64,000 nt of DNA from an uncultured Chlorobiota bacterium. GTDB taxonomy: Bacteria > Bacteroidota > Ignavibacteria > UBA10030 > UBA6906. How positions within the stretch are numbered: the first letter of the stretch is position 1; the number at the start of each line of letters is the position of its first letter. This document shows, piece after piece, positions 1-64,000 of this stretch. The notes beneath the pieces were generated by a model that made no database searches, had not been told where the DNA came from, and saw only the letters and a list, made by a program, of their open reading frames with translations. The stretch is from contig CAADGV010000033.1 in the NCBI GenBank assembly GCA_900696645.1, positions 248,001 through 312,000 on the forward strand. Reading direction: 5' to 3'. The position numbers and the translations under genes were made by a program.

Positions 1-645
1 CTTCAAATGAATGCGGCAATTATGGCTGAGCAAAATGTAAATTCGTCCAATTGGCGTGTGCATTGGGTTATCGTTGAATCTGGAATCAGCGCGCCCCAAA
101 ATTCGCCGAACGGATATGTCCCATTCGTTCATGAGTACGCGTTCCGGGAATTCTATCCTGGTGTAAATGGCACGCCGATTACCATTTCGCAGGGACAGAC
201 GGTGAATATGCCACAGACGATCGCTCTGAACGCAAATTGGAATGCCTCGCATTGCCGCGTGATCGTATTCGTTCAGGATAATACGAACAAGAAAGTCCAG
301 AACGTCGAGTACATGGAAGTCCCCGAAATTCCGACCAGTGTGGGCAATCCGTCAAATCAAATCCCGACGCCATTCGCCATCTCCCAAAATTATCCCAATC
401 CGTTTAACCCGACGACACAGTTTGACTATGCGGTGAGCAGCCGTTCATTCGTCTCGATCACTGTGTACGACCTGCTCGGCCGTGAAGTGAAATCACTTGT
501 GTCGGATGAGAAAGCCGCCGGCGTGTACAAAGCGGAATGGGACGGAACGGATAATGCAGGCACAGTACTGCCCAGCGGCATGTATCTCTACCGCATGACG
601 GCGGGCAATTTTGCCGAGACCAAAAAGATGATTCTCATGAAGTAA
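1..645 (+). CDS. Omp28-like protein with T9SS sorting domain (5' truncated)
   Basis: The reading frame is open to the first base of the window, so only the last 214 residues are present. The first ~105 visible residues (an H-EYAFREFYPG segment and a strand RVIVFVQDNT) resemble the C-terminal half of Omp28-related outer-membrane proteins. From about residue 120 there is a type A T9SS C-terminal sorting domain containing [12 protein letters not shown], then LLGREVKSL, and ending in TKKMILMK. By family knowledge such proteins are exported to the periplasm by Sec, moved across the outer membrane by T9SS, and left on the surface or released. The Omp28 assignment is from recall of the family pattern and is less certain than the sorting domain. 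The N-terminus and signal peptide lie outside the window. Confidence 0.8.
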   Translation, partial: LQMNAAIMAEQNVNSSNWRVHWVIVESGISAPQNSPNGYVPFVHEYAFREFYPGVNGTPITISQGQTVNMPQTIALNANWNASHCRVIVFVQDNTNKKVQNVEYMEVPEIPTSVGNPSNQIPTPFAISQNYPNPFNPTTQFDYAVSSRSFVSITVYDLLGREVKSLVSDEKAAGVYKAEWDGTDNAGTVLPSGMYLYRMTAGNFAETKKMILMK

Positions 646-651
646 CGGAAG

Positions 652-669
652 TTGTTCCGGCCGGAACAA
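652..669. repeat. Perfect 18-base palindrome
   Basis: TTGTTCCGG followed directly by CCGGAACAA, six bases after the stop of the Omp28-like gene. There is no T-run, so it is not a standard intrinsic terminator. It could be a dyad operator or a compact hairpin. A second imperfect dyad (GGCC-T-GTGC-GT-GCAC-G-GGCC, 689-708) follows it. Confidence 0.5.
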
Positions 670-815
670 TGAACACGATAGCTGCACGGGCCTGTGCGTG
701 CACGGGCCTCTGTCGGCGAGGTTGAGCCACTCGTGTTGTTCTTTGTCATGCTTTGCTGTACCATTCACATCACACAAATCACACTCACAAACCACATACA
801 CTAAAAGGAGGTTGT

Positions 816-3638
816 ATGATGCGTACTATTACTGCTGCGGTGTTCCTGCTGTTAGCACTGCCTGCGTTGTTGTTGGGTGGAGTAGATGGGCAGAATATGC
901 AGCCGGTGCCTGCAAGCCCGGACACTGTAGGCCCCGATGCCTGGGGATACACGGCAGTCCGGCATAACGAGCCCGGCGGTCCGGCGTTCAACTGGGTTGA
1001 CATTACAACCCGCGGAACGCAGGTAACGGGCCTGGGCGACGACAACTTCGTCGGGCCGTTCCCGATGCAGTTGCAGTTCCCCTACTATTGGTACACTGTC
1101 GACAGGTTCTATGTCGGCTCGAACGGGTATATCAACTTCTCGGCGCCCGGCAACTTTGCTCCCCCGTTTGCCGCGCTGCCCAATACGACTAACCCGAACG
1201 ACATGCTTGCCATTTGCGTCGGTGATCTTGTTCTTAGCGGACAAGCAGGCGCGGGCGGCCAGGTGTACTACTGGACGAACGCAGTCGATTCGGTCGTTGT
1301 CAGCTTCATTAACGTGACGGAATGGGAGCAAACCATCAATCCCAATACCCGCCATACCTTCCAGGTGGTTTTGAACAAAGCAGACAGCTCGATTACCTAT
1401 CAATACGGACGGCAGGAGGGACGTTACAATTCCACCAATAATACCCGCCTGTGCATCGGTATTGAAAACGCTACCGGACAGATCGGCGTAAACTATGTTT
1501 ACTCTACCGCGCCTCCGCATGCAGCATTGCCCGATAGCGGTCACGCCATCAGGTTCAAGAGAACAGTCAACACAGGCTTGCAGATTACGGATGCCGGTAT
1601 TGTCGGCGGATTTAACGCAGGTAACATTGGTAAAGTCGTCAATCAAGGCGTAGCAGACACGATCAAGACAATTGCAAAGAACTTCGGAACGGCGACATTA
1701 TCAAACGTTCGTATTACATACCAAATTTCACGTGCACTCGAAACCTATCGTGATACGGTATTCATCGCGTCAATGCCTCCGAGTTCCGAGCAAACCGTTG
1801 TATTCCCGCGGTTGTTCACTCCGACAGTTACCGGTTCTTATACCGCGCGGTTTGACGCATTCGTAACGGGTGACGTCGGTCCCGGCAACAACACAAAGAC
1901 GGCGGAGATTTACTCTGCCCCGTTTGCTGTTGGCCAAAGCACGCGCCTGCAATTTGAAGGCGGAACGGCTTCCGGTTCCATCAACTGGATAGGCGGCGGC
2001 GGAATGGGCGTGATGTTCGACTCGCCATTGTATCCTGTCCAAATTGAAACAGTGTGGGTTCAGGTTTCGTCAATTACCGCAAACCCGATGTTGGTGCAGG
2101 TCCTCGACGGCTCAAACGGCTCGCCCGGGACTGTACTTGCTGAAACAAGCATCACGGCAGTGGTTGGCTTAAATGCAATCAACCTGACCGGCCGCAACAT
2201 CAGAATCAATTCCGGCAGATGGTTTGTCGGCGGCCGCGGACAAATGGCATTCACCTATGAGACAACTGCCCCCATTTCGTTCCGTAGCTGGGAATATACC
2301 GGTGGCTGGGCGCCGTACCGTTCGGGCGACTTGCAGGATGTGATTATACGTTGCTCAGTAAGACCGCAAATACCTTCGATTGCTCCGAATCCAGATGAAG
2401 CGTGTTATGCAGGCCCCATCCCTGCGTATCCAGCGGGTATGTTCGGTCATGCCTCGGCAGCATTGGGTGACACGCTCTACATTGTTGGCGGCTCGTCAAC
2501 AGGTGCGCCGTCAACAGCAGTGTACACATACTCGATTTCAACAAAGACGTGGGGAACCGGCACCTCGCTGCCCACCGCGAAATCAGGCGGTGACCTTGTA
2601 GCACTTGGCGGCAGCCTCTACTACATCGGCGGAGGCTTGACTGCAATTTCGGCAGGCGATGCGACCCAGTACAAGTACACTCCGGGAGCGGGTTGGACTA
2701 CGATTGCAAATATCCCGACTCCCGTTACAGGAAACACAGCCGAAGCTTGGGGTGATAGCGTCATCATCTGCGTTGCAGGCGGATGGACAACCTACCTCAC
2801 AACGGTTCAGGTCTATCGGCCTGGCTCGAATACATGGTCAACCTCCACACCGCTTCCTGTTGGTCGCAGAACGCATGCAATGGGTCTGTGGGACAACAAG
2901 ATCTTTATTGCGGCAGGATTCAGTGGCGCGTTCCGTAAGGACTTCTATGTCGGCACCATCGGCGCAAATGCCAATACAATCACTTGGGCTTTAGGGCCTG
3001 AAGTTCCAATGCGCGGTGTCGGTTCGTCACGGCCCGGCGGCCATGCCGTTAATGGCAGGTTCTATTTTGTAACGGGAGAAACATCTCCTGCACCTGCACC
3101 CCAGGATAGTGTCTACATCTGGGATGTTAGTGGTGCAGCCTGGTTGCCGCAGATCATTACCGGGCGCGGCGGCGGTGCAGGCTCAAACTACTGGGGTGTG
3201 GTATCTTCGACCGTTACGCCGAACAATGTCCGCATCTGGATTCCGGGCGGTTCGGTTACCGGTACAACCCAATGGGGCTTGTATGTTCTGACGGATGATT
3301 GCAGGATTGTTGACGTTGAGGAGATTCCTGCGTCTGTGCCGACTGAGTTTGGTCTGAGCCAGAACTTCCCGAATCCGTTCAACCCGACAACGACAATTCA
3401 ATACTCGCTGCCTCGTGCATCATCCGTGAATCTACAAGTCTTCAATATTCTCGGACAGCAGGTGATGCAGCTTCAGAACGAGGTTGTTTCGCCGGGCGTT
3501 CACAATATCGTCTGGAATGGCCAGAACCGATTCGGCCAGCCCGTTGCAAGCGGCGTGTACTTCTATCGCCTCGAAGCAAAGCCGGTTGATGGACGCTCAC
3601 CGTTCAGCGATATCCGAAAGATGCTGCTCCTCAAGTAA
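816..3638 (+). CDS. Kelch-repeat T9SS-secreted surface protein
   Basis: A 940-residue secreted protein. The ATG at 816 is chosen because AAAGGAGG lies at 804-811 and a signal peptide follows at once ([20 protein letters not shown]); an in-frame ATG at 753 lacks these. The middle part is beta-rich and not assigned. From about residue 530 to 830 there are kelch-type repeats, seen as recurring IVGGSS, YYIGGGL, AAGF and WSTSTPLP segments, forming a probable beta-propeller. The last ~85 residues are a T9SS sorting domain ([30 protein letters not shown], end MLLLK). Kelch propellers usually mediate protein or glycan contacts; a specific ligand cannot be inferred. An intrinsic terminator follows at 3670. 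Confidence 0.88.
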
Positions 3639-3669
3639 TTCCGCATCTTTTCCGTATCATGTTGCAAAG

Positions 3670-3699
3670 CTCCGGCGTAACTGCCGGAGTTTTGTTTTT
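3670..3699 (+). terminator. Intrinsic terminator after the kelch gene
   Basis: CTCCGGC (3670-3676), loop GTAACT, GCCGGAG (3683-3689), then TTTTGTTTTT. A 7-bp GC-rich stem with a U-tract ends the upstream unit. Confidence 0.85.
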
Positions 3700-3753
3700 A
3701 TTGGCGTGAATCCGTGTAGATTCGTGGTGGATGATTTTCGGTTTGCCGGTTTA

Positions 3754-3782
3754 TTGATTCACCCTCCGTTGTTTGATATATT
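3754..3782 (+). promoter_or_regulatory. Candidate promoter of the carboxyltransferase gene
   Basis: TTGATT (3754-3759), 17-base spacer, TATATT (3777-3782), 49 bases before the chosen ATG. It lies between a terminator and a gene start, which supports it. Confidence 0.5.
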
Positions 3783-3831
3783 GGGGCAACAATTCGCATC
3801 TCTCCCTGCAATCATCTTCACAAAGAACATC

Positions 3832-5379
3832 ATGTCAAAGAACAGCGTTGAATATCTGAAACAGCTTGAAGCAAAGGCGCTTCTCGGCGGCGGCGAAAAG
3901 CGCATCGAAGATCAACATGAAAAAGGCAAACTTACGGCGCGTGAGCGTGTCAACATCTTGCTCGACGAGGGAAGCTTTCAGGAAGTGGATATGCTTGTCG
4001 AACACCGGTCGAGTGATTTCGGATTGGAGAAGCAAAAGTTTTTGGGCGACGGCGTTGTAACCGGAACAGGAACAATCGGGGGGAGAACGGTATGCGTGTT
4101 CAGTCAGGATTTTACGGTGTTCGGCGGCTCACTTTCAGAGGCGCATGGGCAAAAGATCTGCAAGATTATGGACCTTGCAATGAAGATCGGATGCCCCGTT
4201 ATCGGGCTGAATGATTCAGGCGGGGCGCGCATTCAGGAAGGCGTTGTGAGTTTAGGCGCGTACGCTGATATTTTTCTTCGGAACACGCTGGCGTCCGGAG
4301 TTGTGCCGCAAATCTCGGCCGTCATGGGACCGTGTGCAGGTGGGGCAGTCTATTCGCCCGCCATCACCGACTTTACGTTGATGGTGAAGAAGACGAGCTA
4401 CATGTTCGTAACAGGCCCGAACGTCGTGAAAACCGTAACGCACGAAGAAGTCACGTCCGAAGAACTCGGCGGCGCGGTAACGCATGCCTCGAAAAGCGGC
4501 GTGGCGCACTTTGCGTGCGAGAATGAAGTGGAGTGTCTCGAATACGTCCGGCGGCTTGTAAGTTTCATTCCCCCGAACAACCTCGACGATCCGCCGAGGG
4601 TGAAGCCGCGCGACAATCCGAACAGAAAAGACGCTGCTCTCGATTCGATCATTCCCGCCAATCCCAACAAGCCGTACGACATCAAGGATGTCATTCACCG
4701 CGTTGTTGATGACGGCGATTTCTTTGAAGTGCATGCGTTGTACGCTGAAAATATCGTCGTGGGCTTCGCCCGTCTCGACGGCATGCCCGTCGGTATTATC
4801 GCCAACCAGCCGAATGTGCTTGCCGGCGTTCTCGATATCGACTCGTCGAAGAAGGGGGCACGCTTCGTCCGTTTCTGTGATGCGTTCAATATCCCGCTTG
4901 TGGTGTTTGAAGATGTGCCGGGCTTTCTTCCCGGCACGGATCAGGAATGGCGGGGGATTATCACCAACGGTGCAAAGCTGCTGTATGCGTTCTGCGAAGC
5001 GACCGTTCCGAAGATCACCGTCATCACACGCAAAGCGTACGGCGGGGCGTACGACGTGATGAACTCGAAGCACATTCGCGGCGATTTCAATTTTGCGTGG
5101 CCTTCTGCGGAGATTGCCGTGATGGGCCCGAAGGGCGCGGCCGAGATTATCTTCAAGAAAGAAATTGACAAAGCGGCGGACAAAGAAGCGGCCCTCGCCG
5201 AGCGTGAGAAGGAGTATAGGGAAAAATTTGCGAATCCCTATCTTGCCGCGAGCCGCGGCTACGTCGACGCCGTGATTGTGCCGAGCGACACGCGGCCCCG
5301 GCTGATTTCCGCGCTGAAGACGCTGGAGAACAAAGTCGACTCCAATCCAAAAAAGAAGCACGGGAACATTCCGCTGTGA
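3832..5379 (+). CDS. pccB: Acyl-CoA carboxylase carboxyltransferase subunit (propionyl-CoA carboxylase beta type)
   Basis: A 515-residue cytosolic enzyme that transfers a carboxyl group from carboxybiotin to an acyl-CoA, most likely propionyl-CoA to give methylmalonyl-CoA. The usual family length is 510-530. Visible signatures are the N-terminal start [20 protein letters not shown], the acyl-CoA oxyanion region [31 protein letters not shown] in the first crotonase-like half, and [16 protein letters not shown] and [13 protein letters not shown] in the second half. The frame is open further upstream, but that part crosses a terminator and promoter, so the ATG at 3832 is used even though its ribosome-binding site is weak. 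The biotin carboxylase/carrier subunit is not in the window. Acetyl-CoA or a methylcrotonyl-type substrate cannot be excluded. Confidence 0.92.
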
Positions 5380-5452
5380 GTCACCGCTGACCGGTGGGAA
5401 GTAACAACGGTGCAGGGCAGCATTAAAATTCTTCAATTGCTCCGGCAATACC

Positions 5453-5481
5453 TTGATTGTTCGCGCTGCATCGCGTATTTT
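5453..5481 (+). promoter_or_regulatory. Candidate promoter of the MltD-like gene
   Basis: TTGATT (5453-5458), 17-base spacer, TATTTT (5476-5481), 53 bases before the ATG at 5535. Confidence 0.45.
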
Positions 5482-5534
5482 GAATCCACCATTTCCCAGC
5501 AGTGCCGCCCTGATGTTCACTTTAGAGAGGATGC

Positions 5535-7748
5535 ATGAGAAAAACTGTTCTTGTTTTGACATCGTTTGCGTTCCTGCTTCTTGCAGGATGTTCAACAGAC
5601 GAATCGACCCGGAACCTCTCTTCTGATACGAACTCCGCCGATACTTCATCTCTACCAATTGCCGAGCAAATGCAGGAGCCTGCTGAGTTTCAGCAGATGC
5701 CGGAGAACGTACTCATCAGCAACGACTCGCTGACGGCGCTGCAACTCGAACGTGCACGGCAACATTATCTTTCCGCAATGCGCGCCGAGGAAACGGGCGA
5801 TTCGGGCCGTGCAAGCCGCCAGTTTGAACGGGCAATCGAAATCCTCGACGAACTCAGCTACTATCCCGAAATCGAATCGAACCAGGATTTCACCGACCTC
5901 AGCAAAACAATTGTCGAAGACTACGAGAAGTTTCTCAGTAAGTCCGGCGTTGTTGATTCGACCCTCTCGGTATTTGCGTTACGCGAGAAGCTCAATCTCC
6001 TTTCCGATCAACTTGATACAACATCCGTCCAGCCCGAACGCATCATTGTCGGAACCTCGGTTCCGCTCGTTGTGAACAATTTGGTGCAGAAGCATATTCA
6101 ATTCTTTACTGGCCGGGGCCGGCACCACATGGAACGCTGGCTCGAACGTTCCGGCAAGTATTTTCCGATGATCCACAGAATTTTCAGGGAAGAGGGCGTT
6201 CCCGAAGAGATGGCGTATCTCGCCATGATCGAAAGTGGCTTGAATCCGGTGGCACGTTCGTGGGCGAAGGCGTTGGGCATGTGGCAGTTCATCAAGGGGA
6301 CGGGTGTACGGTACGGATTGGCGGGCAACTTCTGGTACGATGATCGCCGGGATTTCGAGAAGGCAACCCGGGCGGCAGCGCAACACTTGCGCGATCTTTA
6401 TGCCGATTTCGATGATTGGTATCTCGTCATGTCGGCGTACAATGCCGGCGCAGGAAGAGTGTACCGGGCGATGCGCCGGAGCGGGACGAAGGATTTTTGG
6501 GAGATGAGGCGATTTCTCCCCCGTGAAACAAGAAGTTATGTGCCGTCGTACATCGCCGTATCGGTGATCGCGATGAATCATAAAGAGTATGGCTTTGAGG
6601 TTACACCGGCGGACCCTCTCGACTACGATTACGTGACCGTTGATGATTGTGTTGATTTGGAAGTTCTGGCTGAATGCGCGGGCATCGAGTTCGAGGCGTT
6701 GCGTGAGTTGAACCCGATGCTGATTCACCGGTCAACTCCTCCGACGGTAAAGGGCTTTCAACTGCGCGTGCCGCGTTCGGTGGACAAAGAATTGTTCCAA
6801 CAGAATTACGCGTCGCTTCCAGAAAGCAAAAAGATGTCGTGGGTAACCCACAGAGTGAAGAAGGGTGAAACGATTCAGAGTGTGGCGCGGCATTACGGTG
6901 TATCGCATCAGATTCTTGCAGAGGCGAACGGATTGAAATCCCGAAGCAGACTGAAGGTCGGCGGCAGTGTCATGATTCCCGTCTCAAGAGAACGAACGGA
7001 TATCGCGTCGAACATACCATCATCCATGATGTATAATCCCGTCGAGCGGAAAGAAAGTGTTCGCAGTCAGGCACGCACGGTTCGTTCGGCGCCGGCGGCT
7101 CCGGAAATTCCGGCGGACAAGACGAGATTGACCTATCGGGTAAAAAGCGGCGACACCATCGGCCATATTGCGGAATGGTACGGCGTTCGTGCAACGGACA
7201 TTCGAACATGGAACAATCTCCCGTACAACCGCCCGATCCAAATCGGTCAGCGGCTGGCCATTTGGGTGGATAACTCCGACGCTGCGACGCTTGCCTCTGT
7301 TGATGCAATGACGCCGAATCAGAAAACAAACCAGCCCAGGAAATCCGCTGCAACTGCCGAATCTGCCGCGGATGTTTCGGGTGTGTACGTTGTGAAGTCG
7401 GGCGACTCGCTCGACAAGATTGCTCGCGAGCATGGCGTTACTGTTCAACAGATTCAACGCTGGAACAGTCTGCGCTCGTCGCGTATCATGCCGGGCGATG
7501 AGTTGGTCGTCTATCCTGTTGTGAAAGAAGTCGAATCGGCCCGCGCCAAATCACTCGCCGATGCCCGCGCAACGTCGGCAGGGAAGTCAAAGCATATCAT
7601 CTACGTCGTTCGCAAGGGCGACACTGTGTGGCAGATTGCGCAACAGTACGATGTTCAGGAGTCGCAAATCAGGGAATGGAATTCTCTGAACCGCAGCGGC
7701 AGGATTTATGCCGGGCAGGAGTTGATCATCAAGAAGGAGACAAACTAA
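5535..7748 (+). CDS. mltD: Membrane-bound lytic murein transglycosylase D-like lipoprotein with four LysM domains
   Basis: A 737-residue periplasmic lipoprotein that cleaves peptidoglycan between MurNAc and GlcNAc. The signal ends in a lipobox (LLLAGC, Cys19). After a charged linker comes a family 23-type SLT domain: MAYLAMIESGLNPVARS carries the catalytic Glu233, followed by ALGMWQF and SAYNAGAGRV. Four LysM modules follow (about residues 435-485, 530-580, 615-665 and 685-735), each with V-K-x-GDT/S and a final hydrophobic strand; they bind GlcNAc in glycan chains. A degenerate LysM-like stretch lies between the SLT domain and the first clear LysM, as in E. coli MltD. GAGAGG sits just before the ATG. 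It is monocistronic, with a promoter before and a terminator after it. Confidence 0.93.
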   Translation: MRKTVLVLTSFAFLLLAGCSTDESTRNLSSDTNSADTSSLPIAEQMQEPAEFQQMPENVLISNDSLTALQLERARQHYLSAMRAEETGDSGRASRQFERAIEILDELSYYPEIESNQDFTDLSKTIVEDYEKFLSKSGVVDSTLSVFALREKLNLLSDQLDTTSVQPERIIVGTSVPLVVNNLVQKHIQFFTGRGRHHMERWLERSGKYFPMIHRIFREEGVPEEMAYLAMIESGLNPVARSWAKALGMWQFIKGTGVRYGLAGNFWYDDRRDFEKATRAAAQHLRDLYADFDDWYLVMSAYNAGAGRVYRAMRRSGTKDFWEMRRFLPRETRSYVPSYIAVSVIAMNHKEYGFEVTPADPLDYDYVTVDDCVDLEVLAECAGIEFEALRELNPMLIHRSTPPTVKGFQLRVPRSVDKELFQQNYASLPESKKMSWVTHRVKKGETIQSVARHYGVSHQILAEANGLKSRSRLKVGGSVMIPVSRERTDIASNIPSSMMYNPVERKESVRSQARTVRSAPAAPEIPADKTRLTYRVKSGDTIGHIAEWYGVRATDIRTWNNLPYNRPIQIGQRLAIWVDNSDAATLASVDAMTPNQKTNQPRKSAATAESAADVSGVYVVKSGDSLDKIAREHGVTVQQIQRWNSLRSSRIMPGDELVVYPVVKEVESARAKSLADARATSAGKSKHIIYVVRKGDTVWQIAQQYDVQESQIREWNSLNRSGRIYAGQELIIKKETN

Positions 7749-7774
7749 GCATCCTGTTGGCTGCCGGATGGAAG

Positions 7775-7808
7775 AGGATGTGCATGACTGCGCATCCTTT
7801 TTTGTTTT
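7775..7808 (+). terminator. Intrinsic terminator after the mltD-like gene
   Basis: AGGATGTGCA, loop TGAC, TGCGCATCCT (one G-T pair), then TTTTTGTTTT. The stem is 10 bp. Confidence 0.85.
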
Positions 7809-7846
7809 ATCGGAGTATGAATTCTCTGTAAACCCTTCACGTTTTC

Positions 7847-7875
7847 TTGACTTTCGGAGCGAATAGCAATAAATT
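7847..7875 (+). promoter_or_regulatory. Candidate promoter of the surface-protein cluster
   Basis: TTGACT (7847-7852), 17-base spacer, TAAATT (7870-7875), 45 bases before the ATG at 7920. It directly follows the preceding terminator. Confidence 0.5.
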
Positions 7876-7919
7876 GACTTGAAGAAATCTCATCGTTCTA
7901 ACCTAAGCTTCCCCGATTG

Positions 7920-10064
7920 ATGCAGCTTCGATACAAACTTGTTCTCGCCATAATCTCGTTGTCACTGTTCGGCTTTCTCACCAATATCCCGGGGGATGAC
8001 GGCGGGGCTGTTCTTCTCAAACTCGCCGACGATTCCGATCGTCACTACACCACAGTGGGAAATATCGGGCTTACCATCACCAACTTCGGAACAATCGGCA
8101 CCCGCAACGCGTACTGGAGTGAAGGTCAGCCGTCATGCGAGTACCCCGTCGGCTCACGCATCGAACATCTGTATCAGGGCGGATTGTGGGTCGGCGCCGA
8201 AATCAAATCTGCAAATCCTGCTCGTGACGGCCTCCGCGCCGTCAGTACCGGATCATCGAATATCGTGTCCACCGTTACGGGCAGAGGATTCGAATTCGTT
8301 TCGATTCCGGGAACTTCGATTATTCAGCGTTCTTCTCTTTCTGAATCCCGCTACTTCGATACAAGCGCCATCAGCCATCAGGATTTCATCGGCTGGTACA
8401 CGGACACAACACCTCGCGATAGTTCCGAGCCCGACAGACCCGTGCCGTTGGGCATTACAGTCAAGCAGGAATCGTATGCCTGGAATTTTCCGTTTGCCGA
8501 CGCGTTCGTCGTTCTCAATTATACGATCTACAACACAGGAGTTGACACGCTTGATTCTGTGTATGTCGGATTGTGGGACAATGCTGTTGTGCGGAATACG
8601 AACAACGTCAGGCCGGGGACCGCAGGCTACTTTGAACGCGGTGCGAACGGCTACGCTGATACCCTTCGCATGAAATATTCTTTTGATTTTGATGGAGTGC
8701 CAACTCCTCCGGCGGCAGGAAGTTATATTGGCATCAAGCTGTTGGGCATGACGCCGTTTCCGATCGGGGTGGATTCCCTTGGGAATTTGGGAGCCAAAAC
8801 ATACTACAACGCATGGCGTTTTTCGACGACAGCCGCAGGCGATCCGGCGTATTTTTCGCCGCTACTCGACTTCGGCACGGTTGCCGGTGAACGAAGCCGT
8901 TTCGACAGGCTCTCGGGCTCGCTTCCGCCCGACAGGATTGCGCCGCTGAGAACCCGTGCGGACAACATGACGACTCTGCTATCGACTGGCCCATTCCTTT
9001 CATTGTTGCCGGGTGATTCGTTGCAGGTGGTGTTCGGGGTGATCTGTGCCCGCAAATTCGGCCCCGATGCGGCAAATCTTGATACCCGCGAACAACGCAG
9101 AACCCTCTACACAAACGCAGGGTTTGCGCAACAGGCGTATGATGGTGAAGACGTGAACGGAAACAACATTCTCGATCCGGGCGAGGATCTTAACGGAAAC
9201 GGCATTCTCGATCATTTCATTCTCCCTCAACCTCCCCGATCACCGAAGGTGAAGGCTGTTGTCGAGAATCAGAAAGTGACAATATATTGGGACAAATCGT
9301 CGGCGGAGCTTTCGGTGAATCCCATTACACGTCGCCAGGATTTCGAGGGATACAGAATCTACCGCTCGAATCCGGGCGCCGACTTCATTGATCCGACGAA
9401 TGTTCTCTTGAATCTGACTCTTGTCGGAGAATTCGACAGGCCCGACAATACCATCGGATACAACACGGGCTTCAGCAGAATCCTTCTGCCGCAAGCACAA
9501 CGATTTTCGGGAGATACCGTTGATTATTGGTACAGATTTCCGCCAACGGGAGAGAGCATTCCTCATCTCAACGGATGGCAGTACATCTACGGCGTTGCTT
9601 CGTACAGTCAGGGCGATTCTGCGTTATCGCTTCCTTCTCTTCAAAGCAGAACAGAAATTCGCCGCGTCATACCCGGAACAGATACGGTGGATGTTGCCAA
9701 TCTGAAAATCGGCGTTTACCCGAATCCCTATTATGCAAATGCGTATTGGGATGGCGGAACGGAACGATCACGGAAAATCTATTTCTACAACCTTCCCTCG
9801 CGATGCGAAATCAAAATCTATACACTGGCAGGTGATGTTGTCGCAAACTTGCAGCATGACGGGGCTTCGTATGACGGCGGAAGCATGGAGTGGTTTCAGC
9901 GCTTCGGAAGCACGCAAAATCCGATTCAGTTTTCAGGAGGCGAGCATGCGTGGGATTTGATAACAAAATTCGATCAGGCTATTGCTTCGGGCTTATATCT
10001 CTTCACTGTTCGCAACAGCGATACGGGTGATGTAAAGTCGGGGAAATTCCTGGTGATAAAATAA
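7920..10064 (+). CDS. Secreted surface protein with calcium-type loops and variant C-terminal sorting domain
   Basis: A 714-residue protein with an N-terminal signal or anchor (LVLAIISLSLFGFLTNIP). A TTG three bases upstream is an alternative start. The N-terminal region contains YTTVGNIGLTITNFGTIG and RIEHLYQGGLWVGAEI, a pattern I associate with uncharacterised large secreted proteins of FCB bacteria. Around residues 405-425 two consecutive D-x-N-x-N-x-x-x-D-x-G-E-D loops (DVNGNNILDPGED, DLNGNGILD) look like EF-hand or thrombospondin-3-type calcium sites. A fibronectin-III-like region follows (VTIYWDKSSAEL, FEGYRIYRS). The C-terminus (VYPNPY, ASGLYLFTVRN, SGKFLVIK) resembles a T9SS sorting domain but lacks the classical PNPFNP. 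It is probably first in an operon with the next genes. Function unknown. Confidence 0.72.
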   Translation: MQLRYKLVLAIISLSLFGFLTNIPGDDGGAVLLKLADDSDRHYTTVGNIGLTITNFGTIGTRNAYWSEGQPSCEYPVGSRIEHLYQGGLWVGAEIKSANPARDGLRAVSTGSSNIVSTVTGRGFEFVSIPGTSIIQRSSLSESRYFDTSAISHQDFIGWYTDTTPRDSSEPDRPVPLGITVKQESYAWNFPFADAFVVLNYTIYNTGVDTLDSVYVGLWDNAVVRNTNNVRPGTAGYFERGANGYADTLRMKYSFDFDGVPTPPAAGSYIGIKLLGMTPFPIGVDSLGNLGAKTYYNAWRFSTTAAGDPAYFSPLLDFGTVAGERSRFDRLSGSLPPDRIAPLRTRADNMTTLLSTGPFLSLLPGDSLQVVFGVICARKFGPDAANLDTREQRRTLYTNAGFAQQAYDGEDVNGNNILDPGEDLNGNGILDHFILPQPPRSPKVKAVVENQKVTIYWDKSSAELSVNPITRRQDFEGYRIYRSNPGADFIDPTNVLLNLTLVGEFDRPDNTIGYNTGFSRILLPQAQRFSGDTVDYWYRFPPTGESIPHLNGWQYIYGVASYSQGDSALSLPSLQSRTEIRRVIPGTDTVDVANLKIGVYPNPYYANAYWDGGTERSRKIYFYNLPSRCEIKIYTLAGDVVANLQHDGASYDGGSMEWFQRFGSTQNPIQFSGGEHAWDLITKFDQAIASGLYLFTVRNSDTGDVKSGKFLVIK

Positions 10065-10117
10065 GGCTTTGGAGTGAGTTAACTTTTTCTTTCAGTAACA
10101 ATATAGGAGGGATGTTC

Positions 10118-12619
10118 ATGGGCGTATCCAAGAAGTTTCTACCGATCCGGCTGTTGGTCGGATTGGTTCTGTTGTCGCTAATGGTGTTTTCCGGTGTGAA
10201 TGCCACGACGCACACGATCACGTTTACCTGTTGCGAGTACACGCCATCTTTCTTGCAGGCATCAGTCGGCGATACGGTTCGCTGGCTGGGTGCATTCGGC
10301 GATCATCCGCTCAGTTCAACCACGATTCCGTCCGGAGCCGCGCCGTTCTCCGCAAACTCCGGTACATCGTTTTCCTATGTGATTCAGATAGCCGGTCTGT
10401 ACAACTATCACTGCGACTTTCACCAGCCCAGCATGGCGGGTTCGTTCAATGCAAGTCCTTCCGCCCAATATCCGCTTGTGACGATACGCCAGATTCAGGA
10501 GGTTTCGCTTGATTCGCTTCGCCTTCTGGATACGTTGCAGCGGACTCAGACATTCCGCTGGACACTACAGAGATCACCGTACTATCAGGATACGGTGAGG
10601 GTGAGGGGCGTATGCGTTGTTCCGGCAAAGGTCATCGGATTTACTGCCAGCGGTTTCAATATGCTGCTTGCCGATACGGCAAACAAAACGGAGTGGGGCG
10701 GTTTGTTTGTCCGGCCAAACCTGAGCACGGGCTCACCGGATACAACACTCGCGATTCAGTGGGGCATCTTGAATGTTGAGCCGGGTGATTATGTCGAGTT
10801 GACGGGTTATATCGACGAATTTCCCGCCGGTGACCCTATCAGCGCGACGCAGATCGTTCCGTTGTTTAGTGAACCGCTGACGATTCTCGGTCCGGCGACG
10901 GTTCCTCCGCATGTCAACAAACTCACGTCAGATTTCTATAAGGGAATTTTCCCGAGCAGCGGCCCGAACGGCATACAGTTCTCTACAGGCGAGCCGATGG
11001 AATTCATGCGGGTCACATTGCGGAACCTGCAAGTTGTCAGCACACTGAATGCTACCAACGGGACGTTCAACATGGTCGATCAATCGGGCAATTCAATTTC
11101 CACAATGGATGCATCGAAGTGGTTTACAACCCGCGCCCACCGCGACCCGGCATCAACGTATGCACTGCCTCCTGCCGGAGCTGTTGTTGACTCCATCAAG
11201 GGGTACATCATGACCAACAGCGGGCAGGAAGCCCCCCGGGGATACCGGATTGCTCCGGTGTATCCGGGTGACATTGCGTTCGGGGCAGTGGTTTTGCCTG
11301 TTCTTTCGACGCATCGCAGGAACCCGATTGTTGTGCCTCCGGATTCCACACCTGTTGTCAGTTTGCGGGTTGCACGAGGGAGCGTCGGGATTGCGAGTGT
11401 TCAACTGCGATACAGCATCAATAATGGCGCATTTGTGAATACGCCGATGACATTCACTCCGTCCGATACAACATACAGGGCATCAATCCCGCAACAAGCA
11501 GCCGACACATTCGTGAAGTACTACATCAATGTCGCGGACTCGGCAGGCAACAATGTGAAGCTGGCAAGCTCGGCTTTTGATGGAAGCCAGTCTGATACGG
11601 TGCGGGGATTTTTCTTCTACACCGTGCTCAACAGGGCGCTTACGATTCGGGACGTGCAGCAAACGCCGTTTCTCAATGGCCGGAGCGCATACATCGGAGC
11701 CCGCGTAACACTGAGAGGTGTGGTCACAGCCGATACGGCCAGTCTGGTGTTGCCGCCTACTAGATTCCGGGGAACCAACGTGTGGTACATGCAAAGCGGC
11801 AACCAGCCGTGGTCGGGAATCTGGCTGCACAACGATTCGCTTTCGCTTGAATTGCAGGCCCTCAGAAACGGTGACAGTGTCAGCATCACCGGAACAGTCG
11901 CCGAGGATTTTGACGTCACACGTTTGCAGGCCATATCGCCGCCGACGATTCATACGTCAGGCAATCCGCTTCCCGCGCCGATTGTCCTGACAACGAACAC
12001 ATTCGGCGCAGGTGTCGGAAACGGAACGCCTTCGGCCGAACAGTGGGAGGGCATGCTGGTTCAGTTCAACAACGTTGTTCTGTCCGATACCATGCCGACA
12101 TTCCAGGAGATTTATGAATTCGGCGTGAACGACGGTTCCGGTCAGGTTATTCTGCGTCGGGACGGCAGACACCACTTCACAACAACAAGCCTCGATCCGA
12201 CACCGGGTCTTGTACAGATTCCGCTCGGATCGCAAATTTCGTTCCTGCGCGGTATTGTGTACTACTCCGGCAATGCCTACAAGGTTGTTCCTCGTGCCAA
12301 CTCCGATTTCGGGACAATTACCGGAGTGTCGTTGACATATACGCCGACAATCCCGACCGAGTTCGGACTGAAGCAGAACTACCCGAATCCGTTTAACCCG
12401 TCAACCACCATTGAGTTCAGTCTGCCCACGAGCGAGTTTGTCACAGTGAAAGTGTACAACACGCTCGGACAAGAAGTAGAGACTTTGGTCAACGGTGTTC
12501 AGGAAGCGGGTACATACACGGCGCGATTCGACGCGTCACGGTTGACATCCGGCGTGTACTTCTACCGCCTGCAAGCCGGTCAGTTTTCACAAACGAAGAA
12601 GATGATCCTCCTCAAGTAA
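10118..12619 (+). CDS. T9SS-secreted protein with N-terminal cupredoxin-like domain
   Basis: An 833-residue secreted protein. AGGAGG at 10105-10110 is seven bases from the ATG at 10118 but only one from the ATG at 10112, so 10118 is used. After a signal peptide ending near VFSGVNA, residues ~30-110 form a plastocyanin-like domain: GDTVRWLGAFGDHPLSS supplies a His, and YNYHCDFHQPSMAG supplies further ligand-type Cys, His and possibly Met residues in the C-x2-H spacing of type-1 copper sites. Two later regions (about 150-300 and 510-720), with repeated V-x-G-x-V and W-S-G-I-W/W-G-G-L-F patterns, look like OB-fold or lamin-tail style beta domains but are not firmly assigned. The C-terminus is a classical T9SS sorting domain (KQNYPNPFNPSTTIEFSLP, end TKKMILLK). 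Confidence 0.82.
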   Translation: MGVSKKFLPIRLLVGLVLLSLMVFSGVNATTHTITFTCCEYTPSFLQASVGDTVRWLGAFGDHPLSSTTIPSGAAPFSANSGTSFSYVIQIAGLYNYHCDFHQPSMAGSFNASPSAQYPLVTIRQIQEVSLDSLRLLDTLQRTQTFRWTLQRSPYYQDTVRVRGVCVVPAKVIGFTASGFNMLLADTANKTEWGGLFVRPNLSTGSPDTTLAIQWGILNVEPGDYVELTGYIDEFPAGDPISATQIVPLFSEPLTILGPATVPPHVNKLTSDFYKGIFPSSGPNGIQFSTGEPMEFMRVTLRNLQVVSTLNATNGTFNMVDQSGNSISTMDASKWFTTRAHRDPASTYALPPAGAVVDSIKGYIMTNSGQEAPRGYRIAPVYPGDIAFGAVVLPVLSTHRRNPIVVPPDSTPVVSLRVARGSVGIASVQLRYSINNGAFVNTPMTFTPSDTTYRASIPQQAADTFVKYYINVADSAGNNVKLASSAFDGSQSDTVRGFFFYTVLNRALTIRDVQQTPFLNGRSAYIGARVTLRGVVTADTASLVLPPTRFRGTNVWYMQSGNQPWSGIWLHNDSLSLELQALRNGDSVSITGTVAEDFDVTRLQAISPPTIHTSGNPLPAPIVLTTNTFGAGVGNGTPSAEQWEGMLVQFNNVVLSDTMPTFQEIYEFGVNDGSGQVILRRDGRHHFTTTSLDPTPGLVQIPLGSQISFLRGIVYYSGNAYKVVPRANSDFGTITGVSLTYTPTIPTEFGLKQNYPNPFNPSTTIEFSLPTSEFVTVKVYNTLGQEVETLVNGVQEAGTYTARFDASRLTSGVYFYRLQAGQFSQTKKMILLK

Positions 12620-12627
12620 TGAGAACA

Positions 12628-12649
12628 GGGCGGGCCTTTGTGCCCGCCC
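12628..12649 (+). terminator. Strong intergenic hairpin (partial terminator or attenuator)
   Basis: GGGCGGGC, loop CTTTGT, GCCCGCCC: an 8-bp all-GC stem followed only by GTTTCC. It lies in the 38-base gap before the lipoprotein gene, so it may reduce read-through into the receptor genes. It also argues against a start at the ATG 12619. Confidence 0.55.
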
Positions 12650-12657
12650 GTTTCCGT

Positions 12658-14454
12658 ATGAAATCACTTCACGTCATAGTGTTGGTGTGTCTTTCGCTTT
12701 CGTTGTTTCACTGCAATGAAAAGATGGATGACAGTCCCAAAGCAAACCAACTGCCGAGATCGTTTCTCTGGTTGTATCCTGATTCTTCAGTTGGGATTGG
12801 CGTAAGCCGCCAGCATCTACGATGGTGGGGAGAAGATCCGGACGGTGTCATACGGGGATACCTCTTCGGATTTGTTCCGTTCAGGTTTTCCGGTATTCCG
12901 AACCCCGACACAATTCGCTACACGTGGACATCGGAGAATGACACCATCATCCAATTCCCTCTCGATACGCTGTTCCGGTATTACACGGTGTTTGTGCGTG
13001 CTGTCGATAATACGTTCCCGGGTTTGCCTGAAAAGAGCGTAGTCCGGCTTGCTCCTTCGCCATATATTGACCGGAACGAGAATGGTATTTTTGATGGCGG
13101 TGACGAGGCTCTTCCGGGCCTGTCTGCAGCAATGGACCAGATAGGGACGTTCCTTGCGTTCCCGATTAGGAACACTCCGCCTACGATTGCATTCGCCCAG
13201 AATCCGAATGAACCGGGAACAGCGTTGCGCCTTCCTGACTCAACATTTACTGCCGTCAGTATCGGCTTCAAAGGCACTGATGCAGACGGTGACAACACGC
13301 TCGCAAGCTACCGTATCGCATTGAACGATACATCAAATCCCGTAAACTGGCTCACATTGCGATTGCGGGATACATTGGTGACCCTGGTTGTGCCTCGTTC
13401 ACGAAGTGATATTGCGCCGGGAATTCCGGGAACTGAAGTAACGGCCGATGTATATTCGGGGAGATTTCTCGGCAGACAACTCATCGGCCAGTTGCCGGGG
13501 TTGCGCCTTGATGCCCCCAACGTTGTTTTCTTGCAAGCGTGGGATATTGCAGGCGAATCCAGCCCCGTTATTCGCATTCCTTCTGCAACAGATTCATGGC
13601 GCGTGAAAAGGCCGCGGGGCAAAGTTCTGCTCGTTTCTGATTACACAAGAAATGACAGCGGATTTGCGCGGTCAACGTATGTCAATACGCTGCGCGCTGT
13701 TCCTGATCCGCAATTCGATCAAATCGATTTCTTAAACATAGCCGCGGGAATTGACATAACGCGCAAACAACGCGGTGAAGTCAGCCGGATGGTGCCGCCC
13801 TACGTGGATCCGGCTCTGGTGAACACGTTCCTTCTGTATGACTATGTGTTCTTATATACTGACGAGATTCCGTCGCTTTCTGTTATTCAATCCGTTCCCT
13901 TCTATTATCTTCAGAACGGAGGGAAGATGCTCTTCTCTGCGATGTTCTCCGCGGATTTCACGCTCTTCAATCCAACGGCAATTCTGCGTGAGTTTGCTCC
14001 GATTGACAGCGTATCGAGCGTGTTTCTCGGAACGCCGCATCCGTTTCCGTCGCCGGGCGACAATAGAATACGCGGTGCCTCAAAACTCTACCCTGACTCG
14101 AGCATCGCAACAAATATCTACCCCCGACTGGCATTTAACGGTACGCGTTCTACCACTCATTTATTCTTCTGGCGGGATATGTATCGCCGTACGGATGCCC
14201 GGGTTATTTACCGTCTTGAGCCTGATTCGCTTTCTCCCATTCGATATAACGCTGTTGACCCGCGTGGAGAAGGGGATGCATTAAGGCCCAAGGTTGCCGT
14301 AGTTGACGGACAGGGACGAATTGCATTTTTCGGCTTGCCGTTGCATCTGTTGAACAATACCAGCGAAGGAAATCAGGGACTGACGCCGTTGTTCACGAAA
14401 CTCTTTACACAACATTTCAGTCCGTATCATCGAGTTGATAGAAGAACATTCTGA
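12658..14454 (+). CDS. Surface lipoprotein of unknown function preceding the TonB receptor
   Basis: A 598-residue lipoprotein. The ATG at 12658 gives a clean type II signal (MKSLHVIVLVCLSLSLFHC, Cys19 lipidated); the frame extends to 12619 but would then encode the hairpin. Visible parts are a fibronectin-like strand pattern near the N-terminus (WWGEDPDGVIRGYLFGF), a calcium-type loop DRNENGIFDGGDE near residue 140, and a C-terminal alpha/beta region beginning GKVLLVSDYTRNDSG and including LLYDYVFLYTDEIPSLS and YLQNGGKMLFSAMF. That last part is reminiscent of class-I glutamine amidotransferase-like folds but lacks an obvious catalytic triad. The stop overlaps the receptor start (TGATG), so the two are translationally coupled. 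It may be an accessory lipoprotein of the receptor; this is inference. Confidence 0.7.
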   Translation: MKSLHVIVLVCLSLSLFHCNEKMDDSPKANQLPRSFLWLYPDSSVGIGVSRQHLRWWGEDPDGVIRGYLFGFVPFRFSGIPNPDTIRYTWTSENDTIIQFPLDTLFRYYTVFVRAVDNTFPGLPEKSVVRLAPSPYIDRNENGIFDGGDEALPGLSAAMDQIGTFLAFPIRNTPPTIAFAQNPNEPGTALRLPDSTFTAVSIGFKGTDADGDNTLASYRIALNDTSNPVNWLTLRLRDTLVTLVVPRSRSDIAPGIPGTEVTADVYSGRFLGRQLIGQLPGLRLDAPNVVFLQAWDIAGESSPVIRIPSATDSWRVKRPRGKVLLVSDYTRNDSGFARSTYVNTLRAVPDPQFDQIDFLNIAAGIDITRKQRGEVSRMVPPYVDPALVNTFLLYDYVFLYTDEIPSLSVIQSVPFYYLQNGGKMLFSAMFSADFTLFNPTAILREFAPIDSVSSVFLGTPHPFPSPGDNRIRGASKLYPDSSIATNIYPRLAFNGTRSTTHLFFWRDMYRRTDARVIYRLEPDSLSPIRYNAVDPRGEGDALRPKVAVVDGQGRIAFFGLPLHLLNNTSEGNQGLTPLFTKLFTQHFSPYHRVDRRTF

Positions 14455-17327
14455 TGCGATTCCGTTTCACATATCTTCTTGCGCTTCTCGTATTCGTTGT
14501 TGCCGGAAATTCTCTTGCACAAACTGCCGGTAAAGGGAGGATTGAAGGGAGAGTCCTCGATGCCAAAGGAACTGAGGGCTTGCCGGGCGCAAACGTTGTT
14601 CTCAAAGGAACGTATCATGGTGGCTCATCGAACATTGACGGAGTTGTGAAGATTGAGAACGTGAACCCCGGCTCGTACACAATTGAAGTGACGTTGCTCG
14701 GGTACAGAGTCGTTCAGTTCACGAATATCAAAGTGGAAGCCGGTCAAACAACGCGCTTTACGGCTCGGATGGAAGAGACGGTTCTCGCAATGGACAAAGA
14801 AGTGATCGTTATCGGAGAAAAGCCGTTGTTCGATATAGAAGAAACAGCCAGCCGGCGTTCAGTCGGGCAGCAGGATATTCAGGCTGCGGCACTAACGAAG
14901 GTCGAAAATATCGTCGCGCTGCAACCAGGGGTTGTGTTTTCGGATAACGAGATTCATATTCGGGGTGGAAGAACGCATGAAGCAGCCCTCTTGCTTGACG
15001 GTGTGTCGATACAGGACCCTCTGGCCGGAACAGGCTTCGGTCTGCAAGTCAGTCCCGGCTCAATTCAGGATGTCGAAGTAATTACCGGCGGCTACAATGC
15101 CGAGTACGGGCAGGCAACATCGGGCATCGTCAGCATCACAACCCGTGAGGGTTCCGAAAAGTACAGCGGCTCAGTCTCCTACAAACTCGATCACTTCGGG
15201 CTGAACAAGAACGCCCGCTCCAACTGGAATACCGATAACTTCGACATGAGTCTGAGCGGGCCCGAGCCGATTACATCGCATCTGCTTCCGACATTGGGGA
15301 TTGAAATTCCCGGGTCGATCAGTTTCTTCGGGACGGTCTTTGCAAAACGCAGCGACGACTATACACGTTGGGTTCAGATTACTGACGGCCAAGGGAGGCC
15401 CGCGGGCTACGTAGTGCAGGCACCGAACGGGCTCTACTCATCCATCTTCCCTTCGGGAGGTGGATCGAGTTTCTCGCCTCGGAGGAACAACGACTACTCG
15501 ATGCTGGCAAAGTTCACGTACAAGCCTACAGGAACTGTAAAGCTTTCGTACACATTCAACCAATCAGTTGTCATCAATCAGAACACCCAAACGATACAGG
15601 CAACACTCGACCGCGTCGAGCCGAACCCCGGGTATCAATATCTCTTCCAATTCATACCCGATAGCGCAAACACGTTCACGCAACGGAACATCCAGCACGC
15701 AATATCCTGGACGCATACGCTGAGCAAGGAAATGTTCTATGATGTCCGCATCAGCAGGTACACTGCCCACATCCGCGGGGATGCAAACGGCAAGGATTTC
15801 AGCCAGTACATCGAGCCGCAGGATATTGTGACGTTTCCCATCCGCTACTACAATCAGAATACCGACACCGTCGGTGTCATCCCCGGCGACGGATTCTACG
15901 ACGTTGGGGCGCCCAGTTCATTCCGAGATCAGTACGCATCCGAAATCACGCTCAAGTTCGACCTGACGAACTATTTCAGTGAACGGAACAAGTTCAAAAC
16001 CGGCATCGAGATGCGGTTTCAGGAATTGCAGATGGTGGACATCTTCAGGCCGTGGATCAAGCCGCAGGGTTTCGACAACGATATCTACAACGTCAATCCG
16101 GCGCTCGGGGCTTTGTATGTTCAGGATAACATCACATTGAAGGGGATGATTCTGAATGTCGGCTTGCGGCTCGACTATTGGCTTCCGGGCAAATATGTTG
16201 ATGACATTGCAAGCGATACATCGAGTTCACTGATCGTCTCGCCCGGGTTGCGCAAACAATACCTCGACAACACATTCAGTTTGTTTGGAAGAAGGGTAAA
16301 GGCGAGAATGAGCCCGCGGCTCGGTATTTCTCATCCCATTTCGGATAATCAAACCCTGTTCTTCTCGTACGGGCATTTCTCGAAGTTCCCGCGTCCGCAG
16401 TATGTCTACTCGAAGCTCAACCGCACAAGCGTTCGTTCGAATACCGCCGCAGTCGGTAATCCCGATCTGAATCCTGAAACGACGGTCGCCTACGAGTTGG
16501 GCGTCCGTAATCAGCTTTCGGGGAATGACGTTCTCACAGTGACTGCGTATTACAAAGACATATTCGATTACATCACGGAGAAGACAGTCCGCAGAACATC
16601 CGGGCTTGGCGGCACCCAGTTCTACTCGACAAACCTGAATGCGGATTATGCCCGTGTCAAGGGAATTGAAGTGGAATACAAAAAGCGCATCGGCAATTGG
16701 TTCCGTGCGTCGGTAGCAGGCTCGTATTCCATTGCAACAGGGAAGAGTTCATCGCCAAACGAAAACTCCGTCCGCTTGCAGGAAGGTGAACCGGAGAACA
16801 TCAAGGAACGCTTCCTGATCTGGGACAGGCCGATGCAGATCTCCGCGAACTTCAATTTTACTGTACCGAAGGATGAGCCCCTGTTCGACTTTGCGCCGGG
16901 TATACTCGATGATTACAATCTCTTCGTTCGAGTGTTCTATCAATCGGGCAAACGCTATACGCCGCAACGACTTCTGGGCACAAACGCCATTACCGGTAGG
17001 CCGGAGTGGATAACCGACATCGAGCGTATCAATGAAGGAAGGGGAGAAAACTGGTTCACGGTTGATCTGAATTTCGAGAAGTATTTTGATCTGGGTTTTG
17101 CCCGGTTGATTGCCGCAATCGAAGTTCAGAATCTTCTCAACAATAAGAACTCGCAAATTATCAACCCCGTTACAGGCCGGGCATACGAATACGGTGACCC
17201 GACGCCGCTAAGTTGGAACGACCCGGTGTATCCCCAACTGACGGGCAACGTATCGCCGTATCCTTATGACCCCGCCCGATACAGAGAACCACGGACAATG
17301 CGGCTCAGCCTTGCGTTGAGATTTTGA
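14454..17327 (+). CDS. TonB-dependent outer-membrane receptor with carboxypeptidase-regulatory-like domain
   Basis: A 957-residue outer-membrane receptor. It has a signal peptide (LLALLVFVVAGNSLAQ), an N-terminal carboxypeptidase-regulatory-like domain (about 28-110: IEGRVLDAKGTEGLPGANVV, GSYTIEVTLLGY), a plug domain (about 125-235: ALQPGVVFSDNEIHIRGGR, ALLLDGVSIQDPL, VEVITGGYNAEYGQATSGIV) and a 22-strand-type barrel ending in an aromatic residue (LSLALRF). By family knowledge it moves a ligand across the outer membrane using TonB-ExbBD energy, but the substrate is unknown. It overlaps the preceding lipoprotein and the next barrel gene by one base each. No SusD homologue is adjacent, so a classical glycan SusCD pair is unlikely. 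Confidence 0.93.
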   Translation: MRFRFTYLLALLVFVVAGNSLAQTAGKGRIEGRVLDAKGTEGLPGANVVLKGTYHGGSSNIDGVVKIENVNPGSYTIEVTLLGYRVVQFTNIKVEAGQTTRFTARMEETVLAMDKEVIVIGEKPLFDIEETASRRSVGQQDIQAAALTKVENIVALQPGVVFSDNEIHIRGGRTHEAALLLDGVSIQDPLAGTGFGLQVSPGSIQDVEVITGGYNAEYGQATSGIVSITTREGSEKYSGSVSYKLDHFGLNKNARSNWNTDNFDMSLSGPEPITSHLLPTLGIEIPGSISFFGTVFAKRSDDYTRWVQITDGQGRPAGYVVQAPNGLYSSIFPSGGGSSFSPRRNNDYSMLAKFTYKPTGTVKLSYTFNQSVVINQNTQTIQATLDRVEPNPGYQYLFQFIPDSANTFTQRNIQHAISWTHTLSKEMFYDVRISRYTAHIRGDANGKDFSQYIEPQDIVTFPIRYYNQNTDTVGVIPGDGFYDVGAPSSFRDQYASEITLKFDLTNYFSERNKFKTGIEMRFQELQMVDIFRPWIKPQGFDNDIYNVNPALGALYVQDNITLKGMILNVGLRLDYWLPGKYVDDIASDTSSSLIVSPGLRKQYLDNTFSLFGRRVKARMSPRLGISHPISDNQTLFFSYGHFSKFPRPQYVYSKLNRTSVRSNTAAVGNPDLNPETTVAYELGVRNQLSGNDVLTVTAYYKDIFDYITEKTVRRTSGLGGTQFYSTNLNADYARVKGIEVEYKKRIGNWFRASVAGSYSIATGKSSSPNENSVRLQEGEPENIKERFLIWDRPMQISANFNFTVPKDEPLFDFAPGILDDYNLFVRVFYQSGKRYTPQRLLGTNAITGRPEWITDIERINEGRGENWFTVDLNFEKYFDLGFARLIAAIEVQNLLNNKNSQIINPVTGRAYEYGDPTPLSWNDPVYPQLTGNVSPYPYDPARYREPRTMRLSLALRF

Positions 17328-18340
17328 TGAAAAAACTACTCGTTCATATCGTTCTGCTGTCTGTGTTCGTGTCGCAAGGCGTTGCGCAATTGGTTCCGAA
17401 TCTCGGCGGACAGCGCGCCGGAATCTCCGCATTCCAGTTCCTGAAAATCGGGGTCGGTGCACGCGGCGTGGCGATGGGCGAATCGTTTGTCGCTGTGGCG
17501 AATGATGCGTCTGCACTCTTCTGGAATCCGGCAGGCCTTGTTGATGCACAGCAGAATCAAGTCATCGCATCGCATGCAGAGTATCTCGTTGATATCAGTC
17601 ACGAGTTTCTTGGGGTTTCCTACCGCCTCGGGGAGAATGACGCGGTTGGTGTTTCGTTTTCTTCACTTCATATGAAGGACATGGAGATCACCACCGAGTT
17701 GCAGCCCTTTGGAACGGGAAGATATTTCTCTTTCGGAGATATTGCCATCGGGCTGACATACTCGAAGAAGATGACGGAACAATTCAGCTTCGGCGCAACC
17801 ATCCGGTATGTTGAAGAAACGCTCGATATTCTGAAAATGCGGTCAGTGATGGTTGATTTAGGAACGCTGTACTGGACGGGACTCGGTTCGACGCGCTTTG
17901 CTGTAACGATCTCGAATTTCGGTTCGGATGTCGAGCCTAAAGGGAACGTGACGCAAGCGAACGGCGTCAGCGTCACTTCCTTCCAGTCGTTTTCGTTGCC
18001 GACAATCTTTAAGTTAGGCGTGGCAATGGAAGCGATGGAGACGGAGGACTCGCGCCTGACAACGTCGCTTCAGCTCAATCACCCCAACGACAATTCCGAG
18101 CATTTCCGGCTGGGGCTCGAGTATGCATTCAAGAACACGTTCTTCCTCCGCGGAGGAATCAAACGAACCATCGGACAACGGCTCTTCGGACGCGATGAGA
18201 CTTCGCCGGAGGATTTCACTTTTGGCGCGGGTGTTGCCGTGGATCTGGCGGAACTTACACGTGTTAATGCCGACTACGCATTTGCCCGTTTCGGAGAGCT
18301 TGGTTCTGTGCATCGAATCTCCATAGCATTCACCTACTAA
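17327..18340 (+). CDS. PorV/PorQ-family outer-membrane barrel protein
   Basis: A 337-residue barrel protein with a signal peptide (KKLLVHIVLLSVFVSQGVAQ). The start region after cleavage (AFQFLKIGVGARGVAMGESF and NDASALFWNPAGL) is the hallmark of the PorV/PorQ (FadL-like) family found in FCB genomes. PorV proper carries T9SS cargo to the surface sortase-like PorU; many paralogues in this family are uncharacterised. The ATG at 17327 overlaps the receptor stop (TGATG). Direct coupling to a TonB receptor suggests a shared surface machine rather than the general T9SS PorV, but that is inference. Confidence 0.85.
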   Translation: MKKLLVHIVLLSVFVSQGVAQLVPNLGGQRAGISAFQFLKIGVGARGVAMGESFVAVANDASALFWNPAGLVDAQQNQVIASHAEYLVDISHEFLGVSYRLGENDAVGVSFSSLHMKDMEITTELQPFGTGRYFSFGDIAIGLTYSKKMTEQFSFGATIRYVEETLDILKMRSVMVDLGTLYWTGLGSTRFAVTISNFGSDVEPKGNVTQANGVSVTSFQSFSLPTIFKLGVAMEAMETEDSRLTTSLQLNHPNDNSEHFRLGLEYAFKNTFFLRGGIKRTIGQRLFGRDETSPEDFTFGAGVAVDLAELTRVNADYAFARFGELGSVHRISIAFTY

Positions 18341-18343
18341 GTC

Positions 18344-19417
18344 ATGAAATTCACATCATGCATATTCTTCATCTCGCTGATTCTGCTGGCCATCCTCATC
18401 GGATGTCAGGAGAAACCGCCTTTGTTAGAGCCGATTCCTGATACGGTTTTCGATACGGCGTATGTTGAACTGACTCCGGGCTTCAGCGGCTTCACGAGAC
18501 CGGAGGATATTATCATTGGCAGCGATCAGTTGTTGTATGTCGCCGACACGTATGGTGATGAATCGGGACGCATCGTGATGATGAACAGGGCCGGACAGAT
18601 TCTGAGCACAAAAAAGATGTTGCGACCGATTGCGATTGCTCAGGATAGCCGGCTTGATCTTCTGGTGGGGGGGATGGTTGTCGCGCCCAACGGCGACAGT
18701 GTTGGGGCTGTATTCCGGATTCATCTTGTCGAAGTCCAGCATCAACTCGATCAGGCACGTGTTGATACCATCTGGCGTGAGCTTGCGCGCCCGGCGCGGC
18801 GGTTTCCCGGGATCACCGTATTCGGCGACAACACATACCTTCTAGTTCGTGACGGGCCGGATAATTCGAGCTTCATTGACCCCGATGCTCTCGTTCTGCA
18901 ATTCGACAAGAATGATCGCTTTATCACTCCGGTAGCGTCGCTAACGACCCGATCGGGTAGCGGCATCACGGATATTTTCCGGCCGACTGCCATTGCGTCG
19001 TTTACCGGTTCGAGGGATTTCATCATCGCGCAGCAACAGAGTTTTGTTTCATACGGTGCGCTGTGGATGATCTATCAGAATACGCCCGAATTTGAAGGAT
19101 GGCTGCCGAGATTTGACCCGGCACGTACTGCCGACCGGGGCGTTGACTTCATCAGGCCGAACCGCTATAGCAACCCCTCAGCAGTAGCAATTGACCGAAC
19201 ACGACGGGATGTTTTTGTGGCAGACGCCGATCTCGACAGCGTCTTCAAGTTCAACAGCCGCGGCACGTTCAAAATAGAATCATTCGGCAGGGTGAAGTCC
19301 GGCGGCTCTATGCTGCGACCCACCGGTCTGGCATACTTTGAGAGAGTCTTGTACGTTCTTGACGGTGACAGGGGAGAAGTTCTGCGATTCCGCTTGACGA
19401 CAGATGTGCAACGCTAA
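18344..19417 (+). CDS. NHL-repeat beta-propeller lipoprotein
   Basis: A 357-residue lipoprotein with the signal ILLAILIGC (Cys21). The body shows NHL-like blades: GFTRPEDIIIGSDQLLYVAD, NPSAVAIDRTRRDVFVADAD, LRPTGLAYFERVLYVLDGD, each a proline-led strand followed by a V-A-D or V-L-D strand. A six-bladed propeller is likely. It begins three bases after the PorV-family gene and closes the run lipoprotein-TonB receptor-barrel-propeller. NHL propellers usually bind proteins or peptides. The specific partner is unknown. Confidence 0.8.
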   Translation: MKFTSCIFFISLILLAILIGCQEKPPLLEPIPDTVFDTAYVELTPGFSGFTRPEDIIIGSDQLLYVADTYGDESGRIVMMNRAGQILSTKKMLRPIAIAQDSRLDLLVGGMVVAPNGDSVGAVFRIHLVEVQHQLDQARVDTIWRELARPARRFPGITVFGDNTYLLVRDGPDNSSFIDPDALVLQFDKNDRFITPVASLTTRSGSGITDIFRPTAIASFTGSRDFIIAQQQSFVSYGALWMIYQNTPEFEGWLPRFDPARTADRGVDFIRPNRYSNPSAVAIDRTRRDVFVADADLDSVFKFNSRGTFKIESFGRVKSGGSMLRPTGLAYFERVLYVLDGDRGEVLRFRLTTDVQR

Positions 19418-19422
19418 ACCGC

Positions 19423-19451
19423 TTGCAAAGAGTCAGCGTTTTTCCTAAATT
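19423..19451 (+). promoter_or_regulatory. Candidate promoter of the tRNA-Ser island
   Basis: TTGCAA (19423-19428), 17-base spacer, TAAATT (19446-19451). The predicted start point is just upstream of the truncated tRNA copy at 19472, so one transcript would contain the fragment, hairpin A and then the intact tRNA. Confidence 0.45.
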
Positions 19452-19471
19452 CGTGCTGCATTTCTGATACT

Positions 19472-19493
19472 TGGAGAGGTGGGTGAGTGCCGA
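19472..19493 (+). pseudogene. Truncated copy of the 5' end of tRNA-Ser
   Basis: Bases 19472-19489 are identical to 19562-19579 (start of the intact tRNA-Ser), and CCGA continues the match after a one-base gap. The remaining two thirds of the tRNA are missing and are replaced by hairpin A. This is a tRNA remnant, not a functional tRNA. Confidence 0.75.
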
Positions 19494-19523
19494 CTACGCT
19501 CTAAAAGAAAGAGCTTCGTCGGC
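19489..19523 (+). repeat. Hairpin A of the TAC/TTC hairpin family
   Basis: GCCGAC-TAC-GCTCT, loop AAAAGAA, AGAGC-TTC-GTCGGC. The two stems are separated by a three-by-three internal loop TAC/TTC, which is shared with hairpins B and C although the stem bases differ. Confidence 0.7.
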
Positions 19524-19562
19524 CAGGGGCTGATTGACTTGGCAAGAAACAAATAGCAATCT

Positions 19563-19652
19563 GGAGAGGTGGGTGAGTGGCCGAAACCAGCGGTTTGCTA
19601 AACCGCCGTAGGGTGTAAAACTCTACCGAGAGTTCGAATCTCTCCCTCTCCG
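19563..19652 (+). tRNA. tRNA-Ser (anticodon GCU)
   Basis: A 90-nt class II tRNA. The acceptor stem GGAGAGG (19563-19569) pairs with CCTCTCC (19645-19651), with discriminator G19652. The anticodon loop is TTGCTAA, giving anticodon GCU for AGC/AGU codons. A long variable arm (GTAGGGTGTAAAACTCTACC) is present as expected for serine. The T arm is GAGAG-TTCGAAT-CTCTC. CCA is not encoded (GCAAG follows). Hairpin B starts at its discriminator base. Confidence 0.96.
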
Positions 19653-19694
19653 CAAGACTACGCCCCGCCAGAAGACGGCGGGGCTTCGTCTTGC
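19652..19694 (+). repeat. Hairpin B of the TAC/TTC hairpin family
   Basis: GCAAGAC-TAC-GCCCCGCC, loop AGAAGAC, GGCGGGGC-TTC-GTCTTGC. It abuts the tRNA 3' end. It may serve as a transcription or processing stop for the tRNA, but no U-tract follows (AGGCACC). Its right half (19677-19696) recurs in near-identical form at 20013-20031. Confidence 0.75.
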
Positions 19695-19733
19695 AGGCAC
19701 CTCTGTTTCCCCAGTCTTGAGTTGGACACAAGT

Positions 19734-20003
19734 ATGCCCTTTTCGTATGTGTATGTTTTGAAGAGTCTCAAGAGACGGTTTCTCTATGTCGGTTCAACAA
19801 ACGACATCCCTCGTAGAGTACAAGAGCATCACGACGGGTTGGTTCAATCTACGAAGGCATACCGTCCGTTGAAGCTTGTTGCGTACATTGCAGTTGAGTC
19901 AGAGACCAAGGCAAGAGAACTGGAAGTGTACTTGAAGACAGGATCAGGGAAGGCAGTGCTGAAGAAGCGAATTTTAACCGACGAAGCCGCTTCTCAGGCG
20001 TAG
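19734..20003 (+). CDS. Small GIY-YIG nuclease-domain protein
   Basis: An 89-residue protein that is almost entirely a GIY-YIG domain: YVYVLKSL and FLYVGSTND carry the two GIY/YIG strands, RRVQEH carries the conserved Arg, and ETKARELEVYLKTGSGK carries the conserved Glu and the C-terminal helix. Stand-alone domains of this size resemble the UvrC/YhbQ-like group. ATG 19734 is chosen over TTG 19722 because the domain starts right after it. The last nine codons and the TAG stop lie inside hairpin C, so the tail (TDEAASQA) is encoded by repeat DNA. It is flanked by hairpins B and C and a direct repeat next to tRNA-Ser, which suggests a mobile or formerly mobile cassette. Confidence 0.88.
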   Translation: MPFSYVYVLKSLKRRFLYVGSTNDIPRRVQEHHDGLVQSTKAYRPLKLVAYIAVESETKARELEVYLKTGSGKAVLKKRILTDEAASQA

Positions 20004-20008
20004 TCGGT
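19977..20008 (-). repeat. Hairpin C (inverted copy) overlapping the GIY-YIG stop
   Basis: On the plus strand ACCGAC-GAA-GCC, loop GCTTCTCA, GGC-GTA-GTCGGT. Its reverse complement has the same GAC-TAC-GCC...GGC-TTC-GTC layout as hairpins A and B. An alternative pairing of GACGAAGCC (19980-19988) with GGCTTCGTC (20017-20025) is also perfect over 9 bp. Confidence 0.7.
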
Positions 20009-20010
20009 CG

Positions 20011-20031
20011 GTGGGGGGCTTCGTCTTACAG
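20011..20031 (+). repeat. Direct repeat of the right arm of hairpin B
   Basis: GTGGGGGGCTTCGTCTTACAG closely matches the hairpin B right arm and its flank at 19677-19696 (shared core GGGGCTTCGTCTT). The two copies bracket the GIY-YIG gene as a direct repeat about 335 bases apart. Confidence 0.6.
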
Positions 20032-20244
20032 TCAATCCCTCCACATCGGCAGTTTGGCCTTCGTTTTTCCGTTCGCACAGAACACTTCATTCTTCCGCAT
20101 TACCACCCGTGGAGCGACGCCGGTCACATTTATCGGCAGGGGCTTTGTGTTTCAACGGTTTTTTTCTCATTTTTGTCTCGGGGTTTACACACTTCGCTCT
20201 CCGTCAACATTGGTCACTGAACGCATTTGAACTCAATCTCTCGT
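20032..20244. other. Intergenic leader before the polysaccharide locus
   Basis: About 210 bases without a supported gene. I looked for a promoter with the pattern found elsewhere in the window and saw no convincing match. The stretch is T-rich around 20155-20185. Confidence 0.4.
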
Positions 20245-22653
20245 ATGACATCTCATCGGGTCACGGTTTTCCTTGCCGGCTCCCTGCTGCTGATTGCCTC
20301 GCCAGATTCGAAGCATTCGCTCAATGCTCAGACCAAGGCTCAACTCAAGCAACAAGCCGAAGGCCGGCTCAGAGATATGTCTCCCGATGAAATTGAACGA
20401 AAACTGAAGGAATACGGCATCTCACGCGAAGAGGCAGTCACGAGGGCCAAGGAACTAAACATCAGTCTCGAAGAATACCTTACGAAGCCATTACAGGTGG
20501 TGACGCAATCAGGCGTGGCAACATCCCGGCCGCAGCTTCAACCCGAACCGGGACGCGTAAGCAAGCGCACGGACGACACAACCGCACAGCGCCCGCTGTT
20601 GCTTATTCCGGGCTTGTCAGACCGTAAAGGCGTTGACAGTCTTCAGCCGTTCGGCTATGAGATTTTCCGGCTTTCCCCCTTCGCATTCGAACCTGTGCTT
20701 AATCTGTCGAGCCCGCCATCGTACGTACTTGGTCCGGGCGATGAAGTCGTGATTACGGTGTGGGGCGAAATAAAGCTGAATTACCAACTCCAGATCAATC
20801 GTGAGGGGAATGTTGTCGTGCCCGATGTCGGGCCAGTGAGCGCAAACGGCGCCACGCTTTCCGATTTCAAAGACAGGCTGCTGCGACGCATGGGTTCCAT
20901 TTATTCAGGATTGGATAGCCGCTACGGTGCGCCGAATACATTTCTCGACGTCTCGCTCGGAAAACTCCGAACCATTCAGGTATTTGTGCTGGGTGAGGTT
21001 GCGGCGCCCGGCAGCTACTCCATCTCTTCCTTTGCTACTGCATTTACGGCACTCTACATTGCAGGCGGGCCCGGTGTTACAGGAACGTTGCGTGATGTAC
21101 AGATCATGCGCAAGGGAACTGCAGCGACGTCACTCGACATCTATGACTACATCATTCGGGGAGATAATTCCAAGGATATCCGCCTTCATGATGGTGATGT
21201 CGTTTTCGTGAAGCCTGCACTCAGGCGGGTCGCGGTTATCGGGGCAGTCACGCGGCCGGCAATCTATGAATTGCGTGCAGGTGAAACACTTGGCGATCTT
21301 GTTTCCCTTGCAGGCGGCTTGCGGTTCGATGCATACCACAACAGAATTCATATTGAGCGGATTGTTCCCTTCGATCAGCGAAGCGAATTCGACAAGAACA
21401 TCCTTGATATGGATGTGATGTTTGGCTCGCTTGCGGAATTGCGACAAAGCAATACCCGGTTGGAAGATGGCGATGTTATCTCGGTATTCAAGATTTCAGA
21501 TCTCGTACAGAATCGGGTGAGCATAACGGGAAATGTCAACAAACCGGGACGCTTCGAGTTGCGGGCGGGCATGAGAATCAGCAATCTGATACTTGCCGCA
21601 GACAGCCTTCAACGGAACACATTTTCTGAGCGGGGGACATTGTTCCGCATCTTGCCGAACCTGAGACGCGAAATTCACGCGTTCAATCCGAGACTTGCGC
21701 TCGAAGGAGACGAGGCTCATAACCTCTTGTTGCAGAACGAAGACAGTCTCATCATCTACAAAGCAAGCCAGTTCTTCCCGGAGCAAACAGTAACAATCAG
21801 CGGCGCCGTGTGCATGCCGGGCGTGTATCCCCGCAGCGAGAAAATGACTGTTGCAGACCTTGTAGTGTTAGCCGGAGGACTTAAAGAGAATGCGTCAATG
21901 AAGGGGTGGGAAATATCGAGGATCGACACTACCAAGCTCGGCACATACAGCACAGTGTACCGGCTTGATGTCACGCCCGACTACTGGGATGCAAGCAACG
22001 GGCAAGGCTTTGCGCTCAAGGATTTCGACTTTGTGTCGGTGCCTATTGATCCGCGATTCACACAAAATAAGCTGGTCGTCCTGTCAGGGCACGTCATGAG
22101 CCCCGGCGCCTATGCGCTGCAGTATGAAGGGGAGAGGCTCGTGAATGTTATCCGGCGAGCCGGCGGACTGCGTCCGAGTGCATTCCCGGGCGCATCGCGG
22201 TTCCACCGCAAGCAGAACGCGACGGGCATCATCCCTATTGACTTCGAAAAGGCGCTCAATGATACGCTCGCACGAGACAACATAGTGCTGAATGAGGGCG
22301 ATTCGATTCATGTGGCTTTTCACGAAGACGTCGTTTATGTGTACGGCGAGGTGTTTGCCCCTTCCGCCATTCTCTACAAGAAAGGCGAAAGCGTGGATTA
22401 CTATATTCGTCAGGCCGGAGGGTTCAAGCAGGAGGCAGACGAAAGTCGCGTTGTGGCATTCTTGCCGAGCGGAAAGAAGTACGAGTCGGGTTGGTTCTTC
22501 CTGGGCGATCCCGAGCTTCCTCCGGGCAGCACAATCAGCGTCCCGAAGGTGATCGAGAAGGAAGATAAGGCGTTGCCGACAATCGGCAACCTTGCTACTA
22601 TTCTGGCAAGCATTGCTGCCATTACGGTTGCGATTGTTCAGATATCCAAATGA
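20245..22653 (+). CDS. Polysaccharide export protein with six SLBB domains (Wza-like)
   Basis: An 802-residue outer-membrane export protein. It has a signal-like N-terminus, a charged helical stretch (DMSPDEIERKLKEYGISREE), then a poly-export domain (YVLGPGDEVVITVWGE, about residues 160-240). Six SLBB-type modules follow, each with a V-x-G-x-V-x-x-P-G core and a later AGG: VLGEVAAPG, VIGAVTRPA, ITGNVNKPG, ISGAVCMPG, LSGHVMSPG and VYGEVFAPS. A hydrophobic C-terminal helix (LATILASIAAITVAIVQ) ends it, as in Wza where the terminal helices form the outer-membrane pore. It is about twice the length of E. coli Wza (379). The ATG at 20245 is chosen; a TTG at 20227 is possible. It opens the polysaccharide locus. 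Confidence 0.88.
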   Translation: MTSHRVTVFLAGSLLLIASPDSKHSLNAQTKAQLKQQAEGRLRDMSPDEIERKLKEYGISREEAVTRAKELNISLEEYLTKPLQVVTQSGVATSRPQLQPEPGRVSKRTDDTTAQRPLLLIPGLSDRKGVDSLQPFGYEIFRLSPFAFEPVLNLSSPPSYVLGPGDEVVITVWGEIKLNYQLQINREGNVVVPDVGPVSANGATLSDFKDRLLRRMGSIYSGLDSRYGAPNTFLDVSLGKLRTIQVFVLGEVAAPGSYSISSFATAFTALYIAGGPGVTGTLRDVQIMRKGTAATSLDIYDYIIRGDNSKDIRLHDGDVVFVKPALRRVAVIGAVTRPAIYELRAGETLGDLVSLAGGLRFDAYHNRIHIERIVPFDQRSEFDKNILDMDVMFGSLAELRQSNTRLEDGDVISVFKISDLVQNRVSITGNVNKPGRFELRAGMRISNLILAADSLQRNTFSERGTLFRILPNLRREIHAFNPRLALEGDEAHNLLLQNEDSLIIYKASQFFPEQTVTISGAVCMPGVYPRSEKMTVADLVVLAGGLKENASMKGWEISRIDTTKLGTYSTVYRLDVTPDYWDASNGQGFALKDFDFVSVPIDPRFTQNKLVVLSGHVMSPGAYALQYEGERLVNVIRRAGGLRPSAFPGASRFHRKQNATGIIPIDFEKALNDTLARDNIVLNEGDSIHVAFHEDVVYVYGEVFAPSAILYKKGESVDYYIRQAGGFKQEADESRVVAFLPSGKKYESGWFFLGDPELPPGSTISVPKVIEKEDKALPTIGNLATILASIAAITVAIVQISK

Positions 22654-22717
22654 TGATTTTCAGTAGGATGAATGTCTGCTGTATGCTTGCCGGAGAAGCC
22701 AACCGGAAGGCTCTCAG

Positions 22718-22867
22718 ATGCCTGTCACGTCGCTACCAGATGGCTGGCGGATACGAAGGATGAGCGAAGCAGATACGGACCAGCTACCGGCAGGGGTTGA
22801 TTTGAGGCGGAGCAGCATGCGTGGTATTGCGTACGCTGTAGCCGGGCGCAATACAAAGCGCGTTTGA
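22718..22867 (+). CDS. Possible 49-residue small protein before wzz
   Basis: An open frame in the 213-base gap between the export gene and wzz. GGAAGG lies seven bases before its ATG, and its TGA overlaps the wzz ATG (TGATG), as for real gene pairs in this window. The product is basic and without recognised motifs (starts MPVTSLPDGWRIRRM, ends GRNTKRV). It may be a coupled leader peptide or chance. Confidence 0.25.
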   Translation: MPVTSLPDGWRIRRMSEADTDQLPAGVDLRRSSMRGIAYAVAGRNTKRV

Positions 22868-23919
22868 TGATTGTTCTGAAAACCGATACCACAGAAAATT
22901 TGATGACAACAGAACAGAAAAAGGTTGATTCACCTGCATCAGACGACCACGAGGGGCCGACACTTCAGGAAATTCTTATTCCCATCTGGGCGAACAGGAA
23001 GAGGATTCTCCTCATTTCGTTCGTAGTTGCACTTGTCACGTTGGGGATAAACTTCCTGCTTCCTGTTTACTATAAGTCCACTGCAACACTCCTTCCGGAA
23101 ACACAAAAAGACAAACTCTCCGCACTGGGCCAGTTTGCGGATATAGCAAATCTCGCCGGAGTGAGCGTCCCCGGCAGCGAGATTGCCCGGTTGTACCCCA
23201 CGATTGTAAACAGCGAAACGATTCTGAGAAGCGTGATTTTCAAAAAGTACAAAACGGAGGAGTTTCCGGATTCGACAACACTGCTAGATTACTTTGATTT
23301 CGACGAGGAGACTGAGCAGAAGAAGGTATCAAGAGCGATTAACCAGATGCGTGATTTGCTCGATGCTTCATACGAGGCAAAGACAAGCATTGTACATTTG
23401 AATTTAGAAATGCAAGAGCCTGAACTATCGGCAGTTGTTCTAAATGAGATAATCGCTCAACTTGACGAGTTCATGCGCAAAAAGAGGCTGGCTAACGCAT
23501 CCGAGCAGGTGCGGTGGCTTTCTGTGCGAATTGGTGATGTAAGCGAAGAGTTGAAAGAGGCCGAAGAAGACCTTCGTAGATTTCGAGAAGCTAATAGACA
23601 GGTCTCATTTTCTCCCCAACTGAGTGTTCAGCAAGAGCGCTTGATTCGGAATGTCCAAGTTAATTCGGCTATCTATGTCGAGTTACGCAAGCAGATGGAA
23701 CTTGCCAGGCTGGAGGAAGTCAAGAACACAACGATTGTTAATGTACTAGATGTTGCCCAACCGCCCGTAAAGAAAGGCAGGCCGAAGCGAGCCACTAATA
23801 GTGTACTGGCTTTCTTAGGCTCGGTGGTTGTGCTTAGTATGGGTGCGGCAGCGAAGGGCATCTACGGAGAGCAGATCAAGCGCTCAATTCACGCAATGCA
23901 ATCGTCGAAACGTAGCTGA
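22867..23919 (+). CDS. wzz: Wzz-type polysaccharide chain-length determinant
   Basis: A 350-residue inner-membrane polysaccharide co-polymerase. It has an N-terminal cytosolic segment, a first membrane helix (ILLISFVVALVTLGINFLL), a large periplasmic part with a coiled coil around residues 215-290 (EELKEAEEDLRRFREANRQ), and a second membrane helix near the C-terminus (SVLAFLGSVVVLSMGAAAK), preceded by the proline-rich QPPVKKGRPKR. It lacks the cytoplasmic tyrosine kinase domain of Wzc. It sets the modal length of the polymer made by Wzy. The ATG at 22867 is used; ATG 22906 (MTTEQKK) is an alternative. Confidence 0.87.
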   Translation: MIVLKTDTTENLMTTEQKKVDSPASDDHEGPTLQEILIPIWANRKRILLISFVVALVTLGINFLLPVYYKSTATLLPETQKDKLSALGQFADIANLAGVSVPGSEIARLYPTIVNSETILRSVIFKKYKTEEFPDSTTLLDYFDFDEETEQKKVSRAINQMRDLLDASYEAKTSIVHLNLEMQEPELSAVVLNEIIAQLDEFMRKKRLANASEQVRWLSVRIGDVSEELKEAEEDLRRFREANRQVSFSPQLSVQQERLIRNVQVNSAIYVELRKQMELARLEEVKNTTIVNVLDVAQPPVKKGRPKRATNSVLAFLGSVVVLSMGAAAKGIYGEQIKRSIHAMQSSKRS

Positions 23920-23973
23920 TTTCTTTCAAGACTTGAACCCAATCTTATATCCTTCACGATTCTGGTTTCTACG

Positions 23974-25332
23974 TTGAACGATCGCCACGGCAAGGGGAAT
24001 TTCATACGAAGCCAGGTTTCGGCTATATTGGCTTCATCGTCGATTATGAAAGCCGGTCTGTCTGTCCTGGATCAAGCTGTCGTATCTGCAACAAATTTTC
24101 TGACTAGTCTTCTACTGGCTCGTATTTGTACCCCGGACGAATATGGAGCATTTGTTATTGCACTTTCCATCCTTCTCTTTCTCAACGGACTTCAGGCCTC
24201 AATAATTTGTGGCCCAATGATGGTCATCGGGGCCGCCAAGACAGGGGACGAAAGGAATGGTTATTTTAAGGCGCTTTTCACAGGACAACTAATCCTGAGT
24301 TTAGCTATAATGACCGCCGTATTTCTCGCCTTAGCTGTTTCTGGTGTGATTGGAAATGAAATGCGGTTTTGGAATAACGCCTTCTTGATGATGGGCATAG
24401 TTATTCCGTTTGTGCAGGTGCAAGAATTCTTCAAGCGAATGCTAATAACATCCCTTTCGATGGGAAAGGCTTTAGCTATCGATCTTGTACTCGCCGTAGT
24501 ACAACTGGGGCTCATATTCGGACTGTGGCGATACGGCAATATCGATTTGTTGATTGATGGTGCTGGAATATTGTCTGCCGGTACTGCTCTAGCATCGATC
24601 GGGATTGCAACAACAGCATCGGCAATATTTGCATTGTGGTTGACTAGAGGTTTCCTACGGTCGCGTGTGGTTGATTTTTGGAAGCAGATACAAGAAACTT
24701 TTGTATATGGTAAATGGCTTCTGGGGACGCATTTCGGAGGAATTGGATTCTCCCAAGCTACACTATGGGCTGCCGGCATCATCGGCGGCCATGTTGCCAC
24801 TGCGAATGTTGAGGCCACAAGGTTGATGATTGCTCCAGCCCAGATTATGTTATTTGCCGGTGGTAACTTTATGACACCTTTCTTATCCGAGCAATTTTCC
24901 CGAGGAGGAAAAGAACTCGTATTCGTTCAGATGAAAAAAATCATTCCGCTATGGACTAGTTTCTTCTTTTCTTATGCTCTGTTGATAGTATTATTTGGCG
25001 AAGAGATGCTCGACCTCTTGTTCAATGAAAAATACACTGGTGTAGCTAGCATACTTACGATGTGGATGCTTGTCTATGTGGGAACAGCGATGAAACAACT
25101 TCCTGGAACGATGTTGATAGCAATGAAAAGACCTGACATAGGAATGATGGTTACGCTGTCAGTGGGAGCCGTGACAACTTTGCTAACCGTGTGGTTTATG
25201 AGCCTCGGAGGTGAAATGTGGGCTGTTTTTGCAAGGTTCGTTGGTGAGGTACTCCTCTTTGCTACGTTCTTCTTCTTTGTGTACAAAGTTTTCTACAGGA
25301 GAAAGTCCAAAGTGATCAAATCGCAGGTATAG
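23974..25332 (+). CDS. wzx: Wzx-type oligosaccharide flippase
   Basis: A 452-residue inner-membrane protein with about 12-14 hydrophobic helices, of the MOP/polysaccharide transporter superfamily. Typical features are the first helix ending in NFLTSLLLARICTPDEYGAF and the paired helices throughout. It flips lipid-linked repeat units to the periplasm. A TTG start at 23974 is used because the segment preceding ATG 24046 is usually present in this family; there is no strong ribosome-binding site for either. Base composition is visibly more A/T rich than the flanking metabolic genes, which is common for serotype-specific genes. Confidence 0.85.
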   Translation: MNDRHGKGNFIRSQVSAILASSSIMKAGLSVLDQAVVSATNFLTSLLLARICTPDEYGAFVIALSILLFLNGLQASIICGPMMVIGAAKTGDERNGYFKALFTGQLILSLAIMTAVFLALAVSGVIGNEMRFWNNAFLMMGIVIPFVQVQEFFKRMLITSLSMGKALAIDLVLAVVQLGLIFGLWRYGNIDLLIDGAGILSAGTALASIGIATTASAIFALWLTRGFLRSRVVDFWKQIQETFVYGKWLLGTHFGGIGFSQATLWAAGIIGGHVATANVEATRLMIAPAQIMLFAGGNFMTPFLSEQFSRGGKELVFVQMKKIIPLWTSFFFSYALLIVLFGEEMLDLLFNEKYTGVASILTMWMLVYVGTAMKQLPGTMLIAMKRPDIGMMVTLSVGAVTTLLTVWFMSLGGEMWAVFARFVGEVLLFATFFFFVYKVFYRRKSKVIKSQV

Positions 25333-25341
25333 GAACTTCGT

Positions 25342-26145
25342 ATGCAACCTAAGATCTCGGCAGTAATAAATGTCCGCAATGAGTCACACGTCCTGAGAGA
25401 TTGCTTACTCTCACTTTCTGGATTCGCGGATGAGATTATTGTGTGTGACATGAAGAGTGAGGACGGAAGCGCCGACATAGCCAAGTCAATGGGATGCCAT
25501 GTTTATACGCATGAACCGGCACCTTATGGAGAATACTCGTTGCCAACAAGCGTCAGGAGAGCCTCAGGCGAATGGGTTCTGTGGTTTGATCCTGATATGC
25601 GATTACCTGTAGAAACAGCCGAACGGCTCAAGCAACTTGTGAAAAATGAAGAAGCTGATGTTGTTCAGTTTCATCTCAAAAATCGGGTTTTTGGAACATT
25701 TGTCTCCCATGGGCATGGCTCGGGAGTAGTGTTTACGAAGTTCTTCAAGAGATCGTTCTTTATTCGGAATGACGACATACAGTACAGGATTCATTCTTAT
25801 GTAAATGATGTCCTGAATCAACCTGATGCACGGTGGCTCAAATTGGACAAGAAGTACTTTCTGATACACCTTGCGTATGAAGATCTTTTCGATTGCTTTC
25901 AGAAGCACTTGCGATACGCGAGAGAAGAGGCAAAAGAGCGACATTCGCAAGGCGCTCGATTCAAGTATTCAGCACTCTTCTGGGAGCCCACACGTAAGTT
26001 CTTGCTCGACGTCTTTTATCGTGCTGCGTGGAAAGACGGAATGCCCGCCTTAGTCTTTTCCTTCGTATCGCACTTAATGTTGGTCCAAGTCCACTTGTTC
26101 ATGTGGCAGCATGAGCGTGATGCTTTGAGAAAGAACCAGGGTTGA
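25342..26145 (+). CDS. Glycosyltransferase family 2 (GT-A fold)
   Basis: A 267-residue cytosolic enzyme. The N-terminus (ISAVINVRNESHVLRDCLLS, then DEIIVCDMKSEDGSADIA) is the nucleotide-sugar binding part of family 2, and WVLWFDPDMRLP supplies the D-x-D metal motif. It adds a sugar to the lipid-linked repeat unit; donor and acceptor cannot be read from sequence. It starts nine bases after wzx. Confidence 0.85.
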   Translation: MQPKISAVINVRNESHVLRDCLLSLSGFADEIIVCDMKSEDGSADIAKSMGCHVYTHEPAPYGEYSLPTSVRRASGEWVLWFDPDMRLPVETAERLKQLVKNEEADVVQFHLKNRVFGTFVSHGHGSGVVFTKFFKRSFFIRNDDIQYRIHSYVNDVLNQPDARWLKLDKKYFLIHLAYEDLFDCFQKHLRYAREEAKERHSQGARFKYSALFWEPTRKFLLDVFYRAAWKDGMPALVFSFVSHLMLVQVHLFMWQHERDALRKNQG

Positions 26146-26151
26146 TGCGAG

Positions 26152-27426
26152 ATGCGATTCGACCGGATTCATTATCTTGTACTGGGCCTGCTCTTCACGA
26201 TATTTGTTCTGTCGAAGGTCGGATATTTCATAGAGCCAGCAACCGGCGTCCATTCCGTTTTCACGACGGAAAGCGAACAAGAAATCGAAACTGGCAGCCT
26301 ATTGGTTCAAGCGATTGTCGTGATATCCGCTTCCATAGCATTACTTGGAAAAAGATATCGTCAGAGTCTATACTTGATTAAGGCAGACGTGGTTGTCGCC
26401 TTATATATTCTGTTCTGCCTCTTGAGTCTTTTCTATTCGGCAAGTCCCTCAATCACGTTGCGTCGGTTGATCTTTGCATTGGTAGTGCTTTTTATTGGAT
26501 ATGCGCTTGCAAATGCTCCAAAGGAGCCGTTTGAGAAGCTGCTTCGAGTTCTCTATTTCTTTTTGTTGGCGTACACGTTCATCGGTGTACTCGGATTGAT
26601 TAGAAGCGCGGTCCAGGGCCACAGTTTTTTTCAGACGCCGTTTACTGTTTTTGATGCATCTCATCGTGATGGAGAAATGTTCTCCGTTGCATTTCTTCTA
26701 CATTGGCATCTGATGAAGAAGAAAGCCCGAGGCGTCTCGAGTATGCTCGTTATTGGAATACTTGGGGTCCTGATATTGTTGACCTTGTCAAGAACGAGTA
26801 TCTTAGGATTGATCATCGCTTTCGGATATATTGCTTTAGCATCCTCAACAAGAAAGACATCTGTTGCATTTCAAGTCGTCTCTTTGATTTCGGTTGTGTC
26901 TATCATTATCTTAATTCTTCCATCGACGGCAATTCAAGGCATTTTGCGCCCGGAAAGTGTTGAAACTCTGATGGGAAGAACAATTCTGTGGGATTTCATG
27001 ATTACCGCGGTTTCTGTGAATCCTCTGATTGGAGAAGGCTTTGGAGCATTTTGGAGCCCTGACAATATCTTTGATATGCAGCAATTTCAAAATTGGGGAA
27101 TCACAACAGCGCACAATGGTTTCTTTGATGTGTATCTGAACACAGGAATAATTGGTCTTATTTTTGTTTGTCTGTTGATCATTCGTTTTTGGATGTATGC
27201 CTCCAAGTTGCCTGTTGCGGAAAGAGTCTTCGTTCGGTCTGTATTGGTATTTATAATTGCGCAAAACCTTACTCAAGGGTCTTTTCAGAACCCGAGAAAT
27301 TTCCTCGAGGTTCTTTTTTGGTGGATGTATGCCGGAATTGGCGTGCATGTAGCCAGATTAGGAGCGGAATCAAATCACTCGAGTGAATCAAAGCTTATTG
27401 TGGGAGTGCAAGGTGCTGTTCAGTAA
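26152..27426 (+). CDS. wzy: O-antigen polymerase/ligase-family membrane protein (Wzy)
   Basis: A 424-residue polytopic protein with about 11-12 hydrophobic helices. The O-antigen ligase-type signature is in the C-terminal half: GRTILWDFMITAVSVNPLIG followed by ITTAHNGFFDVYLNTGIIGL in the large periplasmic loop. Given its place beside wzx and wzz, polymerase (Wzy) is preferred over ligase (WaaL). It polymerises undecaprenyl-linked repeat units. The sequence is A/T-rich relative to the window edges. Confidence 0.82.
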   Translation: MRFDRIHYLVLGLLFTIFVLSKVGYFIEPATGVHSVFTTESEQEIETGSLLVQAIVVISASIALLGKRYRQSLYLIKADVVVALYILFCLLSLFYSASPSITLRRLIFALVVLFIGYALANAPKEPFEKLLRVLYFFLLAYTFIGVLGLIRSAVQGHSFFQTPFTVFDASHRDGEMFSVAFLLHWHLMKKKARGVSSMLVIGILGVLILLTLSRTSILGLIIAFGYIALASSTRKTSVAFQVVSLISVVSIIILILPSTAIQGILRPESVETLMGRTILWDFMITAVSVNPLIGEGFGAFWSPDNIFDMQQFQNWGITTAHNGFFDVYLNTGIIGLIFVCLLIIRFWMYASKLPVAERVFVRSVLVFIIAQNLTQGSFQNPRNFLEVLFWWMYAGIGVHVARLGAESNHSSESKLIVGVQGAVQ

Positions 27427-28153
27427 AAAACTCAAGGGGCTTATTCAAAACACGCTTCGACGACTTGGATACCAAATTGTTCGATTTCGCCCAGACGCGG
27501 AAAAGGACTTTGGTTGGCTAAGGAATCACCGCATTGCGTCGGTGCTCGATGTAGGTGCAAACGAAGGTCAGTTTGCGTCAGAGATCATACGGATTTTCCC
27601 CGATGCGCAGGTGTACTGTTTTGAGCCGCTGCGGGAGGCATACGAGAGACTTGTTTCCCGTTTTGGGAAAAGCCAAAACTTCACCTTCTTTAATGTCGCG
27701 GTAGGAGATATCACTGGAGAAATGCCAATCCACAAAAACGAATTCTCTCCGGCCTCTTCTTTGTTGGGAATGCAACCGATGCATGTAACAGCGTTTCCCT
27801 ACACCAAGCATGAAACTGTCGACTCAGCTCGAGTCGAGCGACTGGACAATCTCCTCAAAAGTCTGCAAATCGAACCCCCGGTTCTTCTCAAGGTGGATGT
27901 TCAGGGCTATGAGGCCCGTGTTTTGCGAGGAGCCAACAAGACAGTGGCCAATGCATCAGTCATCTTAGTCGAATGCAATTTCCAGGAAATGTATGAGGGC
28001 CAATCGAAGTTTGAAGAGATCTATGAATATCTGATCCAGAGGGATTTCGTTTTCAAGGGCTGTTTCGATACGCTCAAAGATCCACGTGACGGACTGGTCC
28101 TGCAAGGTGATTTGATTTTTGTGAAGACAGATCTCTTCTCTACCCATGAATAA
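27413..28153 (+). CDS. FkbM-family methyltransferase
   Basis: A 246-residue SAM-dependent methyltransferase. Motif I is SVLDVGANEGQFASEI, followed by VYCFEPLREAYERL, and the FkbM-typical LLKVDVQGYEARVLRGA. It probably methylates a sugar hydroxyl in the repeat unit. The frame is open to GTG 27383 inside wzy, but GTG 27413 has TGGGAG seven bases upstream, giving a 14-base overlap; this start is preferred. Its stop overlaps the next gene by eight bases. Confidence 0.85.
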   Translation: MLFSKKLKGLIQNTLRRLGYQIVRFRPDAEKDFGWLRNHRIASVLDVGANEGQFASEIIRIFPDAQVYCFEPLREAYERLVSRFGKSQNFTFFNVAVGDITGEMPIHKNEFSPASSLLGMQPMHVTAFPYTKHETVDSARVERLDNLLKSLQIEPPVLLKVDVQGYEARVLRGANKTVANASVILVECNFQEMYEGQSKFEEIYEYLIQRDFVFKGCFDTLKDPRDGLVLQGDLIFVKTDLFSTHE

Positions 28154-28961
28154 TCTGATAGTTTCGGTTGTCACTCCGTCTTATAACCAGGCAGCATACA
28201 TTGAGGAGACTATACTCAGTGTAATAAACCAAACAAATGTCCATGTAGAGTATATTGTAATTGACGGCGGGTCGCGGGATGGGTCCGTGGACATCATCCG
28301 CAAGTATGCGTCCCGACTGTCATACTGGGAAAGCGAACCTGACCGCGGACAAACACATGCCATCAATAAGGGTTTGCAACGAACAACAGGGGACGTTGTT
28401 GCGTACCTAAACTCCGACGATAGGTACTGCCAGAATACGCTACACCTCGTAGAGTCGTATTTTTCAAGCAATCCCGACTGTATGTGGCTTTGCGGCAACG
28501 TCTTGTTTACCAATGCAGAGGGCAACATCATGGGCCGCAAGAAACCGCTCTTCTCCCGTTTCCTGGCCTATCATGCCGACGCTTCTCTCTATCAGCCGTC
28601 GGTGTTCTTGCGACGTCAGGTACTTGATGAGATTGGCTATCCCCGGGAGGATTTTCATACAATCATGGATCAAGAGTGGTTCTGTCGTATTGCTGACCGA
28701 TACACCCCGCACATACTTGACGAGGATTTGTCATTGTTTAGGTGGCATTCTGAAAGCAAGTCGTCTTCGTCTATGCATAGTGAACACTATAAACAATACC
28801 TCTACGAACGGGGTGTTGTTGCGTCCTCGTATTCTCCAGTCACAAATAGTCTTGTCCGGATTGCCCCTGCAGCCTCTTTATTCATTTTCTCCCAAGTTGC
28901 GCGCTTAGTGAAAGTACTTATGCGACTCTTAGGAATTCGCGTATTGGAAATGAAACGATGA
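28146..28961 (+). CDS. Glycosyltransferase family 2
   Basis: A 271-residue enzyme with the classic family 2 start VSVVTPSYNQAAYIEETILS, YIVIDGGSRDGSVDII, and the metal motif region VAYLNSDDRY (S-D-D). The later ED-type residues are in TIMDQEWFCRIA. The C-terminal 40 residues are hydrophobic/amphipathic and may attach it to the inner membrane. It overlaps its neighbours on both sides (eight and four bases), so it is translationally coupled within the locus. Confidence 0.87.
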   Translation: MNNLIVSVVTPSYNQAAYIEETILSVINQTNVHVEYIVIDGGSRDGSVDIIRKYASRLSYWESEPDRGQTHAINKGLQRTTGDVVAYLNSDDRYCQNTLHLVESYFSSNPDCMWLCGNVLFTNAEGNIMGRKKPLFSRFLAYHADASLYQPSVFLRRQVLDEIGYPREDFHTIMDQEWFCRIADRYTPHILDEDLSLFRWHSESKSSSSMHSEHYKQYLYERGVVASSYSPVTNSLVRIAPAASLFIFSQVARLVKVLMRLLGIRVLEMKR

Positions 28962-30121
28962 GTCGCCGTGTTTCAGTAGCCCTCAACATGCTGTCGCCAT
29001 ATTGGCACGATGTATACGATGCTCTTGGCCGTCGGGGTTGGGATATCAGGATATTCGTAGGCACGTCCCAGGAGCCGAATCGTAAGTACCAACAATGCGA
29101 TTACTCGCGATATGCGTTTCAGGTTCAGACCGTAAGGAATATGATGGTGAACATGGATAAATTCAGGTGGCGCACATCGTTATTTCATATTCCGATCGGA
29201 TTGTGGAATGAACTTGCCCGTTTTCGGCCTAATGTCATCGTTTCAAATGAGCTTGGGGCGAGGACAATGCTTTGTATGCTGTATGGTACAGCCTACAATG
29301 TGCCGGTGATACCATGGGTGTGTGTTACTCCTCATACAGAAAGAAACAATAGCGCATTGAGGGAAACGCTTAGGAGGAGGCTCGTACGCAAAGCTCCGGC
29401 AATATGTACAAATCACACCGAAGCAAGGAGCTACCTCACCACACAACTTGGCTTTGCCTCGGAGAAGATACTCTCTACCCCATATGCTGTTGATGTCAAA
29501 GCATACCATGCGCGAGTCATGGAGGATGCTAAGGCACGCGAGCAGAATCGTGAAAAGTTGCACCTCAAGGGAACAGTTCTGTTATACGTGGGCCAGATGA
29601 TACCAAGAAAAGGTTTGGCACAACTGATATCGGGGTTATTGCTTCTTACTGAAGAGGTTCGACGAGGTATAACACTCCTGACAGTTGGTGGCGAGATTCC
29701 TTTCAACCACAGAAAGACGCTACAAGCAACAGGCGTGCATACTGTCGAGATTGACTTTGTGCAACCCTCAGAATTGCATATGTACTACAATCTTGCTGAT
29801 GCTTTCGTATTTCCCACATTGGAAGATGAGTGGGGAATCGTTCTCAATGAAGCTTGCGCTTCGGGACTTCCAATACTAACATCACGATATGCTGGCGCTG
29901 CAACAGATCTTCTGCACGATGGCGTAAACGGGTATGGCTTTCACCCCGACAAAGAAAACGAAATCGCCGAAGTGATTTCTACATTCGTGGCGTTACCAGA
30001 CGAAAAGAAGAAGGCCATGAAACAGGCATCATTGGATATAGCTTCCAGATTTGACATACATATGACAATCAATAATCTTGAAAAGGCGCTGATCTTAGGC
30101 TTGGGCATTCATCAACCATGA
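28958..30121 (+). CDS. Glycosyltransferase family 4 (GT-B fold)
   Basis: A 387-residue enzyme. The C-terminal half has the family 4 donor-binding pattern: LLYVGQMIPRKGLAQLI, then LADAFVFPTLEDEWGIVLNE carrying the E-x7-E motif, followed by GLPILTSRYAGAATDLL. The N-terminal acceptor half is less conserved. ATGA overlaps join it to the genes on both sides. Sugar specificity is unknown. Confidence 0.87.
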   Translation: MSRRVSVALNMLSPYWHDVYDALGRRGWDIRIFVGTSQEPNRKYQQCDYSRYAFQVQTVRNMMVNMDKFRWRTSLFHIPIGLWNELARFRPNVIVSNELGARTMLCMLYGTAYNVPVIPWVCVTPHTERNNSALRETLRRRLVRKAPAICTNHTEARSYLTTQLGFASEKILSTPYAVDVKAYHARVMEDAKAREQNREKLHLKGTVLLYVGQMIPRKGLAQLISGLLLLTEEVRRGITLLTVGGEIPFNHRKTLQATGVHTVEIDFVQPSELHMYYNLADAFVFPTLEDEWGIVLNEACASGLPILTSRYAGAATDLLHDGVNGYGFHPDKENEIAEVISTFVALPDEKKKAMKQASLDIASRFDIHMTINNLEKALILGLGIHQP

Positions 30122-31323
30122 ACATCCTTCAAATACATAACTACTATACGGAGAAAGGAGGGGGCGAAGATCAAGTGGTTCACGCTGAAGCAGGACTTCT
30201 CGAATCTCGCGGGCATACTGTGGTCCGATTTTCTGCCGATAACATTGACGTGGGCCTGCTCAGCAAGTCAAGAGTAGCCGTTGAAGCAATTTGGTCCCGC
30301 AAAACATACGCAAAGCTTTGTGAAGAACTTCGGGGAGGCAAAATCGATGTAGTCCACATGCATAATACGTTTCTTCGGATATCTCCATCCGCATATCGTG
30401 CATGCATGAAAATGGAAGTTCCGGTTGTGCAAACGGTACATAACTACAGAATGGTCTGCCCTGCCGCGACCCTATACCGCGGAAGCAGAACATGTACAGA
30501 CTGCGTCGGAAAACCGTTCGCATGGCGAGGGATTGTACACCGGTGCTACCGAAACTCTGTAACGGAATCTGCTCTCTCTGCAACGGTATACGGATTGCAT
30601 CGGGCACTGCAAACTTGGGACAAAGGAGTGACTCTCTATGTTGCTCCTTCAGTCTTCGTAAAGGACAAGCTTGTGGCATCGGGAATCGATTCAACCAAGA
30701 TTGTCATTAAGCCCCACTTTTCTGAATCCCCTTCGACCGTAACAACTCAAAAGCTGTCACGCGATCGCCTGCTGTTTGCCGGACGGCTCTCATTTGAAAA
30801 AGGAGTTGAAGTTTTGCTTTCTGCTTGCGAGCTTGAACCTGATATTCCGGTCGACATTGTTGGTGATGGACCTTTGCGCAAGAGAGTCAAGGAAACGCTT
30901 GTATCAAAGAAGCTGGTCAATGTGCACTATCGAGGTTTCATCCCGCAGAATGAACTAATGATGCTGATGCAGTCGGCACGAGCGTTAGTAGTACCTTCAA
31001 TAGTGTTTGAAACGTTTGGTAAGGTTGTCGTGGAATGCGCAGCTCTAGGTGTCCCTGCAATAGTTCCGGATAAGGGTGCATTGGCAGAACTTGTGCAGCA
31101 TGAGAGAACAGGACTTGTGTTTAAGTCCGGAGATGCGCTTGCATTGGCGAAAACTATGAAATGGGGCTGTAATCACCCTGCCGAGATGACAGCAATGGGG
31201 CATGCCGCACAGAAAGTATGGCAGGAGAGCTCAACGCCGGAAAAGAATTATCGCGACCTGGTTTCCATCTACGAGCGTGCGATGCACCTTCAGCGGGACA
31301 GTTCCGGTGGAGTAAGGGGCTAA
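30118..31323 (+). CDS. Glycosyltransferase family 4 (GT-B fold)
   Basis: A 401-residue enzyme. The N-terminus MNILQIHNYYTEKGGGEDQV and the segment VPVVQTVHNYRMVCPAATLY fit a GT4 subgroup common in capsule loci. A cluster of cysteines (RTCTDCVGKPFAWRGIVHRC) lies around residues 125-143. The donor domain has LLFAGRLSFEKGVEVLL and VPSIVFETFGKVVVECAALG with the E-x7-E motif. It starts inside the stop of the preceding gene (ATGA). Confidence 0.88.
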   Translation: MNILQIHNYYTEKGGGEDQVVHAEAGLLESRGHTVVRFSADNIDVGLLSKSRVAVEAIWSRKTYAKLCEELRGGKIDVVHMHNTFLRISPSAYRACMKMEVPVVQTVHNYRMVCPAATLYRGSRTCTDCVGKPFAWRGIVHRCYRNSVTESALSATVYGLHRALQTWDKGVTLYVAPSVFVKDKLVASGIDSTKIVIKPHFSESPSTVTTQKLSRDRLLFAGRLSFEKGVEVLLSACELEPDIPVDIVGDGPLRKRVKETLVSKKLVNVHYRGFIPQNELMMLMQSARALVVPSIVFETFGKVVVECAALGVPAIVPDKGALAELVQHERTGLVFKSGDALALAKTMKWGCNHPAEMTAMGHAAQKVWQESSTPEKNYRDLVSIYERAMHLQRDSSGGVRG

Positions 31324-31325
31324 GA

Positions 31326-32087
31326 ATGGAGCCCAAGCAAATACTTGACGTTCCGGTTCATGTTTCAGACTACTCGTTTTGTATCGCCCATGTATCCCAA
31401 TGGATTGAATCGGAGCGAAATTACGCGCATTACATTATTCAAACAAATGTTTCGACTGTTGTAAATGCGCGAAACAATGCGGCATATTTGCAAACATTAG
31501 GATTGGCTTCCCTCTCCGTCCCCGACGGCATGCCCCTGGTGTGGTTGCTACGGTTGAGAGGTCATAAGATCAAAGACAGGGTGTATGGTCCTGATCTGAT
31601 GCTGTTGCTTTGCGAGGAGGCTGCTCGAAAAGGGTGGAGGTGTTTTCTCTATGGCGGCAAGCCCGGTGTGCCCGAGCAGCTTCGGGAGGTACTGCAAAGC
31701 CGTTTTCCGGGAATTCAGATAGTCGGTACATACTCCCCGCCTTTCAAAGAATTGAATGCGGAGGAAGATGCTGAGATCTGTGCAATGATCAACACGACGA
31801 AAGCGGATATTGTGTGGGTAGGTCTCGGTTCGCCCAAGCAGGATATCTGGATGTACGAGCATCGGGACAAGCTTGACGCTGCGGTGCTTCACGGAGTCGG
31901 GGCAGCATTCGATTTTCTCACAGGGCAGGTAAAGCAGGCGCCCCGCTGGATGATGAACGCAGGCCTGGAATGGCTGTTCCGGTTGTTTCAGGAACCAAGA
32001 AGGTTGTGGCGCAGATATACAATTACAAATGCGAAGTTTGTTTACTATCTTTTGCGGGATACGTTCAGGAAAACAGCAGCGAGGTAA
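31326..32087 (+). CDS. WecG/TagA/CpsF-family glycosyltransferase (GT26)
   Basis: A 253-residue enzyme. Family signs are the N-terminal region [16 protein letters not shown], then [39 protein letters not shown], and [14 protein letters not shown] with [12 protein letters not shown] near the end. Relatives transfer ManNAc, ManNAcA or glucose-type sugars to undecaprenyl-linked acceptors at the membrane. ATG 31326 (AAGGGG upstream) is chosen; the frame is open into the previous gene but that extension has no family match. Confidence 0.9.
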
Positions 32088-32094
32088 TTTTATC

Positions 32095-33021
32095 ATGCAT
32101 CCATCAGCCAAGATTTTTGTTGCGGGCCATCGCGGTCTCGTCGGCTCGGCCATCGTCAGAAACCTCAATAGTCGTGGTTTTACCAATATCGTCGGACGCC
32201 CGCGGGCGGAACTCGATCTGCTCGATCAAAGTGCAGTGCGCCGGTTTTTTGAATCCGAGAAACCGGAGTATGTGTTTCTGGCCGCCGCGAAAGTGGGGGG
32301 TATCTACGCGAACAACACGTATCCGGCTGAGTTCATCTATGAGAATCTTGTACCTCAGGCGAACGTGATTCATGCGAGCTATGAAACGAGGGTGAAAAAA
32401 CTGTTGTTTTTGGGCAGCTCGTGTATCTATCCCCGCATGGCCCCGCAACCGATGCGTGAGGAGTTCTTGCTAGACGGCAAGCTTGAACCGACAAATGAGC
32501 CGTACGCAGTGGCCAAAATCGCCGGAATCAAAATGTGCCAAGCATACAACAGACAATACGGCACGAAATACATCTCCGTTATGCCGACGAATCTGTACGG
32601 CCCAAATGACAATTTCGATCTGAAGAATGCCCACGTTCTTCCTGCATTAATCAGGAAATTCGTCGAAGCGAAGGAAAGTAACGTACCTTTTGTCGAAGTC
32701 TGGGGCAGCGGTTCTCCGCGAAGGGAGTTTCTGCATGTTGACGACTGCGCCGATGCGTGCGTTCACCTTATGCTGTCGTACGACGAGTCGGAGATTGTCA
32801 ACATCGGTGTCGGTTCCGATGTCTCGATCAAGGAACTTGCATTGTTGGTTAAGTCAACCGTCGGGTACGTGGGAGAGTTACGTTTTGACACGTCGAAACC
32901 TGACGGCACGCCACGTAAACTGCTTGATGTCTCCAAACTGGAGAAGTTAGGCTGGAAAGCGACGATTCCGCTTGAGACAGGCCTTCGGTCGGCAGTGGAG
33001 TGGTACCTTAAGAACCGTTGA
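32095..33021 (+). CDS. fcl: GDP-L-fucose synthase
   Basis: A 308-residue NADP-dependent SDR-type enzyme that epimerises and reduces GDP-4-keto-6-deoxymannose to GDP-L-fucose. It has the Rossmann motif [17 protein letters not shown], the catalytic Ser region FLGSSCIYP, and the Tyr/Lys pair in [27 protein letters not shown] is typical of the family. ATG 32095 with GAGG upstream is used. The partner GDP-mannose 4,6-dehydratase (gmd), usually adjacent, is not in the window and must be elsewhere if this enzyme is active. The gene marks a return to less A/T-rich composition. Confidence 0.94.
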
Positions 33022-33186
33022 GATAATCAACATTCGCCGGATTCTTTCGAACCCCCTGCTATTCGCGAGTGCATCGAGGAAATCACTCCCTGTTGACAGA
33101 CTGCTCTTTCCTTCAAGAATCTATTGTCCTGGTCGGACGGCCACCGAACATCGGTGACGCGTATCATCTGATGTTTCACCCTCTTC

Positions 33187-34761
33187 ATGTACTTTGAGGC
33201 AAAGTTGAAACGTGCTCAACCATCAGTGTCTTTGCACATTATGCTTTATCTGCCTAAATTAGCGTTGCCTTCACGAAGAGAAGCCTCCATTTTGCGGGAA
33301 GGCACTCCAAGACACGGACGGGGAACCATCAACTTTGTGATCTCATTACTACGTCGTAACTGGCGGACATGTGCCGCCGCATTAGGAATTGTCGTTGACG
33401 CGGCCATTTTGACCGTTGCATTTCTTCTTGCCGCAAGGCTGCAAAGCCCCGGCATCGGTGCAGGCGAATTCTTCACGACGCACATTCCGCTGTACGCATT
33501 TGTTGTTACAGTCTTTCTCGTCTCGTTCACAGCCCTCGGATTGTACCGCACCGTTTCGTATACGCCGGTAATGCATCAGTATCTCGGAGCGACAAAGGCA
33601 TTTATCTATAGCGCCGCTATTATTCTCTCAACTCTGTTCCTTGCGGGAAGTATTCCGTACTCACGGCAGTTTCTGATTCTGTTCTTCCTTCTCGTTCCGC
33701 TTGTGTATGTTGTTGCCTGGTTCGGTGTGCGGCGGCTTTTCCGCGTGTTAAGAGGTTACGGCTACGGGAGATGGAACACGCTTGTCGTAGGTCCGGACAA
33801 GAATATCGACAGGCTGTTGAACTTGTTTCAGGATTTTCCCGATCTCGGGTATGATCCCGTCAAGGTGCTGAACACGCCCATGTACAGCAGTACCGACCGG
33901 AAGGTACATGTAAACAGCGCCGAAGTGGAGAGAGAGATTCTTGCCCGGAATGTTGACTTCATGGTTCTGTCGTCGCCGGAACTCAACGGCTCGTACGACG
34001 ATCTTGAACGACTGTGTCGCAAACATTATGTCAGGATGAGGGTAGTCTCTCCGGAAACCGATACGCTCTTCAATCAAGTTCGGATTCAGGATATTGCCGG
34101 TTTGCCGCTGTTCTCTCCTGTACGGCACCGTATCGACGGCTCGAAGCGCATTGCAAAGCGCATTTTTGATATTGTCGGCTCGGCGTTACTTCTTGTTCTT
34201 TTCGCCCCGCTGTTTCTTGCCGTTGCCATCGCGACGAAGTTGGAGTCGAGGGGGCCGGTGTTTTTCAAGCAGAGACGGGCATTGAGCGACAGAGACAAGC
34301 CGTTCTTGTTCTACAAATTCAGAAGCATGCATCATGAGGCCGACGAGAAGAAGGAGACGCTCTTCCCTCATAATGAATCGAACGGAGCGTTGTTCAAAAT
34401 GCGGAACGACCCGCGTCTCACAACTGTGGGGAAATATATTCGCAGGTACAGCATTGATGAACTGCCGCAACTGTTCAATGTGCTTAAAGGGGAGATGAGC
34501 CTTGTCGGGCCGCGACCCCTTCCGGTGAGCGATTTCAAACGGCTGACCGAGGTGGATGATGTAGGAGGGTACTTCAGAGGCAGAGCAAAAGCCAAGCCGG
34601 GCATGACCGGACTGTGGCAGGTTTCGGGGCGAAGCCACCTCGGTTTCCGGGAAATGGTGATGTTGGATTTGTACTACATCGAGAATCAATCCATTCTCTT
34701 CGATATCGAGATTCTCGCGCAGACTGTGCCGGTTGTACTTTTTGGTAAAGGAGCATACTAA
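33187..34761 (+). CDS. Polyprenyl-phosphate sugar-1-phosphate transferase (WbaP/WcaJ-like)
   Basis: A 524-residue inner-membrane enzyme that starts the repeat unit by moving a sugar-1-phosphate (glucose or galactose in studied relatives) to undecaprenyl phosphate. Four to five N-terminal helices (about residues 60-180) are followed by a CoA-binding-like region ([17 protein letters not shown]) and a C-terminal bacterial sugar transferase domain: [20 protein letters not shown] membrane segment, [37 protein letters not shown] and [11 protein letters not shown]. The start is uncertain: ATG 33187 and ATG 33241 both lack a clear ribosome-binding site. It is separated by 165 bases from fcl. Confidence 0.92.
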
Positions 34762-34817
34762 CCCGCATCGATAAACCCGCGGAGTCGTTCGCGAGTTTTC
34801 CCGTCGCAAATGTCCCT

Positions 34818-34846
34818 TTGAGTCTCACCCATATTTTGCATATTTT
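34818..34846 (+). promoter_or_regulatory. Candidate promoter of the ugd-uxs operon
   Basis: TTGAGT (34818-34823), 17-base spacer, TATTTT (34841-34846), 46 bases before the TTG start of ugd. Confidence 0.45.
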
Positions 34847-34891
34847 CTTCATGTTGTCTCCATCTCAAATGAATCCATCAGGAGTACGTCC

Positions 34892-36220
34892 TTGAAAATC
34901 AGCGTTATTGGAACCGGATATGTCGGACTCGTTGTCGGCACGTGCTTTGCCGAAAGCGGAAACGACGTGATATGTGTTGATATTGACGAACACAAACTGG
35001 CTATTCTCAAACGAGGTGAAAGCCCGATTTATGAACCGGGTTTGACCGACTTACTGAAGAAGAATATTCAGGAAGGCAGGCTTACGTTCACGTCCGATTT
35101 GAAGCATGCTGTTCAGCACACGGACATCATTTTTCTTGCCCTCCCGACACCACAATCAGAAGACGGGTCGGCAGACTTGCAGCATGTGCTTGCCGTTGCA
35201 AAGCAGATCGGCACGTACATGAATGGCTATAAGGTGATTGTGAACAAAAGCACAGTTCCCGTAGGAACGGCTGACAAGGTGAGCGAAGTCGTTGGAACGC
35301 AAACAACGCATCCGTTCGACGTTGTCTCGAATCCTGAATTCCTGAAAGAAGGGGCGGCTGTAAACGATTTCATGAAGCCCGACAGGATTGTTGTAGGTTC
35401 GAGAAGCCCAAAGGCGCTGGCAATCATGCAGGATTTGTATGCTCCGTTCATCCGCACTGGCAACCCGCTCATCATTATGGATGAACGCAGTTCGGAATTG
35501 ACGAAGTATGCGGCAAATTCATTCCTCGCAACCAAAGTCTCGTTTATGAACGAAGTTGCCAATCTATGCGAACTGCTCGGCGCGGATATCGATTTGGTGA
35601 GAAAGGGGATGGGTACCGACCCCCGCGTTGGGACACAGTTCCTGTTTGCAGGAGTCGGGTATGGCGGTTCATGTTTTCCAAAGGACGTTGCTGCCCTTCT
35701 GAACAGTGCAAATCAAACGGGTTACGATTTCAAGATTCTGCGTTCGGTGGAGGATGTCAATTTCCGCCAGAAAGAGATCATCGTTCATAAGATCAAGAAG
35801 CACTTCAATGGCAATCTGAAGGGGCTTACAATTACGCTTTGGGGTCTGGCGTTCAAGCCGAACACAGATGACATACGGGAAGCACCATCATTAAGGATTA
35901 TCGAGGCCCTGAGAAACGAGGGGGTGAATCTCAGGTTACACGACCCGGTGGCAATAGAAGAGACAAAGAAGCGCATCCCCCAAGGTCCTGAGTTCTTTGT
36001 GAGTAACTATGATGCGCTGAAAGGGGCAGATGCGCTGGTGATCGTAACGGAGTGGAATGAATTCCGTCGTCCTGACTTCGAGAGGATGCGAAGTCTCATG
36101 AAGCAGCCTGTAATCTTCGATGGACGCAACATCTACGATCCGCAGCGACTGCGGGATATGGGCTTCTCGTACTACGGAATCGGTCGCAATTCCAATCATC
36201 CAACTAAAAACGGAGCATAA
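34892..36220 (+). CDS. ugd: UDP-glucose 6-dehydrogenase
   Basis: A 442-residue enzyme oxidising UDP-glucose to UDP-glucuronate with two NAD. It has the N-terminal Rossmann motif ISVIGTGYVGLVVGTCFAES, NKSTVPVGTADKV, NPEFLKEGAAVNDFMKPDRI, and the catalytic Cys in GVGYGGSCFPKDVAAL. A C-terminal UDP-binding domain contains GLAFKPNTDDIREAP. It starts at TTG 34892, set by CAGGAG seven bases upstream; no ATG is near. It is followed three bases later by UDP-glucuronate decarboxylase, so the pair makes UDP-xylose from UDP-glucose. Confidence 0.96.
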   Translation: MKISVIGTGYVGLVVGTCFAESGNDVICVDIDEHKLAILKRGESPIYEPGLTDLLKKNIQEGRLTFTSDLKHAVQHTDIIFLALPTPQSEDGSADLQHVLAVAKQIGTYMNGYKVIVNKSTVPVGTADKVSEVVGTQTTHPFDVVSNPEFLKEGAAVNDFMKPDRIVVGSRSPKALAIMQDLYAPFIRTGNPLIIMDERSSELTKYAANSFLATKVSFMNEVANLCELLGADIDLVRKGMGTDPRVGTQFLFAGVGYGGSCFPKDVAALLNSANQTGYDFKILRSVEDVNFRQKEIIVHKIKKHFNGNLKGLTITLWGLAFKPNTDDIREAPSLRIIEALRNEGVNLRLHDPVAIEETKKRIPQGPEFFVSNYDALKGADALVIVTEWNEFRRPDFERMRSLMKQPVIFDGRNIYDPQRLRDMGFSYYGIGRNSNHPTKNGA

Positions 36221-36223
36221 CGC

Positions 36224-37174
36224 TTGGCCTCTTCTCAACTTCAGCATGCAGTGGTGACAGGCGGCGCAGGTTTTCTTGGCTCGCATTTATGCGACCGGCT
36301 TCTGGCGGAGGGGTTTCGTGTTACGGCTATCGACAATCTGATTACGGGGGATATAAGAAATATTTCCCATCTTATCGGCAATGAGAAATTCAGATTCATC
36401 AAACATGATGTAACTGAATATATATATGTAGATGGCCCAGTCCATTTCATCCTCCACTTCGCATCTCCTGCGAGCCCGATTGACTACCTGAAACTCCCGA
36501 TTCAAACGCTCAAAGTCGGTTCGCTTGGCACGCACAAGGCACTCGGATTGGCAAAGGAAAAGAATGCACGGTTCCTGCTTGCATCAACTTCGGAAGTGTA
36601 CGGCGACCCTCTGGTTCATCCCCAACCGGAATCATACTGGGGCAATGTAAATCCCGTCGGATCACGTGGCGTGTACGACGAAGCGAAGCGCTTTGCCGAA
36701 GCCATGACAATGGCGTATCACCGATACCACGGAGTTGATACGCGGATCGTCCGGATTTTCAATACATACGGGCCCAGAATGAGAATTGAAGATGGCCGGG
36801 CAATTCCCGCCTTTGTATCACAGGCGCTGAGAGGGGAGGATGTTACAGTATTCGGGGACGGGAGCCAGACGAGAAGCGTATGTTATGTGGACGACCTAAT
36901 TGACGGTATCTACCGCCTTCTCTTGTCCGACGAGGTGAATCCTGTTAATATCGGTAACAAAGATGAGATTTCGATGCTGCAGCTTGCACAAGAAGTGATT
37001 GAGCTTACCGGTAGCAAAAGCAGGATCGTTTTCAAGGAGTTGCCTGAAGATGACCCGAAGATTCGTCAGCCTGATACAACCAGGGCGAAAACACTTCTGC
37101 AATGGGAGGCTAAGGTAAAGCGCCGTGAAGGGTTACGGGCAACCATAGAATACTTTCGTTCGCGCATTGCTTGA
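36224..37174 (+). CDS. uxs: UDP-glucuronate decarboxylase (UDP-xylose synthase)
   Basis: A 316-residue extended SDR. NAD motif [37 protein letters not shown] (a hallmark of UXS), [19 protein letters not shown] and catalytic Tyr/Lys in [12 protein letters not shown], then [16 protein letters not shown]. It decarboxylates UDP-glucuronate to UDP-xylose and acts directly after Ugd. TTG 36224 is used because CGGAG lies eight bases upstream. The presence of ugd plus uxs predicts xylose and/or glucuronate in the polymer. Confidence 0.94.
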
Positions 37175-37175
37175 G

Positions 37176-38132
37176 ATGAAACAAACCGTTGGAAAGCCGG
37201 CCCGACGGGCTTTCACAGCGTTCCTCCTTCTGCTGTACGCTATGAATCTCTCCGCCCAGATCGATTCGACAGACCGCAAGGTCGTGCTCCTGACTGAAGA
37301 AATCAGTGAACCTGAGAACCCGCCTGAAACGGATCCCATTCCAGATACAACTAATATCCACCCCGTGAGGCTCGCAATCGTTACAGGAACAGTCGGGGTA
37401 ACTATTGCAGCCATTCATATCTATCAAGCTAATGGGTGGTGGAAGGACAATCGGAGGTCGTTCCACTTTCAGGAAGACCTTAAATACGGCCTATACGTTG
37501 ACAAATTAGGGCATTTCTACGGGGCCACAGTCGGAACGTTCCTGCTCCGCAAGTCATTCGAATGGGCAGGGCTTTCGGAGCGGGCAGCATTGTGGTGGGG
37601 GGCCGGGGGCTCGTTGCTGTTCCAGACATACGTTGAAATTGAAGACGGGTTCTCAACGTGGGGATTCGATCGCGTGGATTTTGCGGCGAACCTTCTCGGT
37701 GCATCATGGCCGGTAGCCCAATACTATTCGTCTTTTCTTCAGAATTTCGATTTCAAGTTCAGCTATCATCCATCGCCGGCGTTGAACAATCCGGGTGGCA
37801 TCGGCTTCCAGGGCCAGCGACATATCATGTTCGACGACTACGAAGGACAGACGTTGTGGCTGAGCATGAATGTACACAACGTTCTGCCGTCGGCTGTACA
37901 ACCGTTCTGGCCCGAGTTTCTGAATCTTGCCATTGGCTACGGAGCCCGCGACGTTCTCGGAAAGAAACCCTACAGTGTCGTTTTTCTGGCTCTTGATTTG
38001 GACATGAGAAAAGTAATTCCCGACAGTACACCATTCTTGAAGTTGCTCGGAGAAGCCCTTAACTTCATCAAGTTCCCGGCTCCGGCAGTTCGGATATCTC
38101 CGGGCGCCGTCTGGTACGGCATCTATTTCTAA
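37176..38132 (+). CDS. DUF2279-like membrane-associated protein
   Basis: A 318-residue protein with a signal peptide (FTAFLLLLYAMNLSAQ). The core has DKLGHFYGATVGTFLLRKSF, VEIEDGFSTWGFDRVDFAAN and LLGASWPVAQYY, which match the pattern of the DUF2279 (YfiM-like) family. The C-terminal half is beta-rich (WLSMNVHNVL, YSVVFLALDLD) and may sit in the outer membrane. It starts one base after the uxs stop, placing it in the polysaccharide operon. Function unknown. Confidence 0.72.
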   Translation: MKQTVGKPARRAFTAFLLLLYAMNLSAQIDSTDRKVVLLTEEISEPENPPETDPIPDTTNIHPVRLAIVTGTVGVTIAAIHIYQANGWWKDNRRSFHFQEDLKYGLYVDKLGHFYGATVGTFLLRKSFEWAGLSERAALWWGAGGSLLFQTYVEIEDGFSTWGFDRVDFAANLLGASWPVAQYYSSFLQNFDFKFSYHPSPALNNPGGIGFQGQRHIMFDDYEGQTLWLSMNVHNVLPSAVQPFWPEFLNLAIGYGARDVLGKKPYSVVFLALDLDMRKVIPDSTPFLKLLGEALNFIKFPAPAVRISPGAVWYGIYF

Positions 38133-38153
38133 CCAAAAATTACGAGAGGCTCA

Positions 38154-39866
38154 GTGAATTCTCCCCTCCGATTGTGTGTATTGTTTGTTCTGATATTCGG
38201 AATACATGCCGTCAGCTTTTCACAGGTTGAAACGGTTCCTGCTACGCATCCTGTCTATACATTCCTCAAGCGAATGGAAGTGAAAGGGATCATCGAGCGA
38301 TACCGCGACGCCGTCTTACCGATTTCACGTCGTGAAGTAGGGAAATTTTTGCTGGATGCTCAAGAACGTTCCGAACATCTTACGTCAACCGAGCGACTCA
38401 TGCTTGCCGACTTTCTGTCTGAATTTCAATTCGAAAATAGCGGTTCTGTTGACGGATTTCTTTCTGTTATCGATTCGGATGAAGAAAGTTTCGGCCGGGC
38501 GCTGGGCGAGGAATTCTCGAACAGGGAAAAATTCCTGTACGTGCTGAATGATTCAAGCATCTCAATGTTCGTCAACGGCCTGCTGACGTTCGACGGGCGC
38601 CGCATTAACGGCGATGCCCTTGGAACGACCCGTACAGAGTTTTTCCAATTTGGTATTCGTGCCCGCGGCACATTGCTGGATAAACTGGGATATTTCATTC
38701 AGGGAACAAATGCACAATTCTGGGGGAGCAGGGATCTGTTGCGCCGTGATCCTGTTATCAGCCAGTACTATACGCTCGGGGTTACCGACATTCAGAACTT
38801 CGATAATGCCGAGGGATATATTCGATACGACGGCGGCCTTGTTTCTGCCCAGTTGGGACGTGAGAGGGTACTGTGGGGAGCCGGATACGATCAGAAGATG
38901 ATCTCGTCTGACAACGTCCGGACGTATGATTTTTTGAGGGCGGATTTCCAATACAAATCGCTGAAGTATACGTTCTTCCACGGATCACTATTAGGCAGGC
39001 GGAGACACATCGTCTTCACCGATCCTACCGATTCGACAACTACATACACTGAGCCGACAGTTGCAGACAAGTTCATTGCAGCACACAGGATTGAATTCTC
39101 GTTCCCCGGAGTATTCGATATTGGCTTTCAGGAAATGGCAATCTACAGCAACCGCTCGATAGATTTTGCATATCTGAATCCCTTCATTGTTCTTGAGTCC
39201 GCACAGCGTTCACGGGAGGAACGTGATAATGTGTTGTGGGCGTTCGACATGCAAACCCATTTCGTGAGAGGGCTCGAACTTAACGGGACAATCGTCTTTG
39301 ATGATCTCCATTTCTCCGAGTTCTTCGAACCGCGATGGTATAACCGGTATGCGTATCAGGCGGGCATGATGCTGACGGATCCGCTGTTCGTGCCGGACAT
39401 GACGCTGATGGTGGAATACACCCGCGTGAAGCCCTTCGTGTATGCTCACGATCGATCACGGGAAAATTCTTATACAAGCTTGAATTCTCTGCTCGGGCCC
39501 CGCATCGGCCCCAACTCCGACTCATGGTTCCTGCGTGCGGACTATTTTCCGTTACGGAACCTGACACTTTCGTTGCGTGTTACATTCACACGTCGGGGTG
39601 AGAATGAGTATGAGGGGAGCGGCAAGCTTGTACGCAACGTTGGGGGCGATGTTTTTCAAGGCCACCGCAACACCGACCCCCGCGATGCGTATTTCCTCGA
39701 CGGAATCCTGGTAAAATCACGTACAATTCAGTTCCTTGCCACGCACGAGATTGTCAATCAGATTTGGGTTGACGGTTGGTTTCAGTCAGAATCAGTTGAG
39801 AATACAAATGCCGGGATGACGGAAAAGAACACGGCATTCGGAGCCCGATTTCGCTTGGAACTCTAA
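38154..39866 (+). CDS. Wzi-like capsule assembly outer-membrane protein
   Basis: A 570-residue beta-barrel protein with a signal peptide (LCVLFVLIFGIHAVSFSQ). The N-terminal helical element (HPVYTFLKRMEVKGIIERY, PISRREVGKFL) and the barrel with RIEFSFPGVFDIGFQEM and LGRERVLWGAGYDQKMISSD fit the Wzi-like family, which helps attach capsule to the cell surface in enterobacteria. GTG 38154 is used with GAGAGG four bases upstream. As last gene of the locus it argues that the polymer is at least partly retained on the surface. Confidence 0.8.
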   Translation: MNSPLRLCVLFVLIFGIHAVSFSQVETVPATHPVYTFLKRMEVKGIIERYRDAVLPISRREVGKFLLDAQERSEHLTSTERLMLADFLSEFQFENSGSVDGFLSVIDSDEESFGRALGEEFSNREKFLYVLNDSSISMFVNGLLTFDGRRINGDALGTTRTEFFQFGIRARGTLLDKLGYFIQGTNAQFWGSRDLLRRDPVISQYYTLGVTDIQNFDNAEGYIRYDGGLVSAQLGRERVLWGAGYDQKMISSDNVRTYDFLRADFQYKSLKYTFFHGSLLGRRRHIVFTDPTDSTTTYTEPTVADKFIAAHRIEFSFPGVFDIGFQEMAIYSNRSIDFAYLNPFIVLESAQRSREERDNVLWAFDMQTHFVRGLELNGTIVFDDLHFSEFFEPRWYNRYAYQAGMMLTDPLFVPDMTLMVEYTRVKPFVYAHDRSRENSYTSLNSLLGPRIGPNSDSWFLRADYFPLRNLTLSLRVTFTRRGENEYEGSGKLVRNVGGDVFQGHRNTDPRDAYFLDGILVKSRTIQFLATHEIVNQIWVDGWFQSESVENTNAGMTEKNTAFGARFRLEL

Positions 39867-39892
39867 GCATTATTCACAGAACTGGATACACC

Positions 39893-40363
39893 ATGCCTCT
39901 TGAAGTCGGTCAGAAAGCTCCCGATTTTTCCCTCGTTGATGCGTACAGAAAACAGCGGACGCTGAAAGAATTTCTTGGTAAGAAAACCGTTCTTGTTTTC
40001 TATCCGGCAGCATTCACGGGAGTCTGCACGAAAGAAATGTGTTCATTTCGTGATTCGCTTGCGGCGTTCAACGAGCTGGGAGCGCAGGTTGTAGGCATCA
40101 GTGTCGATTCGCCGTTTGCCAACAAAGCATTCGCCGATCAAAACCAGATCAAATTTCCGCTTCTCAGCGATTTCACGCGCTATGTCAGCTCGCAGTACAC
40201 GGGGTTGATGCTGGGTTTGAGCGGTATCAATGGTTATGTTACCGCGAAGCGTTCGGTATTTGTGCTCGATGCCGAAGGAGTTGTACGGTATGCCTGGATT
40301 TCGGATAATCCCGGCATGGAACCAAACTATGAAGAAGTTCGCAATGCAATAGCCTCATTCTAA
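39893..40363 (+). CDS. Peroxiredoxin, AhpE-like
   Basis: A 156-residue thiol peroxidase of the AhpC/TSA family. The peroxidatic Cys45 is in YPAAFTGVCTKEMCSF, with a nearby Cys50. The length, the position of Cys45 and the end (DNPGMEPNYEEV) fit the AhpE-like branch. It reduces hydrogen peroxide or organic peroxides in the cytosol. It is followed 16 bases later by a second peroxiredoxin of another branch. Confidence 0.88.
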   Translation: MPLEVGQKAPDFSLVDAYRKQRTLKEFLGKKTVLVFYPAAFTGVCTKEMCSFRDSLAAFNELGAQVVGISVDSPFANKAFADQNQIKFPLLSDFTRYVSSQYTGLMLGLSGINGYVTAKRSVFVLDAEGVVRYAWISDNPGMEPNYEEVRNAIASF

Positions 40364-40379
40364 AGGAGATTGGACGACA

Positions 40380-40847
40380 ATGGCAGTTTTGAAAGTTGGC
40401 ATACAAGCACCGGAGTTCTCGTTGCCCAGCGGAGAGGGGAAGAATCTTTCCTTGTCAGATTTTAAAGGGAAGAAGATTGTTTTATTCTTCTATCCGAAAG
40501 ATATGACAAGCGGCTGCACAAAAGAAGCGTGTTCGTTTCAAGAAAATCTCGGTGCAGTGAAACGAAAAGGAGCCGTTGTCATTGGCGTGAGTGCCGACAG
40601 CCCTTCTTCCCATGAAAAATTCGCCGCAAAGTACAACCTGACCTTTCCCCTCGTCAGCGATGAGAAGAAGGAACTGGTGAAGAAGTACTGTGTATGGAAA
40701 GAAAAAAGTATGTACGGGAAGAAGTATATGGGGATTGAACGAACAACATTCGTTATTGACGAGAAGGGTTTTATCTCGCATATCTTCCCGAAAGTGAAAG
40801 TTGAAGGACATACAGAAGAAATACTGCAGGCCCTTTCAGGTAAATAG
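40380..40847 (+). CDS. bcp: Thioredoxin-dependent peroxiredoxin, Bcp/PrxQ type
   Basis: A 155-residue peroxiredoxin. Peroxidatic Cys46 and resolving Cys51 are in DMTSGCTKEACSFQEN, the C-x4-C spacing of Bcp/PrxQ. VIGVSADSPSSHEKFAAKY and the ending VEGHTEEIL are typical. AAGGAG lies before the ATG. It probably forms a two-gene antioxidant unit with the AhpE-like gene. Confidence 0.92.
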   Translation: MAVLKVGIQAPEFSLPSGEGKNLSLSDFKGKKIVLFFYPKDMTSGCTKEACSFQENLGAVKRKGAVVIGVSADSPSSHEKFAAKYNLTFPLVSDEKKELVKKYCVWKEKSMYGKKYMGIERTTFVIDEKGFISHIFPKVKVEGHTEEILQALSGK

Positions 40848-40881
40848 GGGCAACTCAAACAGAGAAGGAAAGACTGACGGA

Positions 40882-41289
40882 ATGGTTTACATCACGCGCA
40901 AAGAACATTTCAGCGCTTCACACAGACTGTACAATCCCGACTGGTCGGATGACAAGAACTGGGAAGTGTACGGCAAATGCAACAATCCGAACGGGCACGG
41001 CCATAACTACGAGATCGAGGTAACGGTGGCTGGGAACCCGCCCAAGGAAACAGGAATGGTTATCGACCTAAAAAAACTCTCAGACATCATCAACAAGGAA
41101 ATCATTGATGTGGTGGATCATAAGCATCTCAATTGCGATGTTGACTTCATGACCGGGGTCATCCCGACGGCGGAAAATATGGCGGTTGAGTTCTGGAAGA
41201 TTCTCGAAACAAAAATCACCGGGGGAAGATTGTATTCCATCAAGCTGTATGAATCGCCGAACAATTTTGTAGAGTACCGCGGCGAATAG
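40882..41289 (+). CDS. 6-pyruvoyl-tetrahydropterin synthase (PTPS, biopterin type)
   Basis: A 135-residue T-fold enzyme. Zinc ligands are His14, His39 and His41. Catalytic Cys33 lies in [15 protein letters not shown], a C-x5-HGH spacing like animal PTPS; classical QueD has C-x3-HGH. The ending [13 protein letters not shown] is also close to the animal enzyme as I recall it. This suggests conversion of dihydroneopterin triphosphate to 6-pyruvoyl-tetrahydropterin rather than (or besides) the queuosine reaction. ATG 40882 is chosen; the upstream extension overlaps bcp. It is 11 bases before folE, which supplies its substrate. Confidence 0.88.
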
Positions 41290-41300
41290 GAGGGAGCCCC

Positions 41301-41870
41301 GTGCACAAACAATCCAACGTTGAAGAACTCATATCGTCCCTCCTCAAGGAGTTGGGAGAAGATCCTGCCCGTGAAGGGTTGCAAAAGACACCGCATCGCG
41401 TTGCAAAAGCATACGATTTTCTCACGAGCGGTTACCGCAAGGATATTGCCGCGGTGATGAACGGTGCCATCTTTGAAGAGGAATACAGCGAGATGGTGAT
41501 TGTGAAGGATATTGATTTCTTCAGCATGTGTGAACACCACATGCTGCCGTTCTTCGGCAAGGCACACGTTGCCTATATCCCCAACGGCAAGATCGTCGGG
41601 CTGAGCAAAATTCCGCGTGTTGTGGATGTGTTTGCCCGTCGATTTCAGGTTCAGGAACGCCTCACGCGGCAGATTGCCGATACGCTGTACGAATATCTCC
41701 ATCCCCAAGGCGTCGGTGTTGTCATCGAAGCTCAGCACATGTGCATGATGATGCGCGGCGTCGAGAAGCAAAATTCTCTTGCAACCACAAGCGCCATGCT
41801 CGGCGTTTTCCGCGACGATGTGAAGACACGTCAGGAATTCCTTGAGTTAACAAAAACACGACGCCTATGA
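41301..41870 (+). CDS. folE: GTP cyclohydrolase I
   Basis: A 189-residue enzyme converting GTP to 7,8-dihydroneopterin triphosphate, the entry to folate and biopterin. Zinc ligands are in [18 protein letters not shown] (Cys, His) and in [13 protein letters not shown] (Cys). [20 protein letters not shown] is a family signature. It starts at GTG 41301, fixed by AGGAGGG seven bases upstream. It overlaps the SDR start by four bases (ATGA). Confidence 0.96.
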
Positions 41871-42574
41871 AGCGCTTGGAACAACGCGTTGCCATTGTGA
41901 CGGGCGCGAGCAAAGGGATTGGCCTTGCTATTGCTCGATCGCTTGCAGCGGAAGGGGCCGGCGTGGTTCTGGCTGCACGGAATGCTTCGGCTCTTGCAAA
42001 AGAAAGCGAGGCAATCCGCTCACAGGGCTTTTCAGCGCTTGCAGTTCCAACTGACATGACCGACGATGTTCAGGTGAGCAACCTTGTTGCGGCGACGATG
42101 AAGGAATTCGGGCGCATTGATATTCTTGTAAATAATGCAGGAATGGGAGTTTTCAAACGATTCGCCGAGCTTGATGTCAGCGATTTCGACACGATGTGGG
42201 CCCTGAATATGAGAAGCGTGTTCGTCGTGACGAAATGTGTTCTTCCGTACATGACGAAAGCGAATTCGGGCACAATTGTTAACATCGCTTCCCTTGCGGG
42301 GAAGAATAGTTTTGTGGGCGGTACGGGTTATGCGACAACAAAATGGGCTTTGCGCGGTTGGGCATCGTCGTTAATGTTGGAAGTCCGCGAACATAACATC
42401 CGCGTTGTGACGATTTGCCCCGGTTCTGTAGAGACAGCGTTCTCGTCAACAGGGAAGCGAGGGGCGCACATACCGCAGTCTGAGGATGTTGCCGAGGCGG
42501 TCGTCTTTGCGGTTACAGCGCCTGCGAGAAGTATGTTCAGCGAGATTGATTTACGCCCGACAAACCCGAAGTAG
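41867..42574 (+). CDS. Short-chain dehydrogenase/reductase, candidate sepiapterin reductase-like enzyme
   Basis: A 235-residue classical [23 protein letters not shown] nucleotide motif, VNNAG, catalytic Ser in NIASLAG, and Tyr/Lys in [12 protein letters not shown]. By sequence alone it is a generic 3-ketoacyl-ACP reductase-like SDR. Its translational coupling to folE and PTPS suggests it reduces 6-pyruvoyl-tetrahydropterin or sepiapterin to a tetrahydrobiopterin isomer, as described for green sulfur bacteria. This is context-based inference. Confidence 0.8.
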
Positions 42575-42594
42575 TGTTCCTTCGGGCGGAAACA

Positions 42595-42622
42595 AAACGA
42601 GCGGGATGAATTCCGCTCGTTT
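42595..42622. terminator. Bidirectional intrinsic terminator between convergent genes
   Basis: AAACGAGCGG, loop GATGAATT, CCGCTCGTTT: a 10-bp perfect stem with A-tract and T-tract arms, placed between the convergent SDR and Spy-like genes. A smaller dyad CCCGAA/TTCGGG (42565-42586) overlaps the SDR stop. Confidence 0.8.
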
Positions 42623-42644
42623 GAATACCTTCCTCTAATGCAAG

Positions 42645-43148
42645 TCAGTCGTTATCCCAGTTCCCCCTGAAACGCTCACGGTAGAAGCCACGGCCCGGGC
42701 TATGCTGCATGCCGTCTCTGCCGCCCATTCGTTCTCCCATTGTTGCTGCGTGTCGCTTCCAGATTTTCTGTTGTTCGGTAGTCAGGATATTGTTGACGGC
42801 AAACCAATGATCGAGCATGTTCATCTTCTGCTGGTCTTGCGCAGCCGTAATAGCTTTGATGTTCTTCTCGATTGCACTGCGATCGACCTTGTCTGCCAGG
42901 AATGCGGACTTGATATCGAGGCGGAGTGATTGAATCTTCGAACGAAGCTCAGTTTGCTTCTTCATCATGTCGATGCGAAGCTTTTCCATCTGTGTTTGCT
43001 GGGCTTCTGTCAGATCAAGTTTTGCGAGAACGGCAGTATGCCGCGGCCCGTAACCTGCACCGGCCCGGGGTCCCCATCCCGGCTGTGCGACTGTTGATGT
43101 GACTGCGAAGATGATGAGAAATGCTCCGAATAGCAGTTGTCGTTTCAT
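42645..43148 (-). CDS. Spy/CpxP-like periplasmic LTxxQ protein
   Basis: A 167-residue periplasmic protein and the only minus-strand gene supported here. It has a signal peptide (LLFGAFLIIFAVTSTVAQ), then two LTxxQ-type motifs (LDLTEAQQTQMEKL and LTTEQQKIWKRH) separated by a long helical segment, and a Gly/Arg-rich end (GRGFYRERFRG). Spy-like proteins are ATP-independent chaperones; CpxP-like ones damp envelope stress sensors. The start at 43148 is chosen for AAGGAG upstream and the signal peptide. Confidence 0.85.
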   Translation of the reverse strand: MKRQLLFGAFLIIFAVTSTVAQPGWGPRAGAGYGPRHTAVLAKLDLTEAQQTQMEKLRIDMMKKQTELRSKIQSLRLDIKSAFLADKVDRSAIEKNIKAITAAQDQQKMNMLDHWFAVNNILTTEQQKIWKRHAATMGERMGGRDGMQHSPGRGFYRERFRGNWDND

Positions 43149-43249
43149 TGTTGTTTCTCCTTGTGTACTGTCATGTACTGTGTGTTGATCTTTGTCCTGC
43201 GTTCTGATTCTTAGAACCATTTCACACCCGATTGGTTTAATCCCTTCGT

Positions 43250-43278
43250 TTGACTTTCCTTGGGATATTTGCTAAGTT
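43250..43278 (+). promoter_or_regulatory. Candidate promoter of the TPR-pyrK-pyrD operon
   Basis: TTGACT (43250-43255), 17-base spacer, TAAGTT (43273-43278). Transcription would start near 43285, which makes GTG 43284 an unlikely start codon and supports GTG 43311. Confidence 0.45.
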
Positions 43279-43310
43279 GACTCGTGAAGTTTGTCTACGG
43301 AGCTTTTGGC

Positions 43311-45401
43311 GTGCAGCGTTTTTTCCTTTCTCTTTTCATTCTCTCCATCGGTTTCTTTTCCGGATGCAGTGTTGCCGATTTCATAGGCGCCTATTTCAAC
43401 ACGTATTACAACGCAAGCAGGTTGTTCACGGAAGCCGAAACGGAGATACTCAAAGCCCCCGTTCGCCTGACGACGCGAACGGAGCGGCCATTCCTGGCAC
43501 CGTTTGACATCCAACCGCAAACAAAAGCCAAGTTCACGACCGTCATCGAGAAGTGTTCTAAGCTGCTTCAGTATCATCCCGAGTCGAAGCTTGTGGACGA
43601 CGCCCTCTTGATGATCGGCAAGTCCTATTACTACCAGAACGAGCATCAGTCGGCAGAACGTAAATTCAAAGAACTGCTGGAGTCATTTCCGGAAAGCGAC
43701 CTTGCCCTGGAAACACGGCTCCTGCTCGCAAATACGTATTACAGAAGTAACGACAAAATCAGTGCTGCGACAATTGCCAGGGCGTTGTTCGACGATGCAC
43801 GCAGCGAGAAAGAGGAAGGAATTGCATCGGGGGCTGCCTTGATGCTTGCTCATATTGAAAGCGAGAACAAGAATCTCCAAGAGGCGATTGCCTACTTCAA
43901 GACAGCCGGCGAATTGGCCGAAACTGATGGTGAGCAGGCCGACGCATTCCGCCTTGAAGCGGCACATCATGAACAGTTGGAAAACTATGCAGACGCCGCT
44001 GACGCGTTTCGACGTTCGGAACAGGCAAGTAACGATTATTTCAAGGTTGCACAAGCACGCATCGGGCGTGCCCGTATGCTCTCGAAACTGGAGCAATACC
44101 AGCAAAGCATAGCGCTTCTAGAATCCCTCATTGAAAACAAGAACTACAGGGAGTTGTTCGGCGACATCGATTTGGAGATCGGCAATGTGTATCGCGACCA
44201 AAAGGACTATGCGTCTGCTGAGGCGCAATACCGTTATGTCGATACGGCGTACGCGCGAACCGAGGCATCCGCCAATTCGTATTATCAACGCGGATTGATG
44301 TACGAGCATGTCTTCTTCAATTTTGATTCAGCCCGTGCAGCATACGACAAGGGAAGGGGAGAAGCCCCTCAAGCTGAGGTAACGCCTTTGTTGGCAAAGC
44401 GCAGCGACTATCTGAACAGATATTTCACGTTCAAGAAGGCAATAGCCCTGAACGACAGTATCAAGTATTTTATTCTCAATCCTCCGGATACAACGAAGTC
44501 CGATACAACAAAGATCGAGGTGACAGAACACGACACAACCGCCACTGATACAACTCTCGGGGTTGCCCTTGCGAAGCCCGAGAGCTTGTCCCAAGCAGCT
44601 CCGGTGATTCCGCCTCCCCCGCTGGATACGGTCAATGCGAGGCTGGCATACAACATCTCCGAATTGGCAGGAGTTTTCTATACAAGCATGGAGCTTGTTG
44701 ATTCTGCAAAGTATTGGTATTCGCTTCTGCTGCGTGAGTACCCCGAAAGTCCGTACGTTCCGCGTGCCATGTACACACTTGTACAGATCGAACGTTTGGA
44801 TTCAAACTATTCGCGGTCGTATGTTGATTCGCTCCATCAAGAAATATTGAGGCGTTCGCCCGAGTCAGAATTTGCGGCGGAATCGCGCCGCCATCTCGGC
44901 CTTCCCCCGTTGGTGAAAGCCCCCGATACGACGGAAGCGAGTTACAAACGTGCGGAAGTGTTCGTGCACGACGGCGATTTTGTCTCGGCTCTTTCATCAT
45001 TCAAAAGGATTGTCGCAGCAGATTCTGTCTCGCCCTATGCAGCGAAAGCACAATACACCATCGGTTGGATTTATGAGAATGTGAAGCAAGACAATGACAG
45101 CTCGGTTACTCACTACCAGCGGCTTGTTAGGAGATTTCCCAATTCGGAGTATGCCGCGGTGGTTCAGCACAAACTCGCCGAGTTTGCCATGCATCGCCAG
45201 CGCGAACTTCAGGAGCAGAAGGTCAAGGATGATTCCTTGACTGTTGCGCCCGTGCAAGACGCGACTCCGCTTGTGCCCGAAAATGGCAAGGGTCCCGCGA
45301 AACAAATTTCTATCCCTGCACCGCCGGATACAACACTCGATGCTATTCGCAACAAGAAACAACTTCCCCCTTCAAAATCTGACGATATTCCCGAACAGTG
45401 A
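43311..45401 (+). CDS. Tetratricopeptide-repeat outer-membrane lipoprotein
   Basis: A 696-residue lipoprotein. The signal MQRFFLSLFILSIGFFSGC ends in a lipobox Cys. Many TPR motifs follow (for example DDALLMIGKSYYYQNEHQSA, ELLESFPESDLALETRLL, IGNVYRDQKDYASAEAQY, YAAKAQYTIGWIYENV). A low-complexity Thr/Asp/Pro-rich segment lies near residues 385-435 and a Pro-rich tail ends it. It resembles BamD/YbgF-style scaffolds of the envelope but is much longer. GTG 43311 with GGAG upstream is used instead of GTG 43284. It overlaps pyrK by one base. Confidence 0.85.
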   Translation: MQRFFLSLFILSIGFFSGCSVADFIGAYFNTYYNASRLFTEAETEILKAPVRLTTRTERPFLAPFDIQPQTKAKFTTVIEKCSKLLQYHPESKLVDDALLMIGKSYYYQNEHQSAERKFKELLESFPESDLALETRLLLANTYYRSNDKISAATIARALFDDARSEKEEGIASGAALMLAHIESENKNLQEAIAYFKTAGELAETDGEQADAFRLEAAHHEQLENYADAADAFRRSEQASNDYFKVAQARIGRARMLSKLEQYQQSIALLESLIENKNYRELFGDIDLEIGNVYRDQKDYASAEAQYRYVDTAYARTEASANSYYQRGLMYEHVFFNFDSARAAYDKGRGEAPQAEVTPLLAKRSDYLNRYFTFKKAIALNDSIKYFILNPPDTTKSDTTKIEVTEHDTTATDTTLGVALAKPESLSQAAPVIPPPPLDTVNARLAYNISELAGVFYTSMELVDSAKYWYSLLLREYPESPYVPRAMYTLVQIERLDSNYSRSYVDSLHQEILRRSPESEFAAESRRHLGLPPLVKAPDTTEASYKRAEVFVHDGDFVSALSSFKRIVAADSVSPYAAKAQYTIGWIYENVKQDNDSSVTHYQRLVRRFPNSEYAAVVQHKLAEFAMHRQRELQEQKVKDDSLTVAPVQDATPLVPENGKGPAKQISIPAPPDTTLDAIRNKKQLPPSKSDDIPEQ

Positions 45402-46168
45402 TGATCCAGTCCTTGTGTACCGTACACAATGTTGAACAAGTTGCTGAAAATATCTTTGTTCTCACGTTTATCTCTCCTCATATTGCTTCCGTAACGAAGG
45501 CCGGTCAGTTTGTCAATATCAGAGTAGCGGAGGGAGTGGAACCTCTGTTGCGTCGTCCGTTTAGCGTGTGCAGAACGGAAGGCGAATGTGTTGAGATTAT
45601 CTTCAATGTCGTTGGCAAAGGCTCCTCGGTTCTCAGAAAGAAGCAAAGCGGAGATCTGATAGATGTGTTGGGACCATTGGGGGTTCCGTTTTCGCTTTTC
45701 GAAGATGACTTCGATACCGGTGTGCTCGTGGGGGGAGGACTCGGCGTTGCCCCCCTTCCGATTTCAACCGCGACACTCGTTGCGCGTCAGAAATCTGTTT
45801 CGACATTCATCGGGTCACGTTCGAAGCGTCAGCTTGTCAAGAACCACCTTGTGAATGTTCACGTTGCCACCGATGACGGAACTGAAGGGCTGCACGGAAC
45901 CGCCGTTGATTTGCTCAAGAAACATAGTGACGAGTATAGATATCGTCGTCCAAAAATCTTTGCGTGCGGCCCGACAAAAATGTTGCACGCTGTTGCTGCG
46001 TTTGCGATAGCGAATAGCATTCCCTGCGAAGTGTCGCTGGAAGGCCCGATGGCGTGCGGTTTCGGCATCTGCCAGGGGTGTCCGGTTGAATTGGTCGGCG
46101 CGGAAAGGAAGTATGCACTGATGTGCAAAGAGGGGCCGACATTTGATGTACGAAGGATACGAATCTGA
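45401..46168 (+). CDS. pyrK: Dihydroorotate dehydrogenase electron-transfer subunit
   Basis: A 255-residue FAD and [2Fe-2S] subunit that passes electrons from dihydroorotate oxidation to NAD. The flavin-binding motif is LLRRPFSVCR, the NAD-binding GGGLGVAPLPIS is present, and four cysteines for the iron-sulfur cluster are in MACGFGICQGCPVE and MCKEGP. TGATG overlap with the TPR lipoprotein. It pairs with pyrD directly after. Confidence 0.94.
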   Translation: MIQSLCTVHNVEQVAENIFVLTFISPHIASVTKAGQFVNIRVAEGVEPLLRRPFSVCRTEGECVEIIFNVVGKGSSVLRKKQSGDLIDVLGPLGVPFSLFEDDFDTGVLVGGGLGVAPLPISTATLVARQKSVSTFIGSRSKRQLVKNHLVNVHVATDDGTEGLHGTAVDLLKKHSDEYRYRRPKIFACGPTKMLHAVAAFAIANSIPCEVSLEGPMACGFGICQGCPVELVGAERKYALMCKEGPTFDVRRIRI

Positions 46169-46169
46169 C

Positions 46170-47114
46170 ATGATCACAACGTCCGTTACGCTTGCAGGAG
46201 TTCAGTTCAAGAACAGGGTTCTGGTTGCGTCGGGCACGTATGGTTATGGCGACGATACGATTGAACTGGTAGATGTCTCAAAGTTGGGAGGCATCATTAC
46301 CAAATCCCTTTCCATGAAACCACGCGACGGCAACCCGCCGCCGCGCATCGTAGAAACCGCGGGCGGCATGTTGAATTCCATCGGGTTGGCGAATATCGGC
46401 GTACATAGATTTCTTACCGAGAAGCTGCCGTTTCTCAGGACGTTGGACACGGCGATTATTGCCAACATCGCAGCGAGTTCAATTGATGAGTATTGCAATG
46501 TGCTTGACGCACTGGAAGCGGAAAAGGGGATTAATGGATATGAAATCAACGTCTCATGCCCGAATGTAAAGGAAGGCGGACTGAGTTTTGGAACAAATCC
46601 CACGATGGTTGAAGAGATTACGCGTCGGCTTCGTTCGAGAACAAAGAAGCTCCTGTCAATCAAACTTACCCCGAACGTCACGCACATTTCCGAATTCGCC
46701 CGTGCAGCAGAATCAGCAGGGGCCGATGCACTCTCCGTTATCAATACTCTTATCGGGATGGGAGTGAATATACACACACGGAAGCCGATGCTCTCGACCG
46801 TCACCGGCGGACTTTCGGGACCGGCTATCAAGCCGGTAGCGCTTGCCAAGGTATATGAAGCATCAAAGGCAGTGAAGATTCCTGTGATAGGAATTGGCGG
46901 CATCATGAATGCCAATGATGCAATTGAATTCTTGATGGTAGGGGCCTCGGCAGTACAAGTGGGAACGGCCAACTACATCGACCCGGGAGCCGGGATTAAG
47001 ATTGCCGAAGGAATCCGGGTATTCTGCGAAGCACACAATCTATCCGATGTCGGAGATCTGGTCGGAAGTCTCGACGCGAAGACGGAGTTCTCCGCCATTT
47101 CGAGTTGGCTGTAG
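46170..47114 (+). CDS. pyrD: Dihydroorotate dehydrogenase B, catalytic subunit
   Basis: A 314-residue FMN enzyme of pyrimidine synthesis, class 1B. FMN and substrate motifs: LVASGTYGYGDDTIEL, ITKSLSMKPRDGNPPPRI, GYEINVSCPNVKEGG with the catalytic Cys typical of class 1B, SIKLTPNVTHI, and IPVIGIGGIMNANDAIEF. ATG 46170 starts one base after the pyrK stop; ATG 46146 is an alternative inside pyrK. With PyrK it forms the heterotetramer. Confidence 0.95.
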   Translation: MITTSVTLAGVQFKNRVLVASGTYGYGDDTIELVDVSKLGGIITKSLSMKPRDGNPPPRIVETAGGMLNSIGLANIGVHRFLTEKLPFLRTLDTAIIANIAASSIDEYCNVLDALEAEKGINGYEINVSCPNVKEGGLSFGTNPTMVEEITRRLRSRTKKLLSIKLTPNVTHISEFARAAESAGADALSVINTLIGMGVNIHTRKPMLSTVTGGLSGPAIKPVALAKVYEASKAVKIPVIGIGGIMNANDAIEFLMVGASAVQVGTANYIDPGAGIKIAEGIRVFCEAHNLSDVGDLVGSLDAKTEFSAISSWL

Positions 47115-47163
47115 GTGAATTGCCGTTTCGTCCCGTCGCGTTAGCATTTCTCGTCATACCTCC

Positions 47164-48471
47164 ATGAATGCATATAACGAAACGCTCCGGTTTCTGTACG
47201 GGCTTCAGAGTCGCGGCATGAAATTCGGCCTGCGCAATATCAAAGCCCTGTTGAAATCCGTCGGGAATCCGGAGAAGGAATTCCAATCGATACATGTTGC
47301 GGGAACGAACGGCAAGGGTTCGACTGCTTCGCTCATCGCATCAGTGTTGATGGAATCGGGCTGCAACACCGCGTTGTACACATCTCCTCACCTTATCAAT
47401 TTTACCGAGCGCATCCGCATCAACGGGATTGAAATGCCGGAGCAACGTCTGGTTCAGTATGCAAGAATTTTGCGTCCAATGATTGAACAAGTCAATGCCA
47501 CTTTTTTCGAAGCTACAACCTGCATTGCATTCCAGTATTTTGCCGAACGGCGTGTTGACATAGCGGTCGTTGAAGCGGGCCTCGGAGGGCGTTTGGATTC
47601 CACCAATGTTCTCAGCCCATTGGTAAGTGTCATTACAGGTGTATCGTTTGATCATACGAAGTATCTCGGAACTACTCTGCACAAGATTGCGCGTGAAAAG
47701 GGAGGGATCATCAAACCACACACACCGTGCGTTACGGGATCCACAAACCCGGAAGTCATCGCGACGCTGCGACGAATCTGCGCCCGGGAAAATGCCCGGC
47801 TGATTCTCTCATCAAAAGATGTCAAAGTGGTCCGTCGCCAGGCAGGAGGGTGGCATTGGAATCTTCGCTTTCAATCACGACTGTTTTCTGTGTCAAATGT
47901 TCGGCTCGGACTTTTGGGAGATCACCAGATCAGGAATGCAAGCACCGCGCTTTCGGCTATTGACGTACTCGTGCGCGCTACTGCAAACGCCAAGTTGTTC
48001 AGCAAAATCTCGAATGCTACAATTCGTGAAGGGTTTGAACGAGTCCGAACAAACACGGGTCTGCGGGGGCGTTTCGAGCGGATGGGAAGCCGGTTTATCC
48101 TCGACGTTGCGCACAATGTTGATGGATTGAAGTCTCTTGAGCAGTCGCTTTTTTCACGCCGCTTTCAACGTTGCGTGGTCGTTTTCGGGGTCATGAAAGA
48201 TAAACAGTATCGGGAGATGTGTGAAATTGTAGGCCGTATGGCGGAGCAAGTGATTGCTGTCAGGGCAAGAAATGACCGGGCTTTGAGTTCATCCATGATT
48301 GTGAAGGAAATACGAGGCACGGGTAGAAATCCGATAAATGCAGGGAGTGTTCAAAAAGGTATCGCTGAAAGTATAAGAACTGCGCGTGGCAGGACTAAAA
48401 TCGTCATCACCGGATCGCATTATGTGGTTGCCGAGGCGCTAAAGGCGATCTCAACGCGAGGATCAAGTTAG
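47164..48471 (+). CDS. folC: Folylpolyglutamate synthase / dihydrofolate synthase
   Basis: A 435-residue Mur-ligase-like enzyme adding glutamate to dihydropteroate or folates. P-loop VAGTNGKGSTASLIASVL, SPHLINFTERIRING, VVEAGLGGRLDSTNVL, SFDHTKYLGTTLHKIAREKG, and ILDVAHNVDGL in the C-terminal domain. It is 50 bases after pyrD and possibly shares its transcript. Together with folE upstream it gives two steps of folate metabolism near each other. Confidence 0.95.
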   Translation: MNAYNETLRFLYGLQSRGMKFGLRNIKALLKSVGNPEKEFQSIHVAGTNGKGSTASLIASVLMESGCNTALYTSPHLINFTERIRINGIEMPEQRLVQYARILRPMIEQVNATFFEATTCIAFQYFAERRVDIAVVEAGLGGRLDSTNVLSPLVSVITGVSFDHTKYLGTTLHKIAREKGGIIKPHTPCVTGSTNPEVIATLRRICARENARLILSSKDVKVVRRQAGGWHWNLRFQSRLFSVSNVRLGLLGDHQIRNASTALSAIDVLVRATANAKLFSKISNATIREGFERVRTNTGLRGRFERMGSRFILDVAHNVDGLKSLEQSLFSRRFQRCVVVFGVMKDKQYREMCEIVGRMAEQVIAVRARNDRALSSSMIVKEIRGTGRNPINAGSVQKGIAESIRTARGRTKIVITGSHYVVAEALKAISTRGSS

Positions 48472-48803
48472 GGGCTGGAAGAAAGTGGAAGAATCTTGTC
48501 GGAAAGTTGCTCGGAATGGTATTGATTCTCGACCAAAAAACGAGCCGATACCTTGGCATGGCGTATCGCAGTAAACTTGACAATCAGAATCAAATAACCT
48601 ATATTTTCATCGGAAAGAGGAATGTTTTAGCGGCTCCTGCCTGCGATAAGGCAGGCGTCTGAAATACCACCTGTTCGAACTCATCAGTTATTACACATCC
48701 AACCAATTCTCTTCAACCGTTCTCCCCGAATAGACTTTCACGATCTGGCTCGAGGTCAACGTGTGAAGGGCGCATATATTTTTAGTGAAGGGATTCACGC
48801 TCC
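48472..48803. other. 332-base gap before rho
   Basis: No gene is supported. It holds a good candidate promoter (48577-48605), a hairpin CCTGCCT/AGGCAGG with loop GCGATA (48636-48655), and a small hairpin GTGAA-GGGA-TTCAC (48785-48798) whose loop contains the likely ribosome-binding bases of rho. A long leader is in keeping with the autoregulation known for rho in other bacteria. Confidence 0.5.
48577..48605 (+). promoter_or_regulatory. Candidate promoter of the rho operon
   Basis: TTGACA (48577-48582), exact 17-base spacer, TATATT (48600-48605). The -35 element is consensus and the -10 is near consensus. A leader of about 190 bases would precede the rho ATG. Confidence 0.65.
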
Positions 48804-50057
48804 ATGCCAATGGACATTGCAGAGCTCAAGTCAAAGAAGATTGCAGAGCTCAATCAAATCGCCAAAGACCTGAACATCACAGGCTACAGCGATCTGCGGA
48901 AGCAGGAACTCATTTTCAAAATCCTGGAAGCACAAACCGAACAAGGCGGCCTGACATTCAGCAAAGGAGTGCTGGAAGTCCTGCCCGACGGTTATGGCTT
49001 TCTTCGGTCGGTAGATTACAATTACCTTCCGTCTCCCGACGACATCTACGTTTCGCCCTCCCAAATTAAGAAATTCAATCTCAGAACCGGCGACACCGTG
49101 AGCGGGCAGGTCCGGCCTCCGAAAGAGGGTGAGCGTTTCTTTGCGCTGCTTCGCGTTGAAGCGGTGAATGATGAGAATCCGGAATCGATTCGTGAGCGTG
49201 TGTTGTTCGACAATCTCACTCCGCTGTATCCCAATACCACAATCAAGTTGGAGACGGCACCCGGCGAGTATTCGATGCGTATCATGGATTTGCTTACTCC
49301 GATTGGCAAGGGACAACGCGGCATGATCGTCTCGCCGCCGACGGCAGGCAAAACGATTCTCCTGCAGAAAATTGCCAACAGTATTTCCCGCAATCATCCC
49401 GAAGTAAAACTTATCGTGTTGTTGATCGACGAGCGACCCGAAGAGGTGACGGATATGGAACGTTCCGTAAATGCGGAAGTCGTCAGTTCCACATTTGACG
49501 AACCGCCGGAGCGTCACGTTCAGGTTGCAGATATGGTGTTGGAGAAAGCAAAACGTCTCGTTGAAGCAAAGCGTGACGTAGTTGTGTTGCTCGACAGCAT
49601 CACGCGTCTGGCCCGTGCGCATAATACGGTTGTTCCGCATTCCGGAAAGATCCTCTCCGGTGGTGTTGATGCCAATGCGTTGCACAAGCCGAAGCGGTTC
49701 TTCGGTGCGGCCCGCAACATCGAAGAGGGAGGAAGCCTCACGATTGTCGCGACAGCCCTGATTGAAACAGGAAGCCGCATGGACGAAGTGATCTTTGAAG
49801 AGTTTAAAGGTACCGGCAACATGGAAATTGTTCTTGATCGCAAGTTGAGCGACAAGCGTATGTTCCCGGCAATGGACGTTAACCGCTCGGGCACACGTAA
49901 GGAGGAATTGTTGATGGATGCCGACGATCTTAATCGCGTCTGGGTCTTGCGCAAGTTCTTGTCCGATTTCAATACGGTCGAAGCGATGGAATTTTTGCTG
50001 GACAAGATGAGAGGGACAAAGTCAAACAAAGAATTCTTGAAATCAATGAACAGCTAA
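48804..50057 (+). CDS. rho: Transcription termination factor Rho
   Basis: A 417-residue hexameric RNA-dependent ATPase. N-terminal Rho domain ([20 protein letters not shown]), then the cold-shock-like RNA-binding domain ([35 protein letters not shown]), then the ATPase: Walker [17 protein letters not shown], Walker [20 protein letters not shown]-binding Q-loop and R-loop region [20 protein letters not shown]. Length and order are normal. The Walker A has Thr where E. coli has Lys181 (PPKAGKT). The next gene begins one base after the stop. Confidence 0.97.
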
Positions 50058-50058
50058 C

Positions 50059-51240
50059 ATGAATACGAACGAAGTTGTCATCGTCAGTGGTTGCAGAACG
50101 CCGATCGGGAGTTTTCGGGGGTCGCTCAGTTCTGTGCCAGCCCCGAAGCTTGGTGCGCTTGTTATCAAAGAAGTGCTGAAGCGCGCAAACGTGGCATCCG
50201 AGCAGGTCAATGAAGTCATCATGGGCAACGTCATACAAGCGGGTGTCGGACAAGCACCTGCCCGGCAAGCGGCTATTTATGCCGGGTTGCCCGTTTCTGT
50301 TGAGACGATGACGGTGAATAAAGTATGCGGGTCAGGGTTGAAGGCCGTTATGCTTGGCGCTCAGGCGATTCTGCTCGGGCACGCTGACGTGGTTGTCGCG
50401 GGTGGAATGGAAAGCATGTCCAACGCACCGTATCTTCTCGACAAGGCACGTTCCGGCTACCGTATGGGGCATGCCCAGATTCTTGATTCAATGATGAGAG
50501 ACGGTCTGCTGAACGTCTATGATGACACTGCAATGGGTAATGCGGCGGAATTGTGTGCAAGGGAGTGTAACGTGCCTCGGGAAAAGCAGGATGAGTTTGC
50601 CATCTTAAGCTATTCGCGGGCGCAAGAATCGCAGAAAACAGGTCGATTTGCGAAGGAAATCGTTGGAGTTGAAGTCACTGAAGGCAAGGAAACGAAGACT
50701 GTTGTAGATGATGAGGATGTCTTCAAAACGGATTTTTCAAAAATCCCGAAACTTAAATCAGCTTTCACGAAAGACGGCAGCGTTACTGCCGCGAACTCAT
50801 CGAAAATCAATGACGGCGCTGCAGCTCTCGTTCTCATGTCCGCCGAAAAGGCAAAAGCCCTCGGCGTGAAACCTGTTGCCCGCATTGTTGCACAGGCGTC
50901 TTCAGCGAAGGAGCCGCTCTGGTTTACAACCGCCCCGGCAGACGGCATCAACAAAGTGTTAAGCAGGGCGGGAATGAGTCTGAATGATATTGATCTATTC
51001 GAGATCAACGAGGCGTTTGCCGTTGTTGCGCTTGCGGTCAGCAACATCCTTGCTCTTGATATCAACAAACTGAACGTCAATGGCGGGGCTGTTGCGCTCG
51101 GCCATCCGATTGGAGCAAGCGGAGCAAGAATTCTCGTCACATTACTGCATGCGCTCGAGCAAAGAAATCTCAAACGGGGACTTGCCGCAATTTGCATCGG
51201 CGGAGGAGAGTCGTCCGCGCTGATTGTCGAGCGTCTATAA
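50059..51240 (+). CDS. Acetyl-CoA C-acetyltransferase (thiolase)
   Basis: A 393-residue thiolase. Active-site Cys90 is in [16 protein letters not shown], the His motif is [18 protein letters not shown], and the C-terminal Cys motif is [15 protein letters not shown] (usual form CxGGGxGxA, here Ser replaces the second Gly). It condenses or cleaves acetyl-CoA units. It starts one base after rho and is followed by hydroxyacyl-CoA and acyl-CoA dehydrogenases, making a short-chain beta-oxidation or butyrate-type module. Confidence 0.94.
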
Positions 51241-51290
51241 TCAATTCACTATCAAGTCTGACCACAAACCGAAGATACAGGGAGTCTCCT

Positions 51291-52154
51291 TTGAACATCA
51301 AACATGTAACCGTGGTAGGTGCGGGAACCATGGGCAACGGGATCGCCCATGTTTTTGCACAATACGGATTCAACGTAACGCTGAACGACATCAAGCAAGA
51401 GTTTCTGGACAAAGGGTTGGCAACAATTTCCGCCAATCTTGAACGGCAGGTGAAGAAAGGCGTGCTGACGGAGGAAGCAAAGAAAACAACGCTTGCCAAT
51501 ATCCGGCTGTCGACGGACCTGGCATCTGCCGCATCTACGGCGGATATCGTTGTCGAAGCTGCAACGGAAAATCAGAAAATCAAAAGTGACATTTTCAAGA
51601 CTCTTGATTCCTCATGTAATCCGGATACGATTCTCGCTTCAAACACATCTTCCATCTCAATTACTGAAATTGCTGCAACCACACATCGTCCCGACAAGGT
51701 GATCGGGATGCACTTCATGAATCCGGTTCCGGTGATGAAGTTGATTGAAGTGATTCGAGGCCTGGCAACATCCAACGAAACATACGCGACGGTAAAGGCA
51801 CTCTCTGAGAAGTTGGAGAAGGTTCCGGTCGAAGTCAATGACTATCCCGGTTTTGTCTCGAACAGAGTCCTTCTTCCGATGCTGAATGAGGCCATGTATT
51901 GCGTGATGGAGGGAGTATCGACTGCCGAATCCATCGACACAGTGATGAAGCTCGGCATGAATCACCCGATGGGCCCCTTGACACTGGCCGACTTCATCGG
52001 GCTCGACGTGTGCCTTTCTATCATGAACGTCTTGCACGAAGGCCTGGGCGATTCCAAGTACAGGCCTTGTCCTCTTCTGAAGAAAATGGTTGCTGCAGGT
52101 CATCTCGGCAGAAAAACGGGGAGAGGCTTCTACGATTACACCAAACCACACTGA
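51291..52154 (+). CDS. hbd: 3-hydroxybutyryl-CoA dehydrogenase
   Basis: A 287-residue enzyme. N-terminal NAD motif [20 protein letters not shown], catalytic His in [19 protein letters not shown], and C-terminal domain [19 protein letters not shown] plus [12 protein letters not shown] at the end. It starts at TTG 51291 with GGAG six bases upstream; the frame is open further but overlaps the thiolase. It interconverts acetoacetyl-CoA and 3-hydroxybutyryl-CoA. No enoyl-CoA hydratase is in the cluster, so that step must come from elsewhere. Confidence 0.95.
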
Positions 52155-52174
52155 ACAGGGGAACATACCACCTC

Positions 52175-53314
52175 ATGGATTTTCAATTCTCTGAAACACA
52201 CGAACTCATACGCGAAACAGCGCGCCACTTTGCCGATCAGAAAATAGCGCCAGGTTCTATTGAGCGGGATGAAAAGGAGATTTTTCCCCGCGATCTCGTA
52301 AAGGAGATGGGAGAACTCGGCTTTATGGGAATGATGGTGCCGGAAGAGTGGGGTGGTGCCGGGCTCGACACGATCAGCTACGTAATTGCGATGGAGGAAA
52401 TCTCCCGCGTGGATGCTTCCTGCGGTGTAATCATGTCTGTCAACAACTCGCTGGTTTGCTACGGAATCGACAAATACGGGACGGAAGACCAGAAAAAGAG
52501 ATACCTGCGTGACCTTGCATCCGGCAAAAAACTCGGGGCATTTGCCCTCTCAGAGCCGGAGGCCGGAAGCGATGCATCGAATCAACGAACAGTTGCGGAT
52601 CGTGATGGCGATTATTATATTCTCAACGGCACAAAGAACTGGATCACCAACGGAAGTACATGCGACGTTGTGCTTGTTATGGCCGCCACGGATAAGGCAA
52701 AGGGGCCCAAGGGTATCAGTACTTTCATTGTTGACAAGGGTATCCCCGGGTTTTCCGTGGCGAAGAAAGAGAAGAAGTTGGGAATCCGGAGTTCCGATAC
52801 CGTCTCGCTGGCATTTCAAGACGCGAAAGTGCCCGTCGCCAACAGGATTGGTGAAGAAGGTGACGGCTTCAAGTTTGCCATGAAAACGCTTGAGGGCGGG
52901 CGTATCGGGATTGCAGCCCAAGCGCTCGGAATCGCTCAGGCATGTCTTGATACATCCATCAACTACTCAAAACAGCGAAAAGCATTCGACAGACCAATTG
53001 CGGAACTGCAGGCAATCCAGTTCAAGATTGCCGAAATGGCAACGAATATCCAGGCCGCCCGAATGCTGATTCTTAAAGCTGCGGCCCTAAAAGATGCGGG
53101 GCAACCGTTCGGTCAGGAAGCCGCAATGGCTAAGTTGTTTGCCTCAAAGATATCCGTTCAAGCAGCTTTGGAAGCCATACAAATTCACGGCGGCTACGGC
53201 TATGTGCAGGAATATCTCGTTGAGCGCTATTTGCGCGATGCAAAAATCACTGAGATTTATGAGGGAACGTCGGAGATACAGCGGGTAGTCATATCACGTT
53301 CATTATTGCGATAA
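52175..53314 (+). CDS. Acyl-CoA dehydrogenase (short-chain type)
   Basis: A 379-residue FAD enzyme. FALSEPEAGSDASNQRT and WITNG form the FAD/substrate region, QAIQFKIAEMATNIQAARML and QIHGGYGYVQEYLVERYLRD are C-terminal signatures, and the catalytic Glu is in EIYEGTSEIQR, as in short-chain enzymes. It oxidises acyl-CoA (for example butyryl-CoA) to enoyl-CoA and passes electrons to ETF; etfAB are not in the window. ATG 52175 is used. Confidence 0.94.
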   Translation: MDFQFSETHELIRETARHFADQKIAPGSIERDEKEIFPRDLVKEMGELGFMGMMVPEEWGGAGLDTISYVIAMEEISRVDASCGVIMSVNNSLVCYGIDKYGTEDQKKRYLRDLASGKKLGAFALSEPEAGSDASNQRTVADRDGDYYILNGTKNWITNGSTCDVVLVMAATDKAKGPKGISTFIVDKGIPGFSVAKKEKKLGIRSSDTVSLAFQDAKVPVANRIGEEGDGFKFAMKTLEGGRIGIAAQALGIAQACLDTSINYSKQRKAFDRPIAELQAIQFKIAEMATNIQAARMLILKAAALKDAGQPFGQEAAMAKLFASKISVQAALEAIQIHGGYGYVQEYLVERYLRDAKITEIYEGTSEIQRVVISRSLLR

Positions 53315-53341
53315 ACCACTCATTCAATAACAGGAGCAAAC

Positions 53342-53827
53342 ATGAAAAATCGCGTTACGGCTGTTTTTGCTGTCTTGATTCTTTTGGTTCTTGCCATGCA
53401 GTCTTCTCACTCGCAGGTCAAATGGGTTGTGGGGGGGAACATGGGCCTTGGCATTTCCACAAGCCCTTCAAGCGCCGATTTCACATTTGGACCAATGGCC
53501 GAGGTTCTTTTTGGCAAGGGACCTGCGGTTGGAACAGAATTTAACATCTTTACAGCCACGGGGACACCCATTGAGTGGGCAAACTACTTCAAATACTATT
53601 TCAGCGTTCCCGGGTCAAACGTGAAGCCTTATGCCGATGCGGGCTTCGGGTTGGTCTTTGTTACCGGTGGCCCTTTCTTTGACATCCGCTTCGGCGGGGG
53701 AGCTAACTTCGAAATTGCCCGAGGGCTTTCGATAGCCCCTGATTTGCAACTCGGACCTGTGTTCGCTACGGGGAACACAAATTTTATCATTCTTATCAGG
53801 GCCGGGATCAGGTACCAGATTCCATAA
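53342..53827 (+). CDS. Small outer-membrane barrel-like protein
   Basis: A 161-residue protein with a signal peptide (VFAVLILLVLAMQSSHSQ) and alternating strand pattern (WVVGGNMGLGIST, PYADAGFGLVFVTGG, IRFGGGANFEIA, IILIRAGIRYQIP). The length and the end in aromatic/proline fit an eight-stranded barrel or a periplasmic beta protein. AGGAGC precedes the ATG. It has two similar neighbours. Function unknown. Confidence 0.65.
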   Translation: MKNRVTAVFAVLILLVLAMQSSHSQVKWVVGGNMGLGISTSPSSADFTFGPMAEVLFGKGPAVGTEFNIFTATGTPIEWANYFKYYFSVPGSNVKPYADAGFGLVFVTGGPFFDIRFGGGANFEIARGLSIAPDLQLGPVFATGNTNFIILIRAGIRYQIP

Positions 53828-53896
53828 CGTAATGCAGGTCATATTTTTCAATCCATAATCAACATTCAACACACATACTCCAAAGAGGTGAATCAC

Positions 53897-54538
53897 ATGA
53901 CGAATCGAGCTACGAGGCTCATAGCCATCGTGTTGGGGCTGCTGGTCGCGTCGCAGTCGTTTGGACAAGTGAAGTTTAATATTGGCATGAACACCGGGCT
54001 GAACATGGGTACGATATCGTACGATCCGGATCCGTTCGGTCAAGGAGTCACAAAAAGCGGACGCATGGGATTTGGTTTCGGAGCCCAAGCCGAACTGGGA
54101 TTTGCTGATATGTTTTTCGTTTCATTACAGCCCCGCTATATCATGAAAGGCAACTCGTTTGAGCAGGGTACAGCGAAACTGACTCGCAGCCTTAACGAAC
54201 TTGAGATACCGATCTTGTTCAAAGTAAAGTTCATCAAAGGTACCGTCAGGCCGTATGCCTTTGTCGGACCCAATATCGGGCTGGTCCTGAGCGCCAAGGA
54301 TAAGTATGAAGGGACACAGAATGATGGAGAGGTCGACACAAAGGACCAGATTTCGGGTTCTGATTTCGCTCTTGACTTCGGAGGCGGTACCGAATTCTGG
54401 ATTGCAAAAACCGTAGCGCTCACAGGAGATGTTCGGTATTCAATGGGTCTGAGTAATCTGATCAAGAATCCTGTAGGAAATGCCACGGCAAAGGCGCGTG
54501 GTTTTCAAATTCTCTTCGGCGTTCTTTTCGGATTGTAG
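53897..54538 (+). CDS. Porin-like outer-membrane barrel protein
   Basis: A 213-residue protein with a signal peptide (LIAIVLGLLVASQSFGQ). Strand motifs GFGAQAELGFADMFFVSLQP, YAFVGPNIGLVLSAKD and DFALDFGGGTEF fit the small outer-membrane beta-barrel family common in Bacteroidota. ATG 53897 follows AAAGAGGTG by six bases. A strong hairpin lies 44 bases after the stop. Confidence 0.8.
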   Translation: MTNRATRLIAIVLGLLVASQSFGQVKFNIGMNTGLNMGTISYDPDPFGQGVTKSGRMGFGFGAQAELGFADMFFVSLQPRYIMKGNSFEQGTAKLTRSLNELEIPILFKVKFIKGTVRPYAFVGPNIGLVLSAKDKYEGTQNDGEVDTKDQISGSDFALDFGGGTEFWIAKTVALTGDVRYSMGLSNLIKNPVGNATAKARGFQILFGVLFGL

Positions 54539-54582
54539 CGTTTGAATCAATTTACGCATTCGCGGGGTTATGGATTCGAAAC

Positions 54583-54614
54583 AGCGAAAATACCCCAAAC
54601 GGGGTATTTTCGCT
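54583..54614. terminator. Long perfect hairpin after the barrel gene
   Basis: AGCGAAAATACCCC, loop AAAC, GGGGTATTTTCGCT: a 14-bp perfect stem. No separate T-run follows, but the arms hold AAAA and TTTT, so it may terminate in either direction or act as a processing barrier. Confidence 0.65.
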
Positions 54615-54632
54615 GAGGTTCGATTTCTTAAC

Positions 54633-54661
54633 TTGACAGCGAACTTCATTTTGCATATACT
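54633..54661 (+). promoter_or_regulatory. Strong candidate promoter of the third barrel gene
   Basis: TTGACA (54633-54638), exact 17-base spacer, TATACT (54656-54661). This is the best promoter match in the window. It follows the hairpin at 54583 and leaves a leader of about 75 bases before AAAGGGG and the ATG at 54741. Confidence 0.7.
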
Positions 54662-54740
54662 TAGTCGGGTTTACTCAACCTGACTTCTGACCACAATCCA
54701 CCAAATAACCATAACTCATCACATTTCAAAGGGGTACCTT

Positions 54741-55319
54741 ATGAAAAAAGCATTGCTAGTTGTTTTGGCAGTGGCGTTTGTTGTTTTTGCAGTTGACAGC
54801 ACAAGTGCACAGGGAAAGTTTCGATTCGGTGTCGGCGCAGACGTGGCAATTCCGATGACGTCTGGTTTCAGCGATGGCTGGAGCCTTGGAATTGGCGGTA
54901 CTGCGAAGGGATACTATCCAATCAATGATATGTTGACGCTGAACGGAACGGCCGGATACATGATTTTTTCAGGGAAAGAACGCACAGTTGGCACCTTGAC
55001 AATCAAACCGGGTAACTGGAGCATGATTCCTGTAGTCGTTGGTGGACGATACTACTTTGCACCCGCAAGCAGTTCGTTCAGACTCTACGGTGGCTTTGAT
55101 ATGGGATTGATCTTCTCCTCGTACACCCAAGATACCCCGGCAATCACGGTTGGCAATATCGTTGTGGTTCCCGCACAGAGCATTTCTGTCTCGGGCAGCG
55201 ATTTCACATACCAGCCGATGATCGGCTTCGAAGCCAGCAACTTTGACGTCGCGGTTCGCTATCTCGGAGTCTCCGGTGCAGCAAGCATTGCAGCTCGTAT
55301 CGGGTACATCTTTAACTAA
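54741..55319 (+). CDS. Outer-membrane beta-barrel protein
   Basis: A 192-residue protein with a signal peptide (LLVVLAVAFVVFAVDSTSAQ). It has repeated amphipathic strands (RFGVGADVAIPMTSGF, SLGIGGTAKGYYPINDMLTL, SFRLYGGFDMGLIFSSY) and the end ARIGYIFN typical of small barrels. It stands alone between its own promoter and an intrinsic terminator, and the strong promoter suggests an abundant outer-membrane protein. No specific function is evident. Confidence 0.82.
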   Translation: MKKALLVVLAVAFVVFAVDSTSAQGKFRFGVGADVAIPMTSGFSDGWSLGIGGTAKGYYPINDMLTLNGTAGYMIFSGKERTVGTLTIKPGNWSMIPVVVGGRYYFAPASSSFRLYGGFDMGLIFSSYTQDTPAITVGNIVVVPAQSISVSGSDFTYQPMIGFEASNFDVAVRYLGVSGAASIAARIGYIFN

Positions 55320-55342
55320 GCGCTGTTTATATCATGTCAGAG

Positions 55343-55367
55343 AGGAAGCCGACGGGCTTCCTTTTTT
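55343..55367 (+). terminator. Intrinsic terminator after the barrel gene
   Basis: AGGAAGCC, loop GACG, GGCTTCCT, then TTTTTG. The stem is 8 bp with a U-tract. Confidence 0.9.
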
Positions 55368-55389
55368 GTTTTGCGGAGTGACCCCCACC

Positions 55390-55418
55390 TTGCAAGCCTT
55401 CTCCTATTTTCATATACT
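55390..55418 (+). promoter_or_regulatory. Candidate promoter upstream of the capA-like operon
   Basis: TTGCAA (55390-55395), 17-base spacer, TATACT (55413-55418). Transcription from here would run through the terminator-like hairpin at 55486 before reaching the gene. Confidence 0.55.
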
Positions 55419-55485
55419 TTCAACGGTAAATGGCTTTGGCTTGAAGCAATTTGTCAGATGACAATGATGTTAGGGCGTCAAGCAA

Positions 55486-55516
55486 AAGGAGGCTTTTCGG
55501 CTTCCTTGTTTTGTTT
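55486..55516 (+). terminator. Terminator-like hairpin in the capA leader
   Basis: AAGGAGGC, loop TTTTCG, GCTTCCTT (one G-T pair), then GTTTTGTTT. It lies about 60 bases downstream of the promoter's predicted start and 25 bases before the GTG of the next gene. It could be an attenuator or the 3' end of a small RNA of about 90 nt. Confidence 0.55.
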
Positions 55517-55540
55517 CAATGAGTAAGTCGGCTTTTTCTT

Positions 55541-56554
55541 GTGAACACTGCATCAATGTGGTTTCTTGCTTCCTGCTTCACGGCTCTTTTCGTGTATCCG
55601 GCTAATTCCGGTGAAACGGATTTGCAGGGCTCACCAACGGAGACTCTTGAAGTCATTATCAGGTTTGGTGGCGATCTGCTTCTCGCCCACCACTATGAGG
55701 AGGCTGTGGGGGATGACATTCATCGGGCTTTCAGCGATTTTGATTTGTTCAAAACGGATCACATCAGCATGGTGAATCTTGAAGTCCCGGTAACAGTTCG
55801 GGGCAAGCGCCAGGAAAAGCCATTCACATTCCGGATGAAGCCCCGCTTCCTTGATGTTATCACAGGTGCCGGCATAGAGGTAGTGAACATTGCAAATAAC
55901 CACATCCACGACTTTGGGAAGGATGGCCTGTTCGATACGCTTGATTTCCTTGACTCGGCCGGGATTGCCCGTGTTGGGGCAGGGAGAACCCACGCCGAGG
56001 CTCATCAGGCCGTTATCAAGACTGTTAGTGGTAGGAGAGTCGCCTTCTTGGGCTACTACAATGGCGGCGAGGCTCCGGCAGCAAAGGGCAAGTCCTTTGG
56101 CGTTGCCGATAGGGTTCTGAAGCTCATTCAACGTGATATCAAACTCCTGAAGAAGAACAGCGAAGCAGACTACATCGTAGTGAATTTCCACTGGGGGATT
56201 GAAAAAGCCCGGAAGCCCGATGCTACCCAACGTGCATTTGCCCATAGAGTAATCGAAGCCGGAGCAGATGCCATTATCGGCCACCACCCTCATGTGCTTC
56301 AGGGAATTGAACTCTACAAGGGCAAAGTCATAGCTTATTCGCTAGGAAATCTGATCTTCGGCGGAAATAGCAGGCACACGTACGATACAGGGCTGCTCGA
56401 AATCAGGTTAACCAGCGAAGGGCCGAAGTACTCCTTCATTCCTGTCCACGTCGAGGAATGGAAAGCCAGTACAGCAACCGGCGCTGACGCAGACAGTCTG
56501 CTCAAGGAAATGAAACAATTATCATCTATCTTCCCTAAATCCATCTTCCATTAG
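55541..56554 (+). CDS. CapA-family metallophosphoesterase-like protein
   Basis: A 337-residue exported protein (FLASCFTALFVYPANSG signal). The CapA/PgsA pattern is complete: IIRFGGDLLLAHHY, SMVNLEVPVT, VVNIANNHIHDFGKDG, NFHWGIE, AIIGHHPHVLQGIE and YSLGNLIFGG, with the Asp, Asn and His residues expected to bind metals. The family includes the poly-gamma-glutamate component CapA and many envelope enzymes of unknown substrate. No capB or capC ligase is adjacent, so poly-glutamate synthesis is not implied. GTG 55541 is used; ATG 55556 is possible and neither has a good ribosome-binding site. Confidence 0.86.
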   Translation: MNTASMWFLASCFTALFVYPANSGETDLQGSPTETLEVIIRFGGDLLLAHHYEEAVGDDIHRAFSDFDLFKTDHISMVNLEVPVTVRGKRQEKPFTFRMKPRFLDVITGAGIEVVNIANNHIHDFGKDGLFDTLDFLDSAGIARVGAGRTHAEAHQAVIKTVSGRRVAFLGYYNGGEAPAAKGKSFGVADRVLKLIQRDIKLLKKNSEADYIVVNFHWGIEKARKPDATQRAFAHRVIEAGADAIIGHHPHVLQGIELYKGKVIAYSLGNLIFGGNSRHTYDTGLLEIRLTSEGPKYSFIPVHVEEWKASTATGADADSLLKEMKQLSSIFPKSIFH

Positions 56555-56566
56555 TCAGGAGACGAC

Positions 56567-57160
56567 ATGAAAAAAGGTATGATTATTCTATTGGCGATTG
56601 TCGGCATCATCGTTCTGCTTGTTATGTGGGGCGTTGGAGCCTACAATTCACTCGTCACAAAGGATGTTGAAGTATCGGGTGCTTGGACGCAGGTTGAGAA
56701 CCAATATCAACGCCGGTTTGATCTCATTCCAAACTACGTCGAAACAGTGAAAGGATATGCCCAGCAAGAACGTGAGGTGTTCCTCGGTGTGACTGAGGCA
56801 CGGGCAAAAGTAGGGCAGTTGAATGTCTCAAAAGAAGTACTTGAAGACCCGAGGGCATTTGCCCGGTTCCAACAGGCGCAAGATCAGTTTTCTTCCGCCA
56901 TCTCCCGCCTTCTTGTGGTTGCGGAGAATTACCCGCAACTGAAGTCTAACGAGAATTTCATGAAGTTGCAGGATGAACTTGCCGGATCGGAGAACCGTAT
57001 TGCGACTGCCCGCACCAGATACAATGCGGCTGTTCAGGATTATAATGGCGCAATTCGCAGAATTCCGATGTCATTCATCGCTGCGTTTACGGGATTCCGC
57101 GAGAAGGAATGGTTCAAAGCACGTGAGGGCGCCGATGCGCCACCGGCGGTAAAATTCTGA
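56567..57160 (+). CDS. lemA: LemA-family protein
   Basis: A 197-residue protein with an N-terminal membrane helix (MIILLAIVGIIVLLVMWGVG) and a helical bundle: YNSLVTKDVEVSGAWTQVEN, QYQRRFDLIPNYVETVKGYA and SENRIATARTRYN are LemA hallmarks. It is exposed outside the cytosol or at the membrane by family precedent. CAGGAG precedes the ATG. It overlaps the TPM gene by one base, an association frequent for LemA. Function is unknown in general. Confidence 0.94.
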   Translation: MKKGMIILLAIVGIIVLLVMWGVGAYNSLVTKDVEVSGAWTQVENQYQRRFDLIPNYVETVKGYAQQEREVFLGVTEARAKVGQLNVSKEVLEDPRAFARFQQAQDQFSSAISRLLVVAENYPQLKSNENFMKLQDELAGSENRIATARTRYNAAVQDYNGAIRRIPMSFIAAFTGFREKEWFKAREGADAPPAVKF

Positions 57161-57957
57161 TGGTGAATCGGTTCCTATACATTCTCCTCGTTGCCTCTTT
57201 GTTTATGACTTCAGGAAATTCTGAATGGAGTCGTGTGTTCGGCCAGACACAAGATGAACTTGCTCAAGAGGTGCCTGTTCCGAAACTGTCGCGGCGGGTC
57301 ACTGATTTCACGAACACGCTTTCCCCGGCACAACTCAATGCTATCGAGGCCGACGTGGCACGATTCGAGGATTCAACATCGACGCAGCTTGTCATCGTTA
57401 TGCTTCCCACTATTGGAAGCGCGAGCATCGAAGAGTTTGCCCTGCGCACAGCGGAGGTAAATCAAATCGGGCAGAAAGGAACGGACAACGGTGTGCTCCT
57501 GCTGATTGCGAAGGATGATCGCAAGTTGCGCATCGAAGTGGGATACGGACTGGAAGGCGTGCTGCCCGACGGACTGGGCGGATCCATTATTCGCCGCGAA
57601 ATCACTCCTCACTTTCGTACTGGCGACTACTACGCAGGCATCAAGGCGGGAGCGGAAGCAATTATGCTCGCAACTCGAAATGAATACAAGGCTGACAAAC
57701 GAAAAGACGAAAACGAGGGGACTGTCGGCTCCATTCTACTGTTTCTTCTGTTCGCATTTATCATTCTTTCGGCAATGGCTCGAGGTAAGCGATCCCGGGG
57801 ATTGCTTGGAACTGCCGCGCTTCCCATTCTACTCGGAGGAGGACATCGGGGACGCTCTTCAGGCGGCGGAGGATGGGGAAGCGGAGGCGGAGGATTTGGC
57901 GGCTTCAGCGGTGGCGGCGGCTCCTTTGGTGGTGGCGGAGCGAGCGGAAGTTGGTAG
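57160..57957 (+). CDS. TPM-domain (YgcG-like) membrane protein with glycine-rich tail
   Basis: A 265-residue protein: signal peptide, TPM domain (about 45-170: VTDFTNTLSPAQLNAIEADV, TQLVIVMLPTI, NGVLLLIAKDDRKLRIEVGY, GLEGVLPDGLGG), one membrane helix (ILLFLLFAFIILSAMA), and a C-terminal Gly/Ser-rich tail of about 45 residues ending GGGGASGSW. Such tails are typical of the family. It is coupled to lemA (TGATG) and 12 bases before the sensor kinase. Confidence 0.92.
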   Translation: MVNRFLYILLVASLFMTSGNSEWSRVFGQTQDELAQEVPVPKLSRRVTDFTNTLSPAQLNAIEADVARFEDSTSTQLVIVMLPTIGSASIEEFALRTAEVNQIGQKGTDNGVLLLIAKDDRKLRIEVGYGLEGVLPDGLGGSIIRREITPHFRTGDYYAGIKAGAEAIMLATRNEYKADKRKDENEGTVGSILLFLLFAFIILSAMARGKRSRGLLGTAALPILLGGGHRGRSSGGGGWGSGGGGFGGFSGGGGSFGGGGASGSW

Positions 57958-57969
57958 ACTGAGGCTCCC

Positions 57970-60900
57970 ATGGCGGCAAAAGGTTCGGTTACGGACAATA
58001 ATTCTCTCGGGTCTCTTGAGCAAGAGTATCGCGATTTCATTACTTCGCTTCCGTATCCCTACGCGATCTTTGTCAACCGCAAGCTTGTCACCAAGAACGA
58101 CCTGTTCATAAGATTGTTTCCGTGGACGAAGGAAGAATCTCCCTCCCTCACAAATTTCTTCGGAAGAAAGAATGCTGATCTCCTCAAAGAAATCTCAACT
58201 CTTCTTGAGAACGAGGGGACATTTGGCAGGATAAGTACCCGGGAAGTACTTCTGCCGACCCCCGACCGCAAGACTGTTGCAGTAGAATTCTCAGCATCGC
58301 TGATCCAATTCCGGGGAAAGCGGGCTCTCTACTGCACATTCACCGATGTAAACGAACGGCGTCGGATTCTGGATCAGGTAGAAGCTGTTGATGCGAAATT
58401 TCAGGTATTAATGGAAGCTTCGCCGCTCGCCATTTCAGTGTCGTTGGATGGGAAGTTTGTTCTGCTGAACAGCAGCTTTGCAAGAATGTTCGGGTATGAT
58501 TCTGTAATGGATCTGTTGGGGAAAAGCGTGACCTCCATTGTTTCCGGAAGAAATGCCCGCAACCTTATTGCCGAGCAGGAAGAAAAGCGATCTGCAGGAG
58601 ACGAGTCGGATTTGGCGTATGAATACACAGGTACGAAGAAGGATGGCTCGAAGATTTTCGTTGAAGTAAGCGCACGGCGCATTCGCTTTAACGAAAGATG
58701 GGCCGTGCTGTCGTATCACCGTGACGTCACGCATCAGCGTACCGCAGAAGAAATCTACGAACGAAAAAGCAAAGGCCTCGAACTCCTGAATCGAATATCG
58801 GATGATATTGCCGGCCTTTCCACGCTCGACGATATCTACAGAAGCGGCTTGCATGCGGCAATGAAGGGAACTCAATTTGAGTCGGGGGCAGTCCTATCAG
58901 TTGACACGGCCGACTCAGAGCTAAGAATCCATACGTACAGGAATCTGGGAGAAAAAGTCGTCACTGCTTTTGCCGCACAACATCTCGACGAAGGATTGGC
59001 ACGGTTCTTCAATAAGACGCATGAGCCGATTGTCGCGACAGTTTCCGAGTATCCGCCATACCTTCCGTATAAGGGATTGTTTGAGGGAGAGGGGTATACA
59101 ACCGTTGCTTTTTTGCCTCTTGTTATCAAAAATACATTACGCGGAATTCTCTTTCTGGCAACAGCACGACAAGAATTGTTGGATGCACACGATCGTGTTC
59201 TGCTCGCGTCGTTGAGCCGCCAACTCAGCACTGCCGTAGAAAAGGTTCTGCTCGAAGACACTGCCCGTGATGCAGCTGAGAGGTTCACCGCCGCAGTCAG
59301 CAACATTTCTGACGTCTTGTACACACTTCGGCCGGATGGTACGTTCGTCTATCTTAGCCCGAGCGTTGAGAAGATGTTGGGATACATCCCTGCTGATTTC
59401 ATGGCCAATGCCGGCTTATGGCGGACGCTCCTTCATCCGGACGACAGGCCTGTTTTGTCCAGGAGGATCTCGAATCAAGCCACAGGAGAGGATGAGTTTC
59501 ATCTCGAGTATCGGATACTCCCGAAAGGGAAGGCAACGTACATCTGGTTAGAAGATCGCGTTCGATATAAGAAGGCCGCTGATGGCAGTATTTTGTTCAT
59601 CGAAGGGATTCTGCACGATATCACGGCAAGGAAGCAGCTTCCGGACGATCGAGCCGGAATGCCAGATATTCGATTACTTGCCTCAACAGGAGAGGACATC
59701 CTGCACGCGTTGCCGGAAGGGATTGCCGCATTCGACAATGATCTCATATGTACGGAATGGAACCGGACTCTTGAATATATAACCGGTGTTTCAAGAAGCG
59801 ATGTCATCGGGAAGAGCATCCACGACATGCCGGTTTTGCGTGAATCCATTCTCCAAATGATGGATCAGTTATCTTCAGAGGACGGCGTTGAGCTGCTAAT
59901 CGACTTTTCATCGCGGATTCGGATTGTGCCCACACCGTTGCATCTTCATGTCAAGCCGATCCTTAATCCGCAGAATGTGCGTACCGGCATTCTGCTGCTC
60001 GTGACGCGGGGAGATGACTCCCGTCAACGCGAACTCGACATCACGGAGTCTGAAGAAACACTGCGCAGCGTCATCGATGCGATGGGTGACGCATTATTGA
60101 TCTCTGATCTTGAAGGAGAGATATGGGAGGTGAACCGCGAGTTCACTCGTATGACAGGATACGAGCGCGACGAAGTTCGCTTGAAGCATTTCCCTTATCC
60201 GTGGTTGCTGGACGAGGAAATGACTCGTTTTCTCCGCTGGGTGTCCGACCTGCATGGTCGAGAGCATCTCCACGACCTTGATATGACGTGGGTTCATAAG
60301 AACGGCGACCAGGTTGCCGTCAGTCTGAATACCACGCTGCTGAGAAATGTTCACGGGGAGCCGATTGCGATCTTGAATATTGCCCGTGATATATCCGAAC
60401 GGAGACAGCTTGTTCTGGATTTGGAGTGGAAGAACCGGCAATTCGAGTTGTTGAACAGAATTATCAGTCACGCGAATACGACGACGGATCTCGATCGGAT
60501 ATTCGAATCGATCGCCACGGAAGTGCATGCCCTGATTCCGTACGACGGCATGAGTATCGTATTTCTTGATGAAAGGCAGCAATTGTCTCCGTGGTATCAT
60601 GCGGTGCCTATGGAATCGGGAGAGAGCCGCCGTGTTGACCGGCTCGCACTCGATGCAACGGTTATCTACGATGCTATTCGCTCGGAAAGAGCCGTGATTG
60701 TGAGCGCCTCCGAATCAAGAAACAAATCACAGATTACCATCCCCCTCTTTGTCAACGAAAAGGCGCTGGGAACATTCAGCCTGTTGAGTGACTTGCCCGA
60801 TGCATTTTCGGAAGACGAGCTGAGCATCCTTCAACCGGTCGCAGATCAGGTCGGTGCAATTATACAACGTGTACGATTGTTCAGACAGGTTGAGAATGAC

Positions 60901-62994
60901 TCTACCTACCTGCACAATCTTCTCAACTCCATCGACAATGTGGTGTACACCGTCGATTCCCAATACCGGATCACCGAAGTAAACAAGGCGTGGAGTGACT
61001 TCATGATCCGACTGGGGTTGAATGAGTGGGCTGACGAAGACAAGATTGTCGGTCAATCTCTGCGCGTAATCGTTCCCGAAAGCACGAGGTGGGAACACTA
61101 CACGACGGTTATGGACGACTTGTTTGCGCGTCGCATCGAATACTACGCCCGCGACATTACTATCCCTGGAGCAACCCAACCTATTGTGTACCACATGGTT
61201 GTTAACCCGATGGTGATTGGAGAAAGAGTTGTTGCGCTGGTGTTCACGCATACAGACATCACCGACATCAACAGAACTGAAGCCGAGTTGAAGCGACTGA
61301 ACAGGGAACTCGTAGCCGTCAACGCTATTACCACTTCCATAAACATGTCTCTGGAAGTGGAAGCTGTTCTTCGCGTTGCGGTGGATCAACTGAAGGAGAT
61401 TTTTGACGCACATGTCGTTGCATTCTATTTGTTGGAAGAGTCCCGGGGCCATCTCGTGCTCACACAGCATTGGGGCATCCCCGACGAGTATGCGAGAGCT
61501 CTTCAAACGTTGCCGATTGACAAGTCACTTACCGGCATCGTGATCACTTCCGGAAAGCCTATTTACATCGAGGACGGACTCCATCAGGAAGACCGCCTCA
61601 CAGAGGTCGGCAAACGCCTGAATGCGATACTCGGACTGAAAAGCTCGGCTGTGATTCCGTTGCAATCAAAGGAGAAGATTCTTGGAGCGTTCATGATTAA
61701 TTTCTCGAGGGCGCATGCCTTCAGCGAAAGTGAACAGCAACTTCTCCTTCTCATTGGAAATCAGATCGGCGGCGCTGTCGACAATGCACAATTGTATGAA
61801 GAAGTGCAGCAGCAGGTGAAAACCCTCACAACATTGTACGAACTCGGCAAAGGCTTAACCGGCGCTCTCGACCTCAAGTCGATGATACGGGTCGTGTACA
61901 GCGAAATGAAAGAGGCGTTGCCTTCAGAGCGATTCTACTACCAGGCTTACCTTCCTGATGAGAAAAGACTTTCTCTCGTAACGCGAGTGCTGAATGGTGT
62001 AGAAGAATTCTACCCGGCAGGAATGAAGGTGAGAGCATTGGCAGATTGGCCTAACACGATCTATCAGGAGGTCGTTTCCGAAGGGAAGGGGTATCTCGGG
62101 AGCACAACCCCCGACAATACGGACTCCATTCTCGCTGTTCCGCTCAAGTCAGATCAGAAGGTAATAGGGATTATATCGATCATCTCATCCAAGCCTAACT
62201 TCTATAAACCCAATCACTTGCGTCTCTTGGAAAGTATAGCTAATTTGACCGGTGTTGCAATTGGCAAGGCGTTGTTGTACGAGGATACTCTGAAGAAATC
62301 TTCTGAGATCGAGAACAGGAACAAAGAACTGGACGATTTCACGTATGTTGTTTCGCATGACTTGAAGGAACCCCTTATCAGTATTGAAGGGTACAGCAAG
62401 ATCGTGATGAAGGACTACAAGGAGAAACTTGATGAGGAAGGAAAGGAGTATCTTGGCGCAATTGTCCAATCGACGTCAAGGATGAAGAACCTCATCGATG
62501 ATCTCTTGACACTGTCGCGGCTGGGTCGGATGACAGATGAAATCGAAGTCGTGTCCGTCCGAACCATCATCGACGAAATCCTCTACGATCTCCAATTCTC
62601 CCTGCGCGAAAAGAAGCTTGCCGTGCATGTCGCAGAGAACATGCCCGTGGTTCGTTACAGCGGCACGCGGCTGAGCATGGTGTTCAGAAACTTGATTTCA
62701 AACGCGATGAAGTTCTGTGACAAACCTCTTCCGAAAATCGATATAGGTGTCCGCGAGGCTGACGACGAATTTGTATTTTCGGTTGCAGACAACGGCATTG
62801 GAATTGAACCCCAGTATTTTGAGCGCATTTTCACCATATTCCAACGCCTGAAGCGAAGCGAAGAATTTCGCGGAACGGGGGCAGGCCTCACGATAGCGAA
62901 GAGAATTGTCGAGCGTGAGGGTGGCCGTATCTGGCTTGATTCAACCCCGGGTGTCGGGTCGACGTTTTACTTTACCGTGAAGAAACCAGCCTAA
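57970..62994 (+). CDS. Large soluble multi-PAS/GAF sensor histidine kinase
   Basis: A 1674-residue kinase without membrane helices, so cytosolic. Approximate order: PAS (20-120), PAS (130-255), GAF (265-430), PAS (435-560), PAS-like (580-690), PAS (695-815), GAF (820-970), PAS (985-1110), GAF (1115-1285), GAF (1290-1445), HisKA and HATPase_c. The H-box is FTYVVSHDLKEPL with His1463. The ATPase has the N box NLISNAMKFC, G1 DNGIGI, an F box and G2 GTGAGLTIAK. The kinase core resembles that of bacteriophytochrome-like kinases, but no PHY domain or bilin Cys was recognised. No receiver domain is fused; the response regulator follows 11 bases later. Sensory inputs are unknown. Confidence 0.93.
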   Translation: MAAKGSVTDNNSLGSLEQEYRDFITSLPYPYAIFVNRKLVTKNDLFIRLFPWTKEESPSLTNFFGRKNADLLKEISTLLENEGTFGRISTREVLLPTPDRKTVAVEFSASLIQFRGKRALYCTFTDVNERRRILDQVEAVDAKFQVLMEASPLAISVSLDGKFVLLNSSFARMFGYDSVMDLLGKSVTSIVSGRNARNLIAEQEEKRSAGDESDLAYEYTGTKKDGSKIFVEVSARRIRFNERWAVLSYHRDVTHQRTAEEIYERKSKGLELLNRISDDIAGLSTLDDIYRSGLHAAMKGTQFESGAVLSVDTADSELRIHTYRNLGEKVVTAFAAQHLDEGLARFFNKTHEPIVATVSEYPPYLPYKGLFEGEGYTTVAFLPLVIKNTLRGILFLATARQELLDAHDRVLLASLSRQLSTAVEKVLLEDTARDAAERFTAAVSNISDVLYTLRPDGTFVYLSPSVEKMLGYIPADFMANAGLWRTLLHPDDRPVLSRRISNQATGEDEFHLEYRILPKGKATYIWLEDRVRYKKAADGSILFIEGILHDITARKQLPDDRAGMPDIRLLASTGEDILHALPEGIAAFDNDLICTEWNRTLEYITGVSRSDVIGKSIHDMPVLRESILQMMDQLSSEDGVELLIDFSSRIRIVPTPLHLHVKPILNPQNVRTGILLLVTRGDDSRQRELDITESEETLRSVIDAMGDALLISDLEGEIWEVNREFTRMTGYERDEVRLKHFPYPWLLDEEMTRFLRWVSDLHGREHLHDLDMTWVHKNGDQVAVSLNTTLLRNVHGEPIAILNIARDISERRQLVLDLEWKNRQFELLNRIISHANTTTDLDRIFESIATEVHALIPYDGMSIVFLDERQQLSPWYHAVPMESGESRRVDRLALDATVIYDAIRSERAVIVSASESRNKSQITIPLFVNEKALGTFSLLSDLPDAFSEDELSILQPVADQVGAIIQRVRLFRQVENDSTYLHNLLNSIDNVVYTVDSQYRITEVNKAWSDFMIRLGLNEWADEDKIVGQSLRVIVPESTRWEHYTTVMDDLFARRIEYYARDITIPGATQPIVYHMVVNPMVIGERVVALVFTHTDITDINRTEAELKRLNRELVAVNAITTSINMSLEVEAVLRVAVDQLKEIFDAHVVAFYLLEESRGHLVLTQHWGIPDEYARALQTLPIDKSLTGIVITSGKPIYIEDGLHQEDRLTEVGKRLNAILGLKSSAVIPLQSKEKILGAFMINFSRAHAFSESEQQLLLLIGNQIGGAVDNAQLYEEVQQQVKTLTTLYELGKGLTGALDLKSMIRVVYSEMKEALPSERFYYQAYLPDEKRLSLVTRVLNGVEEFYPAGMKVRALADWPNTIYQEVVSEGKGYLGSTTPDNTDSILAVPLKSDQKVIGIISIISSKPNFYKPNHLRLLESIANLTGVAIGKALLYEDTLKKSSEIENRNKELDDFTYVVSHDLKEPLISIEGYSKIVMKDYKEKLDEEGKEYLGAIVQSTSRMKNLIDDLLTLSRLGRMTDEIEVVSVRTIIDEILYDLQFSLREKKLAVHVAENMPVVRYSGTRLSMVFRNLISNAMKFCDKPLPKIDIGVREADDEFVFSVADNGIGIEPQYFERIFTIFQRLKRSEEFRGTGAGLTIAKRIVEREGGRIWLDSTPGVGSTFYFTVKKPA

Positions 62995-63005
62995 GAACTC
63001 TTCAG

Positions 63006-63689
63006 ATGGAAAAACAGACGGCCATACACGTACTTCTGATTGAAGACAATCCGGATTTTGCCAAACTTGTTGATGTGTTCTTGCGAAAACATGAGCCCGA
63101 CCAGTTTCTTGTCACGTGGAAGGAGAACGGTGTCAGTGCGTTGACCGAACTCGAGCGGAACCCTGCGTATGATGTGATTCTGATGGACTATTTTCTGCCG
63201 GGTCAGAACGGTCTCGAAATCACACGGCAACTGCATGACAAATACATCAGAACGCCAATCGTCTTTCTGACTGTGAACAAGGATTTTGATCTTGCCGTTG
63301 AAGTGATGAAGCTCGGTATAGAAGATTACTTGGTGAAGGAAGAAATATCGACACCGGTTCTTCCCAAAACAATTCTCAATGTTATCGAACGTCAGAAACT
63401 TCGCGAGCAGCTTACGGCTTTGGAGATTTCGCAGAAACGTCTCGAAGCAATCAGAGAACTTGTTCTGCAGATCACCGACGAACTCCGCCTGCCGCTTGAC
63501 GAAATGGGCACGCTTATCACGGACCTCTACAGAAAGCACGAAGAAGATAACCTGAAAACCTATCTTACAATTATTCGCGACAATCTCCAGCGTATCGAAA
63601 AGAAAATCGAGAAGCTGAAACATCTGAAAACCGACAAGACCATCCCGTATATCAAAGACATAAGGATGTTCGACTTGTCCGATGGTTGA
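63006..63689 (+). CDS. Response regulator with a degenerate DHp-like C-terminal domain
   Basis: A 227-residue protein. The receiver domain (about 5-125) has acidic Glu13/Asp14 (LLIEDNPDF), phospho-acceptor Asp61 (VILMDYFLPGQNGLEI), Thr89 and Lys111. The C-terminal ~100 residues are helical and not DNA-binding. They contain QITDELRLPLDEM, which aligns with the H-box of HisKA domains (usual form S-H-E-L-R-T-P-L), but Asp158 stands in place of the histidine. There is no ATPase domain. It is cotranscribed with the large sensor kinase and is probably its partner; output may be protein-protein interaction through this pseudo-DHp helix pair. Confidence 0.88.
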   Translation: MEKQTAIHVLLIEDNPDFAKLVDVFLRKHEPDQFLVTWKENGVSALTELERNPAYDVILMDYFLPGQNGLEITRQLHDKYIRTPIVFLTVNKDFDLAVEVMKLGIEDYLVKEEISTPVLPKTILNVIERQKLREQLTALEISQKRLEAIRELVLQITDELRLPLDEMGTLITDLYRKHEEDNLKTYLTIIRDNLQRIEKKIEKLKHLKTDKTIPYIKDIRMFDLSDG

Positions 63690-63724
63690 AACGTGAATAC
63701 CTTCCACCACCTCTTGTCCTCGTT

Positions 63725-64000
63725 ATGACATTCAAGCTGGCGCTGGCGCAGATAGACCCTGTTCTCGGAGATATCAAAAAGAACGTTGAGAAACATCTTG
63801 AGTACTGTCAACGCGCAAAAGATGCCGGAGCCTCCCTTGTCGTCTTTCCCGAGTTAAGTCTGACGGGTTACACAATCAAAGACATGAATTGGGAACTGGC
63901 CATCAATCCTGCGCGTAGCAGTTCCGTCCTCGCCCCGCTACTGGAAATGAGCAAATCCATTTCGATCATTGCGGGCGGAGTTGAGGAGAGCGCCTCGTTT
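63725..64000 (+). CDS. Nitrilase-superfamily amidohydrolase, possibly NAD synthetase N-terminus (3' truncated)
   Basis: The first 92 residues of a gene that runs off the window end. LALAQIDPVLGDIKKNVEKH and VVFPELSLTGYTIKDM are typical of carbon-nitrogen hydrolases, and the Glu in FPELSLTGY is the first catalytic residue. The family includes stand-alone amidases and the glutaminase domain of glutamine-dependent NAD synthetase; the visible part cannot separate these. ATG 63725 is used. It follows the response regulator by 35 bases. Confidence 0.85.
   Translation, partial: MTFKLALAQIDPVLGDIKKNVEKHLEYCQRAKDAGASLVVFPELSLTGYTIKDMNWELAINPARSSSVLAPLLEMSKSISIIAGGVEESASF

Follow-up and report, generated by a model that had tools for sequence, protein, structure and literature searches.

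SegB, a free-standing GIY-YIG homing endonuclease encoded in the tRNA region of T-even phages, cuts within tRNA genes and has the motif RAWTSGAAC (PMC13096335, available text). In fungal mitochondria, mobile ORFs (mORFs) are described for atp6, atp9, cox2 and nad3, with Allomyces and Glomus as hosts; each is an endonuclease ORF that brings a replacement gene end, and the native end stays downstream as a remnant (PMC3630166, available text). Genomic islands and prophages with tyrosine integrases likewise have tRNA genes as safe sites of insertion, where they leave the tRNA end repeated. The double-hairpin elements of Allomyces mtDNA and similar mitochondrial repeats are paired hairpins inserted in RNA-gene regions. 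In the accessible parts of the open-licence full-text literature, we found no earlier description of a layout in which a cassette invades tRNA genes of bacterial chromosomes.

Here we analyse a tRNA-Ser(GCT) gene, the single tRNA gene in a 64-kb stretch of DNA (C33:248001-312000 of genome G000; hereafter the window), together with the small nuclease gene and the hairpins that adjoin it. The element found there probably belongs to a family of minimal, homing-type mobile elements with tRNA genes as their targets.

Architecture of the tRNA-Ser locus

An earlier note on this DNA had listed, within 560 bases, a truncated tRNA 5' end, hairpins A, B and C, the intact tRNA, a GIY-YIG gene and a repeat of a hairpin arm, and every one of these parts was recovered (Table 1). 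The 91 nt of the tRNA gene are identical to the intact copy in a sister species (G001), and the 5' remnant plus one flanking base matches the start of the intact gene at 18/18 positions. The probable native promoter now precedes this broken 5' piece; a sigma-70 scan reported no promoter at its position. The GIY-YIG protein is the sole coding content of the unit at 19639-20008, in which no integrase was found beside an att site, and the flanking genes encode an NHL-repeat protein and an SLBB/Poly_export polysaccharide export protein. The note had also pointed to direct repeats that bracket the nuclease gene (19680-19699 and 20015-20034). They are pieces of hairpins, and we rejected them as ends of the element because the second copy is absent from the locus of the sister species and the tRNA 3' end forms the boundary in relatives. 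Judged by these relatives, the element is truly bounded by the repeated tRNA 3' end that follows hairpin C, and in the window this repeat has decayed; a clearer displaced remnant, ATCTCTCCCTCT, follows hairpin C in the sister species.

Table 1 Features of the tRNA-Ser(GCT) locus, in window positions
Feature	Position	Strand	Evidence or remark
Probable native tRNA promoter, TTG-N20-TAAATTCG, Bacteroidota-like	19423..19453	+	Sequence inspection only; conserved in L038 (sister species G001)
Displaced tRNA-Ser 5' remnant, positions 1-17, D-loop break	19473..19489	+	Direct repeat of intact gene
Hairpin A, motif ACTACG..CTTCGT	19489..19523	+	DNA fold z -4.3
Intact tRNA-Ser(GCT)	19563..19653	+	ARAGORN; Rfam 55.7 bits
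tRNA 3' segment from T-loop position 60	19639..19653	+	Presumably cassette-supplied; same segment duplicated after the element in relatives
Hairpin B, base starting at the tRNA discriminator base	19652..19694	+	18-nt arms, 89% complementary; z -6.0
Stand-alone GIY-YIG nuclease gene, 89 aa	19734 (ATG)..20003 (TAG)	+	PF01541, E 1.7e-12
Hairpin C, inverse of A/B, containing the ORF stop codon	19977..20008	+	Covariation in 17 relatives
Extra copy of hairpin B 3' arm (direct repeat of the earlier note)	20015..20034	+	18/20 match; hairpin debris
Tentative decayed remnant of displaced tRNA 3' end, AATCCCTCC	20034..20042	+	Weak alone

The small protein has the fold and the catalytic Tyr, Arg and Glu of the GIY-YIG superfamily. 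Its AlphaFold model (pLDDT 90.5) has Slx1, UPF0213, UvrC and I-TevI as nearest folds, and in an alignment of relatives residues Y18, G20, R28 and E64 are invariant and Y7 is conserved in at least 90%; the element may be active at present. Comparison with TIGR01453 gave a weak match under the cut-off of that model. On the opposite strand, a 76-aa ORF (..LAERERFELS..) lies antisense to the tRNA at 19501-19731, of a type often misannotated as protein. Also antisense to the tRNA, at 19598-19652 on the minus strand, is a match to Rfam RF04351 (Plastid-psbl-rps4 3' UTR) of 45.9 bits, below the cut-off of 68; perhaps that family contains antisense tRNA-Ser.

The arms of hairpins A and B share the sequence ACTACG/CTTCGT, and hairpin C is inverted relative to both. 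The exact motif GACGAAG-N{6,24}-CGTAGTC occurs four times in the 4.2-Mb genome, three of them at the window locus, and the control with the reversed pattern gave three matches in the whole genome. The set of repeats and hairpins at this locus exceeds chance. With only four motif matches in the genome, an interpretation of the hairpins as genome-wide repeats was ruled out. Across 17 relatives, 97.8% of the cells in hairpin C were paired, versus 15-41% when the pairing was slid, and compensatory double changes were seen in 6 of 11 pairs (23 cells). A conserved internal loop in the arms, CGAAG/CGTAG, consists of two G.A-type mismatches around an A-T pair; it lies on the top strand in hairpin C and on the bottom strand in hairpins A and B. 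Copies of hairpin B in the two sister species are about 90% identical across 76 nt. Hairpin A is probably an ORF-less cassette of a type that duplicates the tRNA 5' part. At one related locus (L006 1100-1470, reverse strand), tandem units resembling hairpin C (CGACGAAG..CGTAGTCG plus CGTTTTGCAGGCA) lie between tRNA-Ser and the ORF.

A shared plan in distant phyla

We searched 41 related genomes and a species-level genome collection with the window protein; most of the related loci come from metagenome-assembled genomes (MAGs). Members of its close clade share 52-73% amino acid identity with it and occur in Bacteroidota, Ignavibacteriota, Chloroflexota, Omnitrophota, Desantisbacteria, Armatimonadota, candidate-phyla bacteria (CPR) and Pseudomonadota. 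Nearly all of them lie directly 3' of a tRNA-Ser gene with one of four anticodons, in the constant order tRNA-Ser, hairpin B, GIY-YIG ORF, hairpin C and a second copy of the tRNA end. The base of hairpin B starts at the tRNA 3' terminus and the stop codon falls in or near hairpin C. The second copy comprises the last 13-17 bases of the tRNA, beginning at canonical T-loop position 60 (n=14) or 62 (n=5). When 395 genomes of the phylum were searched later, the window clade gained 13 new loci, and all 13 lie after a tRNA-Ser, as predicted. Phages yielded no close relative of the window protein, and no viral contig or phage match was obtained. Phages and plasmids were considered as carriers and rejected, the plasmid side having given one weak partial match only.

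Elements of the family measure about 0.35-0.7 kb, and clades other than that of the window duplicate the tRNA 5' part or large inner parts. Among clades the duplicated segment ranges from about 13 to 70 nt and runs to a tRNA end; with this variable length, the fixed-length target-site duplications and fixed ends of DDE/HUH transposons were not found. From a separate clade, also at tRNA-Ser, three nucleases break the tRNA at position 56, giving four '56' rows because one locus was scored twice. In Chloroflexota, both tRNA-Ser T-loop clades (break at 56 and break at 60-62) occur in the same loci (L064, L068 and L069). Outside the window clade, break points are scattered and partly blurred by hairpins inside the remnants. 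The idea that break points always fall in cloverleaf loops, suggested by locus L038 of the sister species, did not prove general once all copies were classified.

Two further loci stand out by their arrangement. In an alphaproteobacterium (L075 2310-2737), a member of the tRNA-Ser clade lies beside tRNA-Val(gac) without a tRNA remnant, which may be a target switch or a coincidence. A single-contig genome (G263:C1:120132-122165) carries five nuclease copies of equal score at an exact spacing of 450 bases, possibly a recent tandem amplification.

Association of nuclease clades with tRNA isotypes

An iterated profile gave 171 hits, among them 147 distinct copies at an E value of 1e-6 or better. 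A tRNA gene on the same strand lies within 700 bases of 107 of these 147 copies, and 91 of the 107 tRNA-adjacent nucleases have a partial copy of the adjacent tRNA across the ORF. Among the remaining 40 copies are some at contig ends, long proteins and members of other small GIY-YIG families. When tRNAs of the wrong isotype were used as a control, they matched the nuclease flank in 29 of 535 tests (5.4%). The genome of the window alone holds six elements at six different tRNA genes; all six family-profile copies in the fetched loci are tRNA-adjacent. The surroundings were compared for these six; the Pfam model adds two long proteins and one small protein in this genome, and the chance of 6 out of 7 copies being tRNA-adjacent is about 3e-14.

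A tree of 99 nucleases linked to tRNA genes requires 19 changes of isotype; the minimum is 14, the mean after shuffling 49.0, and none of 200 shuffles was as low. Nucleases at Arg, Asp, Cys and Met tRNAs each form a single group. The window clade (28 rows, support 100) spans many phyla, and 27 of its 28 rows lie beside tRNA-Ser. The deep forks of the tree are tentative because the alignment has only 72 columns. The phylogeny of the nucleases is linked to their target, with clustering by isotype and junctions specific to clades, as in homing elements.

Filled and empty sites in sister species

The tRNA loci found in the window's genome and in its sister species were fetched and compared, which gave three pairs of filled and empty sites: Gly(tcc) is filled in the window's genome, and Cys(gca) and Pro(tgg) are filled in the sister species. 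In each pair, the empty site consists of one clean tRNA, and the filled site combines an intact tRNA with the ORF and tRNA remnants. Insertions at Leu(caa) and Ser(gga) are common to both species. Presence/absence could partly reflect precise loss by recombination between tRNA repeats; gain rather than loss is favoured because the filled alleles hold remnants. In the contigs examined of a third species of the genus (G002), hairpin-filled remnants without a nuclease lie beside Gly(tcc) and Pro(tgg).

At the tRNA gene of the window, where the flanks are 86-88% identical between the two species, the sister species carries another nuclease of 35% identity, its insertion point being anticodon position 35/36 of the identical tRNA. 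Further downstream, the sister species preserves two hairpins of the window element, B and C, along with the decayed remains of a displaced tRNA end, but lacks the window ORF. The T-loop insertion is shared in this form and therefore predates the split of the two species. The differences at the locus assign the hairpin A event, a hairpin-only event in the D-loop, to the window's genome, and the anticodon event to the sister species; the D-loop break is specific to the former because the native 5' piece in the latter is unbroken to position 35.

The earlier note had suggested an insertion at a tRNA gene by a homing-like element with its own nuclease, and had proposed to look for empty sites, for multiple copies per genome and for the same order of tRNA, hairpin and GIY-YIG gene elsewhere. 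The empty sites and the six elements in one genome support the suggestion, and the order recurs in other phyla and in each of the 13 new loci. The presence/absence polymorphism expected of homing elements was seen at the three other sites, which are clean in the opposite species, but not at the window copy: no clean empty site for this element was found, G002 and G010 having no alignable tRNA-Ser(GCT) in the same orientation upstream of the flanking gene.

Remnants of tRNA genes in this genus often hold further hairpins, many of them in the T-loop between TTC and GAA. In the sister species, hairpins interrupt the displaced tRNA-Ser copy (L038 1201-2131, G001:C2) at the anticodon, in the variable loop and in the T-loop, giving it the appearance of a tRNA whose loops hold hairpins. 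Footprints that lack an ORF (L284/L291; L276/L277 of G002; L146 of G000) consist of tRNA 3' segments, some in tandem, with T-arm hairpins. The T-arm inserts of these footprints are often paired between TTC and GAA and were seen only in remnants, not in intact tRNAs.

Discussion

The arrangement of these loci is best explained if every clade has a GIY-YIG nuclease with specificity for a single tRNA isotype and a characteristic cutting place in its gene, which for the window clade would be the T-loop of tRNA-Ser at about position 59/60. Repair of the break would be templated by a cassette-bearing tRNA and would insert hairpin B, the ORF and hairpin C, along with a copy of the part of the tRNA that lies past the cut. 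Since the insert would include that copy, the resident tRNA would be rebuilt and functional, and the severed end left downstream as a remnant. Other clades would act in mirror image, resupplying the 5' part and leaving a 5' remnant upstream. The tRNA-Ser of the window would then have undergone layered invasions, at the T-loop first and later at the D-loop in the window's species and at the anticodon, by another nuclease, in its sister. The hairpins may serve as ends of the DNA element, function as RNA or shield the donor. Against this proposal, the rebuilt tRNA keeps the presumed target, and the tandem copies suggest that self-cutting is not fully avoided.

Among the described systems, SegB resembles these elements in being a GIY-YIG nuclease that adjoins tRNA genes and in the likeness of its motif to the T-loop. 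By our own equation of the two sequences, RAWTSGAAC is the reverse complement of GTTCSAWTY, which fits the T-loop sequence beside the window-clade junction. Unlike the bacterial elements, SegB is phage-borne and placed between the tRNA genes of an array, and the available text on it describes no restored tRNA, remnant or isotype-specific clades (PMC13096335). The feature typical of mORFs, an insert that supplies a gene end while the native end becomes a remnant, is found here in the 91 of 107 cases with a partial tRNA copy, and in decayed form in the window copy. However, the hosts of mORFs are mitochondrial protein genes, whereas the present target is a tRNA gene on a bacterial chromosome, which makes this a likeness in mechanism and not membership. 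Unlike mORFs, the bacterial cassettes replace either gene end, and those of the window clade are flanked by structured hairpins. By analogy, SegB and mORFs would supply the two halves of the proposed mechanism, which the bacterial elements appear to combine at tRNA genes. The T-loop hairpins of the tRNA remnants may be likened to the double-hairpin elements of Allomyces; here they accompany a bacterial nuclease cassette.

The integrase-bearing islands raise the question whether the repeated tRNA 3' end serves as an attachment site for a satellite cassette, mobilised in trans by a tyrosine recombinase. Integrase targets typically show a tRNA 3' end in direct repeat, with the intact tRNA on one side, and the window clade fits this pattern. 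Unlike such islands, the cassettes are very small, lack an integrase and carry a GIY-YIG ORF only. Their breaks also fall in the D, anticodon and variable regions, other clades duplicate 5' or large inner parts of the tRNA, and an integrase acting in trans would leave unexplained why the nuclease phylogeny tracks isotype and break point; we consider this origin very unlikely. A resident, non-mobile nuclease linked to tRNA genes through tRNA regulation, defence or toxin function, with duplications arising from chance recombination, is quite unlikely as well. Conserved catalytic residues and the copies common to the sister species at Leu(caa) and Ser(gga) would agree with residence, but not the three empty sites, the change of occupant at the window tRNA, the stop-containing decayed copies, the tandem copies and the uneven distribution among phyla.

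Slippage that passively duplicated tRNA segments in tandem, the nuclease gene being a bystander, could account for the ORF-less tRNA remnants with hairpins and for the fragments of their own tRNA found at 10 of 67 tRNA genes without a nearby nuclease, some of which are clear ORF-less footprints. Such fragments are, however, about six times commoner beside a nuclease than at nuclease-free tRNA genes, the junctions of the window clade fall on the same base in distant phyla, and isotype tracks nuclease clade; slippage as the source is highly improbable. It is barely conceivable that the endonuclease was left behind by a degenerate group I intron, even with GIY-YIG common as an intron endonuclease domain and with the sub-cut-off match to TIGR01453. 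The tRNA is uninterrupted and adjoins the ORF, neither an interrupted gene nor a conserved intron core was found, an Rfam search gave no group I intron match, and a tRNA end is present in duplicate, an outcome foreign to introns.

The element has an ordinary nuclease; new are its target, its restoration of the tRNA and its isotype-linked diversity. We see about an even chance that these elements constitute an undescribed, phylum-crossing superfamily, in which each lineage combines one isotype with one cloverleaf position, rebuilds the tRNA, has paired asymmetric hairpins as structural ends and shows layered invasions via ORF-less relatives and hairpin-filled remnants. The essential role and the conservation of tRNA genes allow an element to cross phyla when it both cuts and rebuilds them. 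This interpretation, if correct, would account for many unannotated small GIY-YIG genes in bacterial genomes, for partial tRNA copies near tRNA genes and for some turnover of tRNA ends. The cassettes would be a bacterial parallel to the gene-restoring ORFs of mitochondria and would offer an existing set of nucleases that differ in tRNA specificity, and their layered invasions at single tRNA genes would let the history of homing elements be read between sister species.
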